From Alicyclobacillus fastidiosus (GTDB taxonomy: Bacteria > Bacillota > Bacilli > Alicyclobacillales > Alicyclobacillaceae): a stretch of DNA of 64,000 bases. Each line of letters starts with the position of its first letter. The first letter of the stretch is position 1. The stretch is from contig NZ_CP104067.1 of assembly GCF_026651875.1 (NCBI RefSeq), positions 1,054,001-1,118,000 of the forward strand. The letters are read 5' to 3'. This document shows positions 1 to 64,000 of this stretch, piece after piece. The notes beneath the pieces were generated by a model, which did not search any database, was not told the origin of the DNA, and was given only the letters and a program-made list of their open reading frames with translations. The position numbers and the translations under genes were made by a program.

Positions 1-153
1 ATCGTTTTTCGGGTCGACTTTCTGGGACAAGAATTCCCCCATCTTCGACGCCACGTTTGTGATCTGCTCTTCACTAAACCCCATGTTCTGTGCTTTGTCG
101 ACGTGCTCACCCAAAAATTCGCGCCAGTGGTCAAAATTGTCGATTACGCTCAT
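1..153 (-). CDS. DUF3243 family protein (3' end beyond window)
   Basis: The reverse strand opens with MSVIDNFDHWREFLGEHV and continues for 51 codons to the window edge, so the C-terminus is missing. The opening and the following GFSEEQI stretch match my recollection of the small DUF3243 family (B. subtilis YmfJ-like), soluble proteins of about 85-90 residues with no established biochemical role. The ATG at 151-153 is preceded by a strong GGGAGGAG ribosome site (161-168), which fixes the start. No partner gene is visible because the downstream side lies outside the window. Confidence 0.75.
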   Translation of the reverse strand, partial: MSVIDNFDHWREFLGEHVDKAQNMGFSEEQITNVASKMGEFLSQKVDPKND

Positions 154-379
154 CGTATCGCTCCTCCCTAGATGACTGGTGTCCCCTACAATTTGCATCA
201 ATGCGGCGACCCGTATGCGGGGGAAAAATCGGAAGTCACAGGCGCCCGCGGCGCGTATCATCCGACTCTTTCGACGCAGTGAGCACCAGTGGCGAAAACG
301 AGCTGCTATGCGCGTGACATATCGCGGACAGGTTGTGCATAAACGTGGACAAGAGAGAGCCTGTGAAAGGGGCATGCAT

Positions 380-667
380 ATGAGAAGGAAAGTGGCCAAT
401 ATTACCAATAGCCGACAAAAAGCGTTTGTCTACACTTGTGCGTTGATTGGCCTGACCGTATATGGGGTTCCGCGTTTGCCGAGGCTGGAGCACGGATTAG
501 CCGGTACCTTTACGTTGGTGTGGCTGTTGTTCGTGGCACTCTGCGTGGGAGCGAATTTGTATTTCCTGTTTGGGGCGGACAAAGAGCGCAAACGCCTGCT
601 TGAACAGCAGGAAGTGGCATCACAGTCACGAGATCTGCGACACGAGGTTCAGCGTTTGCGCGGTTGA
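380..667 (+). CDS. small two-span membrane protein, unknown function
   Basis: This 95-residue protein begins MRRKVANITNSRQK. It has two hydrophobic segments, about residues 15-33 and 42-64, joined by a short loop, then a charged, coiled-coil-like tail rich in K, E, R and Q. The topology predicts both ends in the cytoplasm. The reading frame is open upstream to 179, but the ATG at 380 has a GAAAGGGG ribosome site 8-9 bases before it, and the upstream part does not look like protein. I do not recognise a family. It lies alone between a DUF3243 gene and dinB on the opposite strand. Confidence 0.6.
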   Translation: MRRKVANITNSRQKAFVYTCALIGLTVYGVPRLPRLEHGLAGTFTLVWLLFVALCVGANLYFLFGADKERKRLLEQQEVASQSRDLRHEVQRLRG

Positions 668-735
668 ATTCCGGATACTTAGCAAAGGCGCGCCAGAACT
701 TCTGGGTAAACAGCGAGTTGAGGCGCGTCAGGCGA

Positions 736-837
736 TTATTTCGCGTTGTGCGTCACCCAGGCGACGGCTCCAATTGCGCAAAGTACGCACAAGATGATGG
801 TCCCAATCGGATCTAGTGTGCCGTTCATGAATTCCAC
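736..837 (-). CDS. 33-residue single-span membrane microprotein
   Basis: A GTG codon at 837 starts a 33-residue frame, MEFMNGTLDP followed by a hydrophobic span of about 17 residues (IGTIILCVLCAIGAVAW) and a short polar tail THNAK. The GAGGAG sequence inside the last codons of dinB acts as its ribosome site, 9 bases before the GTG, so the peptide would be translated from the dinB transcript. An internal ATG at codon 4 is an alternative start. No family is recognised. Support comes from the ribosome site, the tight spacing to dinB and the clean membrane-span pattern. Confidence 0.45.
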   Translation of the reverse strand: MEFMNGTLDPIGTIILCVLCAIGAVAWVTHNAK

Positions 838-843
838 GTTTGA

Positions 844-2130
844 TTACTCCTCTTCAAACAGCCGGTCTTTTTGCAGCGATGTGCCGCGTGTGCGATGGTC
901 GCGCAGTGCATTGCTGTCATCCGGTTGAAGCATTCTTCCCTTGACGAGAATATCTTCCCCAAACCGGTTTCGCAATGCATCCGTTACCTTCGTCAGTTTT
1001 TCAAGTCGGGCGTTGTGTTCAAATTCAGCTCGTTGCCGAGGCGCGTGGAACAAGTCTGTTTGTAGTCCAACCTGCGAAAGTTCGTCTTTGCGCTCGAAGT
1101 CGCTCATCGTAATGCCGATGAGACGGAGCAAACGGCCTGCTGCCCAGTTCGATTGTAACAGGGATTGGGCATGCTGATAAATATGTTCCGTCAAATCTGT
1201 CGGGTACGGAAACGATTTCCTGCGCGTGACGGTCTCGCGGTTGTCGTATCGGATGGTGAGCGTCAGTACGCGCCCGGCGACTCCGTGTTTGCGCATTCTC
1301 CGCCCGACTTGATCGGATAAATTCAACAACACGGGCTTCATCGATTCGACGTCAGCCACATCATTCGGTAGAGTGATGGAGTGTCCAATACTTTTTGCTG
1401 GTGCGCGGTCAGACGACACAGGACGGTCGTCGCGACCGTTTACGAACTGTTTTAGCTCGAGGCCCCGCGTTCCGAACAGGTGCACGAGCAGACTATCGCT
1501 GGCTCGCGCCAATTGCTCCATTGTGTGAATGCCTACGGTGTGGAGCTTCGCGGCAGTCTTGTCGCCGACGCCGTGGACTTCCTCGACGGCCATCGGCCAG
1601 AGCAGGCGCTTAAAATTGGTCTGGTTGACCACGGAGATGCCCATGGGTTTTTTAAGGTTACTCCCCATCTTCGCAAAAAACTTACAGTCTGCGACGCCGA
1701 TGGAGCAGGGGAGATGAAGTTCATCGCGAATCGTGTCTTGAATGGTTTTTGCGATGATCGGCCCGTCGCCGAACTGACGGCTGCCAGTGACGTCCGCATA
1801 GCACTCATCGATGCTCACAACTTCAACGAGTGGTGTAAACCGCCGGATGGTGTCGAACACGCGTCTGGCATAGGCGCGGTAGAGGGCAAAATCCGGTAGG
1901 ATGAAGACGACGTCAGGACAAAGGCGTTTGGCTTGTTGAACGGTCATCGTCGTCTTGACGCCGCGCCGTCTCGCTTCGTAGCTCGCGGTGACGACAATGC
2001 CGTGCCGAGTTTCTGGACTTCCCGCCACTGCGGTTGGTTTGTTCGCATATTTGTCCGGTTCTTGTGCAGCGTGGCACGATGCGTAGAACGCATTCATATC
2101 GACGTGAAGGATCTGTCGAGGCGATGTCAC
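844..2130 (-). CDS. dinB: DNA polymerase IV (Y-family, translesion)
   Basis: A Y-family DNA polymerase of 428 residues that copies past damaged or misaligned template bases. The catalytic palm is clear: HVDMNAFYASC near the N-terminus carries the first metal-binding Asp, and SIDECYADVT carries the second Asp-Glu pair. The steric-gate region and the helix-hairpin-helix (VHGVGDKTAAKL) follow, then the little-finger domain (KSIGHSITLPNDV). The frame is open to 2172, but I place the start at GTG 2130 because GAGAGGAGG stands 9 bases before it; the upstream ATGs lack a ribosome site. The C-terminus ends FEEE with no obvious canonical clamp-binding motif. The gene is divergent from argR and may be co-transcribed with the microprotein at 736-837. 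Confidence 0.92.
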   Translation of the reverse strand: MTSPRQILHVDMNAFYASCHAAQEPDKYANKPTAVAGSPETRHGIVVTASYEARRRGVKTTMTVQQAKRLCPDVVFILPDFALYRAYARRVFDTIRRFTPLVEVVSIDECYADVTGSRQFGDGPIIAKTIQDTIRDELHLPCSIGVADCKFFAKMGSNLKKPMGISVVNQTNFKRLLWPMAVEEVHGVGDKTAAKLHTVGIHTMEQLARASDSLLVHLFGTRGLELKQFVNGRDDRPVSSDRAPAKSIGHSITLPNDVADVESMKPVLLNLSDQVGRRMRKHGVAGRVLTLTIRYDNRETVTRRKSFPYPTDLTEHIYQHAQSLLQSNWAAGRLLRLIGITMSDFERKDELSQVGLQTDLFHAPRQRAEFEHNARLEKLTKVTDALRNRFGEDILVKGRMLQPDDSNALRDHRTRGTSLQKDRLFEEE

Positions 2131-2238
2131 GTCTCGTGGCCTCCTCTCTATCATCAGTGTAATCGAACCCATGTTGTCACGCTATTTTCGGCGTTTCCGA
2201 AATAATGGACATTCTGTACCAGCTTAGGAGGGTATTGC

Positions 2239-2703
2239 GTGAAAGAACAGCGCTTGATGCGCATTCGCGAATTGGTGAGTCAGCAGGAAATTGAGACGCA
2301 GGAAGAGTTGGTCCGCGCGCTTGAGGATTCTGGGTTTGCCGTGACGCAAGCGACGATATCGAGAGATATCAAGGAATTGCAGTTGATCAAGGTCGTGGGC
2401 ACGAATGGGCGGTACAAGTACGCCATTCCGGTCATCGCTTCGAGTGTGACGCTGGAGACGCTTCGGCGTAAACTAGCCGACGTATTCGTGTCGCAGGCGC
2501 GCGCGCAGAATTTGGTCGTCATCAAGGTGTTGCCGGGCAACGCGCAAGCTATCGGCTTCATGATCGACAGCATGAATCAAGCCGGACTTCTCGGCACCAT
2601 CGCCGGAGATGACACCATCTTGCTCGTCTGCGCAGACGACGATGCCGCGACGAGGCTGTTGGAGACACTACTTCAACATACCGACCCACGAGCGGTTGAG
2701 TAA
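2239..2703 (+). CDS. argR: arginine repressor ArgR/AhrC
   Basis: A 154-residue transcription factor that senses L-arginine and controls arginine biosynthesis and catabolism. The N-terminal winged helix contains the recognition segment TQATISRDIKELQLIKV. A short linker leads to the C-terminal oligomerisation and arginine-binding domain with GLLGTIAGDDTILL, whose Asp pair contacts arginine in the hexamer. Length and domain order are normal. The start is GTG 2239 behind GGAGGG. In many Firmicutes argR sits beside recN and the isoprenoid genes; here it lies between dinB and cysK, so the neighbourhood is not the standard one. Confidence 0.93.
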   Translation: MKEQRLMRIRELVSQQEIETQEELVRALEDSGFAVTQATISRDIKELQLIKVVGTNGRYKYAIPVIASSVTLETLRRKLADVFVSQARAQNLVVIKVLPGNAQAIGFMIDSMNQAGLLGTIAGDDTILLVCADDDAATRLLETLLQHTDPRAVE

Positions 2704-2787
2704 ATCCTTCTGCGACCGTTGTTTCGGTCCGTCTACAGAGCGCAAGCCAGGTTTGGACGCAATTTTATCTTCGAGGAGTCATGCGAT

Positions 2788-3711
2788 ATGCCACTATATG
2801 ATTCGATTCTTGATCTCATTGGTCACACGCCGGTCGTTCGCCTAAACCGGATTCCGGGCCCAGACGGGGCGAGCGTCTACATGAAGCTGGAGGGGAAGAA
2901 TCCCGCCGGCAGTGTCAAGGACAGGCCCGCTTACAACATGATTGTAGAGGCGGAAAAAGAGGGGAAACTCGTACCGGGGAAGAGCACGGTCATCGAGCCC
3001 ACGTCTGGCAATACGGGTATTGGGCTCGCGATGGTCTGCGCGGCTCGCGGCTATCGTTGCATCATCACAATGCCAGATAACGCCACAGAAGAGCGCGTGA
3101 AGTTGCTCAAGGCATACGGTGCACAAGTGCATTTGACTCCGGCGAACCTGAGAATGCAGGGGGCCATTGACGAGGCGGAGGTACTTGCCGCCAAGACGCC
3201 GCACAGCTACATCCCGATGCAGTTTGAGAACCCTGCCAATCCAGATGCGCATCGACATACGACAGCCCTCGAAATCTTTGAGGACTTCGAGGGGAAGCTC
3301 GACGCGTTGGTACTGACGGCCGGCACTGGGGGAACGGTGACTGGTACAGGGGAAGAGCTGAAACGGCGCATTCCAGGGTTAAAGATCTACGTCGTGGAAC
3401 CAAAGGGCTCACCTGTGATCTCCGGCGGGAAGCCTGGACCGCACAAGATCCCAGGCACAGGTCCTGGATTCGTCCCGAAAAATCTGAACCGCGAAGTCTA
3501 CGACGAAGTATTGCTCATCGACGATAGCGAGGCCCAAACGATGGCTCGGCGGCTCGCGGCCGAAGAGGGCATTCTCGTCGGCGCTTCGGGTGCGGCATCC
3601 GCCTTCTTCGCCATTCAAATAGCGGGCGACTTGCCGCGCGATGCCCGCGTACTCTGTATGGCACCAGACACGGGGGAACGGTATCTGTCTTCTGATCTTT
3701 TTCAGAGCTGA
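2788..3711 (+). CDS. cysK: cysteine synthase (O-acetylserine sulfhydrylase)
   Basis: A PLP enzyme of 307 residues that makes L-cysteine from O-acetylserine and sulfide. The PLP-binding lysine is in NPAGSVKDRPAYNM, the substrate loop is TSGNTGIGLAM, and the phosphate-binding glycine loop is GTGGTVTGTGEEL. Near the C-terminus SGAASAF carries the serine that contacts the pyridine nitrogen. I chose ATG 2788, with GAGGAG 9 bases upstream, over the open frame from 2719. It could instead be a cystathionine beta-synthase-type paralogue, but the length fits a plain CysK. A hairpin terminator follows at 3869. Confidence 0.9.
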   Translation: MPLYDSILDLIGHTPVVRLNRIPGPDGASVYMKLEGKNPAGSVKDRPAYNMIVEAEKEGKLVPGKSTVIEPTSGNTGIGLAMVCAARGYRCIITMPDNATEERVKLLKAYGAQVHLTPANLRMQGAIDEAEVLAAKTPHSYIPMQFENPANPDAHRHTTALEIFEDFEGKLDALVLTAGTGGTVTGTGEELKRRIPGLKIYVVEPKGSPVISGGKPGPHKIPGTGPGFVPKNLNREVYDEVLLIDDSEAQTMARRLAAEEGILVGASGAASAFFAIQIAGDLPRDARVLCMAPDTGERYLSSDLFQS

Positions 3712-3868
3712 TAGCGATTGGGAAATTTTTTGACAAATTCGGTCGAAAGATAGGTCCTAAGACTCATGAAGAATAAAACATGCAGACGATATACTTATTC
3801 ACGTAGTGTAGACCGTAATTCTACACTGTACCTACGAAACCCCGATTCTGTTGCGCGTATGCGTAAAA

Positions 3869-3899
3869 GCCTGCCAGACAACTGGCAGGCTATTTTTTT
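3869..3899 (+). terminator. rho-independent terminator after cysK
   Basis: A perfect 9-bp stem (GCCTGCCAG / CTGGCAGGC) with an ACAA loop is followed by a T-rich run TATTTTTTT. It lies 158 bases after cysK and only 26 bases from the end of the convergent gene at 3925, so it may stop transcription from both sides, though the T-run favours the plus strand. Confidence 0.9.
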
Positions 3900-3924
3900 A
3901 CCGCGCACACTTTTCCCCACTTCG

Positions 3925-4854
3925 TCACTTGGACGCCTTGGCTAGAAGCTGTGCCGCTTGCTGTAAAGCTGACGCCTTTTTCTGTTCGTCGGATGTCATC
4001 TTGGACAGGATGGGTACCATCGCGGCGCTGTCCTTTTCGTCTGCCTCTCGCTGGAGCGCCGCCTCGAAAGCGCTGTTGTCGCCCTGTAGGCGAAGAGCGG
4101 ACTGAATCAGTTGCAGCGCATGCGACGTGTCCTGTTGGTGCACGAGCACTCGTGAGGTCTGATGCGTGGAAAACGCCGTTTGTAATGCGCTCACATAGCT
4201 TTGCATCGCACTCTTCAAGGCCGCTTGCCCGCGTGCGTCAGCGTCTGTCGCCCGGCGATAGGCGGCCAAGGACTGACTCAGTTGCACAGTCGTCTCCTGT
4301 GTGGAAGGGCAAGCGGATAGGTTCGATTTGGGTACCGTACTGCCCGCCGACGACGGGTGTTTTTGCGATGGCCCCGGTGCACTTTGGCTGCTGCCGCGAG
4401 CGCTGAAGAGGCCGGGCGGGGGAGATTGTACACGTTGGTCTGGGCGCGTGTGATTTCCTTCGTCCGCGGACTGATTGCCAACTTGGATGGCGACGGACGG
4501 CAACGCGCCGTTCTGATAGCCGGTGCCATTCGCCTCTGCTGCGCCTGGAGCGAAGTTTTTGTGGCTCGATGGCCCATTGTGTGTGTACTGGGAAATCGCC
4601 TGCTGGAATTGGGTGATAATTTGATTGAGGTCCGCACCCGCGTAGATAGACGTATTGCTCGATCCGTTGGCCGACTTCGACGGATTGTCGTGAGGATGCG
4701 CTTCTGATGTGACCTGGCGGTTTACCCGAGAATCGTCCGAGCGGTGCGCGTGCGAGCCGTGTCGATGCACATCCGCGTAGGCGGTATGAGAATTCCACGT
4801 TGCGCCCACCAGCGTAACAGCCGCCACGGCAGATAACAGAATAGACTTCCGCAA
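3925..4854 (-). CDS. secreted protein of unknown function with low-complexity linker
   Basis: A 309-residue protein with a classical signal peptide: positive start (RKSILLSAV), hydrophobic core, and a probable cleavage after HTAYA, leaving a mature N-terminus DVHRHGSHAHR rich in histidine. Residues of roughly 30-180 are Ser/Gly/Asn/Pro/Gln-rich and likely disordered. The last 120 residues are Ala/Gln-rich and predicted helical (TVQLSQSLAAYRRATDADAR onwards), suggesting a small helical-bundle domain. GTG 4863 overlaps the ribosome site, so TTG 4854, with AAAGGAGG 8 bases before it, is the better start. No family is recognised. The histidine-rich start could bind metal or respond to acid pH, but this is speculation. 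Confidence 0.7.
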   Translation of the reverse strand: MRKSILLSAVAAVTLVGATWNSHTAYADVHRHGSHAHRSDDSRVNRQVTSEAHPHDNPSKSANGSSNTSIYAGADLNQIITQFQQAISQYTHNGPSSHKNFAPGAAEANGTGYQNGALPSVAIQVGNQSADEGNHTRPDQRVQSPPPGLFSARGSSQSAPGPSQKHPSSAGSTVPKSNLSACPSTQETTVQLSQSLAAYRRATDADARGQAALKSAMQSYVSALQTAFSTHQTSRVLVHQQDTSHALQLIQSALRLQGDNSAFEAALQREADEKDSAAMVPILSKMTSDEQKKASALQQAAQLLAKASK

Positions 4855-4998
4855 TCGACGCACCTCCTTTACATGATATCTAGTTCTTCGTCAGAGCTAG
4901 AAATCCTGTGGGGGTCATCTGGTCGACCTCGAAAAAACTATCACCTGCCGCGGGGGCTATCGTAGCGGGTTGGGCGGTCGCCTGACGGCCAAGCGCGT

Positions 4999-5220
4999 TT
5001 AGTCCTGCGGGCGCACGCTCGAGTACTTGCGGTCTACCGCCATCTGCCGAAGACGTTCGACGGAGAACGTGAATACGCCACCTGCGACAATCAGCGCCAG
5101 ATGTTCGAGCAGATGTCCGACGCCTCGGTCCAGAAGCAGCAGATTCGGCAGGAATACGATCATCGCCAGAACGGCGGACGCGTAGATGAGGATCACCTGT
5201 TGATTTGCCAAGCGATTCAT
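4999..5220 (-). CDS. small membrane protein, coupled to upstream gene
   Basis: A 73-residue protein (MNRLANQQVILIYASAV...) with two predicted spans, about residues 9-28 and 39-53, and a basic C-terminus (ERLRQMAVDRKY). The second span carries GHLLEHLALIVAGG, with two histidines and an AGG motif. The upstream neighbour has a similar arrangement. The ATG overlaps the stop of that neighbour (ATGA-type 4-base overlap), so the two are translationally coupled and probably form one complex. No family is certain; the paired histidines in a span recall membrane haem or metal-binding proteins such as CtaG/DUF1404. Confidence 0.6.
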   Translation of the reverse strand: MNRLANQQVILIYASAVLAMIVFLPNLLLLDRGVGHLLEHLALIVAGGVFTFSVERLRQMAVDRKYSSVRPQD

Positions 5221-5444
5221 GAACTCACCTCGCTATCCTCTTCCTGCGAGGCCCACGCCTCGCGGCTCGACAGGCGAGTCCACCATGCGATTTGCAGGCC
5301 GAATAAGCCCCCTGCGACAAGGAAGAGTCCGTGCACAAGAGCGTGATGTACGTCGGTTAGCTCTGACCATGCCGCGACGGACGGCCATTCGGCGAGTGTG
5401 ATCAAGAACAGTGCAACGACTAGTGTAAGTGGAACACGAGTCAC
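5217..5444 (-). CDS. small membrane protein with HALVHGLFLVAGG motif
   Basis: A 75-residue protein with a first span at about residues 4-22, which could also act as a signal anchor, and a second span HHALVHGLFLVAGGLFGLQ followed by an acidic tail (SQEEDSEVSS). The GTG at 5444 is preceded by AGGAGGG at a good distance; an ATG one base away is in another frame. The span shares the pattern H-x3-L/V-H-x2-F/L-L/I-V-A-G-G with the protein encoded next, suggesting an ancestral duplication or a split two-subunit membrane protein. Function is unknown. Confidence 0.6.
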   Translation of the reverse strand: MTRVPLTLVVALFLITLAEWPSVAAWSELTDVHHALVHGLFLVAGGLFGLQIAWWTRLSSREAWASQEEDSEVSS

Positions 5445-5628
5445 ATTCGTCCCTCCTAGAGGTGTGCTTTCAGGCAGTTCGAACCTGCGTGTGCGAGAAT
5501 CTATGCAATCTTGTGGCACTGGTTCGAATGTCTAGTTTTTATAGCTTAACCAGCTTGAGAGAGACATAAACGTGAAACACTGGAAATGGTCATAGACGCT
5601 ATCCGAAAGGCGCGAACAAGGTCTGCCG

Positions 5629-6522
5629 CTAGAGCCTGAGCTCGCGAAATCGCCCCACGACCTCGGTGGTGTCGAGCACAGTCATAAACGCGTGTTCGTC
5701 CGTCGCCAGCACAATCTCTTTCAGGTCGGCGATTTCCAGGTGCGTCATCGCACACAACAGGACGCCTCGCTCAGCGTGCGTGTACGCGCCCGACGCGCGC
5801 ATGATGGTGCTGCCCCGCGTCAGTCGATCCCCGATGGCCTTGGCCACTTCCTCTGGGTACGCCGTGACAATCAGCGCCGTCTTGCGCTGCTGAAAGTGCA
5901 TCAGGGCATTCACGACGCGTGACGATGCAAACATGCTGATGAGGGTGTACATCGCTGCGGGCACGCCGAACACGAACATCGACAGCAAGAGGACGATGAC
6001 GTTCATGATGAGCCCAGTCGATCCCACACTGCGTCCAGTCAAGCGGTGAATCACGAGGCTCAGGATGTCGGTTCCGCCCATCGACCCGCCGATACGAATG
6101 ACGATAGCCGACGACACGCCGCTCAACACGCCTCCGTAAAGCCCCTTCAAGAGCGGGTCCGGGGCGGTTTTAAAATGGAGGTGTACGACGTCTGTAAAGA
6201 CGGAAAACCCTAAAATCGCGAGTCCCGTGAGAAAGATGAACCGTTTCCCCAAGAAGCGGTAGCCTATCAAAAACAATGGGATATTGAAAATGAAGAACAT
6301 GGTGCCAAGTCCGATAAACGGCACGTAATGGTGAATCAACTGGGCGACGCCCGTCACGCCACCCGCGAGGATGTGCGCTGGCGTAAGAAAGTTGTTGACC
6401 GCGACGGCGCCGATAAAGTCGGCTGCAATCACCACCAAAAATCTCCACGTCCAAGTGATGGCCGGGTGGCCGTCCGAGCCGCGCATGTGAATCATCTGTT
6501 TCGTGGCATCTCTCACTCTCAC
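5629..6522 (-). CDS. YitT family membrane protein (DUF161 + DUF2179)
   Basis: A 297-residue integral membrane protein. About five hydrophobic segments run from residue 25 to about 200, including NNFLTPAHILAGGVTGVAQL and GGSMGGTDILSLVIHR, both typical of the YitT/UPF0750 family. A soluble C-terminal DUF2179 domain follows (ALIVTAYPEEVAKAIGDRLT...). The family is widespread in Bacillales; its substrate is not known. The first GTG (6522) has AGGAGCGG 9-10 bases upstream. It is divergent from the ytoI-dnaE unit across about 150 bases. Confidence 0.88.
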   Translation of the reverse strand: MRVRDATKQMIHMRGSDGHPAITWTWRFLVVIAADFIGAVAVNNFLTPAHILAGGVTGVAQLIHHYVPFIGLGTMFFIFNIPLFLIGYRFLGKRFIFLTGLAILGFSVFTDVVHLHFKTAPDPLLKGLYGGVLSGVSSAIVIRIGGSMGGTDILSLVIHRLTGRSVGSTGLIMNVIVLLLSMFVFGVPAAMYTLISMFASSRVVNALMHFQQRKTALIVTAYPEEVAKAIGDRLTRGSTIMRASGAYTHAERGVLLCAMTHLEIADLKEIVLATDEHAFMTVLDTTEVVGRFRELRL

Positions 6523-6669
6523 AACGACCGCTCCTACTCTGGTGTTCTAGTAAAGTCCGTTCTCGACCAGTGTACACTTGTTTGGCTGGATCGATTCTTC
6601 ACAAACATGCGGTACAATGAAATTACCGATTACTGCGTGTCTGAAACGGTCAGGGCTGGGGGAAGTCAC

Positions 6670-7977
6670 TTGGCAACGAAGCATCAGCAAATTCTCGATT
6701 ATATCGAATCGTTGGCGCCGGGGGCGCATATTTCGGTCCGGAAAATTGCGAGAGTGCTAGACGTCTCGGAAGGGACCGCCTACCGTGCCATCAAAGAGGC
6801 ACAAGGCGAGGGACTCGTCACGACCATGGAGCGCATCGGCACGGTGCGCATCGAACGGCAGGAAAAGCAGCAAATCGAGCGGCTGACCTTTGCCGAAGTG
6901 GTCAGCATCGTCGAAGGGACGGTCCTGGGCGGTCGCGACGGGCTGCACAAATCGCTCAACAGGTTCATCATCGGCGCCATGCAATTCGACGATATTACGC
7001 GCTACTTGAACGCTGGGAGCCTGATGATCGTCGGGAACCGCGAGCAGGTTCAGCGACTTTCGTTGAAAAGCGGTGTGGCAGTGCTCATCACCGGTGGCTT
7101 CACGGCGTCGCCGACGGTGGAACGGCTGGCAAACGAGTACGACCTCCCACTCATTTCTTGCAGTTACGACACCTATACGACGGCGCAGCTGATCAACCGC
7201 GCGCTTTACGACAGGCTGATCAAAAAGGACATTCTCTACGTCGAGGACGTCGTTCAAAAGCAGTCGCTGTCGACCTTGTGTGAGAACCAGACAGTGCGGG
7301 ATTACTACCGCGTCGTCGAGCAGACGGGGCACGCGCGCATCCCAATTGTCGATGCGGATGGAAAGCTCGTCGGCATTGTCACTCCGCGCGACATCGGCGA
7401 GGCGAGCGGCGACGAGCGGCTGGCGTCGAGGATGACCCGCCATCCGAGCACCGTGACCCCAAAGACCACCATCGCGTCGGCATCCCATCGAATGGTCTGG
7501 GAGGGCATCGAATTGATGCCGGTCGTTCACAATCGCAGACTGATTGGCGTGCTGAGCCGACAGGACGTCATTCGCGCGCTGCAGACGATGAGCAGCCAAC
7601 CGCAGGTCGGTGAGACGGTCGAGGACTTGACGCTCAGGAACTTCGAGGAGGTCGTTCTCGGTGACGGGACATCCGCCATTCGTGGAGACGTGACACCGCT
7701 CATGACGACCAGTGGCGGAACGCTTGCCAGCGGCGCCTTGACGACGCTCATTCAGGAAGCGGCGCGCGTGTGTTTGCGGCGCATGCGGCACGTGGATGTG
7801 ATCATCGAGAACTTGACGATGTACCTACTGAAACCGGCGGCGGTCGACAGTCGCATCGAAGCGGCGGCACAGGTACTCGACTTCGGTCGTCGATACGCGA
7901 AGGTAGAAGTCGTCGTCCGGGACAAGGGCGACGTGTTTGCGAAGGCGTTGTTGACCGCGCAGTGGATAGAGAGGTGA
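6670..7977 (+). CDS. YtoI-type regulator: HTH, DRTGG, CBS pair, hot-dog domain
   Basis: A 435-residue multi-domain protein matching B. subtilis YtoI in length and start (MATKHQQILDYIE). Domains in order: an N-terminal winged helix (VRKIARVLDVSEGTAYRA, residues about 20-45); a DRTGG-like domain with GSLMIVGNREQVQRL and a GVAVLITGGF strand (about 70-185); two CBS repeats (IPIVDADGKLVGIVTPRDI and ELMPVVHNRRLIGVLSRQDV, about 195-315); and a C-terminal hot-dog thioesterase-like fold (about 335-435). This suggests a DNA-binding protein that reads nucleotide and acyl-CoA ligands; neither ligand is proven. TTG 6670 is chosen by alignment to the family. dnaE begins 5 bases after its stop, as part of the same unit. 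Confidence 0.87.
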   Translation: MATKHQQILDYIESLAPGAHISVRKIARVLDVSEGTAYRAIKEAQGEGLVTTMERIGTVRIERQEKQQIERLTFAEVVSIVEGTVLGGRDGLHKSLNRFIIGAMQFDDITRYLNAGSLMIVGNREQVQRLSLKSGVAVLITGGFTASPTVERLANEYDLPLISCSYDTYTTAQLINRALYDRLIKKDILYVEDVVQKQSLSTLCENQTVRDYYRVVEQTGHARIPIVDADGKLVGIVTPRDIGEASGDERLASRMTRHPSTVTPKTTIASASHRMVWEGIELMPVVHNRRLIGVLSRQDVIRALQTMSSQPQVGETVEDLTLRNFEEVVLGDGTSAIRGDVTPLMTTSGGTLASGALTTLIQEAARVCLRRMRHVDVIIENLTMYLLKPAAVDSRIEAAAQVLDFGRRYAKVEVVVRDKGDVFAKALLTAQWIER

Positions 7978-7982
7978 CGAGA

Positions 7983-10900
7983 GTGGCGCAGTTTGTTCAT
8001 CTACACGTACATAGTGCATACTCGCTTCGCGAAAGCACGCTTCGCCTCGGCCAACTCGTCGAAGATGTGGCCGCCTACGAGATGCCCGCGGTCGCATTGA
8101 CCGACACCAACGCTATGTACGGGGCCATTCCGTTTTACCAAAAAGCCATCCAACTTGGCGTACAGCCCATTCTCGGCGCGCAGTTGGACGTGTGCTTTGC
8201 CGAACCACATGACCTGCCACAAACGCGCGACGCCTTTCAGGCAAGTCTTGAGCGGACGGTGATGTTGGCGAGGAGCCTCGACGGTTACCGCGGATTGACG
8301 CGGCTCATCACGATGGCGAGATCGCGAGGGCATCTGCCCTACGTGACCCTTGCCGAGCTAGCGGCCATCTCCACTGATCTCGTCTGCCTCGTCGGCGGCG
8401 GCGAGTCGACGATGTTGCGCACGTTTGCCGCCGAGCGGTCGGCCAACGCTTCGGCTGCGCTCCGCCTCGCACAGTTTGCCGGGGCATGCCCATCCGGTCA
8501 GCTGTTCGTCGACGTGCAAAACCACCGGTTGCCGCACGAGGAGGCGGGGTACGTGCACCTGCTCCATGCGGCTTCACAACAGGACATCCCGCTGGTGGCC
8601 ACCAACGACGTACACTATCGGAAGGCAGGGGATGCGGCGCTCCACCGCGCGTATGCAGGACTCGAGTTCGCAAACGCACAGGAGCGCTGGGGCAGCGATA
8701 CGTTCCATCTCGCTCCACCGCGGGAAATGGTCGAGCGCTTTGCGTCGTTGCCGCAAGCCTTGGATAACACGTTGCACATCGCAGAGATGTGCAAGTTTAA
8801 GCTGCCGCTGCACCAGGTGCGCATGCCGTCGTATCCGACCAAGGACGGGCGCGATCCGCGCGAGGTCTTGCGCGAGGCGTCCACAGCTGGGGCCAAACAG
8901 CGCTACGGGGCGCTGTCTGAAGAAGTGCAGGCTCGACTCGACCATGAACTGGGCGTCATCTGTGATATGGGGTACGCCGATTACTTCCTCGTCGTGGCGG
9001 ACTTTATTCGCTACGCACACCAGCATGGCATCTCGACGGGCCCGGGTCGCGGATCGGCGGCCGGGAGCCTCGTGGCGTACGCCTTGCGGATCACAGACGT
9101 AGATCCGGTCGCCAACCGACTTTTGTTCGAACGCTTTTTGAACCCCGCTCGCGTGTCATTGCCGGATATCGATACCGACTTTGAGTTTGAGCGCCGAGGT
9201 GAGGTCATTCAGTACGTCGTGCAGAAGTACGGGCGGGATCGCGTCGCCCAAATCGGCACCTTTGGCACGCTTGCCGCGCGAGCGGCGGTCCGAGATGCCG
9301 GTCGGATGCTGCAGATGGACGGTGCGATGGTCGACCGGCTGGCGAAGCTCGTCCCTGGCGTACCGGGCATGACGCTCGACAAGGCGCGCCAAGAGGCGCC
9401 AGCGTTCGACCGTGTGGTCACCGACGACAGCGACGCGAAGCGGCTCTACGAGACGGCGCTGTTTCTCGAAGGACTTCCGCACCACACGTCCGTTCACGCC
9501 GCGGGTGTGGTGATCTCGCCGGATCCACTGACGGATTGGGTGCCACTCGAACCCGGCGCGGACGACATCCCGGTGACGCAGTACGCGATGGCGGAAGTGG
9601 AGTCGTTGGGGCTCGTCAAAATGGATTTTCTCGGCCTGCGAACGCTGACGCTGATGGACGATTGCGCGCGAAGTGTGAACGGGCGAACGGGTGTCGCGAT
9701 AGACTGGCGGAAGGTTCCGGTGGACGACAAAGCGACGTACGGCAATCTGACGAACGCGGACACGAACGGCGTCTTCCAGTTGGAGTCGCCTGGGATGCGG
9801 CGCGTCCTGCGGCAGCTCAAACCGTCAAATATGGACGATATCGTGGCTGTGATCTCGCTCAACCGCCCAGGGCCGATGGAAAATATCCCGGCGTTTTGTG
9901 ATGCAAAGCACGGGCGCGCGCCTATCCATTACCCGCACCCGGATCTCGAGCCCATCTTGCGGGACACGTACGGGGTCATCGTCTATCAAGAGCAAATCAT
10001 GCAAATCGCCTCGCAGATGGCCGGATTTTCGCTGGGTGAGGCGGACCTCTTGCGGCGGGCTGTGAGTAAAAAGAAACGCGAGGCGCTCGACGAGGAGCGG
10101 GAGCGGTTTGTACAGGGGTGTCTGAAAAAGGGATACGATGGGGCCACCGCCAACGATGTTTACGATCTCATCGTTCGCTTCGCCGACTACGGCTTTAACC
10201 GCTCGCACGCTGCGGCATACGCGGTGCTCGCGTACCGGACGGCGTATCTGCGCACGCACTATTTACCTGATTTTTTGGCGGCGCTGATGACCATGTCCAT
10301 GTCGTCTGCCGACAAAATGAAGGCGTACGCGGCTGACGCGAGACGGCATCAGATTGCCGTGCTCCCGCCGTCGGTGGTGACCAGTGCACGCGGATATTCG
10401 GTTGACCAAGACGGCGACATCCGGACTGGGCTCCTCGCCGTTCGCAACGTCGGCGAGGGTGCAGTAGAAGCGATTCTCGAGGCGAGAAAGTCTGCGCCCT
10501 TCACGTCGCTCCGGGACTTCTTGCAGCGCGTAAACACCCGTGTCGTCAACCGCAAAGCGCTTGACAGTCTGCTGCAAGCCGGCGCATTCGATGAATTCTT
10601 TCCGGCTGATTCGGACGCCTTGGCGAAAGCTCAAATGCTCGAGGAAGCCCAGCGCCAGGCCGACGAATACCGCCAGTTTGCCGGACTCGGCCTCATGCTC
10701 GACGCGGACAGCCTCGACGCCTCTGGTGAGCGCGAGGCGTCCGCACAAACCGGGCAGGAGGTTTTGTACATCCGCTATAGCAGCGGCACGCAACAAGGGA
10801 AGATGGCCTTGAAGAAAATCCAACAGGTCCTCACGACTTCCCCTGGCGAGGTCAGAGTGGCGCTCTACGACGTCAAGACGAGGCGGACGCGTCTGCTCGG

Positions 10901-10994
10901 TGACAAGTGGAATATCGCCCTGTCGCCAGAACTGATGACGCTGCTCGAGGACGTGGTCGGAATGGGCAACGTCAAGGTCAGCCTGCGCAAATGA
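7983..10994 (+). CDS. dnaE: DNA polymerase III alpha subunit (DnaE type), short form
   Basis: A C-family replicative polymerase of 1003 residues. The N-terminal PHP domain starts AQFVHLHVHSAYSLRES and includes LTDTNAMYG. The palm shows PDIDTDFEFERRGEV with the metal-binding aspartates, and GPGRGSAAGSLVAYAL is the conserved loop before it. SKKKREALDEERERFV and FNRSHAAAYAVLAY belong to the fingers. A helix-hairpin-helix region (VVNRKALDSLLQAGAFDE) follows. After it the sequence passes almost directly to the C-terminal tail domain (VLYIRYSSG...), so the OB-fold module of about 110 residues found in most DnaE proteins seems to be missing. GTG 7983 follows the YtoI stop by 5 bases. Bacillus carries PolC as the main replicase; PolC is not in this window. 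Confidence 0.93.
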   Translation: MAQFVHLHVHSAYSLRESTLRLGQLVEDVAAYEMPAVALTDTNAMYGAIPFYQKAIQLGVQPILGAQLDVCFAEPHDLPQTRDAFQASLERTVMLARSLDGYRGLTRLITMARSRGHLPYVTLAELAAISTDLVCLVGGGESTMLRTFAAERSANASAALRLAQFAGACPSGQLFVDVQNHRLPHEEAGYVHLLHAASQQDIPLVATNDVHYRKAGDAALHRAYAGLEFANAQERWGSDTFHLAPPREMVERFASLPQALDNTLHIAEMCKFKLPLHQVRMPSYPTKDGRDPREVLREASTAGAKQRYGALSEEVQARLDHELGVICDMGYADYFLVVADFIRYAHQHGISTGPGRGSAAGSLVAYALRITDVDPVANRLLFERFLNPARVSLPDIDTDFEFERRGEVIQYVVQKYGRDRVAQIGTFGTLAARAAVRDAGRMLQMDGAMVDRLAKLVPGVPGMTLDKARQEAPAFDRVVTDDSDAKRLYETALFLEGLPHHTSVHAAGVVISPDPLTDWVPLEPGADDIPVTQYAMAEVESLGLVKMDFLGLRTLTLMDDCARSVNGRTGVAIDWRKVPVDDKATYGNLTNADTNGVFQLESPGMRRVLRQLKPSNMDDIVAVISLNRPGPMENIPAFCDAKHGRAPIHYPHPDLEPILRDTYGVIVYQEQIMQIASQMAGFSLGEADLLRRAVSKKKREALDEERERFVQGCLKKGYDGATANDVYDLIVRFADYGFNRSHAAAYAVLAYRTAYLRTHYLPDFLAALMTMSMSSADKMKAYAADARRHQIAVLPPSVVTSARGYSVDQDGDIRTGLLAVRNVGEGAVEAILEARKSAPFTSLRDFLQRVNTRVVNRKALDSLLQAGAFDEFFPADSDALAKAQMLEEAQRQADEYRQFAGLGLMLDADSLDASGEREASAQTGQEVLYIRYSSGTQQGKMALKKIQQVLTTSPGEVRVALYDVKTRRTRLLGDKWNIALSPELMTLLEDVVGMGNVKVSLRK

Positions 10995-11136
10995 TCTGCC
11001 CGTACGACATGCCGTCGTTTCGTCTACCGCGCCCCGGGGGCTTTAGTCCCGACGTCGTTCAGCTGAATCGCCCCCTGTGAAATAGACATACCTGGCCGCC
11101 CTTCATCGTAGGCTCAAAGGACAGGGGGGAACGCTT

Positions 11137-11634
11137 GTGGCCGTCAGTGTGGTAGAACGACTCAGAGCACGAGGCGTAGAGCTTTCGGACGTCGCTCAAA
11201 TTGTCTTTGAACTTCAAAAACCGTACCATCCATCTCTAAGTCTTGCGGATTGCCTCGAAAACGTGGCCAGAGTCCTCGAGAAACGGGAAGTACAACACGC
11301 TCTTTACACGGGATTGGCCCTCGACCAACTGGCCGAACAGAAGGCTTTGCCCGAACCTCTGCAAAGTATCATGGAGACAGATGAACCGCTGTATGGCGTC
11401 GATGAGATCCTGGCGCTCTCGATTACCAACGTGTACGGATCGATAGGTCTTACAAATTTTGGCTATCTAGACAAGACGAAGTTGGGGGTAGTGGGTCGTT
11501 TGAATGCACATCCTACAAAAATTCATGTCTTTCTAGACGATCTAGTCGCCGCCGTCGCCGCAGCTGCCGCTTCGCGCATCGCGCATCAGCATCATACGTC
11601 GTCCTACAACGACGCGCCGACTGACGCGCCCTGA
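11137..11634 (+). CDS. phosphatidylglycerophosphatase A family protein (YutG-like)
   Basis: A 165-residue protein of the PgpA family, which removes phosphate from phosphatidylglycerophosphate in phospholipid synthesis. Conserved blocks include KREVQHALYTGLALDQLAEQ, DEPLYGVDEILALSITNVYG, TNFGYLDKTKLG and HVFLDDLVAAVAAAAASRIA, carrying the acidic metal-binding residues. As in the Bacillus YutG group, there are few long membrane spans. GTG 11137 is behind AGGGGGG. The gene stands alone, 140 bases after dnaE. The tail after SRIAHQHH is variable. Confidence 0.85.
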   Translation: MAVSVVERLRARGVELSDVAQIVFELQKPYHPSLSLADCLENVARVLEKREVQHALYTGLALDQLAEQKALPEPLQSIMETDEPLYGVDEILALSITNVYGSIGLTNFGYLDKTKLGVVGRLNAHPTKIHVFLDDLVAAVAAAAASRIAHQHHTSSYNDAPTDAP

Positions 11635-11780
11635 CCCGATGGTCAGCTTCGTGTCACACGTCTCCACTCGGATGGCCGGACGGTGCACAATAGAATTTGG
11701 AATCTGCTTCAACTTGCTCAGACTGTGAGATGTGGTATCGTAGATTGCGCATGGCCATGTGCGTTTGTCCTCGGTGAACG

Positions 11781-11789
11781 TGCTATAAT
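11781..11789 (+). promoter_or_regulatory. extended -10 promoter (TGCTATAAT)
   Basis: A perfect extended -10 element, TGC followed by TATAAT, lies 40 bases before the start of the small gene at 11829. No good -35 box is seen at 17 bases, as is allowed for extended -10 promoters. It would drive the small gene and perhaps accDA. Confidence 0.6.
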
Positions 11790-11828
11790 GCCAAGGAGAA
11801 TTCGAGTCGAGTCCTAGGAGCGAAGAAG

Positions 11829-12023
11829 ATGTGGACGGTCATCTATATTGCGCCCACCGCCAGACAGGCGGACCACATAAAGGACAAGTTGACAGAAGAG
11901 GGTTTCCTCGTAAAAGTCAGGCAAGCCCGTGGGGCGAAGGAACAGTTCGAAATTCTCATCCCTGAGACCGAACTGGACGAGGGGCAGGAAGTCTTAAAGG
12001 ACGTCTTGCATTCCTCTTTCTGA
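11829..12023 (+). CDS. DUF2007-like small protein upstream of accD
   Basis: A 64-residue soluble protein, MWTVIYIAPTARQADHIKDK onwards, with a ferredoxin-like beta-alpha-beta pattern and EQFEILIPETELDEGQEVLK at the end. Close relatives precede accD in several Bacillales, where they are called hypothetical or 'signal-transducing' DUF2007-type proteins. No enzymatic residues are evident. An AGGAG ribosome site lies upstream and accD starts 78 bases later, so a link to fatty acid synthesis is possible but unproven. Confidence 0.7.
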   Translation: MWTVIYIAPTARQADHIKDKLTEEGFLVKVRQARGAKEQFEILIPETELDEGQEVLKDVLHSSF

Positions 12024-12100
12024 GTGTGTTCGAAATGCACGCGGCGCTCATTCGCGTGCGAACGAGTTCGGACAACCTCACTAAATAATGAGGTGGAATA

Positions 12101-12994
12101 GTGCTAAAGGATTTGTTTAACAAGCGACGACACTATGCCACGCTTGGGAAGGCAGTGGAACCAGCGCCAATCGCGCCGGTGACCGTCGAAAAGGATATTC
12201 CCAAGGGCTTGGTTCAAAAGTGTGACGCATGTGGCAATCTCTTAATGGCGAAGGAACTTCAAAAGCATGCGTATACGTGTCCAGAGTGTAATTTCCACTT
12301 TCGCGTGGATGCACGTACCCGGATGGCGCTTACGCTCGACCAGGGTTCTTTCGTCGAGTTATACGGTAATGTCGCGTCGGCCAACCCACTTGGATTCCCC
12401 GATTACGAATCCAAGTTAGAGAAGGCCGAGAGCGCGACCGGACTGACCGAAGGGGCAGTGACTGGGGAAGGGACCATCGATGACGTTCCGGTGGCGATTG
12501 CCGTCATGGACCCGAGCTTCATCATGGGCTCGATGGGGTCTGCGGTCGGGGAGAAGCTTACACGTATCATGGAGCGCGCTGCACAGCGCAAAGAGCCATT
12601 GATTCTGTTTACCGCTTCTGGTGGAGCACGGATGCAAGAAGGTATTTTATCGCTCATGCAGATGGCGAAGACGAGTGTTGCACTTCGTCGCATGCACGAG
12701 GAGAAGGTCTTGTTTATTTCTGTTATCACGCATCCGACCACCGGTGGGGTAAGCGCGAGTTTTGCCAGCCTCGGCGACATCATCATCGCAGAACCTGGGG
12801 CGATGTTTGGATTTGCCGGAAAGCGCGTCATCGAACAGACCATCCGCCAAAAATTGCCGGATGATTTTCAGACGGCAGAGTTTAATTTGAAGCACGGGAT
12901 GGTAGACAAAGTGGTCCATCGCAAGCAACTGCGGGATGCGCTCGGCGTACTCGTCCGGATTCACGGTGTACGGGGGTGGGCTGATGCCGAATGA
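12101..12994 (+). CDS. accD: acetyl-CoA carboxylase carboxyltransferase subunit beta
   Basis: A 297-residue beta subunit that, with AccA, transfers the carboxyl group from carboxybiotin to acetyl-CoA to make malonyl-CoA. A four-cysteine zinc finger is visible at residues about 45-67 (KCDACGNLL...TCPECNFHF). The crotonase-fold carboxyltransferase follows, with [10 protein letters not shown] and [11 protein letters not shown] forming the acyl-CoA oxyanion sites. GTG 12101 has GAGGTGG 4-5 bases before it. The 3' end overlaps accA by 11 bases, giving translational coupling and 1:1 production. Confidence 0.95.
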
Positions 12995-13940
12995 ACTAGA
13001 GTTTGAAAAGCCCATCACCGAACTGAAGAACAAGATACAGGAACTCAAGGGGTTTATGGAAAAGAACGGACTCGACCTTTCTGGGGAAGTTCGTAAACTT
13101 GAAGAGCACCTGCAGGCCCTGACGGAAGACACGTACAGCCAGCTTACGCCGTGGCAACGCGTGCAGATTGCACGCCAGTCCGGCCGTCCGACGACGCTTG
13201 ATTACATCAAGGGCGTCTGTAGCGAGTTTATCGAGTTACATGGCGATCGCAACTTTCGCGACGACCCATCTATCGTGGGTGGAGTGGGGCTTATCGACGG
13301 CCGCCCGGTGACGATTATTGGACACCAAAAAGGTCGCGATACGAAGGAAAATATTCATCGGAACTTCGGAATGGCCCACCCCGAAGGGTATCGCAAGGCT
13401 CTGCGCCTGATGAGGCAGGCTGAAAAGTTCGGCCGGCCTGTCGTCTTCTTTATCGACACGGCGGGCGCGTATCCAGGGATGTCGGCTGAGGAGCGAGGTC
13501 AAAGTGAGGCCATCGCGCGCAACCTGATCGAAATGGCCGGCCTTCGAACGCCGACCATCTGCTTCGTGACCGGCGAGGGGGGCAGCGGCGGTGCGCTGGG
13601 CCTTGGGATCACCGACCGAATCTACGTCTTGCAATACGCCTGGTACTCTGTCATCGCGCCTGAATCAGCGGCTGCCATCCTGTGGAAAGATAGTAGCCAG
13701 GGGACTCGCGCGGCGGAGGTCATGCGCATCACTGGCCCGGATTTGATCGATTTGGGAGTTGCCGACGAGTTGATTCCCGAGCCACAAGGTGGCGCGCAAA
13801 AAGACCCAGCCGCCATGGTTGAAACGGTCCGCAAAAAAATCATCGATAGTTTGCGAGAACTCGCAAAAAAGCCTATTGATGAACTCCTGACCGAGCGATA
13901 CGATAAATATCGGGATATGGGAGAATACGTTGAACGGTAG
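12984..13940 (+). CDS. accA: acetyl-CoA carboxylase carboxyltransferase subunit alpha
   Basis: A 318-residue alpha subunit of the carboxyltransferase. The helical N-terminus ([18 protein letters not shown]) packs against AccD. The catalytic crotonase fold includes [18 protein letters not shown] and [13 protein letters not shown]. The start at ATG 12984 lies inside the end of accD and fits the family N-terminus [10 protein letters not shown]. In Bacillus pfkA and pyk follow; here pyk comes next and pfkA is missing. Confidence 0.95.
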
Positions 13941-14041
13941 CGAAGCGGTGTCCACCTCTGTGGTGGGCATTCCGCTTTTTGCTTTGTTCGTATCGTCGTC
14001 CGTTTGCACGATACACCACACCTGATAAGAGAGAGGTTTTT

Positions 14042-15802
14042 ATGATGAGAAAGACGAAGATTGTCGCTACCATCGGACCTGCCAGCGAATCCGTCGAGGT
14101 CTTGACTCGACTCGTCGAGGAAGGCTTGGATGTCGCTCGATTGAACTTTTCTCACGGTACATACGAGGAACACGCAGAACGCATTCGGCGCATTCGCGAG
14201 GCGTCGAAACGCGTCGGCAAGCACGTCGGGATCATGCTTGACATCAAAGGTCCAAAAATTCGCACAGGCAAGATTCAAAACGGTGCAGTGGAGTTGGAAG
14301 ATAACGATATCATCACGTTGACAATAGACCCAGTCGAAATCGGAACCAAGGAACGCGTTTGGATTTCGTACGAAGGACTGGTGGAGGACGTCTATCCAGG
14401 CGCGCCCATTCGAATCGACGACGGCCTTATCGGGCTCGAGGTCATCGAGGTCAAAGGCCACGATATTCGCTGCAAGGTGACCAACGGCGGGACGCTCAAG
14501 GACAACAAGGGCATTAACGTTCCGGGCGTGACGTTGCGGATTCCTGGCGTCACGGAAAAGGACAAGAACGATATCGTGTTCGGAATTGAACAGGGCGTAG
14601 ACTTGATTGCGGCATCATTTGTTCGCAAGGCGGGCGACGTACTTGAAGTTCGACGCATTCTCGAGGAACACAATTACCACGCGGACATCATTTCCAAGAT
14701 CGAGACACAGGAAGGCATGGAGAGACTGGACGAGATCATCGAAGTCACGGACGGGATGATGGTTGCGCGCGGAGATCTCGGCGTCGAAATTCCGACTGAG
14801 GAGGTTCCACTCGCGCAAAAGCGCATTATCTCGCTGTGCAACAAGTACGGCAAGCCCGTCATCACGGCGACGCAGATGCTCGACTCGATGCAGCGCAACC
14901 CGCGTCCGACGCGAGCCGAAGCGAGCGACGTCGCAAACGCCATCTTTGACGGCACGGACGCCATTATGCTAAGTGGCGAGACGGCTGCGGGCCGCTATCC
15001 AATCGAGTCGGTCCGGACGATGGCGCAAATCGCGACGCGAGCAGAGACGGCGCTCATCAAACAGGAAGTCGCCTCCCGTCACGAGACGGAGTGCACAAAG
15101 CTGGTTAGTGATGCCTTGGGCCACGCGGTGAAGACGCTCGCTGCAGACCTCGACGCGTCTGCCGTAATCACCGTCACCACTTCTGGGCACACGGCGCGAT
15201 CGATATCGAAATATCGCCCACTGACGAACGTGATCGCAGTCACTCCGACCGGCACCATCGCTCGCCGGCTGACCGTGTCCTGGGGGATTCATCCAGTCGT
15301 GGTTGAGCAGAACTGCACTACGACGGACGATTTACTCTCTGCAGCCGTCGAAGGGGCGCTGTCCACCGGACACGTCAACAGCGGGGATTTGGTGTTAATT
15401 ATTGGCGGTCTTCCAGCAGGACAACCTGGCACAACCAATTTCCTCAAGGTACATACCATCGCTGAATCCGTGGTGCAAGGTACTGGCGTCGGCAAGCGGT
15501 CCATCACAGGTCGGGCGGTCGTCGTCAAGGACGTTACGGACCTGAACGCGAAAGTCGCCGAGGGCGACATCATCGTCACCACCTCGACGGACAAGGACGT
15601 GATGCAGGCGATTGAAAAGGCTGCGGGCATTGTCACCACCGAAGGTGGATTGACGTCGCACGCGGCGGTCGTCGGCGTATCGCTCGGCAAGCCAGTGATT
15701 GTCGGCGTGAAAGAGGCACTCGACGTCTTACAGGACGGGGAAACCATCACGCTTGATCCACAACGCGGCTTGATTTATCGCGGACGCGTGCAGGTTCTCT
15801 AA
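14042..15802 (+). CDS. pyk: pyruvate kinase with C-terminal PEP-utilizer domain
   Basis: A 586-residue glycolytic enzyme converting PEP and ADP to pyruvate and ATP. The N-terminal barrel starts RKTKIVATIGPASES and shows LDIKGPKIRTG, the catalytic lysine in IISKIETQEGMERLDE, and MVARGDLGVEIPTEEVPLAQ. The allosteric domain follows (EASDVANAIFDGTDAIMLSG onwards). The last 110 residues are an extra domain like the phosphohistidine domain of PEP synthase (GGLTSHAAVVGVSLGKPVIV), found in Bacillus-type pyruvate kinases. ATG 14042 is behind GAGAGG; ATG 14045 is an alternative. A terminator follows at 15825. Confidence 0.95.
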   Translation: MMRKTKIVATIGPASESVEVLTRLVEEGLDVARLNFSHGTYEEHAERIRRIREASKRVGKHVGIMLDIKGPKIRTGKIQNGAVELEDNDIITLTIDPVEIGTKERVWISYEGLVEDVYPGAPIRIDDGLIGLEVIEVKGHDIRCKVTNGGTLKDNKGINVPGVTLRIPGVTEKDKNDIVFGIEQGVDLIAASFVRKAGDVLEVRRILEEHNYHADIISKIETQEGMERLDEIIEVTDGMMVARGDLGVEIPTEEVPLAQKRIISLCNKYGKPVITATQMLDSMQRNPRPTRAEASDVANAIFDGTDAIMLSGETAAGRYPIESVRTMAQIATRAETALIKQEVASRHETECTKLVSDALGHAVKTLAADLDASAVITVTTSGHTARSISKYRPLTNVIAVTPTGTIARRLTVSWGIHPVVVEQNCTTTDDLLSAAVEGALSTGHVNSGDLVLIIGGLPAGQPGTTNFLKVHTIAESVVQGTGVGKRSITGRAVVVKDVTDLNAKVAEGDIIVTTSTDKDVMQAIEKAAGIVTTEGGLTSHAAVVGVSLGKPVIVGVKEALDVLQDGETITLDPQRGLIYRGRVQVL

Positions 15803-15824
15803 GCGGCGACAGCGTAACTGCACC

Positions 15825-15875
15825 AGCCACCTGACTCCGGACAGCCACATGCTGTTCGCGTCCGGTGGCTTTTTT
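15825..15875 (+). terminator. terminator after pyk
   Basis: AGCCAC (15825-15830) pairs with GTGGCT (15865-15870). Inside it CGGACAGC pairs with GCTGTTCG around a CACAT loop. A run of six T follows the stem. Twenty-odd bases separate it from the pyk stop. Confidence 0.85.
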
Positions 15876-16025
15876 CGTAGATCCAGCCATCGCGTATGTT
15901 CACCATATTTGAACGAACCTTAGAACATTGTGATGATTGTGCTAGATTTGACATATGGATGGTGTCGTACGAGGCGCCCATCTGGATGTAATCGCGGCCG
16001 TACATGCCTTGAGGAGGGATTTTGT

Positions 16026-17837
16026 TTGAAGTTTGAGCGCGTCGACATCGAACAATTTTTCAGGACTTACGCCATCTCTGCATTTGACGTCAACGAGGAT
16101 GAAACGCAGATTGCCTTTAGTACCAATCTTTCAGGAAAATACGACGTTTGGTCGATGCCCCTGGCGAACCCCTATCCAGCTCCGCTGACGGCGCGCGGGC
16201 AGTTGCCGCACGACATTCAATTTTCGCCATCGGGGGACTATGTCCTCGTGGCATTCGATCACGACGGCGACGAAAACGCCCAACTCTACGCGGTATCGCC
16301 AACAGGGGGCCCGCTCAAACCACTTCGGATGGCACAAGGGCGTCGCTTTATGGGGACCCATATCTCGAAGGACGGAAAACGGCTGTTCTACGTGTCCGAC
16401 AAGGATAATCATTCCTTCCTCAACGGCTACGTCTACGATGTCGATCTCGACGTCGAAACGATCCTGTTTGAAGGGAGCGACGGGCCCACTTACCTCCAGG
16501 CCGTCTCGGAGGACGAAACTCGTTTTGTCACGACTACCGTATTTGCAAATACCTACAACGTCACGCACTTGCACCAGGAAGGAACAGTGACATCGCTCAC
16601 ACCGGACGAAGCGGCGGTGCACGTTACGTACGACGTGAAATTTTTCGGCGACACGCTGTACTTGACGACTAACTTCGGCGAGGAGTGCATCTATTTTGCC
16701 TCCTTTGATCCGTCCACAGGCACGTTCCAAAAACGATTCCAAGTAGAGCGTTCGGACGTCACCTCGTTTCAATTGGACAAGGCGAATCACCGGGCGATTC
16801 TGACGGTCAGCGGCAGCGTGCAAGACGAGCTCTTCGCGTACGACTTAACGTCGGGCGCCGCCGCGCGAATCGATTCGCCCTTTACCGTGATCTCTCAAGT
16901 AGAAGTCACCAAACGGGGTACGATTTTCGCCCTCGGCATGCGCGACAAGAGCCCAAGCAACTTGTTTTATTTGCCACCCGGCGAAAACGACTGGGTGCCA
17001 CTGACGAACAACCGCATCATGGGCGTCGCCGAGGAGGAACTCTCCAGTGCACAAACGGTGTCCTATCCATCGTTTGACGGGCTGGAAATCGAGGCGCTGC
17101 TCTTTCCAGCCAACCCAGCCACCGCGAACGGGTATACCGTCGTCTGGCCGCACGGCGGGCCGCAAGCCTCTGAGCGGAAATTCTATCGGGCATTCTTTCA
17201 ATACCTCACCTACGCGGGCTACCAGGTGTTCGCGCCCAATTTTCGCGGGTCTTCCGGCTACGGGGCGACGTTCGTCAAAATGGTGGAGGGGGACTGGGGG
17301 CATGGTCCACGGTTAGATATGGTGGAGGGAATTGAGTGGCTGCTTCAAAGCGGTCGGGCAGAGCGCGACAAGCTGTTTCTGGTCGGCGGCAGTTACGGCG
17401 GGTATATGACACTGCTTCTGCACGGTCGGCACGCAGCGTACTTCCAGGCCTGTGTCGACATCTTCGGCCCGTGTAACCTGTTCACGTTCGTCGAGTCCGT
17501 GCCTGACCACTGGAAACCGATGATGAAGCAGTGGGTCGGCGACCCGGTCGAGGATAAGGAACGGTTCGTCGCCGACTCGCCCATCACGTATTTAGAGGGC
17601 ATGACCAAGCCAATGCTCGTCATTCAAGGCGCCAACGACCCGCGCGTCGTCAAGGCGGAGTCTGATCAAATCGTAGCTGCACTGCAAACGCAGGGCACCG
17701 AAATCGAGTATATCGTCTTTGACGACGAAGGCCACGGGTTCTCGAAGAAGGAAAACGAGATCCACGCGTACAGAAGGGCTGTCGAATGGCTCGACAGACA
17801 CCGACTGGCAGGCGTTGTCCAAGTTGCATCACCGTGA
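16026..17837 (+). CDS. S9 family prolyl-oligopeptidase-type serine peptidase
   Basis: A 603-residue cytoplasmic peptidase of the acylaminoacyl-peptidase group. Residues about 1-345 form a beta-propeller of repeated strands (FSTNLSGKYDVWSMPL, FSPSGDYVLVAFDHDGDENA). The C-terminal alpha/beta hydrolase has the nucleophile in GGSYGGYM, the aspartate in GANDPRVVKAESD and the histidine in DEGHGFSKKEN. No signal peptide is present. TTG 16026 is chosen because GAGGAGGGA stands 6-7 bases before it; the longer frame from 15930 has no ribosome site. It is a single gene between pyk and trpS. Confidence 0.9.
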   Translation: MKFERVDIEQFFRTYAISAFDVNEDETQIAFSTNLSGKYDVWSMPLANPYPAPLTARGQLPHDIQFSPSGDYVLVAFDHDGDENAQLYAVSPTGGPLKPLRMAQGRRFMGTHISKDGKRLFYVSDKDNHSFLNGYVYDVDLDVETILFEGSDGPTYLQAVSEDETRFVTTTVFANTYNVTHLHQEGTVTSLTPDEAAVHVTYDVKFFGDTLYLTTNFGEECIYFASFDPSTGTFQKRFQVERSDVTSFQLDKANHRAILTVSGSVQDELFAYDLTSGAAARIDSPFTVISQVEVTKRGTIFALGMRDKSPSNLFYLPPGENDWVPLTNNRIMGVAEEELSSAQTVSYPSFDGLEIEALLFPANPATANGYTVVWPHGGPQASERKFYRAFFQYLTYAGYQVFAPNFRGSSGYGATFVKMVEGDWGHGPRLDMVEGIEWLLQSGRAERDKLFLVGGSYGGYMTLLLHGRHAAYFQACVDIFGPCNLFTFVESVPDHWKPMMKQWVGDPVEDKERFVADSPITYLEGMTKPMLVIQGANDPRVVKAESDQIVAALQTQGTEIEYIVFDDEGHGFSKKENEIHAYRRAVEWLDRHRLAGVVQVASP

Positions 17838-17934
17838 TGGCAGGCATATAATCGGAAGGAGTCATTGTCATATAAGCGGCGTTGAAGAGGAAGAGTACGC
17901 GGGAATATCTCCGACTTTGTGATGATACATGGCT

Positions 17935-18195
17935 GTTCATACAGTCATTTCATCGCGTGAGCGAGCCAGGGGCGGTGGGAGCCTGGTGGGCGGACACTCT
18001 GCGGAATGGGCCTCCGAGCCAGTCGGCCGAACGCGTGCGGATGCGCTCCGGTAGGCTCACTCGTTTGACCAGCGATACTTGGTTGCCAGTGGTTGGACTG
18101 GTAAAGTGCAGTGGCAGAAATGACACTGAATATGGGTGGTACCGCGGAGTGATTCGCCCCAGAGATGGGGGAGTTGGCTTCGCGTTTTTTATGTC
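17935..18195 (+). promoter_or_regulatory. T-box riboswitch leader of trpS
   Basis: The canonical T-box sequence GGGTGGTACCGCG is at 18134-18146. It is followed by a terminator in which CGCGGAG (18143-18149) pairs with CTTCGCG (18178-18184), with an inner CCCC/GGGG stem and six T. Upstream sequence folds into stem-loops expected for Stem I; TGG at 18007-18009 is a candidate tryptophan specifier. Uncharged tRNA-Trp would bind specifier and T-box, favour the antiterminator and turn trpS on. The 5' end is approximate. Confidence 0.9.
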
Positions 18196-18245
18196 CTGGC
18201 ATTTGGACGAACGAGCACGAACGAGTTAGGAAGGGGAAATCTACG

Positions 18246-19229
18246 ATGAAACGTGTGTTTTCTGGCATTCAACCATCTGGCAATTTGACGATTGGCAATT
18301 ACTTGGGTGCCATGAAAAATTTCGTCCGGCTGCAGCACGAGGCGGACTGCCTGTTCTGCGTCGTGGACATGCATGCCATCACCGTTCCACAAGAGCCGGC
18401 GGACCTCCGTCAAAATTCTCGCAACTTAGCGGCATTGTATCTGGCAGCCGGCATCGACCCGTCGAAATCGACGGTCTTTATTCAATCACACGTGCCTGCG
18501 CACGCGGAACTCGGCTGGCTGTTACAGTGTATTGCCTACTATGGTGAACTCGGGCGCATGACGCAGTTCAAAGACAAGTCGGCCGCAAAGGACGTGGTGA
18601 CAGCTGGACTGTTCACCTACCCTGCGCTGATGGCTGCGGACATCTTGTTGTATGGCACAGATCTGGTTCCGGTCGGAGAGGACCAGAAGCAGCATTTGGA
18701 ACTGACCAGGGATATCGCACAGCGGTTTAACAATCGATTCGGAGACACGTTCGTCATTCCCGAGCCGTACATCCCGAAATTTGGCGGACGGATCATGAGC
18801 CTTGAAAACCCCGAGAAGAAGATGAGCAAGAGCGATGAGAGCGCGGGTGCGTACATCGCCATCCTGGACGATGCCGCCGTCATCCGCAAGAAAATCAGCC
18901 GGGCGGTCACGGACTCCGATAGGGAGGTTCGCTACGATGTCGACGCCAAGCCAGCGGTGAGCAACCTGATGACGATTTTTGGCCTCTTTACGGACATGAC
19001 GATGGAGCAGGTCACCGAACACTTCCGCGGCGTGGGATATGGACCGTTTAAAAAGGAGCTGGCCGAAGTCGTCGTCGACGGGCTCGCACCTGTCCAAGCA
19101 CGGTACCGGGAACTCATTGAGTCGGACGAAGTGGATAAAGTGCTGCGCGATGGAGCGGAAAAGGCCCGCGAGATGTCGAAGCCGATCATCTCCTGTACGA
19201 AGGAGAAACTCGGATTTCTCGGCGAGTGA
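18246..19229 (+). CDS. trpS: tryptophanyl-tRNA synthetase
   Basis: A class I synthetase of 327 residues that charges tRNA-Trp. The signature PSGNLTIGNYLGA is the HIGH-like ATP motif near the N-terminus and KKMSKSDES is the KMSKS loop at about residue 197. GEDQKQHLELTRDIAQRFN is a conserved block binding tryptophan and adenylate. Length is normal. ATG 18246 follows AGGGGAAA. It is preceded by a T-box leader, so expression should rise when charged tRNA-Trp is low. Confidence 0.96.
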   Translation: MKRVFSGIQPSGNLTIGNYLGAMKNFVRLQHEADCLFCVVDMHAITVPQEPADLRQNSRNLAALYLAAGIDPSKSTVFIQSHVPAHAELGWLLQCIAYYGELGRMTQFKDKSAAKDVVTAGLFTYPALMAADILLYGTDLVPVGEDQKQHLELTRDIAQRFNNRFGDTFVIPEPYIPKFGGRIMSLENPEKKMSKSDESAGAYIAILDDAAVIRKKISRAVTDSDREVRYDVDAKPAVSNLMTIFGLFTDMTMEQVTEHFRGVGYGPFKKELAEVVVDGLAPVQARYRELIESDEVDKVLRDGAEKAREMSKPIISCTKEKLGFLGE

Positions 19230-19314
19230 CAAAGTGTGAACGCGTGCATGTTCACCGCGCTCGTGAAGACCGTCGGCGCGTCAGTCAAATTAGAGCGTAA
19301 GGGAGGGACGTCGT

Positions 19315-19992
19315 ATGCGGCTATTGGTCGTTGAAGATGAACTGGAGCTACAACGAGAACTGGTTGCGTTATTTGTGCAAGGAGGCTATCAGGTCGACGC
19401 GGTGGCGGCGGCGTTTGATGCGACGGATAGAGGGCTTACCATGGCGTACGACTGTATCATTCTCGACTATATGTTGCCGGATGGCAGCGGGATCGACGTC
19501 GTGAGCGACTTGCGAGAAGGTGGCTGCAAGACGCCGATCCTCATGCTCACCGTGAAAAATGAGACGAAGGACCGGGTGCAAGGATTGAACGCGGGTGCCG
19601 ACGATTACTTGGGCAAGCCGTTTGCACCGGAGGAACTGATGGCCCGTGTCAGCGCTTTGGTCCGGCGTGCGCCAGAGCTGTCCGACAGTGAGACGATTGA
19701 GTGCGGTCCGGCCAAACTGCACACGCGCACGCGCAGTATGGAGTTTCGCGGGAAGGTCTTAGAATTGACCAGCAAGGAGTTCGCTCTCATGGAGTGTCTC
19801 TTTCGGCACCGTGGACAGGTGCTCACTCGAGACCAACTCATCGCACGCGTGTGGGGCCCCGACGCGGAGGTTGCCGATAGTGCACTGGATACGTACATTT
19901 ATTTTCTCCGCAAAAAGTGTGCGAACATCGGTTGGAAGAGAGCGGTACAGACGATACGAGGGCGCGGCTACACGTTGTCGCCAGAGGAGTAG
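19315..19992 (+). CDS. OmpR/PhoB-family response regulator
   Basis: A 225-residue two-component regulator. The receiver domain shows the acidic pocket (VVEDELEL), the phosphoacceptor aspartate in LDYMLPDGSG and the conserved lysine in GKPFAPEEL. The winged-helix DNA-binding domain contains TSKEFALMECLFRHRGQVL and IRGRGYTLS. The sensor kinase starts 6 bases after its stop, so they form a pair. In Bacillus phoPR lies near icd-mdh-polA on the other side, but this pair is upstream of icd and its sensor is unlike PhoR, so I do not call it PhoP. Confidence 0.9.
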   Translation: MRLLVVEDELELQRELVALFVQGGYQVDAVAAAFDATDRGLTMAYDCIILDYMLPDGSGIDVVSDLREGGCKTPILMLTVKNETKDRVQGLNAGADDYLGKPFAPEELMARVSALVRRAPELSDSETIECGPAKLHTRTRSMEFRGKVLELTSKEFALMECLFRHRGQVLTRDQLIARVWGPDAEVADSALDTYIYFLRKKCANIGWKRAVQTIRGRGYTLSPEE

Positions 19993-19998
19993 AGGGCC

Positions 19999-21168
19999 AT
20001 GTTTCGGCGGATGTACCTGAGCATCGCGGGTCTCCTCATCTTGAGCACCGGGCTCCTCTTAGCCGTACTGGGGGGAGCAGTCTATCGCGAGTTGGAAACA
20101 GAACTGACCAAAGATGGGCAGAACGATTTGGTGACGCAGTCGGGCCCGGTCGACGACGCTCTCGAGAGCTTGCTCAGCGGCGTACGGGTCGATCCTGGTG
20201 ATCTGCGCGACGAGCGCGGCCAAAACGTGTACTTTTTTGCGGTCGTGGATGGTGGGGTCGTCGCGTCGCCGCGAACGCCAGTGCCTTTCGCTGTCGTGTC
20301 GGGGCTCAGCTTTAAGGATCACTTTGCGACCGTTCGCTTTGACGGGAGTCCTTATCGCGTCTACGAGTTCGACACGACCGTGGGCCACCAGCGGGCCCAC
20401 ACCTACATGTATTCGCTGATCTCGCAAGAAGATGCGATGCTGTGGCACGCGCGGCACTTGATGTGGACGGTCGGCGGCATCGGATTTGTCGTCGCGTTAG
20501 TCGGAAACCTCTTTCTGGCAGCCCGCCTCATGCGCCCCACCGTCCAGGCGTGGACCGCTTATCGCGAAACGGTTCTCGAGCTGTCGCACGAGTTACAGAC
20601 GCCCTTGGCGACGGTCGGTGCCATGATGTCGAGTCGCAATGTCGACGAGCAGACGGCCACGGACGTGCGTCACGAGTTGGAGAGGGCCTCGAGGATGGTG
20701 TCCGACATGCTCTTTTTGTCCAGGCTGCGTTCTGGCGTGTTTCTCCAGCCCACCGAACCGGTGGCTGTGTCGGACATCACCGAAGAGGCTGCCGAACGCT
20801 ACAGTGCTATCCTCCTCCTGCAAGACTGCCATCTCGTCGGAAGGGCGGAACCAGGCCTGTTCGTCGAGACCTCGCCGCCCGCGTGGGAGCGACTGGCGAG
20901 TACGCTGTTCAAAAACGTGGTCGATCACGCCGCCGAACATACCGAGGCCACTTGGGAGTTGTACGAGGAGGGGAGACGGGTGTACTTTGTCATCGAGAAC
21001 GTAGCGACGCTTGGGAACCAAGAGGCCAAGCCGGCGCCGGAGCGCGGTGTCGGGTTGCAGATTGTCGCGCGTCTCGTGGAGCGGATGAGAGGACGGATGG
21101 AAGTCGAGGAGCGCGATGGCCGGTTTCGCGTGTCGATCAATGTTCCGAGCCGTAGACCGCTCTGGTGA
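19999..21168 (+). CDS. sensor histidine kinase, partner of upstream regulator
   Basis: A 389-residue membrane kinase. One span is at residues about 8-30, then an extracytoplasmic domain of about 120 residues, and a second span at about 157-177. No clear HAMP or PAS domain follows; the H-box ETVLELSHELQTPLATV comes about 20 residues later. The ATP-binding domain is reduced: the N-box is LASTLFKNVVDHAAEH and the G2-box is GVGLQIVARLVERM, but the usual DxGxG (G1) motif is replaced by IENVATLGNQ. It may phosphorylate weakly or bind ATP in a different way. GTG/TTG alternatives lack ribosome sites; ATG 19999 is used. Confidence 0.85.
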   Translation: MFRRMYLSIAGLLILSTGLLLAVLGGAVYRELETELTKDGQNDLVTQSGPVDDALESLLSGVRVDPGDLRDERGQNVYFFAVVDGGVVASPRTPVPFAVVSGLSFKDHFATVRFDGSPYRVYEFDTTVGHQRAHTYMYSLISQEDAMLWHARHLMWTVGGIGFVVALVGNLFLAARLMRPTVQAWTAYRETVLELSHELQTPLATVGAMMSSRNVDEQTATDVRHELERASRMVSDMLFLSRLRSGVFLQPTEPVAVSDITEEAAERYSAILLLQDCHLVGRAEPGLFVETSPPAWERLASTLFKNVVDHAAEHTEATWELYEEGRRVYFVIENVATLGNQEAKPAPERGVGLQIVARLVERMRGRMEVEERDGRFRVSINVPSRRPLW

Positions 21169-21170
21169 CA

Positions 21171-21199
21171 TTGGCTGTAAAATTTCGTTGTGCTATCAT
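21171..21199 (+). promoter_or_regulatory. sigma-A-like promoter of icd
   Basis: TTGGCT (21171-21176) and TATCAT (21194-21199) are separated by 17 bases, giving a good vegetative promoter about 90 bases before icd. It starts 3 bases after the sensor-kinase stop codon, so icd need not depend on read-through. Confidence 0.6.
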
Positions 21200-21224
21200 A
21201 AACAGGTAAACTAAACGGATGCCC

Positions 21225-21260
21225 TGAAAAGGATGACGCGTCGCTGCGAAACCCTTTTCA
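21225..21260 (+). promoter_or_regulatory. inverted repeat in icd leader
   Basis: TGAAAAGG (21225-21232) and CCTTTTCA (21253-21260) are an exact 8-bp inverted repeat separated by 20 bases. It lies in the icd 5' leader about 30 bases before the ATG and downstream of the predicted promoter. It could be a repressor operator such as a citrate-responsive site, or an RNA hairpin; neither is shown. Confidence 0.4.
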
Positions 21261-21291
21261 CGTCCACACTTTACATACGGGAGGGCCTGTC

Positions 21292-22587
21292 ATGCCTGAA
21301 TTCACTCATTATGCTCCCCCTGCAACTGGTGAACCGATCACCTTGCAGAATGGCAAGTTGAATGTTCCTCTCCACCCGATTATCCCGTTTATCGAAGGTG
21401 ATGGCACCGGTCCAGATATCTGGCGTGCTTCGCAACGCGTCTTCGATGCAGCTGTGGAAAAAGCCTATGGCGGCAAGCGCAAAATTGCGTGGTATGAAGT
21501 ATACGCCGGTGAAAAGGCCTTCAACAAGTTCAACGAGTGGCTGCCCGAGGATACGCTCAAAGCTTTGACCGAGTATATCGTAAGCATTAAAGGGCCTCTG
21601 ACAACACCTGTCGGTGGCGGAATTCGCTCCTTGAACGTCGCACTTCGCCAAGAGCTCGACCTGTACGTATGTCAACGTCCGGTTCGCTACTTTGCAGGGG
21701 TTCCATCCCCGGTCAAGCACCCGGAAGATGTGGACATGGTGATCTTCCGCGAAAACTCGGAGGACATCTACGCTGGCGTGGAATGGCAGGAAGGCAGTCC
21801 TGAAGTTGAGAAGGTCATCAATTTCCTGCGCAGTGAAATGGGCGTTAAGAAAATTCGCTTCCCAGAAACGTCTGGCATCGGCATCAAGCCCGTGTCGCGA
21901 GAGGGGACTGAGCGCCTGGTTCGCGCAGCGATCGAGTACGCGCTGCAACACGGCCGCAAGAGCGTCACGTTGGTTCACAAGGGCAACATCATGAAGTTTA
22001 CCGAGGGTGCGTTTAAGAACTGGGGCTACGAGCTGGCAGAGCGCGAATACAGCGACAGGGCCTTCACGTGGGCACAGTACGACCGCATCAAGGAAGCAGA
22101 AGGCGCAGCGGCAGCCGACAAGGCACAGGCAGAAGCTCAAGCCGCCGGCAAACTGATTGTGAAGGACGTCATCGCTGACGCGTTCCTTCAACAAATCCTT
22201 ACCCGCCCTGCGGAGTACGACGTCATCGCGACATTGAATCTGAACGGCGACTACGTCTCCGACGCCCTTGCCGCGCAGGTTGGTGGCATCGGCATCGCTC
22301 CAGGTGCAAATATTAACTACGTAACAGGTCACGCGGTATTCGAGGCAACGCACGGAACCGCTCCGAAATATGCAGATCTCGACAAGGTCAACCCAGGTTC
22401 TGTCATTCTCTCCGGCGTCATGATGTTTGAGTTCATGGGCTGGCAAGAAGCAGCAGACCTCATCACTACGGCACTGGAGAAAGCGATTGAGCAAAAGATC
22501 GTGACGTACGACTTTGCCCGCTTGATGGAAGGTGCGACCGAAGTGAAGACCTCTGAGTTCGGCGACCAGATTATTAAGAATATGTAA
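21292..22587 (+). CDS. icd: isocitrate dehydrogenase (NADP-dependent)
   Basis: A 431-residue TCA-cycle enzyme converting isocitrate to 2-oxoglutarate. Substrate-binding residues lie in [15 protein letters not shown], the serine being the site that AceK-type kinases modify in other species, and in [20 protein letters not shown]. The catalytic lysine is in [34 protein letters not shown] holds metal and cofactor contacts. ATG 21292 is behind GGGAGGG. In Bacillus citZ precedes icd; here a two-component pair does. mdh follows 123 bases later. Confidence 0.95.
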
Positions 22588-22710
22588 TTTGCCTGCAGCT
22601 TTCGCGTCGAGAGGGTCACATGTTTGTGGCCCTGTTTGGCGCCATTTTGGAGTAGCTCGTGCGCCAGTGGCGTCGCGGGGTGCTTTCATGTCTGAAAGGA
22701 AGCGACATCT

Positions 22711-23646
22711 ATGTTGAAGAGAAAGAAAATCTCTGTGATCGGTGCCGGCTTTACGGGGGCGACGACGGCGCTCATGATCGCGATGAAGGAACTCGGAGAC
22801 GTCGTGCTGCTAGACATCCCGCAGATGGAGAACCCGACGAAGGGCAAAGCTTTGGACATGCTTGAAGCCATGCCAGTCATCGGTTCCGATTCGCGGGTGA
22901 TCGGCACGGCAAATTACGAGGACACCGCTGATTCTGACCTCGTGATCATCACCGCCGGCATCGCGCGCAAACCAGGGATGAGCCGCGATGATCTCGTCAA
23001 TACCAATGCGGGTATCGTCAAGTCGGTCACCGAACAAGTGGTGAAGTACTCCCCGAACACCATCATCATCGTCCTCAGCAATCCGGTTGATGCAATGACT
23101 TACGTTGCGCACAAAGCGAGTGGATTTCCGAAGAACCGCGTGATTGGTCAAGCGGGTGTGCTGGATACGGCGCGCTTCAACACCTTTGTGGCGGAAGAGC
23201 TCGGCGTGTCGGTGGAGGATGTTCACGGCTTCGTCCTCGGCGTGCACGGTGACGATATGGTTCCGTTGGTTCGCTACTCGAACGTGGGCGGGGTACCGCT
23301 CGAGAAGTTCCTCTCCAAGGGGCGCATCGATGAAATCGTTCAACGTACCCGCACAGGCGGTGGCGAAATCGTGGGCTTGCTCGGCAACGGCAGCGCGTAC
23401 TACGCACCAGGTGCTTCGCTGGCTCAAATGGCCGAATCAATTCTCAAAGACAAGCGTCGCCTGCTTCCGGCCATCGCGTTGCTGGAAGGGGAGTTTGGCT
23501 ACGACAACTTGTTCCTCGGCGTCCCGACGATTCTCGGCGGCAACGGCATCGAGAAGATCGTGGAGTTGGAGCTTCTTCCGGAGGAGAAGGCAGCGCTCGA
23601 CAAGTCTGCCGAATCCGTTCGCAAGGTGATCGAGGTCGTTCAGTGA
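22711..23646 (+). CDS. mdh: malate dehydrogenase
   Basis: A 311-residue NAD-dependent enzyme interconverting malate and oxaloacetate. The Rossmann fold opens [16 protein letters not shown]; substrate arginines lie in [14 protein letters not shown]; the catalytic histidine is in [15 protein letters not shown]. The ADIVIITAG-type strand and SNPVDAMTY fit the LDH-like MDH clade of Bacillales. ATG 22711 has AAAGGAAG upstream. The gap from icd contains a small GGGTCACA/TGTGGCCC hairpin. A strong terminator follows at 23688. Confidence 0.94.
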
Positions 23647-23687
23647 GTATTTGATCGAAAGGTTCTTCCATGTGTTTGGAACGCGAG

Positions 23688-23728
23688 AGGCCGTCGACTG
23701 TAGAATCTTCTACCGTTCGACGGCCTTT
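23688..23728 (+). terminator. terminator after mdh
   Basis: AGGCCGTCGA (23688-23697) pairs exactly with TCGACGGCCT (23717-23726), with a further short pairing CTGTAGAA/TTCTACCG inside the loop, followed by TTT. It separates mdh from polA. Confidence 0.8.
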
Positions 23729-23815
23729 CACCGATTTCACCACCCGTCGCCTTCCCCGTTCGTATGTTAAAATGGAGTTGTGTGTTTCGAACGGATCTCA
23801 CAAACGAGGTGGCAT

Positions 23816-26467
23816 ATGTCTACGCAATCCACAAAATTACTTTTAATCGACGGGAACAGTATTCTGTACCGCGCGTTCTTCGCACTCCCGCCCCTCTCCA
23901 ACCGCAGTGGGCAACAGACGAATGCAGTGTACGGATTTACGTTAATGCTCCTAAAACTCCTCCAGGAAGAAAAGCCGACGCATCTCGCGGTGGCGTTTGA
24001 TAAATCCAAAAAAACCTTTCGACATGAGCTGTATGCACAGTACAAGGGGACTCGTCAAAAGACCCCCAGCGAACTCGTTGAGCAGTTTCCTCTGGTTCGA
24101 GCGGTACTCACCGCATTTTCTATTCCCGTGATCGAAATCGAAGGGTATGAAGCGGACGATATCATTGGAACGCTCTCTTTGCGGGCGGATGAAGACGGCA
24201 TCGACACGCGGATCGTATCTGGGGACAAAGACCTTCTTCAACTGGTGTCGGAAAGAGTTCACGCGATTCTCACACGCCGAGGCATTACCGACGTAGACCG
24301 CTACGACATACAAGCCATCGCCGATAGGTATGGTCTAAAGCCGGGGCAAATCGTCGATTTGAAGGGATTCATGGGCGACAGTTCAGACAACATCCCGGGC
24401 GTTCCGGGCGTTGGCGAGAAGACGGCCATCAAGCTGTTGTCGGCTCATCCGACCGTGGAAGATGTCCTGGAACACCTGGACGACGTGAATGGTGCGAAGC
24501 TGAAGCAAAAGCTGGCGGAGCACCGCGAGAGTGCACTGCTCTCGAAACGGCTGGCGACGATTGAGCGCAACGTCCCTATCGACATCACGTTAGGTGACCT
24601 AGGCTATCAGGGATATGATGCTTCGGCGGTCGTCCAGGTGTTCCGCGACCTGGAGTTTCAGTCATTGATCGACAAAATTTCCGAGGAAATGAGCCTGTCG
24701 ACAGAGGATAACAACGCAGCCGCTGAAGAGGCGGATTGGACGTGTACCGAATTTAAGCGCATCACCAGTACGGCACAGTTGGAGCGCGTGTGGGCAGAGC
24801 TTGGTGGCGTGGCGGGATGTATGTTCGATTTGAGTTCGAACGACTATCATTCGGCGGACGTAAACGGGGTCGCGCTTGCGTCGCGCGACGCGGCGTTCTA
24901 CATTTCCTTTACCGGAGAATTGGAACTGTCACATATCAAAGCTTGGTTGAAGTCAGACCACGAGAAGGTGGTCTTTGACATCAAATCACTCGCATTTGTT
25001 CTCGATGCACACGGCATTAGTATCCACTCGAGCGGTGGATGGAACGATGTGAAACTCGAGGCCTACCTGTTGAATCCGACCGACGGGGAAGTTGAACTCG
25101 AGGATATCCTCTCTCGTGAATTGCATATCCAAGTACCGCCCCTGGCCAAGGTGAAGGACGACAGGGAGGCGCTGTTGTGCAGAATTGCACAAAGCCTCCC
25201 AGATCTTCACTACCAGTTCCAGACGGCGCTGACCGCGCAAACTTTAGATGATCTTTACCGCAACATCGAAATGCCGCTGTCGTTTGTTCTCGCCAAGATG
25301 GAGATCACCGGTTTCCACGTGAACGCGGATAAGTTGCGGGCTTTCGGTGCGGATTTGAGCGAGCGGGTCAGCCGTTTAACAGGTGAGATCTACGAACTGG
25401 CGGGTGTTGAATTCAATCTGAATTCTCCCAAGCAGCTCGGCGAAGTGCTGTTTGAGAAGTTGGGCCTCCCGGCCGTAAAGAAGACGAAGACAGGTTATTC
25501 AACGAGTGCGGACGTACTGGAGAAATTGGCACCCTATCACGACGTGGTGCAGAGAATCTTGGATTACCGCCAACTCGCCAAACTGCAATCCACCTACGTG
25601 GATGGGTTGTTGAAGGTCATCCGCAAGGAGACGGACAGGATTCATACGCGCTTTCACCAGGCCTTGACGGCCACAGGCCGACTGTCGAGCAGTGAGCCAA
25701 ACTTGCAGAACATCCCGATTCGGCTCGAAGAGGGGCGCAAGCTTCGCCAAGTATTCGACGCGACGTACGACGATTGGGTCATTGTGTCGGCCGATTACTC
25801 CCAGGTGGAACTGCGGATTCTCGCCCATCTCTCAGGCGATGAAGCGTTGATTGACGCGTTCCGCAACGACATGGACGTCCACACTCGCACCGCCAGTGAC
25901 GTATTTGAGGTGCCAATGGAAGATGTGACGTCCTTGATGCGGCGGCAGGCAAAAGCGGTGAACTTCGGCATCGTTTATGGAATCAGCGACTTTGGTCTCG
26001 CAAACAACTTGAATATCCCTCAAAAAGAGGCGAAGGCGTTCATCGAGAACTACTTCGAGAAATTCCCTGGCGTCCAGGGGTATATGGAAGATATCGTGGC
26101 CCAAGCGAAGAAACAAGGGTATGTCTCCACGCTGATGAACCGTCGACGGTATCTACCAGATATTCGGGCGCGAAATTTCCATCTCCGGAGTTTCGCGGAG
26201 CGAACGGCGATGAACACACCCATCCAAGGCACGGCTGCGGACATTATCAAATTGGCCATGGTACGCATTGACGAGGCGCTTTCCGAATCCGGACTCGACG
26301 CGCGTATGTTGCTGCAAGTTCATGACGAACTGATCTTTGAGTGTCCGAAGGACGAACTGGAGGAACTCCAGCAACTCGTACGCGAGAAGATGGAGAACGC
26401 CATCACGCTCAACGTGCCGCTCAAAGTCGATATCGCCCACGGCCAAACCTGGTACGAAGCGAAGTAG
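23816..26467 (+). CDS. polA: DNA polymerase I
   Basis: An 883-residue repair and Okazaki-processing polymerase. The N-terminal 5'-3' nuclease shows LLLIDGNSILYRAFFALP, YEADDIIGTLS and DLKGFMGDSSDNIPGVPGVG. The middle domain (about residues 310-470) is a degenerate 3'-5' exonuclease: CMFDLSSNDYHSADVNG lacks the D-x-E pair, as in Bacillus and Geobacillus Pol I, so proofreading is probably absent. The polymerase domain has motif A (VSADYSQVELRILAHLSGDE), motif B (RRQAKAVNFGIVYGISDFGL) and motif C (LLQVHDELIFE). ATG 23816 follows CGAGGTGG. mutM starts 46 bases downstream. Confidence 0.96.
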   Translation: MSTQSTKLLLIDGNSILYRAFFALPPLSNRSGQQTNAVYGFTLMLLKLLQEEKPTHLAVAFDKSKKTFRHELYAQYKGTRQKTPSELVEQFPLVRAVLTAFSIPVIEIEGYEADDIIGTLSLRADEDGIDTRIVSGDKDLLQLVSERVHAILTRRGITDVDRYDIQAIADRYGLKPGQIVDLKGFMGDSSDNIPGVPGVGEKTAIKLLSAHPTVEDVLEHLDDVNGAKLKQKLAEHRESALLSKRLATIERNVPIDITLGDLGYQGYDASAVVQVFRDLEFQSLIDKISEEMSLSTEDNNAAAEEADWTCTEFKRITSTAQLERVWAELGGVAGCMFDLSSNDYHSADVNGVALASRDAAFYISFTGELELSHIKAWLKSDHEKVVFDIKSLAFVLDAHGISIHSSGGWNDVKLEAYLLNPTDGEVELEDILSRELHIQVPPLAKVKDDREALLCRIAQSLPDLHYQFQTALTAQTLDDLYRNIEMPLSFVLAKMEITGFHVNADKLRAFGADLSERVSRLTGEIYELAGVEFNLNSPKQLGEVLFEKLGLPAVKKTKTGYSTSADVLEKLAPYHDVVQRILDYRQLAKLQSTYVDGLLKVIRKETDRIHTRFHQALTATGRLSSSEPNLQNIPIRLEEGRKLRQVFDATYDDWVIVSADYSQVELRILAHLSGDEALIDAFRNDMDVHTRTASDVFEVPMEDVTSLMRRQAKAVNFGIVYGISDFGLANNLNIPQKEAKAFIENYFEKFPGVQGYMEDIVAQAKKQGYVSTLMNRRRYLPDIRARNFHLRSFAERTAMNTPIQGTAADIIKLAMVRIDEALSESGLDARMLLQVHDELIFECPKDELEELQQLVREKMENAITLNVPLKVDIAHGQTWYEAK

Positions 26468-26512
26468 GGTGCTGTACGAAGCCGATAGACTGCAAGAGAG
26501 AGGAGGATGCGC

Positions 26513-27379
26513 GTGCCAGAACTTCCAGAGGTTGAAACGGTGCGCAGAGGTCTAAGTGCGCTGGTGGTCGGGAAGACCGTCGTCTATGTGCACGTCCACC
26601 TACCGCGAATCGTCCGCCATCCTTCTCCTGAGGAATTTGAGAAACGGTTGGTGGGCCGCAAGATTGAGTCGATTGACCGCCGCGGGAAGTATCTATTATT
26701 CGCTCTCCCCCCCTATACACTCGTCTCACACCTTCGGATGGAGGGGCAGTACCGTGTGGTACCAAAGGACGAGCCGTTGGCCCTTCACACGCACGTGATT
26801 TTTGGACTATCAGATGGCTCGGAGTTGCGTTATCGCGACGTGAGACAGTTTGGGACGATGGATCTCCTCACCGCTGACGAGACGCTGCCATCCGGCCTTC
26901 TCACACTGGGGCCAGAACCGTTTGACCCAGCCCTCACACCGCACGTGCTGTATCAGTCGCTGCACAAGCGCTCTGCACCCGTGAAGTCCGTCCTGCTCGA
27001 TCAGTCTGTCGTTGCAGGACTTGGCAACATCTATGTGGACGAGGCGCTGTTCCTCGCTGGGGTTCACCCACTCACGAAGGCGAATCGCATTGGACAGCGC
27101 AGGTGTGAGGCACTTCTCAGGGCGATTCGGGACGTGTTGACGCGGGCCATCGCGGCGGGTGGTTCGTCGATACGGACGTACGTCAACGGATACGGCCGAC
27201 ACGGCGGGTTTCAAATGCAGTTGAACGCATATGGTCGCGAGGGCCAGCCGTGTCTGGTCTGTGGACAACCAATCGAAAAAATTCGCCTTGGCGGTCGCGG
27301 CACGCATTATTGCCCCAACTGCCAACCGAGAAGTGGTCGTCGCAGGCCACACGCAGACGTTTCCCCGTCGAGTGTGTAA
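26513..27379 (+). CDS. mutM: formamidopyrimidine-DNA glycosylase
   Basis: A 288-residue base-excision enzyme that removes oxidised purines such as 8-oxoguanine and nicks the abasic site. The true start must be GTG 26513, because the catalytic residue is the proline after the initiator (PELPEVETVRRGL); the ATG two codons earlier would bury it. AGAGAGGAGG stands before it. ERVLE-type catalytic Glu follows proline, SHLRMEGQYRV holds the DNA-binding histidine, and a C4 zinc finger (CLVCGQPIEK...YCPNCQ) ends the protein. It sits in a polA-mutM-coaE repair and cofactor unit. Confidence 0.94.
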   Translation: MPELPEVETVRRGLSALVVGKTVVYVHVHLPRIVRHPSPEEFEKRLVGRKIESIDRRGKYLLFALPPYTLVSHLRMEGQYRVVPKDEPLALHTHVIFGLSDGSELRYRDVRQFGTMDLLTADETLPSGLLTLGPEPFDPALTPHVLYQSLHKRSAPVKSVLLDQSVVAGLGNIYVDEALFLAGVHPLTKANRIGQRRCEALLRAIRDVLTRAIAAGGSSIRTYVNGYGRHGGFQMQLNAYGREGQPCLVCGQPIEKIRLGGRGTHYCPNCQPRSGRRRPHADVSPSSV

Positions 27380-27449
27380 CGAAATTGTAGCAGTCGGGCG
27401 CCATCCGGTTGACTTTTGGAGGGCCCGCGTGGCAGAGGGAGTGAGAGCG

Positions 27450-28073
27450 TTGATTGTTGGGCTCACGGGCGGAATTGGCACAGGAAAGAGTACGGTTTCG
27501 GACATGTTGCGCCAGCTGGGGGCGTATGTTGTTGACGCAGACGTGTGGGCGAGGCGAGTGGTGGAGCCTGGATCGGACGGTTTGGAGGAGATTCGAAAGG
27601 CATTTGGCGACAGAGTGCTAGAACCGGATGGGAGTTTGAACCGTAAGGCGCTGGGTCAATTGATCTTTGGCGATACGTCCCTTCGCGCCCGCTTGAACGA
27701 CATCACGCATCCCCGCATTCGCCTCGGCATGATGCGAGAGACGGCGGAATACCTTGAAGCGCACCCGGGTGAACCAGTGGTGTGGGACGTGCCCCTGTTG
27801 TTTGAAGGTGAGACCAAGCGACTCGTCGATTGCACCATTCTGGTATACACGCCACCAGAGATCCAGCTCGCCCGCTTGATGGCGCGCGATCAGTCGACGG
27901 AAGTCGAAGCGAGGGCGCGGATTGCGGCACAGATGCCGATTGACGAGAAGCGAAGGCTCGCCACTTATATTATTGAAAACGACGGTACGCTTGAGAAAAC
28001 ACGGGAGCAGGTGCAACTTGTATGGACAACCATTCGCAGCCAGGTAAACGGCGGACGAGATTCATCGTCTTAA
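27450..28073 (+). CDS. coaE: dephospho-CoA kinase
   Basis: A 207-residue kinase for the last step of coenzyme A synthesis. The P-loop is LTGGIGTGKSTV; VDADVWARRVVEPGSDGL and WDVPLLFEGE are substrate motifs. TTG 27450 gives the family-typical MIVGLTGGIG start with GAGGGAG 8 bases upstream; GTG 27429 with GGAGGG is a possible longer start. The last 52 bases overlap the transglycosylase gene in another frame. Confidence 0.92.
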   Translation: MIVGLTGGIGTGKSTVSDMLRQLGAYVVDADVWARRVVEPGSDGLEEIRKAFGDRVLEPDGSLNRKALGQLIFGDTSLRARLNDITHPRIRLGMMRETAEYLEAHPGEPVVWDVPLLFEGETKRLVDCTILVYTPPEIQLARLMARDQSTEVEARARIAAQMPIDEKRRLATYIIENDGTLEKTREQVQLVWTTIRSQVNGGRDSSS

Positions 28074-28675
28074 AGGGCCGACCTCTCCTCGCTGCAGTAC
28101 TACTTATTGTCGTGCTCGTCGTCATTTCAACGAACTCGTTCTGGCGTATGATGTACCCAATTGAGTATCAGTCAAACATTCAAAGTGCAGCGTCATTCGC
28201 GAAAGTAGACCCGCTACTCATCGCCAGCGTCATTCGCGTAGAGAGTAAGTTTGACACGCAGGATGTCTCGCACGCGGGTGCGGTGGGGCTGATGCAGTTG
28301 ATGCCCGACACGGCGGAGTGGATCGCAGACACCATTCGCCAACAGACGACCGGTTCCGGTGGAGCGGTGAACCGCTTGCCGAAGGACGACAAGCAGTTAG
28401 CCAGTCCCCAATACAACATCCTCATCGGCAGTTGGTATGTTCAGAACTTGATTCAGCAGTTCCACGGAAACGTGACGGCGGGGATCGCTGCGTACAACGC
28501 TGGGCCGAAGCGAGTCCAAGGGTGGCTCAGCACGGGGACCTGGGACGGTAAACTGGAGGATATCAATCAGATTCCGGTCGGTGAGACGAGACACTTTGTG
28601 GACCGAGTGTTTTACAACTACAATTTGTACAAGAAGATCTACGGTCGGGATCCACAATGGCAGGTGCACTCTTAG
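28022..28675 (+). CDS. membrane-anchored lytic transglycosylase (SLT domain)
   Basis: A 217-residue cell-wall enzyme that cleaves peptidoglycan non-hydrolytically. A basic N-terminus (PGKRRTRFIVLKGR) precedes one span (about residues 22-38), leaving the domain outside the cell. The Slt fold shows the catalytic glutamate in SVIRVESKFDTQ, GAVGLMQLMPDTAEW and AAYNAGPKRVQGWL. A similar gene follows coaE in several Bacillales. The start lies inside coaE. Role is likely growth or sporulation wall remodelling. Confidence 0.9.
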   Translation: MDNHSQPGKRRTRFIVLKGRPLLAAVLLIVVLVVISTNSFWRMMYPIEYQSNIQSAASFAKVDPLLIASVIRVESKFDTQDVSHAGAVGLMQLMPDTAEWIADTIRQQTTGSGGAVNRLPKDDKQLASPQYNILIGSWYVQNLIQQFHGNVTAGIAAYNAGPKRVQGWLSTGTWDGKLEDINQIPVGETRHFVDRVFYNYNLYKKIYGRDPQWQVHS

Positions 28676-28730
28676 ACTTCATTCCACTGGGAAGCGCATT
28701 GTGCCAGCCATCGATTTTGACACAACGATG

Positions 28731-28760
28731 TTGACAGGTTGTCCAAACGCATTATATAAT
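28731..28760 (+). promoter_or_regulatory. strong promoter of tRNA-Leu
   Basis: TTGACA (28731-28736) and TATAAT (28755-28760) are both perfect consensus with an 18-base spacer. They lie 38 bases before the tRNA gene. Confidence 0.85.
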
Positions 28761-28798
28761 CAACTGCGTTGACGTCAATTGACTTCATCGTGAGCCAT

Positions 28799-28883
28799 GT
28801 CGGGGTGGCGGAATTGGCAGACGCGCACGTTTGAGGGGCGTGTGGGGAAACCCGTGCGGGTTCAAGTCCCGCTCTCGACACCA
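28799..28883 (+). tRNA. tRNA-Leu (anticodon GAG)
   Basis: The gene is 85 bases including an encoded CCA. The acceptor GTCGGGG pairs with TCTCGAC (with G-T pairs). The anticodon stem CACGT/GCGTG closes the loop TTGAGGG, giving anticodon GAG. A long variable arm (class II) and the GGTTCAAGTCC T-arm are present. It marks the border between the conserved block and the mobile region. Confidence 0.95.
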
Positions 28884-28910
28884 TAATAGGGCGCGATTGC
28901 TTGCTGCATA

Positions 28911-28944
28911 AGGGATTTCACGGATATTTCGTGAAGTCCCTTTT
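28911..28944 (+). terminator. terminator after tRNA-Leu
   Basis: AGGGATTTCACG (28911-28922) pairs with CGTGAAGTCCCT (28930-28941, one mismatch), followed by TTTT. It lies 27 bases after the tRNA. Confidence 0.85.
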
Positions 28945-29066
28945 GACGTATTGGGGGTTCAAAATCGGGCGGTCTGTTCACGAGACGTGCGTGCACACAC
29001 AACTCGGGACGTGTGGCGCCTGACGTGTAAAGGCGCACACGTCTCAAAAAAGGAGACGTGCGCGAT

Positions 29067-29315
29067 ATGGGCTCTCGCCGAAAGAACACAGTCGATGTAC
29101 GGTATGACGCTACGGAAGTAAAACGAAAGGGGGTGCTGTCGTTCGCCGACGCGAAGACCATGTTTCTGAGGGATTGCCGCCACTTGGCGAAACAGACACA
29201 GCGATGGCATCGGGAAAACTTGATTTCGTTCGAGAAAATACTGGCCCGTCAGGACATCATCGTGGACGGTTCTGGTGCAAAAATATTTGAATACACCATA
29301 TGTAGTGTGGATTGA
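29067..29315 (+). pseudogene. truncated tyrosine-recombinase/integrase N-terminus
   Basis: About 67 residues (MGSRRKNTVDVRYDATEVKR, then FADAKTMFLRDCRHLAKQTQRW and NLISFEKILARQDI) resemble the N-terminal SAM-like arm-binding domain of phage-type integrases. The frame then runs into the 100-bp inverted-repeat element at 29268 and ends at 29315. The catalytic R-H-R-Y domain is absent from the window. Position beside a tRNA gene is typical for integrases, so this is the likely remnant of an integrated element. An imperfect hairpin (29008-29043) precedes the ribosome site AAAAAGGAG. Confidence 0.65.
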
Positions 29316-29367
29316 GTTACGATACACCACTGTATATTGTGGTTTCGTGAATTTTTGCACCAGAACC
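29268..29367 (+). mobile_element. 100-bp MITE-like element, copy 1
   Basis: The element has exact 17-bp terminal inverted repeats beginning GGTTCTGGTGCAAAAAT and no coding capacity. Its outer 14 bases (GGTTCTGGTGCAAA) equal the ends of the IS6-family element at 50767-51591. All 100 bases are identical, in reverse orientation, to 30509-30608. It interrupts the integrase frame. No 8-bp target duplication is seen around it. Confidence 0.85.
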
Positions 29368-29383
29368 CGAAAAAGTCCAATCC

Positions 29384-29935
29384 ATGATTAAGTTTTTACA
29401 GAACAGGTCTACTACAGAACTTCAACCAGGTACTGAGTCAAATGAATCTGCCCAAACTCAGGGCCGTGGTTTCGCTCCTCAGATATGGCCTGGTGCCCTT
29501 TCATCTCCCATGAGTTCGTATGGTGGGGTACCGAATTCATCAGTTCCCAATTCAACGAATAACGTAAATAAAAAGGATGACGCTCGCCCCAAGAGGCGAG
29601 GATTATTGTCCTTCCTCGCACGCCGCAGGTCAGCGGTTAGAACACCAAAGAATCGAACCGAGTCTCTTGAACGTGTTCAAAATCAACGTGCAGTTAACCC
29701 AAATGCCGTTCCCCGAAGTACAATGCCCCCGAATGGTTTACGTCAACGTTCTCAACAATTAGCCAGTCAAATGCGACATATTCCTAACCCTATGCAGCCA
29801 AACATGCAACCTCGTGGAGGAGTCATACCTAGAAGAGCAAACCAACAAATGATGCCTACACGTATTTTGGGTCCAATGCAACAGCGGAGAATTTCTCAGA
29901 AAAGAAATCTATTCGAGCATGAGAATTGGTTTTAA
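29384..29935 (+). CDS. basic disordered protein of unknown function inside inverted-repeat cassette
   Basis: A 183-residue open frame rich in Asn, Gln, Pro, Ser and Arg. It shows a basic patch (ARPKRRGLLSFLARRRS), NP/QP-rich repeats (PNPMQPNMQPRGG) and an acidic/aromatic end EHENWF. Fold prediction by eye gives disorder throughout. The upstream element ends only 16 bases before the ATG and no strong ribosome site is visible, so expression is uncertain. I recognise no family. It could be a nucleic-acid-binding or spore-associated protein, from composition only. It is the only convincing gene between the two inverted 100-bp elements. Confidence 0.5.
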   Translation: MIKFLQNRSTTELQPGTESNESAQTQGRGFAPQIWPGALSSPMSSYGGVPNSSVPNSTNNVNKKDDARPKRRGLLSFLARRRSAVRTPKNRTESLERVQNQRAVNPNAVPRSTMPPNGLRQRSQQLASQMRHIPNPMQPNMQPRGGVIPRRANQQMMPTRILGPMQQRRISQKRNLFEHENWF

Positions 29936-30508
29936 TACAACCCCGCCTATTCCGAGCGGGTCCCGTATAAAAAGTGAAGAAACCAGCCTCACTCTCTGGT
30001 TGACTCGAAATTTACTCAGACGGTCATATTGTTTATGACCGGACGTTTGTCGTGGCAAGTTTGGCTCGATACTATAGTTGGTAATCGAGCGTTCATCAAA
30101 GGATTCCACGTATTTAATATGAAGTACGCATCATTACTCGGACGCTCCCTGCGTCCGTTTGGTAATAATGTACATACCATTTCTGACCACAAAATAAGCA
30201 TTGTAAAACGTAAGGAACCACCGTTTACAACAGCCTTACACCATTCCTGAAGTCTGATACGACAACAGCACTAGGGGTCCTGTGAAAAACGCTCGTCATC
30301 TGTCTGTCTTATCTTTTGGGGAGTTTTCAATTTCCTAAATATAGGGATTATTCGTGCAGCATGGTGCGTTTATTCTGTATTTGGGGTCACTTTTTGCTCC
30401 ACCTCCGCCTGTTTTCTGCCTCTTAAGTCGTTTTTAGGCACACTTATCCCGTTCTCGGCCTGACGATTCTCGTAAGGTAGCTATCCGAGCTAGCTCGTCA
30501 ATATTATG
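29936..30508. other. non-coding interior of the inverted-repeat cassette
   Basis: These 573 bases contain only short, unconvincing frames. A CCCGC/GCGGG hairpin just after the gene could be a weak terminator without a T-run. No transposase-like sequence is found, so the cassette is non-autonomous. Confidence 0.5.
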
Positions 30509-30608
30509 GGTTCTGGTGCAAAAATTCACGAAACCACAATATACAGTGGTGTATCGTAACTCAATCCACACTACATATGGTGTATTCAAATATTTTTGCA
30601 CCAGAACC
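30509..30608 (-). mobile_element. 100-bp MITE-like element, copy 2 (inverted)
   Basis: An exact reverse-complement copy, 100 of 100 bases, of the element at 29268-29367. Together they form 100-bp inverted repeats with 1,141 bases between them. The flanks (ATATTATG and TCGCGCTA) are not a target duplication, nor do they match the flanks of copy 1 in either orientation. Confidence 0.85.
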
Positions 30609-30687
30609 TCGCGCTACCTAGTATTAAGAGTGCTTTGTTCCAAAGGAGAAATATACAAAAGTTCCTCATGTTATAATGCTGAATTTA

Positions 30688-31746
30688 TCAGCTAGTATAG
30701 GATTTACCCAGCCCGAGTTCTTTCAATTTCTTGCGATAATGGATGGAAGCGAGATCGGCAGCAATATGGGCTTCAGACTGTAAATCGAGTGGCAACTCCT
30801 CGGGTTTCTGCGATTCAATAATCGCTTTATCTTCCATAAAAATCTGCAGATTAAACTTGTGTACGTCTTCCACGGGCGAGGTTTTGTCAAAGTTTCGCGC
30901 AAGAGGGCTGAACAATCGTGTCATACGAAGGGACATAGGCGAGGGGACGTTTAAGATGACCAAACGCCCATTGTTTGGAAAGTGTACGGTAAGCTTCGCC
31001 GCAAATGGCGGATACACATCGAAGACCCGGAGCCACTGAAAATCTGGGGCAGCCAGGTGCTGCAAATGCTTTGGATAATTACTCACCGTGCTCAGGTATT
31101 CCACATGCAAACCGTAATCAGTCGTTTCGACCTTATAGCTTGGTACGAACGGATTGTTTCGGTCTCCAAAACTTTTGTCGTGCACCCATGCAAAATGTGC
31201 AACATCCAGGAACCCTTCCATCTGTCGTCCGGCCGATCCTGCAATATCAATGCTAGGTGGGAGGATACCCTGGAAGTTCTGGTCGTCCCACTCTGGAAAA
31301 GGTGGCAGGCTGTTGTCTGTTCCATTTAAGGTCGTCCAAATAAGGCCGTAGCGTTCCATCGTCGGGTATACACGAATTTTTAATTTCGGCGAAATCCCAT
31401 CCTCTTGTTTTAGAGCGGGAACTGCAGTACACTGACCATCGCGTCCGTATCGGAAACCGTGATAAGGGCAAACAATTTCGTCTCCTTCAACCCATCCAAG
31501 ACTTAATGGGACACCACGATGAGTGCAGAGATCGCGAGCCACCGTGGCCACGCCGTTTGCTCGGTAACAAACGAGGTCCACGTTGAGGAGTTTCGTGGAG
31601 ATGGGTTTGGTGTCCACCGCCTCGGATGCTGCGATTGGGTACCAATATCGAGAAAGGATGGCGAAGTCCTCTGGGCTAAAGGTGCAATGTCTTGGCGGCA
31701 TCACTCGTTCAATGTGGTTTTTTGAATTCTTATCCGAAGCATCCAT
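30688..31746 (-). CDS. Rieske non-haem iron oxygenase (demethylase-like)
   Basis: A 352-residue aromatic-ring-hydroxylating/O- or N-demethylase type oxygenase. The Rieske [2Fe-2S] site is CTHRGVPLSLGWVEGDEIVC ending in PYHGFRYG (CxH...CxxH). The mononuclear iron site is in EGFLDVAHFAWVHDKSFGD with two histidines. The C-terminal LigXa-like domain fits the vanillate/methylxanthine demethylase group, which release formaldehyde from methoxy or N-methyl substrates. No reductase gene is nearby. The ATG 31746 is placed by GAGGAGGG 8 bases upstream. It is third in a minus-strand group after guaD and an EamA transporter. Substrate is unknown. Confidence 0.85.
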   Translation of the reverse strand: MDASDKNSKNHIERVMPPRHCTFSPEDFAILSRYWYPIAASEAVDTKPISTKLLNVDLVCYRANGVATVARDLCTHRGVPLSLGWVEGDEIVCPYHGFRYGRDGQCTAVPALKQEDGISPKLKIRVYPTMERYGLIWTTLNGTDNSLPPFPEWDDQNFQGILPPSIDIAGSAGRQMEGFLDVAHFAWVHDKSFGDRNNPFVPSYKVETTDYGLHVEYLSTVSNYPKHLQHLAAPDFQWLRVFDVYPPFAAKLTVHFPNNGRLVILNVPSPMSLRMTRLFSPLARNFDKTSPVEDVHKFNLQIFMEDKAIIESQKPEELPLDLQSEAHIAADLASIHYRKKLKELGLGKSYTS

Positions 31747-31839
31747 AAAATATTCCCTCCTCAATTTCTATCCGTTCGAAATTATAAGTATGCTGCGTCT
31801 CGAGAATCGTCCGGAGGGATTGCGCCTAAATCGGCGGCG

Positions 31840-32763
31840 TCAAATGAACCGCATTGGGCCGTACATGATGATGGATATAGCTCCGCATACGGCAAGAGCA
31901 GTCGCGAGGTAACAAATCCACGTGAACTTCTCCAATCCGGGAAAGCAAATTGAAGACAGCAACGGCATAATCACGGGCTGCATACCAAGAATCATGGCGA
32001 CAGTGGAGATGGATGAGGATGCGATAGACACGAATGACGTCAGCACCCCTACTGCAGACAGAAAACTTGCCGTCAATACATAATGACTTGGATGACGTAG
32101 ATAAAATCGTGCGTGGTACATTAGACGTTTAGTCCAAACTAAATAGAGGATATACGCGAGTGTTGCCACTGTCATATCTAAAGTAGCCCCAAGGAGCGGA
32201 GGGACGACCCCTGCACCGATTTTACGTAAGACATGTCCAATGCTTTGAAAGAGGGCAGAGATTAACCCTAGCAGAATGCCTTGTACAACATATTTAGGCA
32301 ACCACGAACGTTGATTGACTTTCGTTCTCTCTATGACTAATAAGGCGGCACTCAAGAACATCAAAATAAGGCCGAATATGTCTCCGATATCCAGCCGTTC
32401 TCCGAAGAAAACGACAGCCATAGCAACCGTCATCATTGGCGCGGCAGATTTGATGACGATGCCGCGAGTCGCCCCGATGTGGTAGATGGAGGCGAGAAGA
32501 GTCATCCGGCTTATAAAATTCCAACTAACGCCAGCCAAGATACAATACAAAATGGGCATGCGCCATTCCGGACCAATGTGAAATTTGACAGGTGATCGCA
32601 ACAAGTCGACGAGAAATGCCAAAATCAATACGACGGTACTTACGACGAGCACAGGCAATAGTCCGTTATCCGATGTTTTCCCCTCAGTTTGAGCCTTGTT
32701 GACAAATATATAGGAAAGCCCAAAGGCAATGACAGAGATAAGGGCAGTCATTTCACCATGCAA
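31840..32763 (-). CDS. EamA/DMT-family transporter
   Basis: A 307-residue protein with about ten hydrophobic spans in two EamA repeats (first about residues 5-140, second about 155-300, ending YLATALAVCGAISIIMYG). The family exports or imports small metabolites, often amino acids or nucleobases. A second ATG at codon 5 is an alternative start; GGGGGG lies 11 bases before the first. It sits between guaD and the Rieske oxygenase gene on the same strand, so it may move the pathway's substrate or product. Confidence 0.85.
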   Translation of the reverse strand: MHGEMTALISVIAFGLSYIFVNKAQTEGKTSDNGLLPVLVVSTVVLILAFLVDLLRSPVKFHIGPEWRMPILYCILAGVSWNFISRMTLLASIYHIGATRGIVIKSAAPMMTVAMAVVFFGERLDIGDIFGLILMFLSAALLVIERTKVNQRSWLPKYVVQGILLGLISALFQSIGHVLRKIGAGVVPPLLGATLDMTVATLAYILYLVWTKRLMYHARFYLRHPSHYVLTASFLSAVGVLTSFVSIASSSISTVAMILGMQPVIMPLLSSICFPGLEKFTWICYLATALAVCGAISIIMYGPMRFI

Positions 32764-32870
32764 ATATGTGCCCCCCTATAGACTGCTAAGGCTTGTTTAA
32801 CATATTAAATACAACGTCAAAGTATTCTTCTGCAATCTTCGATGATGCCACTAACCATGTACACCAAGAT

Positions 32871-33341
32871 TTAATACTCGGTTTTACGTTCGGACGCTTC
32901 CCATTTTCGAAAGGGCAAGTCACTCCCAGGACAATAAATCTGTTTCATATTGATGAACCGTTCTTCCGCAGGCAACGCAATCTCTTCACATATGAGCTGA
33001 TCATCGAATCCGATTGCGGCAGCCTCTTCTTTTGTACACGCATAGTAGACAGCTTTCGGTCTAGCCCAATAAATAGCCCCGAGACACATCGGACAGGGTT
33101 CACAACTGGTGTAAATTTCGCAGTCGGTGAGTTGGAAATCATTCAGATTCTTACATGCTTCGCGAATCGCCTGTACCTCCGCATGAGCTGTTGGGTCATT
33201 TGTTGCCGTGACTTCGTTTCGTCCGACACCCACCACCCGGCCATTTTTAACCACAATAGCTCCGAATGGCCCACCATGATTCGTCGCCACATTTTCATCG
33301 GCCAACTTTATGGCCATCTCCATAAAGGTTTCTTGTCTCAT
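32871..33341 (-). CDS. guaD: guanine deaminase (cytidine-deaminase fold)
   Basis: A 156-residue zinc enzyme with the same length, N-terminal pattern (GGPFGAIVVKNGRVVGVG) and C-terminal EY end as B. subtilis GuaD, which turns guanine into xanthine. The zinc site is DPTAHAEVQAIR (His and catalytic Glu) and SCEPCPMCLGAIYWARPKAV (two Cys). The domain-swapped C-terminus carries ALPAEERFI. A tRNA adenosine deaminase role is less likely given this tail. It is first in a three-gene minus-strand group, behind GAAGGGAAAG. Confidence 0.85.
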   Translation of the reverse strand: MRQETFMEMAIKLADENVATNHGGPFGAIVVKNGRVVGVGRNEVTATNDPTAHAEVQAIREACKNLNDFQLTDCEIYTSCEPCPMCLGAIYWARPKAVYYACTKEEAAAIGFDDQLICEEIALPAEERFINMKQIYCPGSDLPFRKWEASERKTEY

Positions 33342-33399
33342 TCGATATCTTTCCCTTCACACACGTAGTGCCGTAAGAATATGCGCTGGATGTTGAATC

Positions 33400-33680
33400 G
33401 GGAACTTGTCCGACGTACACGACGTGAAAACACGACCCTTGCCCACAAAGGGGGCCGATCGTCTTTGTGACCATCCCGTAATTCGACTCTGAGCACCATG
33501 CCGCGCCAAGCGGGCAATCTACTTTCCCCATCACATGCGGACAACGGAACTTTAATCGGTCTGCTCCGCGCCCCAGTAGGACATCTCGAATCCCATTGAG
33601 CATTTTGGTGTCCCATGGTTGACATACCGGCGAGTGGCTCCTTTTCACCTCGGCGATTAAGCGGGATAATAGTGCACCAA
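33400..33680 (-). pseudogene. transposase fragment related to the element at 43998
   Basis: In two frames of the minus strand the sequence reads NRRGEKEPLAGMST and then GADRLKFRCPHVMGKVDCPL with SESNYGMVTKT. It matches the C-terminal third of the transposase at 43998-45192 (NRRAEKEPPAGMSS, ADRLKFRCPHVLGKVDCPL). A frameshift lies between the two parts and the rest of the gene is gone. Confidence 0.75.
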
Positions 33681-33903
33681 ACGAATGATATTGAGTTTTT
33701 TATTTGTAATGTCCAAAAGACAAAGGTTAGGGAACGGTTCATAACACAAATCAGCCATTTCGTCACTTCTGCTGATCGGGTAGGGGCGATTTTTAAAGAT
33801 AATAGTGAGATTGGGAGTCTGTCGTATAATTCCCCCTTAAATTTGGAATAATAGAGCCTGTTATGCTAGATAACCCAGTTTTCTGGATAAGAGGGAAAAG
33901 CTC

Positions 33904-34764
33904 ATGAACAAGATCGCTGAAGTAACACTCGAATCGATTTTCGCCTTTATAGCGCTGTTTGTTTTGGCACGACTGATGGGGAAGCGACAAATCGCCCAGT
34001 TGAGCTTTTTTGACTATGTTACAGGCATTACACTGGGGAGTATTGCCGCGAGTCTATCGCTCGATGAAGTTAAATTGATACAGGCCTTGATAAGTTTAAT
34101 TATTTGGTCCGGGTCCACTATGTTCCTGTCTTGGTTAGAGCTAAAATCCTACAAAATCCGTGTTTTGATGGATGGAACTGCTGTTGTAGTCGTTCAAAAT
34201 GGAGAAATATTGGAGCGTAATTTGAAGAAGGTAAAATTGACAATAGATGAAATGATGCAATTCCTTCGTGATAAAAATATATTTAAACTAAGCGATGTTG
34301 AATTTGCTATATTCGAGAATAGTGGGCATCTCACTGTGTTGAAAAAATCCGAACTACAACCTTTGACACCAAAGGATGCAGGCATACCAGTTGTTTCGGA
34401 GCACGCTCCTAAACTACTTATTATCGATGGCCATGTGATGGAACAATCTTTACAGGATATAGGCTATTCAAAGGAGTGGCTGATCGGGGAGGTAATGAAA
34501 CAAGGAGGAGTTGATTTTCGAGATGTGTTTTTAGCCCAAATCGATTCGAATGGGAATCTGTACGTCGATCTCTATCGTGATAAATTAAAACAGCCTCAAA
34601 TCAAACAGAAAGCATTACTGGCTGCACTACTCAAAAAGATTCAAGCGGATTTCGAATCATTCGCTTTGCAAACAGAAAATCGGAGTGCTAAAGCATCTTA
34701 TACTGAAATGAGGGAGCAACTCAACAAATTGGTTCAAACAATGCTCCCTTATCTGAAGGACTAA
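33904..34764 (+). CDS. DUF421 (YetF-type) membrane protein
   Basis: A 286-residue protein. Three spans lie in the first 80 residues (ESIFAFIALFVLARLMGKRQ, FFDYVTGITLGSIAASLSL, and ALISLIIWSGSTMFLSWLEL). A soluble domain follows (KIRVLMDGTAVVVVQNGEIL), then YSKEWLIGEVMKQGGVDFRD typical of YetF/YrbG/YkjA in Bacillus. The C-terminal 60 residues are helical and specific to this longer form. The family has roles in spore germination and cell envelope but no defined activity. GAGGGA precedes the ATG. Confidence 0.87.
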   Translation: MNKIAEVTLESIFAFIALFVLARLMGKRQIAQLSFFDYVTGITLGSIAASLSLDEVKLIQALISLIIWSGSTMFLSWLELKSYKIRVLMDGTAVVVVQNGEILERNLKKVKLTIDEMMQFLRDKNIFKLSDVEFAIFENSGHLTVLKKSELQPLTPKDAGIPVVSEHAPKLLIIDGHVMEQSLQDIGYSKEWLIGEVMKQGGVDFRDVFLAQIDSNGNLYVDLYRDKLKQPQIKQKALLAALLKKIQADFESFALQTENRSAKASYTEMREQLNKLVQTMLPYLKD

Positions 34765-34990
34765 GTATATGAAATAAATTTAAATTATTTCATGCATTTA
34801 AAAAGGTTGGCATCATCAATTTGTATCCAGTTTTACCGCATAATATTCAAACTTCGTACATGCCAGGCTCAGAATCAGCTTGTTGTTCATATGAGACAAG
34901 ACACATACCTCTCCCAAGTCCAGAGCTATAATCCGAAAGAGGCTTAATATCCATCTGTCTCTTTCAGATATAACAAAAACAAGAAAGTCC

Positions 34991-35242
34991 TTATGGCTTC
35001 GACGACAGGTACGGACGAACGACTCCGTATACTAAAACAAGAATAAAGAGAACAAATGCAAAAATGGATAGAGCCGTCCCAGACTTAGCAACGGAAGATT
35101 GATCCCCTTTGATTGAACGTAGCCCTGTTATGACGCCGATCACACTGGTGGGAACTACCCCAAAAGGGAAAGTAAAGACCATAGATAAAGCGACTGTGCC
35201 TAGAACAAAGGATGCCACTGCCTCTCGATTGTATCGCCGCAT
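34991..35242 (-). CDS. DUF4190-like small membrane protein
   Basis: An 83-residue protein with two spans (about residues 9-45 and 57-77) separated by LRSIKGDQSSVAKSGTALS, a pattern typical of DUF4190 in Firmicutes. The frame is open to 35299, but ATG 35242 has AAAGGTGA 8 bases upstream. Function is unknown. It stands alone on the minus strand. Confidence 0.65.
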   Translation of the reverse strand: MRRYNREAVASFVLGTVALSMVFTFPFGVVPTSVIGVITGLRSIKGDQSSVAKSGTALSIFAFVLFILVLVYGVVRPYLSSKP

Positions 35243-35456
35243 CGTATCACCTTTATGATTAGTGTATCCGCAAATCCAAAATGACCCCCTACGGATCAAT
35301 TAAAAATCGTAGGGAGCTCCAAGTGTAACTGTTTTTCGGGCTATAGAGAGACCTTATGCAAAGGGCCACTTTCAGAACACTGATCTTCAATATATATCTG
35401 AAAATTCTCTAGTTAGGTTACAGACATTTGCTTCCAAGCATAAGGTTCAAAAGATG

Positions 35457-35610
35457 GTTCTGGTGCAAAGATTATGAGCAATAGAGACTGAGCCACTATC
35501 ATTTTTTCGATTACGCAGATAAACCAAACAGGTGATTGATGAACTCTGCGACGTTAGAGACAGGCGAGTGCTGTAACTCGACCTGTACCTTCCTTTATGG
35601 AGGTATGTCA
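35457..35610 (-). mobile_element. IS6-family right-end fragment, diverged
   Basis: GGTTCTGGTGCAAAGATTAT at 35457 equals, apart from one base, the inverted right end of the IS6 element at 51591. The similarity continues with gaps into the 3' end of its transposase (CAGGCGAGTGCTGTAACTCG region). The rest of the element is lost. It is an older copy, more diverged than the copies at 50767 and 58916. Confidence 0.75.
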
Positions 35611-36219
35611 GTCGCTGATAGACTACATGTATATAGTGTATCGCATAAAAAGAGGTACCCGTCATCACCAGGACGGATACCTCGCCTACTGGACGATGTT
35701 AGTATGCGCTTGAGGGTTGCTTGATATTCTATTCTAACTTGCCTCCCCGGCACGTCACAACGGGGATCAAGGAACGGATCGGAACCACACGCTGCGTAAG
35801 ACATTTGCTTATCATTGTGTTTAGTGGGCATACAAAAGACAGGGCCTGTTCACTTCACAACACAGTTTTTATAGAGCTTCTGGTATCGCCAGTGATTACA
35901 CACTGCACATCTTCCCATTTTCGTTTTCATGGGCAATGTCTATGCGCTGGTAATCCTGGATAAGGAGCGTCGCATAGGCTCCTGTACATGTTCAAGCCTG
36001 TACGAAGCATTTCCCAACACAACTTTGGCGAATGGCTTGGTTCATTTGTCCTACTCACAGAACACCTAGCCTCTATATCCTGACAGGGACCGAAAGGCGG
36101 AGGCGTAGGGAAGCTGTATAGTGAGGATTTTCTAAACTGACAAATTTAGAATATTCAAATCTATTACCAGTGGTTCCTTATGTACTTCTTTTCGAAATTT
36201 TTCGGCGGAGGCGAAGGGA
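35611..36219. other. gap with no supported gene
   Basis: Only short chance frames are present. An inverted repeat GAGGTACCCGTC / GACGGATACCTC at about 35652-35683 forms a hairpin without a T-run. I looked for a manganese riboswitch before the MntP-like gene at 36220 and did not find its conserved elements. Confidence 0.4.
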
Positions 36220-36801
36220 ATGAGCTGGTTAAGTGCATTTATTACAGCAAATTTGATTGGGATTGGTTCAAATTTTGACAACTGTGGTACGGGGATCGCG
36301 TACGGAAGCGACAAAATTAAGTTCCCGTACTGGGTCAATGTGATTGTCAACGCGATTGGTTTTTGCACGGCACTTTTAGGTGCGTACATGGGTGAAGTCA
36401 TCTCTCATTACATTACTTTTACTGAAGCCTCTTGGGCAGCGTGTGTTGTCTTGATTTGCATCGGACTGTTCTTCTGGTATTCCAAATACCTACACCCCCG
36501 AATTTCCCGTACTCGCAAACAAATAGGTATCCAAAAACCAGGGTGGAAGCAAGGGATTGTTCTGGGCTTCGCACTGTCATTTACGAATGTGGCAGTCGGA
36601 TTTGGGGCTACTGTCTCTAATGCATCTACGATATGGGTAACTGCCGTCAGTATTGCCATCTGGGGATACATCATGATCTGGCTCGGAAACGTGATAGGCA
36701 TCGGTATTCTCGCAAGAATGCTCGGTAAATATTCGTCTTTTATCGCAGGACTCTTACTGATCCTGGTTGGTTTCCATCAAGTTATAGGGTACATCAGGTG
36801 A
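36220..36801 (+). CDS. MntP/YtaF-like membrane protein, first of tandem pair
   Basis: A 193-residue protein with about six spans in two repeats. The repeat signature is NFDNCGTGIAYGSDKIKFPY in the first half and FTNVAVGFGATVSNAS in the second, matching the layout of MntP (manganese efflux) and the sporulation protein YtaF, where an Asp/Asn in a span binds the ion. GGAGG lies 8 bases before ATG 36220. A related gene follows at 36942. The transported ion is not determinable here. Confidence 0.7.
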   Translation: MSWLSAFITANLIGIGSNFDNCGTGIAYGSDKIKFPYWVNVIVNAIGFCTALLGAYMGEVISHYITFTEASWAACVVLICIGLFFWYSKYLHPRISRTRKQIGIQKPGWKQGIVLGFALSFTNVAVGFGATVSNASTIWVTAVSIAIWGYIMIWLGNVIGIGILARMLGKYSSFIAGLLLILVGFHQVIGYIR

Positions 36802-36822
36802 CGCAACAATGGTGGCGATCAT

Positions 36823-36921
36823 ATGGGTACAAAGAAGCCTCCATGGCTGATGATTATCGTTGGACTTAGTTACATTGTTTTGGGGTTAATCATTCTCGGC
36901 TGGCACGGAATGGGCGGTTAG
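36823..36921 (+). CDS. 32-residue single-span microprotein between MntP-like genes
   Basis: ATG 36823 opens a frame of 32 residues: MGTKKPPWLM, a hydrophobic span (IIVGLSYIVLGLIILGW) and HGMGG. The basic start gives a cytoplasmic N-terminus. The spacing is tight (21 bases after the upstream stop and 20 before the next start), and a GGTGGCG site lies upstream. It may be a small subunit of the transporter. Confidence 0.5.
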   Translation: MGTKKPPWLMIIVGLSYIVLGLIILGWHGMGG

Positions 36922-36941
36922 TATAGGGGGGGAACTTCGTT

Positions 36942-37499
36942 TTGAACATTTCATCTTTCGTAATCGCAATCATCATTGGGATTGCCTCCAACATAGACAA
37001 CATTGGAATTGGTCTTTCCTATGGGGCACGTAAAATACATGTGCCCTGGCGATCTGCAATGGTGATTGCGTCAACTTCCTTGTTGGCTGCACTGATTGGT
37101 GGCATCTCGGGGATTTTTGTTTCGTCGTTTATTGGTTCTGTAGCGAATTTTATCGGAGCATCGATCTTGATATGCCTGGGTGTCTTCATCATCGCCCAGG
37201 CACTAATACAAAGAAAACAAGAGAAACAGGAAGAAGAAAATTTGGCGAAAAAAATCGGCGTTTGGGAGTTATGCATTGTCGCCATCGCACAATCCATTAC
37301 GATCTAACCGTGGGATTTGGCACAGGAGTAAGTCATATTTAATGTGTTTGAAACTGCATTCTCCATTGGTTTTTTCAGCTTTTTGTTTTTAATTGCACCA
37401 GTGCTCATCAGCAGAAAATATCTCGCCAATTGGCTAGGGAATAGCGCAACGATAGCCTCTGGGATATTGCTCATTGCAGTTGGGCTACACCAGTTTTAA
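36942..37499 (+). pseudogene. second MntP/YtaF-like gene, two compensating frameshifts
   Basis: TTG 36942 begins MNISSFVIAIIIGIASNIDN, parallel to the first gene. The frame stops at 37307, but a +1 frame continues as DLTVGFGTGVSHI (about 37300-37340). The original frame then resumes with NVFETAFSIGFFSFLFLIAP to a stop at 37499 (VGLHQF). So about 185 residues were once continuous, and two compensating indels break about 13 codons. It is either a decaying gene or an assembly/sequencing error. The GGGGGG ribosome site is intact. Confidence 0.7.
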
Positions 37500-37780
37500 T
37501 AGTCCTTCAATATTTTCTAGTTATGTATTCAATTGAAATTTTATTGCACTAGCCTCTCAGCATTGGGGTCTTGAAAAGTGAGATAAAACAGGTGGAATTC
37601 CAGAAATGCGCTGGAAATCGACGGTTTCATGGTTGTTGGGACGATGTTCCATGAAAAAGGGTATAGCAAACAGAGCGATGACGATCCGATTTTCAAAAAG
37701 TCATCGCTGGAGATGGTATGATTGGGGTATTCTCAGGCTGACAAGAGCATCGATCTCAGGTCTAGATTGCTCTCTTGGTA

Positions 37781-39133
37781 CTAAGCGTCCATGTGTTGAC
37801 ACATGGCGATACCGTAGATGCGGACTGTCCACATCATGGTACTGCGATGCTTGGCAGCTTCGAGGTGGTAATCCTCTTTTACTCGCTTGTTGCTACGCTC
37901 GCAGGTGGTTCTGCGTTTGTAGACATTGACCCACTCGTTGCTGTTGCGGGCAACGGGTGGGAACAAGCGAGGATTGTGTTTGGTGTATGTGTAAACGCAT
38001 CTTCCGTAAGGTGAATCGGAACAAGGCGTATTACAAGTCACCACGCCTTTTACGACGAGCGGACAATAGTATTTGCGTCGACCCCGTGTACTGTCATATC
38101 CACGGTCTTTCATCTCCAATCCCTTCTTGCAGAAGGGGATCCCAGTCGGGGAAAATGTGATGTCATCCTTCTGAACTCCTTTACTTCCTGTACTGCGCAA
38201 GTTCAAATCAATGAACGGCCTAATACTTCGCGAATGAAGGTACTCGTAAATTGGCAGCGCGTCGTGTGCAGCGTCTAAAATTGCCTTGTCCCAGGTGTAA
38301 TCACGAAAGCGTTCAACAAACTCGCGGGCACTAACCACCCACGATGTCGCATCATGGCGGGAAGCTCGCTGCAACCTGGGATAGAGCGGTAGGTCGTAGG
38401 GGCTATCGGCAGCAACAAACGTATAAAGGTGATAACCGAAGAAGTATTTGTTTCGATAACTGTCCCAGCCCATGTCACAGTCGGTTGGGAGTAGATACGA
38501 TAGCACCTGCATGGTACAACGCCGAATTCGCGACAGTTGCAAAGTCGTCGACTTCGAACTTGGGTTGCTGTTTGAAGGGGCATTCCATCGCTGGCAATAG
38601 AAAGTGCACGAGTGTTACCTAACAAACCCGACTTAGCAGAGATAGTAAGGAATTGATGTTGAAATAACCTGAGCAAAACGTCAAAAGGTTGGACTTTGTT
38701 GCTGGAACGCTTCTGTAGTTGAGTTATTAGTTTTGCGATCTTGCTGTACGCTTTGGAGGGTGCCTTTTTACCCTTTTTGCCACCTTCGATTTTCTTACGG
38801 TTGAGTCTGTGTTTGGGTGAAAGATTTGCAGAATCACAAGACCACAACCGTCGGAAGAAGCCGTAGAATGTACCAACGCCTGGCGTTTGCCCGTACTGAA
38901 AGCCGCAGCAGATACGAACGCAGTAAGTCGGCAGGGTCAATGGACTTTGGACCACGACACGAGAAATTTTCTTGGAGTAAGTTAAACGTGCCAGAGAGGT
39001 CGGTGATCCAGAATTTCTTAACAAGTGACCAGTCTTTGGCGACAAACAGAAGTGCCCCATTTGTGTAGTGAAGACGAAGTTGTTGCTGAACGAACGATTG
39101 GTACTGCTCATGAGACCTGACCACTGGTAACAT
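37781..39133 (-). pseudogene. decayed DDE transposase (about 450 residues) in three frames
   Basis: On the minus strand an N-terminal part (SHEQYQSFVQQQLRLHYTNG to PADLLRSYLLRL, 39133 to about 38880), a middle part (TFYGFFRRLW to QKRSSNKVQPFDVLLRLFQH, to about 38550) and a C-terminal part (MGWDSYRNKYFFGYHLYTFV to RRTTCERSNKRVKEDYHLEA, 38542 to 37781) follow one another in three frames. The last carries a D...E layout of a DDE transposase, probably of the ISNCY or IS1182-related type. At least two frameshifts make it inactive. Confidence 0.75.
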
Positions 39134-39753
39134 TAACGTAACCCCAATTCAGACGAGATAGAGCGGTTAGCCCTTCTCGGGGATTGTTGGGGTCATTCTG
39201 AAAAGTCAAGTATTATATGGTGAAAACACCATGTTTTCTGATCATGGCGGCACTGAATTTCCAATTCTCAATTGTCAAGTGGGGCAGACGAACATGGGGG
39301 CAAACGGAGATTGCCCCAAGGACAGAACCATTGAAGAGTCGACGAAAATCCAATGCCGAGAGGCTATTCCACCTTCGGGGGCACCTGCTGATATACTTTC
39401 CGGTTGATAATACCATCATTTTCCGGTTCCCTCAATTGTGCCGTTAGCATTTTAGGTGTGACTTTGGGCAACAATCTTCTGAGAGAACTAAATCGTTGGG
39501 GACTGCTCAACCCAATGTGCCATAGGTGATCATTTTCCATTTCCCACCGATAATGGACAATGTTAATTCCTTTTCACAATTGAACCTTTAAGATTCACGA
39601 TTTCTCCCTCCGTGTCGTAATAGTTTCATTTTGGTGACTATATCACGAAAAAGTGCGTACTTCACGTTTTGACGTATTGAGTATAACATGAGCATCTGTC
39701 CAACACATTCACAAGTGAGCAACCAACAATCTAATGATTAGGAGAGAGCGTCG
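39134..39753. other. gap upstream of hxlA
   Basis: No convincing gene is seen; frames of 68-76 residues at 39213-39447 on both strands have no family signature or ribosome site. A near-palindrome AAGTGCGTACTT lies at about 39650-39661, 90 bases before hxlA, and could be an operator. No hxlR-type regulator gene is present. Confidence 0.4.
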
Positions 39754-40386
39754 ATGAAACTTCAGTTAGCATTGGACCTTGTAAACATTCCGGAAGGTAT
39801 TGAACTGGTAAAAGAAGTACAGGAGCATATCGATATCGTTGAAATTGGTACGCCCGTTGTGATTAATGAAGGGCTTCATGCGGTCAAGGCAATGAAGGAA
39901 GCGTTCCCCTCTCTTGAGGTATTAGCCGATCTCAAAGTTATGGATGCTGGTGGGTATGAAGTGATGAAAGCCTCTGAATCGGGTGCTGACTACATCACCG
40001 TGTTGGGCGTGTCGGAAGATGCAACGATTCGCGGTGCAGTGGAAGAGGCTAAGAAACAAAAGAAGAAAATCTTGGTTGACATGATTGGTGTGAAGGATCT
40101 CGAAACTCGTGCAAAGGAAGTCGATGTGCTTGGTGTCGATTATATCTGTGTCCACACAGGTTACGACCTTCAAGCCGTCGGACAGAATTCATTTGAAGAC
40201 CTTCGCACCATTAAGCGTGTTGTGAAGAATGCAAAAACCGCCGTTGCAGGGGGCATTAAATTAAACACATTGCCAGAAGTCGTCAAAGCCAACCCGGATA
40301 TTGTCATCGTCGGCGGTGGTATTACGGGTGAATCAGACAAGCAGTCGGTTGCACGGGAAATGAAGCAGATCATTCAACAAGGATAA
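39754..40386 (+). CDS. hxlA: 3-hexulose-6-phosphate synthase
   Basis: A 210-residue TIM-barrel enzyme joining formaldehyde to ribulose 5-phosphate, the first step of the RuMP pathway. MKLQLALDLVNI starts the barrel. LADLKVMDAGGYEV contains the DxKxxD catalytic motif of the orotidine-decarboxylase superfamily, and AVAGGIKLNTLPE and VGGGITGESD bind phosphate. AGGAGAG precedes ATG 39754. hxlB follows after 4 bases, as in B. subtilis. It serves formaldehyde detoxification or assimilation. Lower GC than the first half of the window suggests separate acquisition. Confidence 0.95.
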   Translation: MKLQLALDLVNIPEGIELVKEVQEHIDIVEIGTPVVINEGLHAVKAMKEAFPSLEVLADLKVMDAGGYEVMKASESGADYITVLGVSEDATIRGAVEEAKKQKKKILVDMIGVKDLETRAKEVDVLGVDYICVHTGYDLQAVGQNSFEDLRTIKRVVKNAKTAVAGGIKLNTLPEVVKANPDIVIVGGGITGESDKQSVAREMKQIIQQG

Positions 40387-40390
40387 CGCA

Positions 40391-40951
40391 ATGATGAAGA
40401 CGAGCCAATACGCCACGAAAATTCTACAGGAGTTAGAACGTGTCGTTAACTTAATCGAAGACGATAAAGCTGAACAATTCGTAGAGCATATCCTGCGAGC
40501 AAAGAAGGTCTTTGTGGCGGGTGCAGGCAGATCGGGTCTGATGGCACGAGCGTTTGCCATGCGAATGATGCAGATGGGCTTTGATTCGTATGTGGTGGGA
40601 GAAACCGTGACCCCTAATCTAGAAAAAGATGATGTATTAATCTTGGGGACTGGTTCGGGTGAGACGAAGAGTTTGGTGATAATGGCTGAAAAAGCGAAAA
40701 GCCTGGACGCATCTATCGCCGTCGCCACGATTTTTCCTGAGTCAACCATTGGACAGTTAGCTGATGTCTCCATTAAGTTGCCTGCCCAGCCGAAAACCGG
40801 AGAAGGCAGTGGATATACATCAATCCAGCCGATGGGTGCATTATTCGAGCAGAGCCTATTAGTGTTTTACGATGCTGTGATATTGAGGCTGATGGAGAAT
40901 CAAGGATTGGACTCCGATACCATGTTCAGCAGACATGCCAATCTAGAGTAG
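40391..40951 (+). CDS. hxlB: 6-phospho-3-hexuloisomerase
   Basis: A 186-residue SIS-domain isomerase converting hexulose 6-phosphate to fructose 6-phosphate. VFVAGAGRSGLMARAFAMRM and LGTGSGETKSLV are the sugar-phosphate loops and PMGALFEQSLLVFYDAVI is the C-terminal family helix with the catalytic Glu. ATG 40391 lies 4 bases after hxlA, with AAGGATAA inside the hxlA end. Pairing with hxlA makes the role secure. Confidence 0.95.
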   Translation: MMKTSQYATKILQELERVVNLIEDDKAEQFVEHILRAKKVFVAGAGRSGLMARAFAMRMMQMGFDSYVVGETVTPNLEKDDVLILGTGSGETKSLVIMAEKAKSLDASIAVATIFPESTIGQLADVSIKLPAQPKTGEGSGYTSIQPMGALFEQSLLVFYDAVILRLMENQGLDSDTMFSRHANLE

Positions 40952-41044
40952 CACATGAGTACTAATTGATGGGCGATACGGGATAGTTCATTAAAATAAT
41001 TTATATATCGTTCAATAAGCAATCAAATCTGGGAGGACTTTTTT

Positions 41045-41719
41045 ATGACTGTTTCAAAACGCATTTTGATGGTCGTGACTAACCACACAGAAATCACCGA
41101 TGATCATAAAACAGGACTTTGGTTGGAAGAGTTCGCTGTCCCATATAACGTCTTTAAAGAACAAGGTTATGACGTTAAGGTAACCAGTATTTTGGGTGGT
41201 GAGGTCCCGCTTGATCCAAGCAGTTTGCCCGCTGAGAAGAATGCAGATTGGGCGGAAGCGGAGAAAGAATTAACCCATACCATCAAATTAAGCAGAGATG
41301 ACGCACAAGGATTCGATGCTATTTTTCTTCCTGGCGGTCACGGAACGATGTACGATTTTCCAGATAATGAAACCTTGCTTTACATTTTACAGCAATTTGC
41401 AGAAGATAACAGAGTCATTGGAGCTGTTTGTCATGGACCTTCAGGCTTAGTAAATGCTACTTATAAAAATGGAACCCCTCTGGTAAAAGATAAAAACATC
41501 ACTTCCTTCACCGATGCCGAAGAACGGGAAGTCAAATTGGACCAACATATGCCTTTTTTGCTTGAAACCACACTTCGAAAAATGGGTGGAATTTTTTCAT
41601 CTCGTAGCAATTGGACAGACTTCTCAGTTCGAGATGGGAATTTAGTCACCGGGCAGAATCCACAGTCCAGTAAAAGTACAGCCGAAAAAGTCGTGGATGC
41701 CATCAAAAATGAAATTTAA
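41045..41719 (+). CDS. DJ-1/PfpI family protein (Hsp31/glyoxalase III-like)
   Basis: A 224-residue protein with the nucleophile elbow AVCHGPSGLVNA (Cys-His) and the acidic residue in FLPGGHGTMYDF. The length and LWLEEFAVPYNVFKEQGYDV pattern match the Hsp31/glyoxalase III-like group, which converts glyoxals to hydroxy acids or acts as chaperone. It lies 93 bases after hxlB, with its own GGGAGGAC site, suggesting aldehyde detoxification as a shared theme. A partial copy lies at 49003-49308. Confidence 0.85.
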   Translation: MTVSKRILMVVTNHTEITDDHKTGLWLEEFAVPYNVFKEQGYDVKVTSILGGEVPLDPSSLPAEKNADWAEAEKELTHTIKLSRDDAQGFDAIFLPGGHGTMYDFPDNETLLYILQQFAEDNRVIGAVCHGPSGLVNATYKNGTPLVKDKNITSFTDAEEREVKLDQHMPFLLETTLRKMGGIFSSRSNWTDFSVRDGNLVTGQNPQSSKSTAEKVVDAIKNEI

Positions 41720-41745
41720 ATATATGTCCTGGATAGAACCGTACC

Positions 41746-41787
41746 AATAGCACCGTTTCAAACCATCTAGTTTTGAACGGTGCTATT
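41746..41787 (+). terminator. terminator after DJ-1 gene
   Basis: AATAGCACCGTT pairs with AACGGTGCTATT across a 16-18-base middle that itself pairs (TCAAAAC-like / GTTTTGA). Strong stem, weak T-run (AGATTT). The same hairpin is repeated at 49335 after the partial gene copy. Confidence 0.75.
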
Positions 41788-41848
41788 AGATTTCCATCTT
41801 TGGCTCAAAGCCCTGTATCACATCACAGGATTCCAATATAATGTGCAG

Positions 41849-42070
41849 TCAATGTCTACAACCCGTATCAGCATCTGTCCATTTAGTTGCACGAAATGGG
41901 CATCCGTCTATCGGACACCTTGCATCGACCCTTTTCAATTCGTCCGTCGAGAGTTCCACATACCTCTTTATCATTTGGCTGCCGTAATACCCTGCGACAC
42001 GTGCTCCGTTTTGAGTCGACCATCCAGCATTGATTGCAGAACGTTGTGGAGTAGTAGTGACAGAAGCCTA
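41849..42070 (-). pseudogene. C-terminal gene fragment with CPIDGCPF motif
   Basis: The minus strand reads GYYGSQMIKRYVELSTDELK, then RVDARCPIDGCPFRATKWTD and ADTGCRH before a stop at 41849. The paired CxxxxC and trailing Cys suggest a small zinc site. No start codon is found and the frame closes at about 42070. I do not recognise the family. The end of this fragment, about 20 bases, is also present in the duplicated segment near 49430. Confidence 0.3.
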
Positions 42071-42299
42071 ACCCGTCCTCCGCCTTGGCTACGTTCTCAG
42101 GGCGTTCTAAAAGCCCACCCCGTTCGAGGTATGTGTCCACCAATTCCGTAACGTTGGGGTGCTTGAAAACCGAGAAATGTTCCAAGAATCACGTTTGTAC
42201 GATGGCTTGGTCTTGTATGAAATGGACTTCTCACCTTGTGATTTTTTGCGTTGCCTCGTTCACGATAACTCTTATACAAGTGACAAGCTTATTGCGCTA

Positions 42300-42464
42300 A
42301 CCGTTAGCTGAATAAGGAGCGATGCCGATATTAGACATTCGCTCCTGTTTATTTGAGTCATAATGAACGAGGTCGGCCCCGTTTCGTAACAACGTAGGTT
42401 ACATTGGCAATACTGTTACTAGCGATAGCCAATGCAGAGCTACAATACGAAGGGAGCCGATAAT
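42300..42464 (+). ncRNA. candidate IS110 bridge-RNA region (left end)
   Basis: About 165 non-coding bases before the IS110-family transposase contain a stem AGGAGCGA/TCGCTCCT (42315-42344), a small GTAAC/GTTAC stem (42387-42402) and a CATTGGC/GCCAATG stem with a long loop (about 42402-42434). Size, place and stem-loops with large internal loops fit a bridge RNA of the IS110 group. If the element belongs to the IS1111 group the RNA would be at the other end instead. Confidence 0.35.
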
Positions 42465-43598
42465 ATGAAGGATAGCACAAAATTCGTAGGTTTAGACGTG
42501 TCAAAGGATTCGATTGCGGTGGGCATAGCAGACATAGGGCGTGGTGCCCCGCGGTTTTTTGGAACAATTACAAATAATCCTGAAGCAATTCGTAAATTGG
42601 TTAGGCAGTTAGGAAACGACGTACAATTGGAATTTTGCTATGAAGCGGGACCTACAGGATATGGGTTGTATCGCCAACTAACCAAGATGGGTTTGTCATG
42701 TATGGTCGTTGCCCCTTCCCTAATCCCAGTGCGTCAGGGGGATCGAGTAAAAACTGATCGTCGAGACGCATTACGTCTGGCGCAGTTATTACGAGCGGGA
42801 GAATTGACGAGTGTATGGGTGCCGCAAGAGGATGACGAGGGACTTCGAGATCTAGTACGTACAAGAGAGGACGCTAAAGAAGATCAATTGCGTACTCGAC
42901 ATAGGTTGTTGAAATTCTTGTTACGATGGGGTCTTCGCACACCAAAGGGTATACGCAATTGGACACCGAAACATCGCAAGTGGCTGGATACCTTACAATT
43001 TACGAATCGCGCTCAGAGGATGGCATTCCAAGAATACCTACACCAATTGGATGAAATTGATGGACGTATTCAGCGATTAGAACAAGAAATTCATGTTCAG
43101 GCAACAGATAGTTTCCACGCTCCTGTCATTCAAGCTTTACAGACACTTCGTGGTGTCGCTGAGGTCACCGCAACATCATTGGTTGCGGAAATTGGGCAGT
43201 TTTCCCGCTTCTCGAATCCTAGGCAACTTATGGCTTACGCAGGACTAGTCCCACGAGAATACTCTAGTGGTGCAAATCGTTGGCAAGGTGGGATAACCAA
43301 AACAGGGAATGCACATGTTCGCCACATTCTAGCCGAATCCGCGTGGAGTTATCGTTATTCACCTGCAATAAAAGGTCGAATTAAACAACGACAAGAAGGG
43401 CAATCACCTCAGACACAAGCAATTGCTTGGAAGGCTCAAGATAGATTGCACCGTAAATATTTTCGTTTGATTTCTAGAGGCAAAAATCACTCCGTTGCTG
43501 TAACAGCAGTGGCAAGAGAATTATTAGGATTTATCTGGGCAATTGGGTGCATGGCGGAACGAATGCGGGATAAAGAAAACACAAATTCGATTGCTTAA
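42465..43598 (+). CDS. IS110-family transposase (DEDD recombinase)
   Basis: A 377-residue recombinase. The N-terminal RuvC-like domain has GLDVSKDSIAVGIAD, EFCYEAGPTGYGLYRQL and VKTDRRDALRLAQLL, giving the D-E-D-D acids. The C-terminal Tnp20 domain has LRGVAEVTATSLVAEIGQFS, NPRQLMAYAGLVP and the catalytic-serine region TKTGNAHVRHILAESAW. Length and frame are intact, so it may be active. ATG 42465 is behind GAAGGGAG; the frame is open to 42432. IS110 elements use an RNA guide to choose target and donor sites. Confidence 0.9.
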   Translation: MKDSTKFVGLDVSKDSIAVGIADIGRGAPRFFGTITNNPEAIRKLVRQLGNDVQLEFCYEAGPTGYGLYRQLTKMGLSCMVVAPSLIPVRQGDRVKTDRRDALRLAQLLRAGELTSVWVPQEDDEGLRDLVRTREDAKEDQLRTRHRLLKFLLRWGLRTPKGIRNWTPKHRKWLDTLQFTNRAQRMAFQEYLHQLDEIDGRIQRLEQEIHVQATDSFHAPVIQALQTLRGVAEVTATSLVAEIGQFSRFSNPRQLMAYAGLVPREYSSGANRWQGGITKTGNAHVRHILAESAWSYRYSPAIKGRIKQRQEGQSPQTQAIAWKAQDRLHRKYFRLISRGKNHSVAVTAVARELLGFIWAIGCMAERMRDKENTNSIA

Positions 43599-43997
43599 AT
43601 AAGAATTCGATCACGGTACACTTATTCTACGAGCTTACTTATTTGAAGGTCGGGCGGCGAAGGCAAGTTTCCGGAAGAGGGAACCCTCGTAAACGCTATG
43701 TGCTAGGCCTATCCGAATGCACGCTTTGAGTCAGAGGCAGCCCTTGACGGAGGTACGACATGCGGTAGCCAATCCGCGAATAACAGAATGCCAACCGTCG
43801 ATATAACTTGCCTTCGGCGCCTGACCTTCAATAAATCCATGAAATACGGGGCTTGACAGGCCTCGTTCATAACAGCGTTTTGCAGATTTCTGAGACCTTG
43901 CAGGGCAAGGGATTGTAAGACGTAAAAAAGGACTTCACCCCAAATTCGAGAAGATTTCAAGCGACTAAACAAGAAACTCTCAAGGAGGGAAGTCCGC
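43599..43997. other. gap holding IS110 right end and IS4/IS5-like left end
   Basis: No gene is supported. The first part should include the right end of the IS110 element and the last part the left end of the next transposon, whose ribosome site AAGGAGGG is at about 43981. I could not locate the exact ends. A GCTATGTGCTAGGCCTATCC region with inverted bits is visible near 43695. Confidence 0.4.
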
Positions 43998-45192
43998 TTG
44001 TATCTTCTCCAAAAGTCTCTGTTTTCCTTTGAGTCGTGGTTAGAATTTGAACCCAGCGAGCGGTTGGAGTTGTTCTTCTCCGCATTGGACCTTCATCCGT
44101 ACGCCGTGAAATTGAGGAGTTCTTCACCCCGTGGAGCAAAACCAATCAATCGTGAAGCAATTTTGCGAGCACTGATTGCTGCACCGCTCGAAGGCATATC
44201 CACCTTTACAAGGTTGCACGAACGCTTGGATACGGACCTTCGATTTCGGTACCAGTGCGGGTTTCGCTTGGATGAATTAGCTCCGTCGATTGCTACCCTA
44301 AGCCGAGCCTTCACCGCCTTAACTGAAAAGGGTCTGGCTAAGGCGCTCTTCATTGACCTGGTCAGTCAATGTCGGGAGTTTGGTGTCATAGATGAAAGCC
44401 ACCTCGCCATCGATAGCACGGCAATCCCTGCTTACGAGAAGAAACAGCCGAAATCGCGCAGTCAAGAAACAGGGAATGCAAACTGGGGTGCTAAGTACGA
44501 CACATTTGGCAACAAGCTTACGTGGTTCGGCTACAAGATTCATCTTGCAGTCGACACACAGAGTGAATTGCCTGTATCCCTGGGGGTTACGCCCACACAT
44601 GTGTACGACGGTGACATGGCAATTCCACTGATGAAAGACATTGCTGAGAACCTGGATTGGAGATTCAAGTTCGTCATGATGGATGCGGGTTACGACCAGG
44701 TCAAGAATTATGAAACGGCACGAAGTTATGGTGCACAAGCAATCATTGCGTTGAATCGGCGTGCTGAGAAGGAACCGCCCGCTGGGATGTCTTCGAATGG
44801 TACTCCTCGTTGCTCCATGGGGTATGACATGGTGTACTGGGGAGCCGATGCTGACCGATTGAAGTTCCGCTGTCCACATGTCTTAGGGAAGGTCGACTGT
44901 CCATTAGGAGCTTCAATGTGTTCTGACTCGAATTATGGAATGGTCTAAAACAGGACATTGCCGAAGATGTGCGCCGATCTCGAACCCCCACCGCAACACG
45001 CGTGGATGGACGAAGTTGTACAATGAACGAACTGCTGTTGAGCGCTGCAACTCCAGACTGAAAGAAAACCTAACTGCGAGCGATGTGTCCGGGATAGAGA
45101 AGGTCACGACACATATCTACCTCAACGCCATTGTGATGTTGGCATCGGCACTTGCAATGAGCAGGCAAGCAAGAACGGAACAAGTAGCCTAA
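43998..45192 (+). pseudogene. IS4/IS5-superfamily DDE transposase, one frameshift
   Basis: The first frame (316 residues) reads from TTG 43998 with AILRALIAAPLEGISTFTRL, the first acid in HLAIDSTAIPAYEKKQP, the second in KFVMMDAGYDQVKNYE, and ends at SNYGMV*. The next frame continues NTRGWTKLYNERTAVERCNS with the catalytic Glu and RLKENLTASD. One indel at about 44940 splits the gene, so it is probably inactive unless programmed shifting occurs. A fragment of a relative is at 33400-33680. Confidence 0.8.
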
Positions 45193-45592
45193 CCCAAACA
45201 GCGTTAGAACTAAACGCATCACCTAACTAAGCAAAAAAATGTAAGCTAGACTTTTTAGCTAGGTAGACCATTTCTTTTTTAATTCACCAGAAATGCTATT
45301 CTGCAAAACGCTCATTTAAGAAAAATCTGTACTTTTGTCCTGAGAAATGTGGGTTCAAGGTCACCCATGCTAACAGCAATAAGAAGAAACCCTTATGTCG
45401 TTAACCTGTCGGTTAGTTCAATAAGGCTTCCCCTAGATTAGCGCCCTTTAGTCAATGGTGCTCCGATCGAATGTAATTTACAAATTATGAACGTAAAACA
45501 GGCGTGCTATAAGGCAAAAGAACGCTGTAACTCGATCGTATAGGTTCTACATTTATGGTAATGATAACCTTGAATTCCAAGGAGGGTGTTAT
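45193..45592. other. leader region of first bd-type oxidase
   Basis: No gene is seen. It contains an 11-bp palindrome TGTAA-T-TTACA (45472-45482), a possible operator, and GGTAATGATAACC (about 45556-45568), a second short dyad, both upstream of the oxidase ATG. It also contains the 23-bp repeat at 45299. Confidence 0.35.
45299..45321 (+). repeat. 23-bp repeat, copy A
   Basis: TTCTGCAAAACGCTCATTTA begins this stretch, which matches 52698-52720 at 21 of 23 bases. A second shared patch (TGGGTTCAAGG-like) follows 30-55 bases later in both. Confidence 0.4.
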
Positions 45593-46960
45593 ATGCCTGA
45601 CCACGTACATCTCGCTAGAGCATTGTTCGGTACTTCGATGGGATTTCATATCATCTACGCCACACTCGGCGTTGGAATTCCATTTATGGTAACGATTGCA
45701 GAAGTTACCTACGCTTTAACCGGGGATTCCGATTACGCTGTGATGGCAAAACGTTGGACACGGGGTTTTACAGTATTGCTAGCAGTGAGCATCACAACTG
45801 GAACTACGGTTGCATTACAGCTAAGTTTGTTATGGCCAAAATTCATGCAGCTCGTGGGTCAGGTAATCGCTTTACCGTTCTTGTTAGAGATTTTCGCGTT
45901 CTTCCTGGAAGCCTTGTTTATGTCAATTTACGTTTACGCAGCCGACCGAATTCCACGCCGCTGGCGCATTGTGAGCGTTTTGTTAGTCGCCATTGGGGCT
46001 GCCTCATCGGCACTGCTGATCACTGATGCGAATGCTTTCATGAATGCCCCACAAGGTTTCCGTATGGTGAACGGTAAAGCGGTTGACATTCACCCTTGGC
46101 AGGCTGTTTTCAATCCTGCACTTCCAACGTCGGATTTCCATGTACTCATGACCGCATACATGAGCGTGGGATTTATCACGGCGGCAGTTGCAGCATACGG
46201 TTTGTTGAAGAAATCTCACACCGACCGGGAGAGACAGCATCAATATAAGTCCCTAATGCTATCTCTTGCGTTAGGCGGGGTGTTTGGAATGATAGCGGCA
46301 ATCAGCGGCGATCGAGCCGCAAAACATCTCGCTGCTTATCAACCAGAAAAACTTGCGGTTGCAGAAGGTTTATTCAATACGCAATCACACGCGCCGCTCG
46401 TTATTGGTGGATGGGTGAGCGGCTCTAGACAAGATGTCATAGGTGGAATCAAGGTCCCTGATTTCCTCAGTTGGTTGGCCACTGACCGTGTTGATGGTGT
46501 GGTGAAAGGCTTAAACGACTTTCCTCGGGATACCTGGCCACCATTGTTTCTACATCTGTTTTTCGATGGCATGGTCGGGATTGGAACAATGCTGATCTTT
46601 TTAGCCATCTTCGCATGGTTAGTTAAGACCATTCGAAGGCGTGAGCAATTTCCATTTCCAAAATGGTTGTTGTGTGCAACGGTAGTTAGCGGTCCGCTTG
46701 CCGTTATAGCCATCGAGTTGGGATGGATTTATGCTTGCATGGGCCGACAACCATGGATTATTTACCATGTAATGAGAACGGCTGATGCTGTTACATCCTC
46801 GCCTTATGTGGGTTGGATGTTTTTCCTCTTTATAATGCTGTATCTCATGCTCGCTATTGGCAGCATTACAGTGTTACGGTCCTATTTTTCTCGCCATCCT
46901 TTGTCGGATGATATTGAGCCAAATACGCCAAAACCAAGAAGGGCGGTATGGTTACCTTGA
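45593..46960 (+). CDS. cytochrome bd-type ubiquinol oxidase subunit I (CioA-like)
   Basis: A 455-residue membrane protein that oxidises quinol and carries the haems. His near the start (ALFGTSMGFHIIY) is a haem ligand, EIFAFFLEALFMSIYVY carries conserved Glu residues of the proton path, and GRQPWIIYHVMRTADAVT is the family signature. There are about nine spans. The Q-loop is short, as in cyanide-insensitive (Cio) enzymes. AAGGAGGG precedes ATG 45593. Its stop overlaps subunit II by 13 bases. It is distinct from the cydA at 57267-58676, so the strain has two bd-type oxidases here. Confidence 0.9.
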   Translation: MPDHVHLARALFGTSMGFHIIYATLGVGIPFMVTIAEVTYALTGDSDYAVMAKRWTRGFTVLLAVSITTGTTVALQLSLLWPKFMQLVGQVIALPFLLEIFAFFLEALFMSIYVYAADRIPRRWRIVSVLLVAIGAASSALLITDANAFMNAPQGFRMVNGKAVDIHPWQAVFNPALPTSDFHVLMTAYMSVGFITAAVAAYGLLKKSHTDRERQHQYKSLMLSLALGGVFGMIAAISGDRAAKHLAAYQPEKLAVAEGLFNTQSHAPLVIGGWVSGSRQDVIGGIKVPDFLSWLATDRVDGVVKGLNDFPRDTWPPLFLHLFFDGMVGIGTMLIFLAIFAWLVKTIRRREQFPFPKWLLCATVVSGPLAVIAIELGWIYACMGRQPWIIYHVMRTADAVTSSPYVGWMFFLFIMLYLMLAIGSITVLRSYFSRHPLSDDIEPNTPKPRRAVWLP

Positions 46961-47982
46961 CTGCAGCGTTATGGGGAATTTTACTATTGTGGTTAATTGT
47001 ATTCATTTACGGTATTGCCGGTTCAGTAGACTTTGGCGCGGGATTTTGGGCAATGGTGTTTTTCAAAGAGCGTCACGCAAGCGCGGCCACCATCGCTAAT
47101 CGATATTTGTCACCGCTCTGGGAAGTTACGAACGTATTTCTTGTGTTGTTCGCAGTGGCGTTGGTTGGTCTGTTTCCCACTGCCGCATTTGTACTTGGAA
47201 ATATTCTCTTGGTTCCGGGTGATTTAATCCTCATCTTATTAACCATAAGGACAGTTTTTATGGTTTTCGCCCATTCGGTTGATCGTTATCAACACACTTT
47301 ACGTATTGTTTCAGGAATTACAGGGCTAGTGATTCCTGCGTTGCTAATGACGGTTTTTCCAATTTCAGAAGGGAATTTCTTACATAGTGTTGATGGACGT
47401 TTAACGCTTTCAGTGCCAGATCTCTTTAGAAACCAAGTCGTGTATGGATATGTCATATTAGGAATTACAAGTGAACTGTTCTTGTCAGCCTTGTTGTTAG
47501 GTGACTATTCCAGAGTTGCCAAGGATGAATCAGCGTATAGAGTTTACCGAAAACATGTACTCTGGCTTGGCCCCGTAAGCATATTGTCTGCCTTCCTGGC
47601 CCTGCTCAGTATAGGTAGGTCTGCTGCGTGGCTTCAAAAAGCAATGCTTTCGCAGTGGCATTGGTTTTTAGCGTCAGGATGCTTCTTTGTAATTGGATAT
47701 GTACTCGTGATTACGTGTGGGTGGGAATTGAAACGTCGATTCAGGTGGGCTGTTGTAAGTATTGTGGCGCAGTACGCATGTGCCATGATGGGATACGGAC
47801 GCGCACACCTTCCATACTTCGTTTATCCGGTTGTGACCATTCAGGACAGCTTCACTAACTCGGAGATGTTTAGGGCGGTAATTATTGTTCTGATTCTGGG
47901 AATTGCTGTTCTATTTCCGGGGTTCATTTGGTTCTGGCGTCTGTTTTTAGAGAACAGGGCATACGCTTCTAAACCAGAGTAA
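46948..47982 (+). CDS. cytochrome bd-type oxidase subunit II (CioB-like)
   Basis: A 344-residue protein with eight or nine spans. AALWGILLLWLIVFIYGIAG and GSVDFGAGFWAMVFFKERHA match the N-terminal core of CydB. The start overlaps the end of subunit I, giving coupled translation. It lacks haem ligands, as usual for this subunit. It is clearly more diverged from the canonical CydB at 56267 than the two subunit I proteins are from each other, suggesting separate ancestry. Confidence 0.85.
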   Translation: MVTLTAALWGILLLWLIVFIYGIAGSVDFGAGFWAMVFFKERHASAATIANRYLSPLWEVTNVFLVLFAVALVGLFPTAAFVLGNILLVPGDLILILLTIRTVFMVFAHSVDRYQHTLRIVSGITGLVIPALLMTVFPISEGNFLHSVDGRLTLSVPDLFRNQVVYGYVILGITSELFLSALLLGDYSRVAKDESAYRVYRKHVLWLGPVSILSAFLALLSIGRSAAWLQKAMLSQWHWFLASGCFFVIGYVLVITCGWELKRRFRWAVVSIVAQYACAMMGYGRAHLPYFVYPVVTIQDSFTNSEMFRAVIIVLILGIAVLFPGFIWFWRLFLENRAYASKPE

Positions 47983-48043
47983 ACATGTTCCTAAACAATA
48001 TCCGTTCCCAATTGTTAGTCCAATCCTCGGAGGGGGCCCTGCG

Positions 48044-48541
48044 TTGTCGTTAAGTAGGTCATCAATCATGTGGGTTTTGGCAATATGTATGGCTTTGTCG
48101 GTCATAGTTATACGATTACAAGCGGCTAAGAAACCAACATCGCCGGGTAAAATCTTGGCTCCATCGATGGCAATGAGCACGGGTTTTATCATGTTTGTTG
48201 ACCCTGTTATGAGAATTCCTTGGCTTTACGGCATTGAAGCTTTAATAGTGGGGGTGACTTTTTCTTATCCATTGATGACTACTTCACAAATGTACATTTC
48301 TGGCCGGGAAATTTATCTGAAGCGATCTAAAGGCTTCATAGTGGTTATGATTGCTCTGCTTGTTGCCCGTACGGCTTTGCATGGCGTGATCGATCACTAC
48401 CTCACGATTGCTCAGACGAGCTCAGTCTTTTTTATTCTAGCGTTTGGGATGTTAATTCCGTGGCGGATTGCGATGTTCCATCAATATCGCAAGATCTCGA
48501 GAAAAATCCCAACATCTATTCTTCGTAAGGCTACAACTTAG
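48044..48541 (+). CDS. CcdC family membrane protein
   Basis: A 165-residue protein with about five spans. KILAPSMAMSTGFIMFVDPV, GVTFSYPLMTTSQMY and IYLKRSKGFIVVMIALLVAR match the CcdC (YneN/DUF1453) family, named for a gene near ccdA in cytochrome c biogenesis, though its role there is not essential. TTG 48044 has GGAGGGGG 7 bases before it. It follows the first bd oxidase and may belong to its operon. Confidence 0.8.
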   Translation: MSLSRSSIMWVLAICMALSVIVIRLQAAKKPTSPGKILAPSMAMSTGFIMFVDPVMRIPWLYGIEALIVGVTFSYPLMTTSQMYISGREIYLKRSKGFIVVMIALLVARTALHGVIDHYLTIAQTSSVFFILAFGMLIPWRIAMFHQYRKISRKIPTSILRKATT

Positions 48542-48608
48542 TTTGGCTTTGAATGAATTTGAACAAAAAACAAGTGGTTGCGTCAAATCCATTAGGGAGT
48601 GTATTGAA

Positions 48609-48932
48609 ATGAGAGAGATTGCCAAGACACCCAAGCCGCCATATTACGCTGTAATCTTCACATCTAACCCGACAGAGAATGACAACGGTTATGAGGACAT
48701 GGCAAGCGAGATGGTGGAGTTGGTCAAAAATCAACCGGGCTTCCTTGGGGCTGAAAGTGTTGAGAACGGACTAGGAATTCTCGTGTCCTACTGGGACTCC
48801 TTTGAGGCAATCCGAAATTGGAAGAGTGATTCTCGTCATCAAGTGGCACAGACAAGAGGCAAGACGGAATGGTATAAAGCATGCAAAACACGAATTTGTA
48901 AAGTTGAACATGATTATGACTTTACGAATTAG
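48609..48932 (+). CDS. antibiotic-biosynthesis-monooxygenase-like (ABM) protein
   Basis: A 107-residue ferredoxin-like protein. VIFTSNPTENDNGYEDMASE, LVKNQPGFLGAESVENGLGI and VSYWDSFEAIRNWKSDSRHQ follow the ABM fold of small haem-degrading or quinone-monooxygenase-type proteins (YqjZ-like). Catalytic residues are not certain. ATG 48609 is behind AGGGAG; the frame is open to 48468 but overlaps CcdC there. It probably shares a transcript with the oxidase and CcdC. Confidence 0.75.
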   Translation: MREIAKTPKPPYYAVIFTSNPTENDNGYEDMASEMVELVKNQPGFLGAESVENGLGILVSYWDSFEAIRNWKSDSRHQVAQTRGKTEWYKACKTRICKVEHDYDFTN

Positions 48933-49002
48933 TTCCCGAATCTAGAAGGCACGTGTGAATATAATGAAAAAAACAAGGGAAAACGTATTAAGTAATCACA
49001 TC

Positions 49003-49308
49003 AGGGAGGTACTTTTTGATGGCTGCCCTTTGGGCTTAGTGAACGCCACTTACAAAAATGGAACGCCTCTGGTAAAAGGTAAAAACATTACTGCCTTCAC
49101 TGATGACGAAGAAGGCGAAGTCAAATTGGACCAACATATGCCTTTTTTGCTTGAAACCACACTTCGAACAAAGGGTGGACTCTTCTCATCTCGTAGCAAT
49201 TGGACAGACTACTCAGTTCGAGATGGAAATCTAGTCACCGGGCAGAATCCACAGTCCAGTAAAAGTACAGCTGAAAAAGTAGTGGATGCCATCGAAAATC
49301 AAACTTAA
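49003..49308 (+). pseudogene. partial copy of the DJ-1/PfpI gene
   Basis: From about 49025 the sequence parallels 41435-41719: GLVNATYKNGTPLVKGKNIT, KLDQHMPFLLETTLR and GQNPQSSKSTAEKVVDAI. The ribosome site and ATG (AGGGAGGT, 49019) resemble those of the full gene, but that ATG is out of frame and ends after six codons. About 390 bases with the active-site cysteine are deleted. The duplicated segment continues past the stop through the terminator to about 49450. Confidence 0.8.
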
Positions 49309-49334
49309 ATTTATGCCCTGGATAGAACTATACC

Positions 49335-49376
49335 AATAGCACCGTTCAAAACCATCCAGTTTTGAACGGTGCTATT
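49335..49376 (+). terminator. terminator after partial DJ-1 copy
   Basis: AATAGCACCGTTCAAAAC pairs with GTTTTGAACGGTGCTATT over an 18-bp stem interrupted by a CATCCA-type loop. It duplicates the hairpin at 41746 and pairs better than that copy. Confidence 0.75.
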
Positions 49377-49572
49377 ATATTTCTCATCTTTGGCTCAGAG
49401 ACCTGTATCAGATCAGAGCAGTGGTGTGCAGTCAATGTCTACAACGCATGCACTTTTGAACAACTGCTCAGATTATATTGCTCTTATTTCATCATGAATT
49501 ACCTCGCACGAATAGGTTTATCTAGGTAATCCTTACATCTGTAGAGTAGAGGACGTGTCCCAGTCCCTCCGG

Positions 49573-49643
49573 GTAGAGAGGCCACCCATCTGGTGGCCCG
49601 AACCCCCACAGAACCCGGCGTGCGGGTTTCCCGCACCGGGCTC
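49573..49643 (-). ncRNA. group II intron domains V and VI
   Basis: On the minus strand GAGCCCGGTGCGGG-AAAC-CCGCACGCCGGGTTCT (49610-49643) folds as the 34-base domain V hairpin with a GAAA-type tetraloop and bulge. The next bases (GGGGGTTCGGGCCACCAGAT, then GGTGGCC) form domain VI. They lie just after the reverse-transcriptase frame, as at the 3' end of bacterial group II introns. The 5' half of the intron is missing. Confidence 0.8.
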
Positions 49644-49656
49644 TTCAGAATTGGTT

Positions 49657-50358
49657 TTACAGCATCGCGTATACTTTCATTCGGTAATATGGAATGAAGA
49701 GTTTCGGCCGCGCTAGAGGAAACAATGTCTTCAGTTCTTGGAAATCCTTCCAGGTCACATAGCTTTTCCGGCTACGGCTGCTGAGCATGCGTCGCCAGTA
49801 AAAGTCTGTTGCCTGATACACCTTGATGAGCCACCTCATGTTTCCAGCCATGCCGTAATAGGCATAGTGCCCTTGAAGCATCTGGTTGATTTGGCGGACT
49901 TGTTCTTCAATTGACCGGTGTCGGATTTTCCGCATCGTTTCCTGCACTTTACCTATACTGCGCTTGAGTCGTTGCTTCTCCGTTTTCCGCCCAACCATGA
50001 AGTTCCCCTTGCGGTTTCGAGTACAGTAGTGTGTGAAACCGAGAAAGTATAGTGTTTCCGGTTTCTTTCTACCCCTGGCTTTTGCGTGGTTACTCGCGAA
50101 CCGACCAAATTCAATCAGTCTAGTCTTACTTGGCTCTAGCTCTAGCTTGAACTTGTTCAGCCGTTTCCGGAGCACCTCTTGGAACCGTATCGCATCACTT
50201 CGATACTGGAAGCACACGATGAAATCATCTATGTAGCGGATGAGGTGTGCCTCTCCTCTGAGTCGAGGCTTTATAGCCTTCTCAAACCAGAGGTCAAGCA
50301 CGTAGTGAAGGTACAGATTGCTCAACAAAACACTGATTGAACCGCCCTGGAGAACTCC
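49657..50358 (-). pseudogene. group II intron reverse transcriptase/maturase, 5'-truncated
   Basis: The minus-strand frame begins abruptly at about 50358 with GVLQGGSISVLLSNLYLHYV (palm motif), then HLIRYIDDFIVCF with the catalytic YxDD. Thumb/maturase sequence follows (ETLYFLGFTHYCTRNRKGNF, IEEQVRQINQMLQGHYAYYG) and the frame ends at 49657. The first half of the protein and the intron's ribozyme domains I-III are lost where the IS1182-like sequence begins. Confidence 0.85.
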
Positions 50359-50432
50359 AAAAAAGTATCACCAACTTATTCTATAAATGTAATACAATAG
50401 TTTTATAGACGGTTGGAGTGAGGGATGCAGGG

Positions 50433-50766
50433 ATGCTGCGAAACGATACTTCAAAGCAAATCAGTGCTTTTGACCAATATTTCTTCGACAAAGCTGTCCC
50501 ATAAGATCACTTGTTACGGAGAATTGCAAACACGATAGATTTTTCTTTTATCCGAGACCTGCTCAGTGATCGATATTCGGAACACAAAGGCCGTCCTGCG
50601 GAAGAACCAGAGGTTATGTTTAAGATTTGTCTTTTGGAGTATCTCTACAATCATTCCGACGTTCAAGTGATCGAACACATTCGTGTGAACCTCGCTTATC
50701 GTTGGTTTCTCGGGTTCAACATAGATGACGATCTACCTGACGATTCCACCATCAGCTACGTCCGTG
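50433..50766 (+). pseudogene. IS1182-like transposase N-terminus, stop and truncation
   Basis: ATG 50433 reads MLRNDTSKQISAFDQYFFDK then AVP*, and after the in-frame stop TAA continues DHLLRRIANTIDFSFIRDLL, EHKGRPAEEPEVMFKICLLE and VNLAYRWFLGFNIDDDLPDD. This is the N-terminal region (DUF772-type) of IS1182-family transposases. The frame is cut at 50766 by the IS6 element. Two lesions make it dead. Confidence 0.85.
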
Positions 50767-51591
50767 GGTTCTGGTGCAAAAACACCAGGCATGCTAGTAT
50801 TGTCCGGATAAATTTTAGGGATGAGGCTGACATGCTATGAATACGTTCAAATGGAAGCACTTCGAAACTCATATTATCCTAATGGCGGTTCGGTGGTATT
50901 TGCGATACAGCTTAAGTTACCGGGACATCGTCGAACTGCTAAAAGAAAGAGGAGTTCAGGTTTCTCATACCACAATCATGCGATGGGTCCATCAGTTCGG
51001 TCCAGAGTTGGACAAGCGTATTCGACGTTATTTGAAGCCGACCACCGATTCCTACAGAGTTGACGAAACCTATATTAAAGTGAAGGGAAAATGGACTTAT
51101 CTATATAGAGCAGTGGACTCTAAAGGGAAAACTGTTGACTTCATGCTGTCTTCAAGTCGAGATGTTAAAGCTGCAAAGCGATTCTTTAGAAAAGCACTGT
51201 CTTCGCCGCATAATCAAACGCCGCGAGTCATCACCGTAGATAAAAACCCAGCTTACCCTCCGGCACTACAGCAATTAAAAGACGAAACGGAGATACCGCA
51301 AGAAACCTCAATCCGGCAGACGAAATATCTGAATAACATGGTTGAACAAGACCATCGATTCATCAAGAAAATCACGAATCCGATGCTGGGATTCAAATCG
51401 TTTCAAACTGCTGAAAGCAGACTTAAGGGAATTGAGGCCATGCACATACTGAGGAAAGGACAGGTTGAGATACAGCACTCGCCCGTTTCTTCCATCGTGG
51501 CGTTCATGGACCACCTGTTTGATCTATCTGCATAACCGGAAATATGAGAAATGGCTCAATCTCTTTTGCTCGTAATCTTTGCACCAGAACC
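50767..51591 (+). mobile_element. intact IS6-family insertion sequence (825 bp)
   Basis: The element is bounded by GGTTCTGGTGCAAAAACACC on the left and CTTTGCACCAGAACC on the right, with inverted repeats of 14 bases, and encodes one intact transposase. Flanking octamers CGTCCGTG and GAATTTTC are not duplicates. It cuts the IS1182-like gene on its left side. IS6 elements move by forming cointegrates. Confidence 0.9.
50837..51535 (+). CDS. IS6-family transposase
   Basis: A 232-residue DDE transposase. The N-terminal helix-turn-helix is SYRDIVELLKERGVQVSHTT. Catalytic residues are in DSYRVDETYIKVKGKW (D), VITVDKNPAYPPAL (D) and NNMVEQDHRFIKK (E), with the normal spacing, and RRYLKPTTDSYRVDETY is the family block. 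The frame is intact and likely functional, so it could act on all DNA carrying the shared 14-bp ends. Confidence 0.95.
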   Translation: MNTFKWKHFETHIILMAVRWYLRYSLSYRDIVELLKERGVQVSHTTIMRWVHQFGPELDKRIRRYLKPTTDSYRVDETYIKVKGKWTYLYRAVDSKGKTVDFMLSSSRDVKAAKRFFRKALSSPHNQTPRVITVDKNPAYPPALQQLKDETEIPQETSIRQTKYLNNMVEQDHRFIKKITNPMLGFKSFQTAESRLKGIEAMHILRKGQVEIQHSPVSSIVAFMDHLFDLSA

Positions 51592-51841
51592 GAATTTTCC
51601 GTTCTGTGATTGTCTACTACGCATGATGGACAAATCTAATAGTCGTCATACATTCTCGCGTGACCAATGCCATCATGTCAGATCGGTCCAAGTTATGGAC
51701 AATTTATTAACAGTGCTTGATAGGGATACGAACTGTAACTTTAAGACATGTTTCATTGTCGAACGGAGTTATAATGACACGGGGGAACTCCATATGGACT
51801 TAACGGAATATTGTCGGTTCCGATGGTCAATCATAAGTTAA
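51592..51841 (+). other. possible gene fragment downstream of IS6
   Basis: A frame ending at 51841 reads from an ATG at about 51624 (MMDKSNSRHTFSRDQCHHVR, then FIVERSYNDTGELHMDLTEY). There is no ribosome site and no recognised family. The sequence might be the tail of a gene cut by the IS6 insertion, or chance. Confidence 0.2.
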
Positions 51842-51917
51842 ATTTTTACTGATATCGCTCCCTACGCTCATACTAAGCTTAACGTATCGATATCAGTAAT
51901 TAGGAAGGTTGTTGGAT

Positions 51918-52358
51918 ATGATATTTTGGCTGGTTGTCGTACTATTAGTACTCCATCTTATCCTCGCGTTTTTCATGTCGCCCCCAACGGCGTGGGCGGA
52001 TAGATTCTTTAACATGTTTGCAACACACCCAAGGTTGAAGGATGAGAACATCTCAGAAATTACAGTGCACGATGTTGCATTGCGTGGAGAACGTAAAGCT
52101 GAGTTTGTTGAGGCATTTAACAATGCAAATTTTTTATATGATGGTGGAGTAATCAAAGATCTTTCTGAGAATCCAATTAGGGTGCGTTTTACACAAGGGA
52201 GAACGTCCTTTGCTTTTGAAATGTACCTATATGGAGAACAAATGATTGAGATTGTGAGAATAAAAAATAAGAAATATTTACCCTATCGTGTGAGGTCAGC
52301 GTCCTTGGAAAATTTCTTGATGTCTCTTAGCACGATACAAACAAGTAGCGCGAATTAA
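51918..52358 (+). CDS. YfmQ-like protein, one membrane span
   Basis: A 146-residue protein with an N-terminal span (IFWLVVVLLVLHLILAFFM) and a soluble part. SPPTAWADRFFNMFATHPRL and KAEFVEAFNNANFLYDGGVI resemble B. subtilis YfmQ, a protein of unknown role; I recall this by pattern and length, not by search. ATG 51918 has TAGGAAGG 10 bases upstream; two TTG codons lie just before it. It stands alone between mobile-element debris. Confidence 0.6.
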   Translation: MIFWLVVVLLVLHLILAFFMSPPTAWADRFFNMFATHPRLKDENISEITVHDVALRGERKAEFVEAFNNANFLYDGGVIKDLSENPIRVRFTQGRTSFAFEMYLYGEQMIEIVRIKNKKYLPYRVRSASLENFLMSLSTIQTSSAN

Positions 52359-52807
52359 ATAAACGATTTCACAGGGACGCAGACGAGTTTTACGGGATCG
52401 TCACCCCAACTAGCTTCAAACATGCTTATACAAGTAGGGGGGACAGTTTAGCGCATGGGTTCATACTGACCCACGGGTGCGTACGTCCCACCCAGACTAC
52501 TGGTGTATCAAACACCGCATATAAAGAGAGGTCAACCAGAAATAATGAATGAACTGGCTGACCTCAAAATACGATTGGTGCTTTAGTTTAAAAAGGGCAC
52601 CACAACAATATGCATCAATATCCAAACCAAGGTATATACATCAGCTACGTTTTTATTCCATGGAGACATTCTTAGAGTAGGGAAATCAGTTTTTGCGTTC
52701 TGCAAAACACTCAGTTAAGAGTAGCGATACATTCTTCATCCGGTGCACGCGAACTCGTATGGCAACCACGTTAACATGGGTTCAAAGGACCGCTACACTC
52801 TCTTGTA
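52359..52807. other. gap between YfmQ-like gene and cydC
   Basis: No supported gene. It contains the second copy of a 23-bp repeat (52698) and the convergent ends of the two transcription units. A TGGGTTC...GACCCAC-type dyad at about 52458-52480 may be a terminator, but it has no T-run. Confidence 0.4.
52698..52720 (+). repeat. 23-bp repeat, copy B
   Basis: TTCTGCAAAACACTCAGTTA begins this stretch; it matches 45299-45321 at 21 of 23 bases. Both copies lie beside a bd-type oxidase gene group, one before subunit I of the first and one after cydC. Confidence 0.4.
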
Positions 52808-54544
52808 TCAGTTTGAACGCTGGTTTCCTGAAGTCCGAGCATATTGTCGATAACCTTTTTCATACCATCCACCTTGCTGCACCAGGTCTGCGTGAACCCC
52901 GCGTTCCACGACGCATCCCTGCTTCAAGACGATTATTTCATCCATTTGATCCATAACCGCGTAGCGATGGGTGACCAAAATGATGGTTCGTCCACGCGCG
53001 CTCTCAAACAATCCGCTGTAAAACTCCCGTTCGGTTTCCAAATCCAGATGACCCGTCGGTTCATCCATCAAGAGAAACTGTGCGTCGAGGAGCAATACAC
53101 GGGCCAGTGCCAAGCGTTGCCGCTCACCACCAGAAAGTTGGCTGCCTCGTTCACCGAGCACCGTGTCGTAACCTTCGGGCATGTTCTCAATCCGCTGATG
53201 AATCCGGGCTAGTTTGGCAGCTTCAATAATTATTCCAAGTGGTGCATTCGGACGGCCTAACGCGATGTTGTCACGAATACGACCGCGAAACAGATGCGTT
53301 TGCTGTGACACGACTGCAAATGTGGACCGCAGCGTAGCGGTGTTCAAAGACGCCAGTTCCGTGCCGTCCAACTGAATCGATCCCTCGGTGTAGGGAAAGA
53401 GCCCGGTGAGAATGTTCAGTAACGTTGTTTTTCCGGAGCCACTTTGTCCAACGATCGCAATTTTTTTGCCTGGATGCGCTTCAAACGAAACATTGCTGAG
53501 AACGGGCGAAACTCCGTCAGCGTAACGAAACGAGAGTTCCCTCACAGTCAAAATGCCGCTTTGAGGTTCCGGTTCTCCCGGAATGAACGGTGTCACAGGA
53601 AACGACTCCAGCGCCCGAAGTCGATCAACTCCTGCCAAACTGACACCCGTCTGTTCAAAGGCTGAAAAACTGGGCGCCACTGCCTCAAACGCGGCCAACA
53701 CAAACAATGCAACCATGGCGACGTCAACGCCTTGCACATGACCTGACCCGACGCTTAGTTCCCATAGAACGGCACAGATAGTCAGTCCCTGGACTAAGAG
53801 GAACGCCGACTGAGCAATACGCTGAGATCCAACAGATCGAATATCAGTTTCGCGCAGAGTGTGCCCCAGGTGAACCAACCGATTAAAAAAAGCGGACTCC
53901 TGACCAAACGCCTTAATGTCTCTCCAGCCGCGAACCGAGTCTGTCAATATCTCGGCAACCTTTGCCCGGTCCGCTTGCGCGCGTCGCCCCAGCGTCTGCC
54001 GATAGCGAATCAATGTGATTGGCACCAGCAAACCAGCCACCAAAAGTCCAATCATGGTCGTCACGGCGATGCTTACACCAAACGTACCGAGCACGGTGAA
54101 AGTGAGGGCAGCGGCGAAAACAGCAACGAGCGAGGGGGCGATCGCACGAATATAAAGGAACTGAACCGAATCTACGTCGTGCAGCGCCGAAGACAGAATG
54201 TCACCGAAGGTACGTCCGGAAACCTGAAATGGAATCCGTCTCTCGAGCGTTTCAAACAGCCATTCGCGAATTCTAACCAAGGACCGAAGTGCGAAGTCAT
54301 GCGACACCAATCGCTCTGTATAACGAAAGGCTGCTCGCGATAAGCCGAAAAATCGGACCGCCACGAGTGGAACGTAAACCATCAAGATAGTCGAGGGATG
54401 CAAAGCCGTGCGGCTGATGAGCAATCCGCTGATACCAAGCAGGCCGAAATTGGCGCCGAAGGCAAAAAATCCAAGCGCGATTGCGAGTAGGATGCGCCAT
54501 CGAAAAGGGGCAACCCACTTCAATATCCAGCTCCATTTTTGCAT
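52808..54544 (-). CDS. cydC: thiol reductant ABC exporter subunit CydC
   Basis: A 578-residue half-ABC transporter. Six spans fill the first 300 residues (RILLAIALGFFAFGANFGLL...). The ATPase domain has Walker A GQSGSGKTTLLNIL, Q-loop AVVSQQTHLFRG, signature QLSGGERQRLALARVLL, Walker B FLLMDEPTGHLD and the His switch THRYAVMD. With CydD it exports glutathione/cysteine-type reductant needed for bd oxidase assembly. It starts 12 bases after cydD, behind GAGGAAG, and is last in cydABDC. Confidence 0.93.
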   Translation of the reverse strand: MQKWSWILKWVAPFRWRILLAIALGFFAFGANFGLLGISGLLISRTALHPSTILMVYVPLVAVRFFGLSRAAFRYTERLVSHDFALRSLVRIREWLFETLERRIPFQVSGRTFGDILSSALHDVDSVQFLYIRAIAPSLVAVFAAALTFTVLGTFGVSIAVTTMIGLLVAGLLVPITLIRYRQTLGRRAQADRAKVAEILTDSVRGWRDIKAFGQESAFFNRLVHLGHTLRETDIRSVGSQRIAQSAFLLVQGLTICAVLWELSVGSGHVQGVDVAMVALFVLAAFEAVAPSFSAFEQTGVSLAGVDRLRALESFPVTPFIPGEPEPQSGILTVRELSFRYADGVSPVLSNVSFEAHPGKKIAIVGQSGSGKTTLLNILTGLFPYTEGSIQLDGTELASLNTATLRSTFAVVSQQTHLFRGRIRDNIALGRPNAPLGIIIEAAKLARIHQRIENMPEGYDTVLGERGSQLSGGERQRLALARVLLLDAQFLLMDEPTGHLDLETEREFYSGLFESARGRTIILVTHRYAVMDQMDEIIVLKQGCVVERGVHADLVQQGGWYEKGYRQYARTSGNQRSN

Positions 54545-54556
54545 TGGTCTTCCTCC

Positions 54557-56260
54557 TCAATCGGCGAACCTATACTCCAGTGGGGTTTCGCAACCTGTAC
54601 TGAATCCATGCGATGTAAGAAAGATCACCCGGTCCATTCGACTCGCGAGTCCGGGGTCATGCGTGACGACAATAACGGTACGATTCGCCATCAGCTCTTC
54701 AAGTGCCGTTTCGATATCTGCAGCGGTTAGCGGATCAAGATGTGCCGTAGGTTCGTCGAGAAGGAGCAACGGAGATTGGCGCAACCAAGCACGTGCGATT
54801 GCGATACGCTGGGCTTCACCTCCACTCACCGTCCTACCCCCATCGCCAATCCGCGTGTCAAGACCGTTAGGCAAGGATCGAAACCAAGTGTTCAAACCGG
54901 CTTTTCGCAGGGCCTCGTGCAACTGATCATCTTCAACCATTTCGCCAACTGGTACGGCCATCTGGAGGTTTTCGCGAACCGATCCAGAAAAGATGTGTGG
55001 CTGCTGGTTTAGCAGGGTAACGAGTTTTCGCCATGCAGGAGATGCCAGTGTCTGTACCTGTTTACCTCCCACCTCGATGATTCCCGCCGACGGGGACAAG
55101 CTTCCGGACAATAGTCGCAGCAATGTGGTCTTACCGCATCCGCTTGGACCCACTATGGCAATCCTTTCCTCCGGATGAATGGTTAGATTTAATGAACACA
55201 AACTATCCTCTTTTTCGCCGGGATAGCGAAGACGAATATCTGTAAAACGGATGTCTGGTAATCCGTTCGCCATGGTCCCAGGAATGTTGCGTGCATCGAC
55301 ATCCTCGTTTGGTTCGTCCAACAACTGAAACAATGACTCTGCCGCGGCAAGCCCATTGAGTCCCGCATGGAATTCGCTCCCCAGAGCTCTAATCGGTTGA
55401 AAAAATTCCGGCGTTAGTAAAAGCACCGTCAAGGCGGGTGTGAATGCCAACTCTGCGTGAATTAATCTTAGTCCTAGCGCGAGCGCAACAGCCGCCGTTC
55501 CAAGCGTGGCAAACAGCTCCAAAACAAAGGCGGAAAGAAACGCCACCCGCAACGTCTTCATTGTTGCAACTCGGTTGGCATCGCCAATACGGAACAGAAC
55601 TCGCTTTGCGTCGGCAGAGCGCGAGAACAACTTCAACGCCATCAAACCCTCAATCATCTCGAGAAAACGTGAAGACAAGTCCTCCAGCACGTGCCACTGT
55701 TTGTGGGCTACAGAGTCAGCTCCGTTACCCAGCAAAATCATAAAGAAAACGATAAGCGGGGCGGTGACGACGAGCAGCGCCGCAGAAATCCAATCCAGCC
55801 GAAGGATGTAGAGCAGCAACACGGCAGGAACGAGAACAGCCTCAACGGATTGAGGCAAGTACCTTGCCAAGTACGACTCTAGGTTGTCGACACCTGTCAC
55901 TGCGGTCGTGATCAATTCTCCAGTCTGCATTCTTTCGATTTTCGTCGAACTGAGCGTAAATAACTGTGACATCCAGCGAGAACGCATGTCGAGTTTTGCA
56001 TTTGCTGCAAACCGAGCCGCAATCCAACCTGAAACAGCCCCAAATACACTGCGCGCCAAAAACGTAACTGCCAATCCGGCGTCGAACGTGAACAAATTTG
56101 TGTGTTGTGGCACACGCAAGAACAGAATGCCGATCCCAATAGCCATAAAGTGGGCCTGCAGCAGCAATGAGACACTGCTGCAGACACCCAGCGCGAACGT
56201 CCACGCCATCAACGGCTTAGTCGCTGATAATTGGCGTATCAATCGAGCCTGAACATTCAT
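54557..56260 (-). CDS. cydD: thiol reductant ABC exporter subunit CydD
   Basis: A 567-residue half-ABC transporter with six spans at the N-terminus and an ATPase domain: Walker A GPSGCGKTTLLRLL, LLNQQPHIFSGSVRENL, signature TVSGGEAQRIAIARAWL, Walker B LLLLDEPTAHLDPL and VIVVTHDPGLASRM. It forms the heterodimer with CydC. Its ATG follows the cydB stop by 6 bases. Bacillus calls this position cydC; the naming here follows the common exporter nomenclature. Confidence 0.93.
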   Translation of the reverse strand: MNVQARLIRQLSATKPLMAWTFALGVCSSVSLLLQAHFMAIGIGILFLRVPQHTNLFTFDAGLAVTFLARSVFGAVSGWIAARFAANAKLDMRSRWMSQLFTLSSTKIERMQTGELITTAVTGVDNLESYLARYLPQSVEAVLVPAVLLLYILRLDWISAALLVVTAPLIVFFMILLGNGADSVAHKQWHVLEDLSSRFLEMIEGLMALKLFSRSADAKRVLFRIGDANRVATMKTLRVAFLSAFVLELFATLGTAAVALALGLRLIHAELAFTPALTVLLLTPEFFQPIRALGSEFHAGLNGLAAAESLFQLLDEPNEDVDARNIPGTMANGLPDIRFTDIRLRYPGEKEDSLCSLNLTIHPEERIAIVGPSGCGKTTLLRLLSGSLSPSAGIIEVGGKQVQTLASPAWRKLVTLLNQQPHIFSGSVRENLQMAVPVGEMVEDDQLHEALRKAGLNTWFRSLPNGLDTRIGDGGRTVSGGEAQRIAIARAWLRQSPLLLLDEPTAHLDPLTAADIETALEELMANRTVIVVTHDPGLASRMDRVIFLTSHGFSTGCETPLEYRFAD

Positions 56261-56266
56261 GAGGCA

Positions 56267-57280
56267 TCAATACTCCATATGGTCGTGTAGGGAAAGCCGT
56301 TTACGAAACGTCCAAAACGTCCAAATCGTGTAGCCAAGGATGATAGGGATCAACGTCAGGGCGATCCAAGTCATCACGTGTAACGAATAAGGGTTTGAAG
56401 CCGCGTTGTAGATCGTTAAGCTCCAATTTGGATTGAGCGATGACACCATTACCCTCGGGAACAGATCGATAAATACGGTGATGGTCGAAAATACAATGGT
56501 GAACGATGTCATTAGAAACGCCCAACCATCTTTCTTTGCATGAATAAATAACGGCACGGAAATTAGGGAGATACCTGCAAGCACTGCAATGGTGCCAGGA
56601 TCGATCCCCTTTTTGGAAAATATGCTCGAGTAAAAGTAGCTCAAGATCACAAATATCAACATGAATATCGTCGTCAAAAGACCGGTTCTACGCGCGGCTT
56701 TACGGGCACGCGCCTGGATTTCACCGGTCGTTTTCAGTGTCAAGAACAAAGCTCCGTGTGTAGCGAATAGCAACATCAGCGCGATGGCACAAACGACGCT
56801 GTAGAGGTTAACGAGCCCCCAAAGGGATCCGACGTCGTTCATCTGGGCATCGATGGGTACACCTTTCATAATGTTTGCCAATGCAATCCCCCAGATGATC
56901 GGTGGCAATACGCTCCCCAAGAAAATGGCTGTATCCCACGCCTTGCGCCAATGTTGCGCTGGAAGTTTGCTGCGGTACTCGAGGCCAACTCCGCGGGCGA
57001 TCAGCGCGATCACGAGCAGAAACAAAGGGATGTAAAATCCACTGAACAACGTGGCGTACCACTGCGGAAATGCTGCAAACATCGCACCGCCGGCCGCAAT
57101 CAACCAAACCTCGTTGCCATCCCAGAAGGGCCCGATGGAATTGTACAGCAAACGTCTTTCTTCGTCCGACTTGCCGACAAACGGAGCAAGGATGCCAACG
57201 CCGAAGTCGAACCCTTCCAACACGAAGAAACCTGTAAACAATATGACAATCAGCGCAAACCAGAGACTATTCAACGTCAA
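56267..57280 (-). CDS. cydB: cytochrome d ubiquinol oxidase subunit II
   Basis: A 337-residue subunit with eight or nine spans, starting MTLNSLWFALIVILFTGFFV and containing EGFDFGVGILAPFVGKSDEE and NSIGPFWDGNEVWLIAAGGA, both diagnostic for CydB. I chose TTG 57280, with GGGGGGAG upstream, because it matches the family N-terminus; it overlaps cydA by 14 bases. The open frame to 57346 is not supported. Confidence 0.95.
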   Translation of the reverse strand: MTLNSLWFALIVILFTGFFVLEGFDFGVGILAPFVGKSDEERRLLYNSIGPFWDGNEVWLIAAGGAMFAAFPQWYATLFSGFYIPLFLLVIALIARGVGLEYRSKLPAQHWRKAWDTAIFLGSVLPPIIWGIALANIMKGVPIDAQMNDVGSLWGLVNLYSVVCAIALMLLFATHGALFLTLKTTGEIQARARKAARRTGLLTTIFMLIFVILSYFYSSIFSKKGIDPGTIAVLAGISLISVPLFIHAKKDGWAFLMTSFTIVFSTITVFIDLFPRVMVSSLNPNWSLTIYNAASNPYSLHVMTWIALTLIPIILGYTIWTFWTFRKRLSLHDHMEY

Positions 57281-58676
57281 CTTGCACTCCCCCCGACGGT
57301 TCAAGCAACAAATTGGATGGTATACCGTCTTCGCGCTCATTTTCATCGTCGGGTCCCTGACGGACTGCTCGAGCGGCTAGATACACACCGATTGTGAGAA
57401 GAACGATGTAGACGAACGCAAATCCGACGAGCGTGAAGAGGACATTGGCATTAGAAACTGTTGGCGAGACGGCATCTCGCGTTTGAAGAAGCCCGTAGAC
57501 GATCCAGGGTTGACGCCCCATTTCAGTAAAAATCCAACCTGCTGTATTCGCGATGTAAGGTAACGCAATAGCTGCCAGCATCGATTTGAGAAACCAACCG
57601 TGCTTCAATTCGCGGTCGCGTAGGAAAAGCACAAGGCCGATCAAGCTCAAAAGAACCATTAATGAGCCTGCACCAACCATGATGCGAAATGTCCAAAACG
57701 AAATATAGACGTTCGGAATGTAGTTTCCTGGACCGTATTTTTGAACAAATTGCTGTTGTAATTGATTGATACCTTGCACACGACCGGACAGCCGATTGTA
57801 CGATAGAATGCTTAGCAAATACGGGATTTTGATTGCAAACGTATTATGGTGACCGGCAACATCAATTCCAGCGATCAAAGTTTCCGGAGCATGTAGCGGA
57901 CTCGTGTTCCATAACGCTTCTGCCGCCGCCATTTTCATCGGCTGGGCAACCACCTCGTGTTGTGCTTGTTCGTGTCCGACGACAGCGGTGAGAATGCTGG
58001 ATATCAAGGCAACCACTGTCGCAATGCGAAACGATGGTTGAAAGAGATCGATGGATCGTTTTCGGAGCAGGTACCAGGCACTAATGCCAACCATAAAGAA
58101 CGAGCCTGTGGCGATGGCTCCAAAAAATACGTGTGGGAATTCAACCCACAACTGCGGATTTGTCAGTATTGCGCCAAACGATGTCATTTCCGCACGTCCG
58201 TCGTGAATCGCATAACCCATGGGTTCCTGCATGAATGCATTTGCTGTCAGAATCCAAAACGCGGATAACGTACTGCCTAGGGACACTAACCAAATGGAAG
58301 CAAGATGTACTTTCTTCGGCAGACGTTCCCATCCGAACAACCAAACGCCAAGAAATGTTGATTCGAGAAAGAATGCTGCCAGACCCTCGACGGCGAGTGA
58401 CGGACCAAACACGTCGCCAACAAAGCGAGAATATGTTGACCAATTCATTCCAAATTGAAACTCTTGAAAGATACCTGTGACAACAGCGATCGCCAGGTTG
58501 ATAAGAAAGAACTTCATCCAGAACTGAGCCATTTTTTTGTACTTTTCATCATTCTTCGCGACATAGATGGATTCCAAGATCGCGATAAGAAATCCAAGCC
58601 CGATAGTGAGTGGAACAAATAAGAAGTGATACACTGTCGTCACTCCAAATTGCCACCTCGCCAGATCCACCGCCAT
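57267..58676 (-). CDS. cydA: cytochrome d ubiquinol oxidase subunit I
   Basis: A 469-residue quinol oxidase subunit that binds haems b558, b595 and d. His near the start (WQFGVTTVYHFLFVPLTIGL) and in VVGHEQAQHEVVAQPMKMAA are haem ligands, FGPSLAVEGLAAFFLESTFL carries the conserved Glu residues, and EMGRQPWIVYGLLQTRDAVS is the signature. The Q-loop is short. ATG 58676 has GGAGGCGAG upstream; the frame is open to 58718. It leads the cydABDC operon, which is normally induced at low oxygen. Confidence 0.95.
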   Translation of the reverse strand: MAVDLARWQFGVTTVYHFLFVPLTIGLGFLIAILESIYVAKNDEKYKKMAQFWMKFFLINLAIAVVTGIFQEFQFGMNWSTYSRFVGDVFGPSLAVEGLAAFFLESTFLGVWLFGWERLPKKVHLASIWLVSLGSTLSAFWILTANAFMQEPMGYAIHDGRAEMTSFGAILTNPQLWVEFPHVFFGAIATGSFFMVGISAWYLLRKRSIDLFQPSFRIATVVALISSILTAVVGHEQAQHEVVAQPMKMAAAEALWNTSPLHAPETLIAGIDVAGHHNTFAIKIPYLLSILSYNRLSGRVQGINQLQQQFVQKYGPGNYIPNVYISFWTFRIMVGAGSLMVLLSLIGLVLFLRDRELKHGWFLKSMLAAIALPYIANTAGWIFTEMGRQPWIVYGLLQTRDAVSPTVSNANVLFTLVGFAFVYIVLLTIGVYLAARAVRQGPDDENEREDGIPSNLLLEPSGGVQVDVE

Positions 58677-58915
58677 GTGGGGCTCGCCTCCTTGTTTTGG
58701 ATGTTTTCTTGTCGACATCTCTTAGATGACGAGAGGAGTATACTTCCGTTTAGGGTAGAAGAAATGGACCAACGAAAGGGTTCAAAATTATGTAAAGGAC
58801 TGTTAACTCTTCATTCACAAGTTGGATTCACTTTCGACACACTGTCGAACTCTTTGCGAAAGTTATGGGGCGTATTTGTGAAATCCACATTTCGGAAAGA
58901 CGACGGATATGATGG

Positions 58916-59739
58916 GGCTCTGGTGTAAAAACACCAGGCATGCTAGTATTGTCCGGATAAATTTCAGGGATGAGGCTGTCATGGTATGCATGCGTTCAAA
59001 CGGAAGCACTTCGAATCTCATATTATCCTGACAGCGGTTCGGTGATATTTGCAATACAGCTTAAGCTACCGGGATATCGTCGAACTGCTCAAGGAAAGAG
59101 GAGTTCAGGTTTCTCATACTACTATCATGCGGTGGGTTCACCAGTATGGTCCTGAGATCGATACACGCATTCGTCGTTTCTTAAAGTCAACTACCGATTC
59201 CTACAGGGGTGACGAAAGCTATATTAGAGTGAAAGGACAATGGAAATATCTTTATAGGGCGGTGGATTCTAATGGGCAAACCATTGAATTCATGCTGTCT
59301 ACGAATCGAGATGTCCTCGCCGCAAAGTGATTCTTTAAAGAGGCGTTATCTTCCCACACAATCAATCACCACGTGTCATCACCGTAGATAAAAACCATGC
59401 TTACCCTCCGGCACTACAGCAATTAAAGGACGAAACGGAGATACCGCAAGAAACCTTAATCCGGCAGACGAAATACCTAAATAACATTGTTGAACAAGAC
59501 CACCGATTCATCAAGAAGATCACGAACCAGATGCTGAGATTCAAATCGTTTCAAACTGCTGACAGCACACTTAAGGGAATTGGGGCCATGCACATACTGA
59601 GGAAAGGACAGGTTGAGATACAGCACTCGCCCGTTTCTTCCATCGTGGCGTTCATGGACCACCTGTTTGATCTATCTGCATAACCGAAAATATGAGAGAT
59701 GGCTCAATCTCTTTTGCTCGTAATCTTTGCACTAGAACC
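58916..59739 (+). mobile_element. IS6-family element, decayed copy (824 bp)
   Basis: The ends are degenerate (GGCTCTGGTGTAAAAACACC left, TTTGCACTAGAACC right) but full length, and about as long as the intact copy at 50767. Flanks show no 8-bp duplication. It lies between cydA and the nitrilase gene. Confidence 0.9.
58986..59683 (+). pseudogene. IS6-family transposase with stops and a frameshift
   Basis: The sequence follows the transposase at 50837 closely. ATG 58986 is followed by an in-frame TGA where the intact copy has Trp (codon 20), a second TGA at 59328-59330, and a frameshift just after it. First-Asp region reads RGDESYIRVKGQW; Glu region retains NNIVEQDHRFIKK. It cannot make active protein. 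Confidence 0.9.
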
Positions 59740-59890
59740 GTTAATGGTAAGCGGTCATCCAATTAAAGTCGAAAGGCATACTCCACGCCATTTCCGAATT
59801 GGATGGTTCACTCGGAATCCAATTGGATGGAGACTTTGATGTTGACATGGGCTACTTTTGACTCAGAAACCGGTTTAAGGAGTGAGAGAA

Positions 59891-60862
59891 TTGTCTGGCG
59901 GGACAAATGTCCTTAAGGTTGCGGTTATACAGTGCGCTCCAGTCATCATGGACCGAGAGGCAACCACCCAAAAAGCCATATCGCTGATTCATGAAGCCTC
60001 ACAAAAGGGGGCTAAGTTGGTGGTATTCCCGGAAGCATTCATTCCGGCATACCCTCGTGGACTTGCATTTGGGGCTCGAATCGGTAGCAGAAATGCTGCG
60101 GGTCGGGAGGATTGGGCCCGGTATTGGTGTAACGCCGTCGTTATTCCGAGTGATACGACTCAAGCGCTTGCAGAAGCAGCACGTAATGCCTCTGTCTATC
60201 TAGTTGTAGGCGTAATCGAGAAAGACAACGAGAGTAGTGGCACGCTGTACTGCACAGTTCTGTATTTTGGACCCGACGGAACACTACTCGGCAAGCATCG
60301 AAAGTTGAAGCCCACAGCCTCCGAACGCCTCATTTGGGGTGAAGGAGATGGCAGTACCCTCACTGTTGTCGACACACCTTTTGGTAAACTTGGCGGTCTC
60401 ATCTGTTGGGAGAATTACATGCCATTAGCGAGAATGGCTATGTACTCTAAGGGCATTCAATTGTACGTTGCCCCGACCGCTGATGCTCGGGATGTTTGGC
60501 AAGCCACAATTCGTCACATCGCACTTGAAGGAAGATGTTTTGTATTGTCATGCAATCAGTTTGTTACCAAGGATATGTATCCAACCGATCTTGCTTGTTA
60601 CGAGGAACTCTCCTCAGAACCAGAAATGATGTGTGCTGGTGGAAGTGCAATCGTTGGACCGTTAGGTGATTACGTCGTAGAGCCGGTTTACGGTCGAGAG
60701 GAAATTTTACTGGCTGATCTCGATCTCGATTTAATTGCACAGAGTCGCTTTGATTTTGACCCAATCGCTAGTTACGGACGTCCCGATGTATTCCAGTTAA
60801 TGATCGACGAAAAGAAGCAGGACTCGGTTCGATGGACTACACAAGAAACTGGAACACCCTGA
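59891..60862 (+). CDS. nitrilase family carbon-nitrogen hydrolase
   Basis: A 323-residue enzyme with the Glu-Lys-Cys triad: Glu in VVFPEAFIPAYPRG, Lys in LLGKHRKLKPTASERL and Cys in LGGLICWENYMPLARM. The Pro-x-x-Ala-Arg-Met context after the cysteine is that of true nitrilases, which convert nitriles to acids and ammonia; an aliphatic or aryl-acetonitrile substrate cannot be chosen from sequence. TTG 59891 has AAGGAG 8 bases before it. The next gene, a sulfite reductase, starts 40 bases later. Confidence 0.9.
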   Translation: MSGGTNVLKVAVIQCAPVIMDREATTQKAISLIHEASQKGAKLVVFPEAFIPAYPRGLAFGARIGSRNAAGREDWARYWCNAVVIPSDTTQALAEAARNASVYLVVGVIEKDNESSGTLYCTVLYFGPDGTLLGKHRKLKPTASERLIWGEGDGSTLTVVDTPFGKLGGLICWENYMPLARMAMYSKGIQLYVAPTADARDVWQATIRHIALEGRCFVLSCNQFVTKDMYPTDLACYEELSSEPEMMCAGGSAIVGPLGDYVVEPVYGREEILLADLDLDLIAQSRFDFDPIASYGRPDVFQLMIDEKKQDSVRWTTQETGTP

Positions 60863-60902
60863 AGTTTCGAAACATCGCAGACAGCCTTGTGGAGGTGTCA
60901 AA

Positions 60903-62606
60903 ATGGAAAATAATCCAACTCAGGAGAAAGTATCGAAGGTAGAAGTGATTAAACAAAATGGGAACTTTCTTCGCGGAACAATCGAAGAAGCCTTAACGGA
61001 CGATAAAACGTTCTTTGAGGACGAGAACGTTCAGCAACTAAAATTCCACGGAGTATATCAACAAGATGATCGTGATCTCAGGTCCGTTCTCCGTAAAGAA
61101 GGTAAGGAGAAGCACTACCGGATGATGGTCCGCGCTCGGATTCCTGGTGGAGTACTCACACCGGAACAGTATTTGGTGTTCGACAGACTTGCGGACGAGT
61201 ATAACGAATATGGATCGCTACGCATCACCACGCGGCAGACCATCCAGTTGCATGGGGTGATTAAGCGAAACCTGAAACCCACAATTCAAGCGCTTAATGA
61301 AGTCCTCGTCACGACTCTCGGGGGATGCGGAGACCAAGTGAGGAACACTGTGTGCTGTGCAGCGCCTGGACATCAGATCTATCATAAAGAAGTACGTAGA
61401 GACTTGCTACAACTTGTCAATGCCGTATCGGCTAAGACAAACGCCTACCATGAAATTTGGTTAGATGGAGAGAAGGTTCCTCTATCAGATGAACTGAATG
61501 AAGAGCCGTTGTATGGCGCCGTCTATTTACCACGGAAGTTTAAATTAGGCTTCGCCGTCGAAGGCGACAACTGCATAGACGTATATACGAATGACATTGG
61601 AATTGTTGCTCATATAGATGAGAAACGGATCAGTGGCTATACGCTTTTGGTAGGCGGCGGGATGGGACGAACTGCCTCTGACAAATTGTCATATCCCCGG
61701 TTGGCTACACCTATTTGTTTTGTCAACCGTGATCAATTGATCGAAACTGTGGTAACCATCATTGGTATCCAACGTGATTACGGTAACCGTATCGAACGGC
61801 GTTACGCCCGATTTAAATACTTGTTGGACACGCGTGGGCTGGAATGGTTCCAACAAGAAATGGAAAGCCGCCTTAACCGGGAGCTTGTTCCGCCTCGTGA
61901 GTTGACTTGGAATCGAGCAAATGACCACTTGGGTTGGCACACCGAAAGGGTAGGACGTAGCTACATCGGCATTTTTGTTGAGAACGGACGGATAAAGGAT
62001 ACAGCGGAGTTGCGACTCAAGTCTGTACTACGCGAAATTGTGGAACACTTTCGCCCTACTGTAAGACTCACCACGCAACAAAATATTATTTTAAGTGACA
62101 TTGAAAACTCTAATCGATCCGTTATTGAACAGAAACTTCGCGAAGCAGGAGTAGCTTTGGCTGAAACTTTATCGAAAACGAAATTGTCCGCGATGGCATG
62201 TGTGGCATTACCTACCTGTGGTTTAGCCACTGCGGAATCTGAGCGCGCATTGCCAACCATTCTCCCTGACTTTGAGAGGATGTTTCAGGAGTACGGAATT
62301 GAAGATGAACACATCAGTGTTCGTATGACGGGTTGCCCCAATGGATGCGCTCGCCCATACACGGCTGACATTGCATTCGTTGGGCGTTCGCCCGGAAAGT
62401 ACGACTTGATGCTCGCTGGGGATTTCTACGGCACTCGATTGAACCAACTGTTTCAGGAACTCGTTCCGATCGATAAACTTGCCGACACAGTGCGTCCAAT
62501 TGTTTCCGCATACGCTTCCGAGCGCGAGTTCAGAGAAACTTTTGGTGATTACTGCTGCCGGGTAGGGTTAGACCGATTTCGTGAACTAATTACCAAAAAT
62601 AGATAG
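60903..62606 (+). CDS. cysI: assimilatory sulfite reductase, hemoprotein (siroheme) subunit
   Basis: A 567-residue siroheme/[4Fe-4S] protein that reduces sulfite to sulfide. KHYRMMVRARIPGGVLTPEQ, YGSLRITTRQTIQLHGV and GGCGDQVRNTVCCAAPG form the first repeat. The cluster cysteines are in ACVALPTCGLATAESERAL and ISVRMTGCPNGCARPYTADI. A flavoprotein partner (cysJ) is not next to it. Sulfide from this enzyme would feed cysK far upstream. A ferredoxin nitrite reductase is the alternative, but the length and ends match CysI of Bacillales. Confidence 0.88.
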   Translation: MENNPTQEKVSKVEVIKQNGNFLRGTIEEALTDDKTFFEDENVQQLKFHGVYQQDDRDLRSVLRKEGKEKHYRMMVRARIPGGVLTPEQYLVFDRLADEYNEYGSLRITTRQTIQLHGVIKRNLKPTIQALNEVLVTTLGGCGDQVRNTVCCAAPGHQIYHKEVRRDLLQLVNAVSAKTNAYHEIWLDGEKVPLSDELNEEPLYGAVYLPRKFKLGFAVEGDNCIDVYTNDIGIVAHIDEKRISGYTLLVGGGMGRTASDKLSYPRLATPICFVNRDQLIETVVTIIGIQRDYGNRIERRYARFKYLLDTRGLEWFQQEMESRLNRELVPPRELTWNRANDHLGWHTERVGRSYIGIFVENGRIKDTAELRLKSVLREIVEHFRPTVRLTTQQNIILSDIENSNRSVIEQKLREAGVALAETLSKTKLSAMACVALPTCGLATAESERALPTILPDFERMFQEYGIEDEHISVRMTGCPNGCARPYTADIAFVGRSPGKYDLMLAGDFYGTRLNQLFQELVPIDKLADTVRPIVSAYASEREFRETFGDYCCRVGLDRFRELITKNR

Positions 62607-62636
62607 ATGGTTGATCTTAGCGAGTAGATGTAAGCT

Positions 62637-62669
62637 AATACTGCCAACGCGGGGCTGTTGGCAGTATTA
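62637..62669 (+). terminator. strong hairpin after cysI
   Basis: TAATACTGCCAAC (62637-62649) pairs exactly with GTTGGCAGTATTA (62657-62669) around a 7-base loop. No T-run follows, so it may act as an mRNA-stabilising or weak terminator structure. It lies 30 bases after cysI and 35 before the next start. Confidence 0.6.
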
Positions 62670-62704
62670 CGGAATGTATACAAATAAACGAGGGAGACAC
62701 AGAA

Positions 62705-64000
62705 TTGAATCATCACGAAACCCCGTTATTTACAGCTCTAAAAGACCACATTGCGCGGGACCCAATCCAATTTCACATTCCTGGGCATAAACGTGGTCGC
62801 GGAATGAACAATGTGTTCCGAGATTTTATCGGTACAAACGCACTTGAGATGGATCTGATTAATATTGCACCATTGGATGACCTCCATCACCCCACTGGTC
62901 CAATTAAAGCCGCACAAGAATTGACAGCCTCAGCGTTTAGAGCAGATTCTACGTTTTTTTCAGTGCAGGGCACGAGCTCCGCGATTGTCGCCATGATTAT
63001 GTCCGCTGTGAAACCAGGCGATAAAATCCTTGTTCCACGAAACATACACAAATCCGTACTAACAGCATTAATTATCACGGGTGCACATCCAATTTTTTTG
63101 CACCCCAAATTGGATGAGACTTTCGGGATTGCACACGGACTCTCGGTAGAGTCTATTAAAGACGCACTTACTCAGCACTCTGACATCCGTGCCGTACTAG
63201 TGACAAATCCAACCTACTTTGGTGTCGCATGTGATTTAAAGCGTATCGTTGAGATTTCGCATGCTTTCGGTGTTCCAGTGTTAGTCGATGAAGCACATGG
63301 AACTCACACATATTTCCACGATTCCTTACCTCTGTCGGCGATGGCGGCTGGTGCAGATATTGCAGCCACCAGCGTGCACAAACTTGGAGGCTCACTTGTA
63401 GGTGCAAGCATTCTGAATGTGCGAAGCGGGATAATTGACCCGCTTCATGTTCAAGTCATTATGAGTATGCTCACCACAACCTCAACATCGTACCTTATGC
63501 TTGCTTCCTTAGATGCCGCAAGACAAGATTTAGTTCTGCACGGACGAGAGCGATTTGAACGGGCGATTCAAATGGCGAATCGAATACGGGATGAAATTAA
63601 TGGCATACCGGGGTTGAGGTGTCTAGACAAACGGGTTCTTCAAGACAGTGCAACATATCAAATCGATGCTACGAAGTTAACGATATCGGTGAAAGACTTG
63701 GGTATTCGTGGTTATGACGTTGAATTGATGCTGCGTAAAGAATTCAATATCGAGGTCGAATTAAGTGATCTATACAACATACTTTGTATTTTCACCGGTT
63801 CCGAAACAGAGAACGATATGGCACAACTTGTGAGAGGACTGCGATTTATCGCTGAAGGATTTTCGAAGTATAGTAGGACGCCTGAGGTATCCGTTAAATT
63901 GCCACCTTTACCCGTCCTGCAGATAACCCCTAGAGAGGCGTTCTATGCCAAAACCAAGCGTGTTCGTCTATCTGAGGCGGTTGGTGAAACCATTGCCGAA
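62705..64000 (+). CDS. Orn/Lys/Arg-type PLP decarboxylase (3' end beyond window)
   Basis: Open from TTG 62705, behind GAGGGAG, through 432 codons to the window end. QFHIPGHKRGRGM is the N-terminal signature; VQGTSSAIVAMIMSAVKPGD, PVLVDEAHGTHTYF and SVHKLGGSLVGASIL hold the PLP contacts and the Schiff-base lysine. The fold-type I group includes lysine/ornithine/arginine decarboxylases making polyamines (cadaverine, putrescine, agmatine) and consuming protons; the substrate is not determinable here. It is the last gene in the window. Confidence 0.88.
   Translation, partial: MNHHETPLFTALKDHIARDPIQFHIPGHKRGRGMNNVFRDFIGTNALEMDLINIAPLDDLHHPTGPIKAAQELTASAFRADSTFFSVQGTSSAIVAMIMSAVKPGDKILVPRNIHKSVLTALIITGAHPIFLHPKLDETFGIAHGLSVESIKDALTQHSDIRAVLVTNPTYFGVACDLKRIVEISHAFGVPVLVDEAHGTHTYFHDSLPLSAMAAGADIAATSVHKLGGSLVGASILNVRSGIIDPLHVQVIMSMLTTTSTSYLMLASLDAARQDLVLHGRERFERAIQMANRIRDEINGIPGLRCLDKRVLQDSATYQIDATKLTISVKDLGIRGYDVELMLRKEFNIEVELSDLYNILCIFTGSETENDMAQLVRGLRFIAEGFSKYSRTPEVSVKLPPLPVLQITPREAFYAKTKRVRLSEAVGETIAE

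Follow-up and report, generated by a model that had tools for sequence, protein, structure and literature searches.

IS6-family MITEs are already on record: ISfinder holds two, MITEBth2 and MITEHarch3 (PMC6807381), and sizes of 227 and 336 bp are given for IS6 MITEs (PMC7986276). The initial annotation called non-autonomous relatives of IS6 not commonly described, which is fair but not strictly so, given the two in ISfinder (PMC6807381). For the IS6 route itself, inversion, deletion and loss of target duplications have been described (PMC7986276). Here we describe a 100-bp element that carries IS6 terminal inverted repeats, is short, lacks a transposase and is multicopy, and of which two copies form an inverted pair in the window, that is, the whole stretch of 64,000 nucleotides that was analysed (C1:1054001-1118000 of a host genome of 6.0 Mb in four contigs, the record of which gives an estimated contamination of 9.4%). 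Our comparisons make it likely that the element is a non-autonomous IS6-family MITE that would be moved by a resident IS6 transposase in copy-in fashion, and that intramolecular events left the two window copies behind as sisters.

A 100-bp element with IS6-type ends

The pair lies among the following features of the window:

28799 to 28883, plus strand: tRNA-Leu(GAG), left attachment site of a ~38-kb island
29058 to 29267, plus strand: tyrosine integrase fragment (N-terminal), interrupted by MITE copy 1
29268 to 29367, plus strand: MITE copy 1, 100 bp, with 17-bp terminal inverted repeats and a strong hairpin
29368 to 30508, no strand given: single-copy DNA between the two MITE copies
29384 to 29935, plus strand: ORF of 183 aa, 5'-truncated paralogue fragment with no Pfam match
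30509 to 30608, minus strand: MITE copy 2, identical to copy 1 and inverted
35456 to 35543, plus strand: remnant of one IS6 end
50767 to 51591, plus strand: IS6-family element with an intact transposase and the same ends, candidate trans-acting helper
58916 to 59739, plus strand: decayed second IS6 copy with a broken transposase frame

As the initial annotation had it, the two copies are identical and inverted: repeat comparison gave 100% identity over 100 bp in opposite orientation (101 nt counting one flanking base, with 1139 nt separating the arms), and a chance origin of this 100-bp inverted repeat is impossible. Each of the four MITE ends in the window has the sequence GGTTCTGGTGCAAA, as does either end of the intact IS6 element at 50767-51591, and it was found at nine window sites at up to two mismatches, compared with 0.4 expected from shuffles. 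The 14 bases that the MITE ends were said to have in common with the IS6 element at 50767 were borne out, and the right ends of other resident IS6 copies, for example at C1:97144 and C1:1306437, match the MITE ends even at 17 of 17 bases (end GGTTCTGGTGCAAAAATCA). The transposase ORF of the element at 50767 (50837-51535) is intact and matches DDE_Tnp_IS240 in Pfam with an E value of 1.8e-45, and it is one of several intact IS6 transposase genes in the host genome.

The host genome contains 21 essentially full-length copies of the MITE together with fragments, and a 109-bp variant at C1:86609-86717. The 14-bp end occurs there in 64 exact copies, and at up to one mismatch at 84 sites, compared with two for a reversed-pattern control. 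The copies are clustered: five close pairs lie within 4 kb where 0.6 were expected, and none of 20,000 shuffles reached five. With an IS6 match threshold of E≤1e-60, 15 matches were obtained in the host genome and none in the congeners with few MITE copies. The MITE-rich genome is also IS6-rich, a correlation that bears on the idea that an IS6 transposase may mobilise the MITE in trans. Separately, an IS6 copy at C2:183731-184591 (L100) is joined directly to the first 36 bp of a MITE and gives the appearance of an insertion into it.

The initial annotation had proposed looking for further copies in related genomes. Among 40 relatives, a single full MITE copy is present in each of two congeners and a third carries diverged or partial ones, and in a class-wide sample of 399 genomes the family was confined to the host's genus. 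Divergent 109-bp relatives were found in Paenibacillus filicis (L235 and L236) and in the Bacilli MAG RYN_352 (L237 and L238), the Paenibacillus copies coming from a more permissive search of chosen genomes and not from the 399-genome sample. The ends are retained in the 109-bp copies, as are two interior boxes also present in the host genome, ATRCCAWATG and TATATTGTGG; the central loop is different. Searches of plasmid records and viral contigs with the MITE gave no match. A scan of the IS6 ends of related loci for the MITE interior or its boxes gave none in any sampled end, and it is the ends that speak for descent of the MITE from IS6, because the interior matches no IS6 sequence found. A bolder reading, which we regard as doubtful, is that the MITE is an old lineage common to the host's genus and Paenibacillaceae, that the boxes are kept for a function of their own (for example, as a binding site for a second transposase or a host factor) and that the element is a minimal unit that would invert genes and fuse replicons in trans.

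Two side observations concern the spread of such elements. One MITE insertion, found at C1:48157, at C1:2839514 and at position 3385567 of contig C1 in the related genome G001, lies inside a 3-3.6-kb segment that is duplicated in the host genome and present in G001 at 96-98% identity; because this segment is also in G001, some MITE insertions are common to different species. In Ectobacillus panaciterrae, elements of 40 and 60 bp (L240 and L239) consist of little beyond two back-to-back IS6-type ends.

Duplications of 8 bp at an inverted and at a direct MITE pair

Target duplications were sought by comparing the 8-bp flanks at 79 listed MITE and IS6 ends, 75 from the host genome and four from relatives, the comparison covering the listed ends only and reporting up to one mismatch. 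Exact matches with a sensible geometry numbered two, where chance would give 0.06 among the 79 ends (P = 0.002 for two or more). Both belong to sister copies of the window pair, and each restores a gene:

C1:100707-100806 and C1:101532-101631: inverted MITE pair with an inverted 8-bp target duplication
C2:130124-130223 and C2:159198-159297: direct MITE pair with an 8-bp duplication on the facing sides

No such duplication was found at the window pair, the flanks of which were compared with all 79 ends in direct and inverted geometry. Single MITE copies likewise showed no direct 8-bp duplication at any site, and neither did full IS6 copies.

In the first case, the 8 bp that adjoin C1:100806 on its inner side are the exact reverse complement of the 8 bp that adjoin C1:101631 on its outer side. 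An inverted duplication placed in this way, internal to the pair at one copy and external at the other, is the signature of replicative transposition within one molecule accompanied by inversion (PMC7986276, Fig. 6 and text). The two halves of an EamA transporter gene lie on opposite strands in the host genome, and re-inverting the 725-bp interior, minus one duplication, gives a continuous gene (Pfam E value of 5e-41). Intact orthologues at ~75% identity are present in three relatives (G001, G030 and G033), and their alignments run gap-free through the joint at residue 210. The reading of this pair as the product of a replicative inversion is well supported by these sequences.

In the second case, TTAGAAAG stands to the right of the MITE at C2:130124 and to the left of that at C2:159198, and joining the facing sides restores an interrupted DUF1643 gene. 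Because this join restores the gene, the 29-kb segment must once have been closed on itself. Contig C2 measures 204.9 kb, of which the MITE-bounded part is C2:130124-159297 (L097-L099); a rep-like gene and parA lie inside the segment (C2:156060-157834), and a homologous rep and parA pair, at 33% and 49% identity, lies outside it (C2:171272-173111). The duplication of TTAGAAAG, the DUF1643 join and the presence of rep and parA on each side together indicate that two plasmids were joined at a MITE into the cointegrate C2. This fusion is well supported, independently of whether C2 is closed in the assembly.

The window pair and the readings of its origin

Both window copies have a private base (TTGAGTT in the loop) that is in no other aligned copy, and for this reason we regard them as sister copies. 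The initial annotation had the pair enclosing one gene and no transposase; the absence of a transposase stood, whereas the gene is a 5'-truncated fragment. Its frame reads EKVQSMIKFLQNR from the MITE border, and a paralogue at C1:4625374 begins MKIDSLMRMGITAYNMIQDEKVQSVIKFLQNR and has the missing start, MKIDSLMRMGITAYNMIQD. A second paralogue, at 45% identity, adjoins another MITE at C1:4632205. As a unit, the interior is absent from the 40 related genomes and occurs once in the host genome, and 115 bp of it resemble sequence 3' of a gene in one relative (G016); by its composition, the interior is a patchwork with a truncated ORF. Copy 1 truncates genes on both sides, the enclosed ORF inside and the integrase outside, the latter stopping at the equivalent of residue 85 of a 340-aa homologue in G025. 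A search next to the other MITE and IS6 ends for the parts that both have lost found neither; a distant integrase match (36%) ~1.4 kb from the MITE at C1:4179123 is a different gene and not the lost part.

Beyond the pair, the duplicated 3' end of the tRNA-Leu gene (~60 bp) lies at C1:1120799-1120862, ~2.9 kb past the window end. The tRNA-Leu(GAG) island, from window position 28880 to C1:1120862, has a truncated integrase, and is missing from that site in a close relative (G004). The window has a second repeat pair, at 41438-41787 and 49027-49376 (90%). It lies close to an ORF (49657-50328) that resembles reverse transcriptases, and probably represents the remains of a group II intron.

At the window pair no target duplication is present, so that we infer its origin from the sister copies on C1 and C2. 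A resident IS6 transposase would recognise the 17-bp MITE ends, and the MITE would move by the IS6 copy-in, or replicative, route with 8-bp target duplications, its transposition yielding inversions, adjacent deletions and cointegrates. One window copy would then have arisen from the other by replicative inversion, and a later adjacent deletion may have taken the target duplications and, with them, the body of the integrase and the 5' part of the enclosed gene. Replicative inversion and then adjacent deletion would account for why the copies are identical and inverted, why genes are truncated and why the duplications are missing. Thus, the window pair is probably what such events left behind rather than a gene cassette that functions.

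As an alternative, we considered that the two MITEs bound a composite (pseudo-compound) transposon of 1.34 kb that moves the gene inside it, like the Tn3-derived TIME-COMPs. The copies are perfect and inverted with intact outer ends, and MITE-bounded composites, inverted ones included, are known for Tn3-family MITEs (PMC13367494, PMC4133298). A direct MITE pair elsewhere in the host genome (C1:5093949-5095958, L096) also encloses an intact cytochrome P450 gene. However, in the window the outer flanks, TCGTGGAC and TCGCGCTA, are different, the unit occurs at one site and the passenger gene is not intact, which makes this reading improbable. In the proposal that the pair is a non-autonomous unit movable by IS6, the MITE-like nature and the IS6 ends therefore hold, as do the 8-bp duplications of sister copies at an inversion and a fusion, but the mobile cassette does not: the pair has no duplication, the interior occurs once and the ORF is truncated. 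As an observation in its own right, the P450 pair fits a MITE-bounded cassette better than the pair in the window does, and no duplication was seen at it.

It is also unlikely that the copies inserted independently at an earlier time and owe their identity to gene conversion. The window pair has no common target duplication, as this reading would expect; yet its private base is explained by a simple sister origin, and gene conversion would act on all 21 copies, which are not identical. Even less probable is an invertible switch, in which recombination between the copies would flip the 1.1-kb interior. At 100 bp, perfect inverted repeats have sufficient length for homologous recombination, but there is no intact site-specific recombinase beside the pair, promoter-like sites in the region are not above chance level and the enclosed gene is truncated, so that any inversion would be incidental. 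Finally, a REP-like or RNA element kept for host function rather than a transposon would fit the strong hairpin into which a MITE copy folds (z of -8) and the interior boxes conserved in Paenibacillus, but is extremely unlikely given the 8-bp duplications, the gene disruption and the replicon fusion, all of which show transposition; moreover, an Rfam search gave no match at the MITE, and we claim no RNA role for it because its stem pairs show almost no compensatory change (1 of 29 pairs).

Relation to described systems

Plasmids and resistance genes owe much of their reshuffling to IS6-family elements, of which IS26 is one. If transposase-less relatives of 100 bp carry out inversions and replicon fusions, as the sequences indicate, a part of this traffic would be invisible to annotation based on transposases. 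The 100-bp MITE is also a compact natural test of the sequences that an IS6 transposase needs. Our literature search, of incomplete coverage and no proof of novelty, found no report of an IS6 MITE making an inversion or a replicon fusion.

Two described systems resemble the window pair in layout and differ in their elements. In the Tn3-derived TIMEs and TIME-COMPs, MITEs likewise bound passenger DNA and are moved in trans by a replicative route (PMC4133298, PMC13367494), but these have Tn3-type ends, 5-bp duplications and often res sites, whereas here IS6-type ends go with 8-bp duplications, and no res site was recognised. The 439-bp MITEs that flank integrons in Acinetobacter are likewise identical copies on both sides of passenger DNA (PMC3934969); however, they are a different element, and their passenger, with its intact resistance genes, is considered mobilised, whereas the passenger here is a fragment.

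There are parallels within the IS6 family itself. The pseudo-compound transposons of IS26 and IS6 share the geometry of inversion, adjacent deletion and cointegrate formation, with 8-bp duplications that are often lost (PMC7986276); here, in contrast, the acting ends are on a 100-bp element without its own transposase. MITEBth2 and MITEHarch3 are likewise short, with IS6-type ends and no transposase, and in a comparison by description only, the present element differs from them in its size of 100 bp, its more than 20 copies and its duplications tied to inversion and replicon fusion. Overall, IS6 MITEs themselves are already known, and the 100-bp element is a new and much smaller one.
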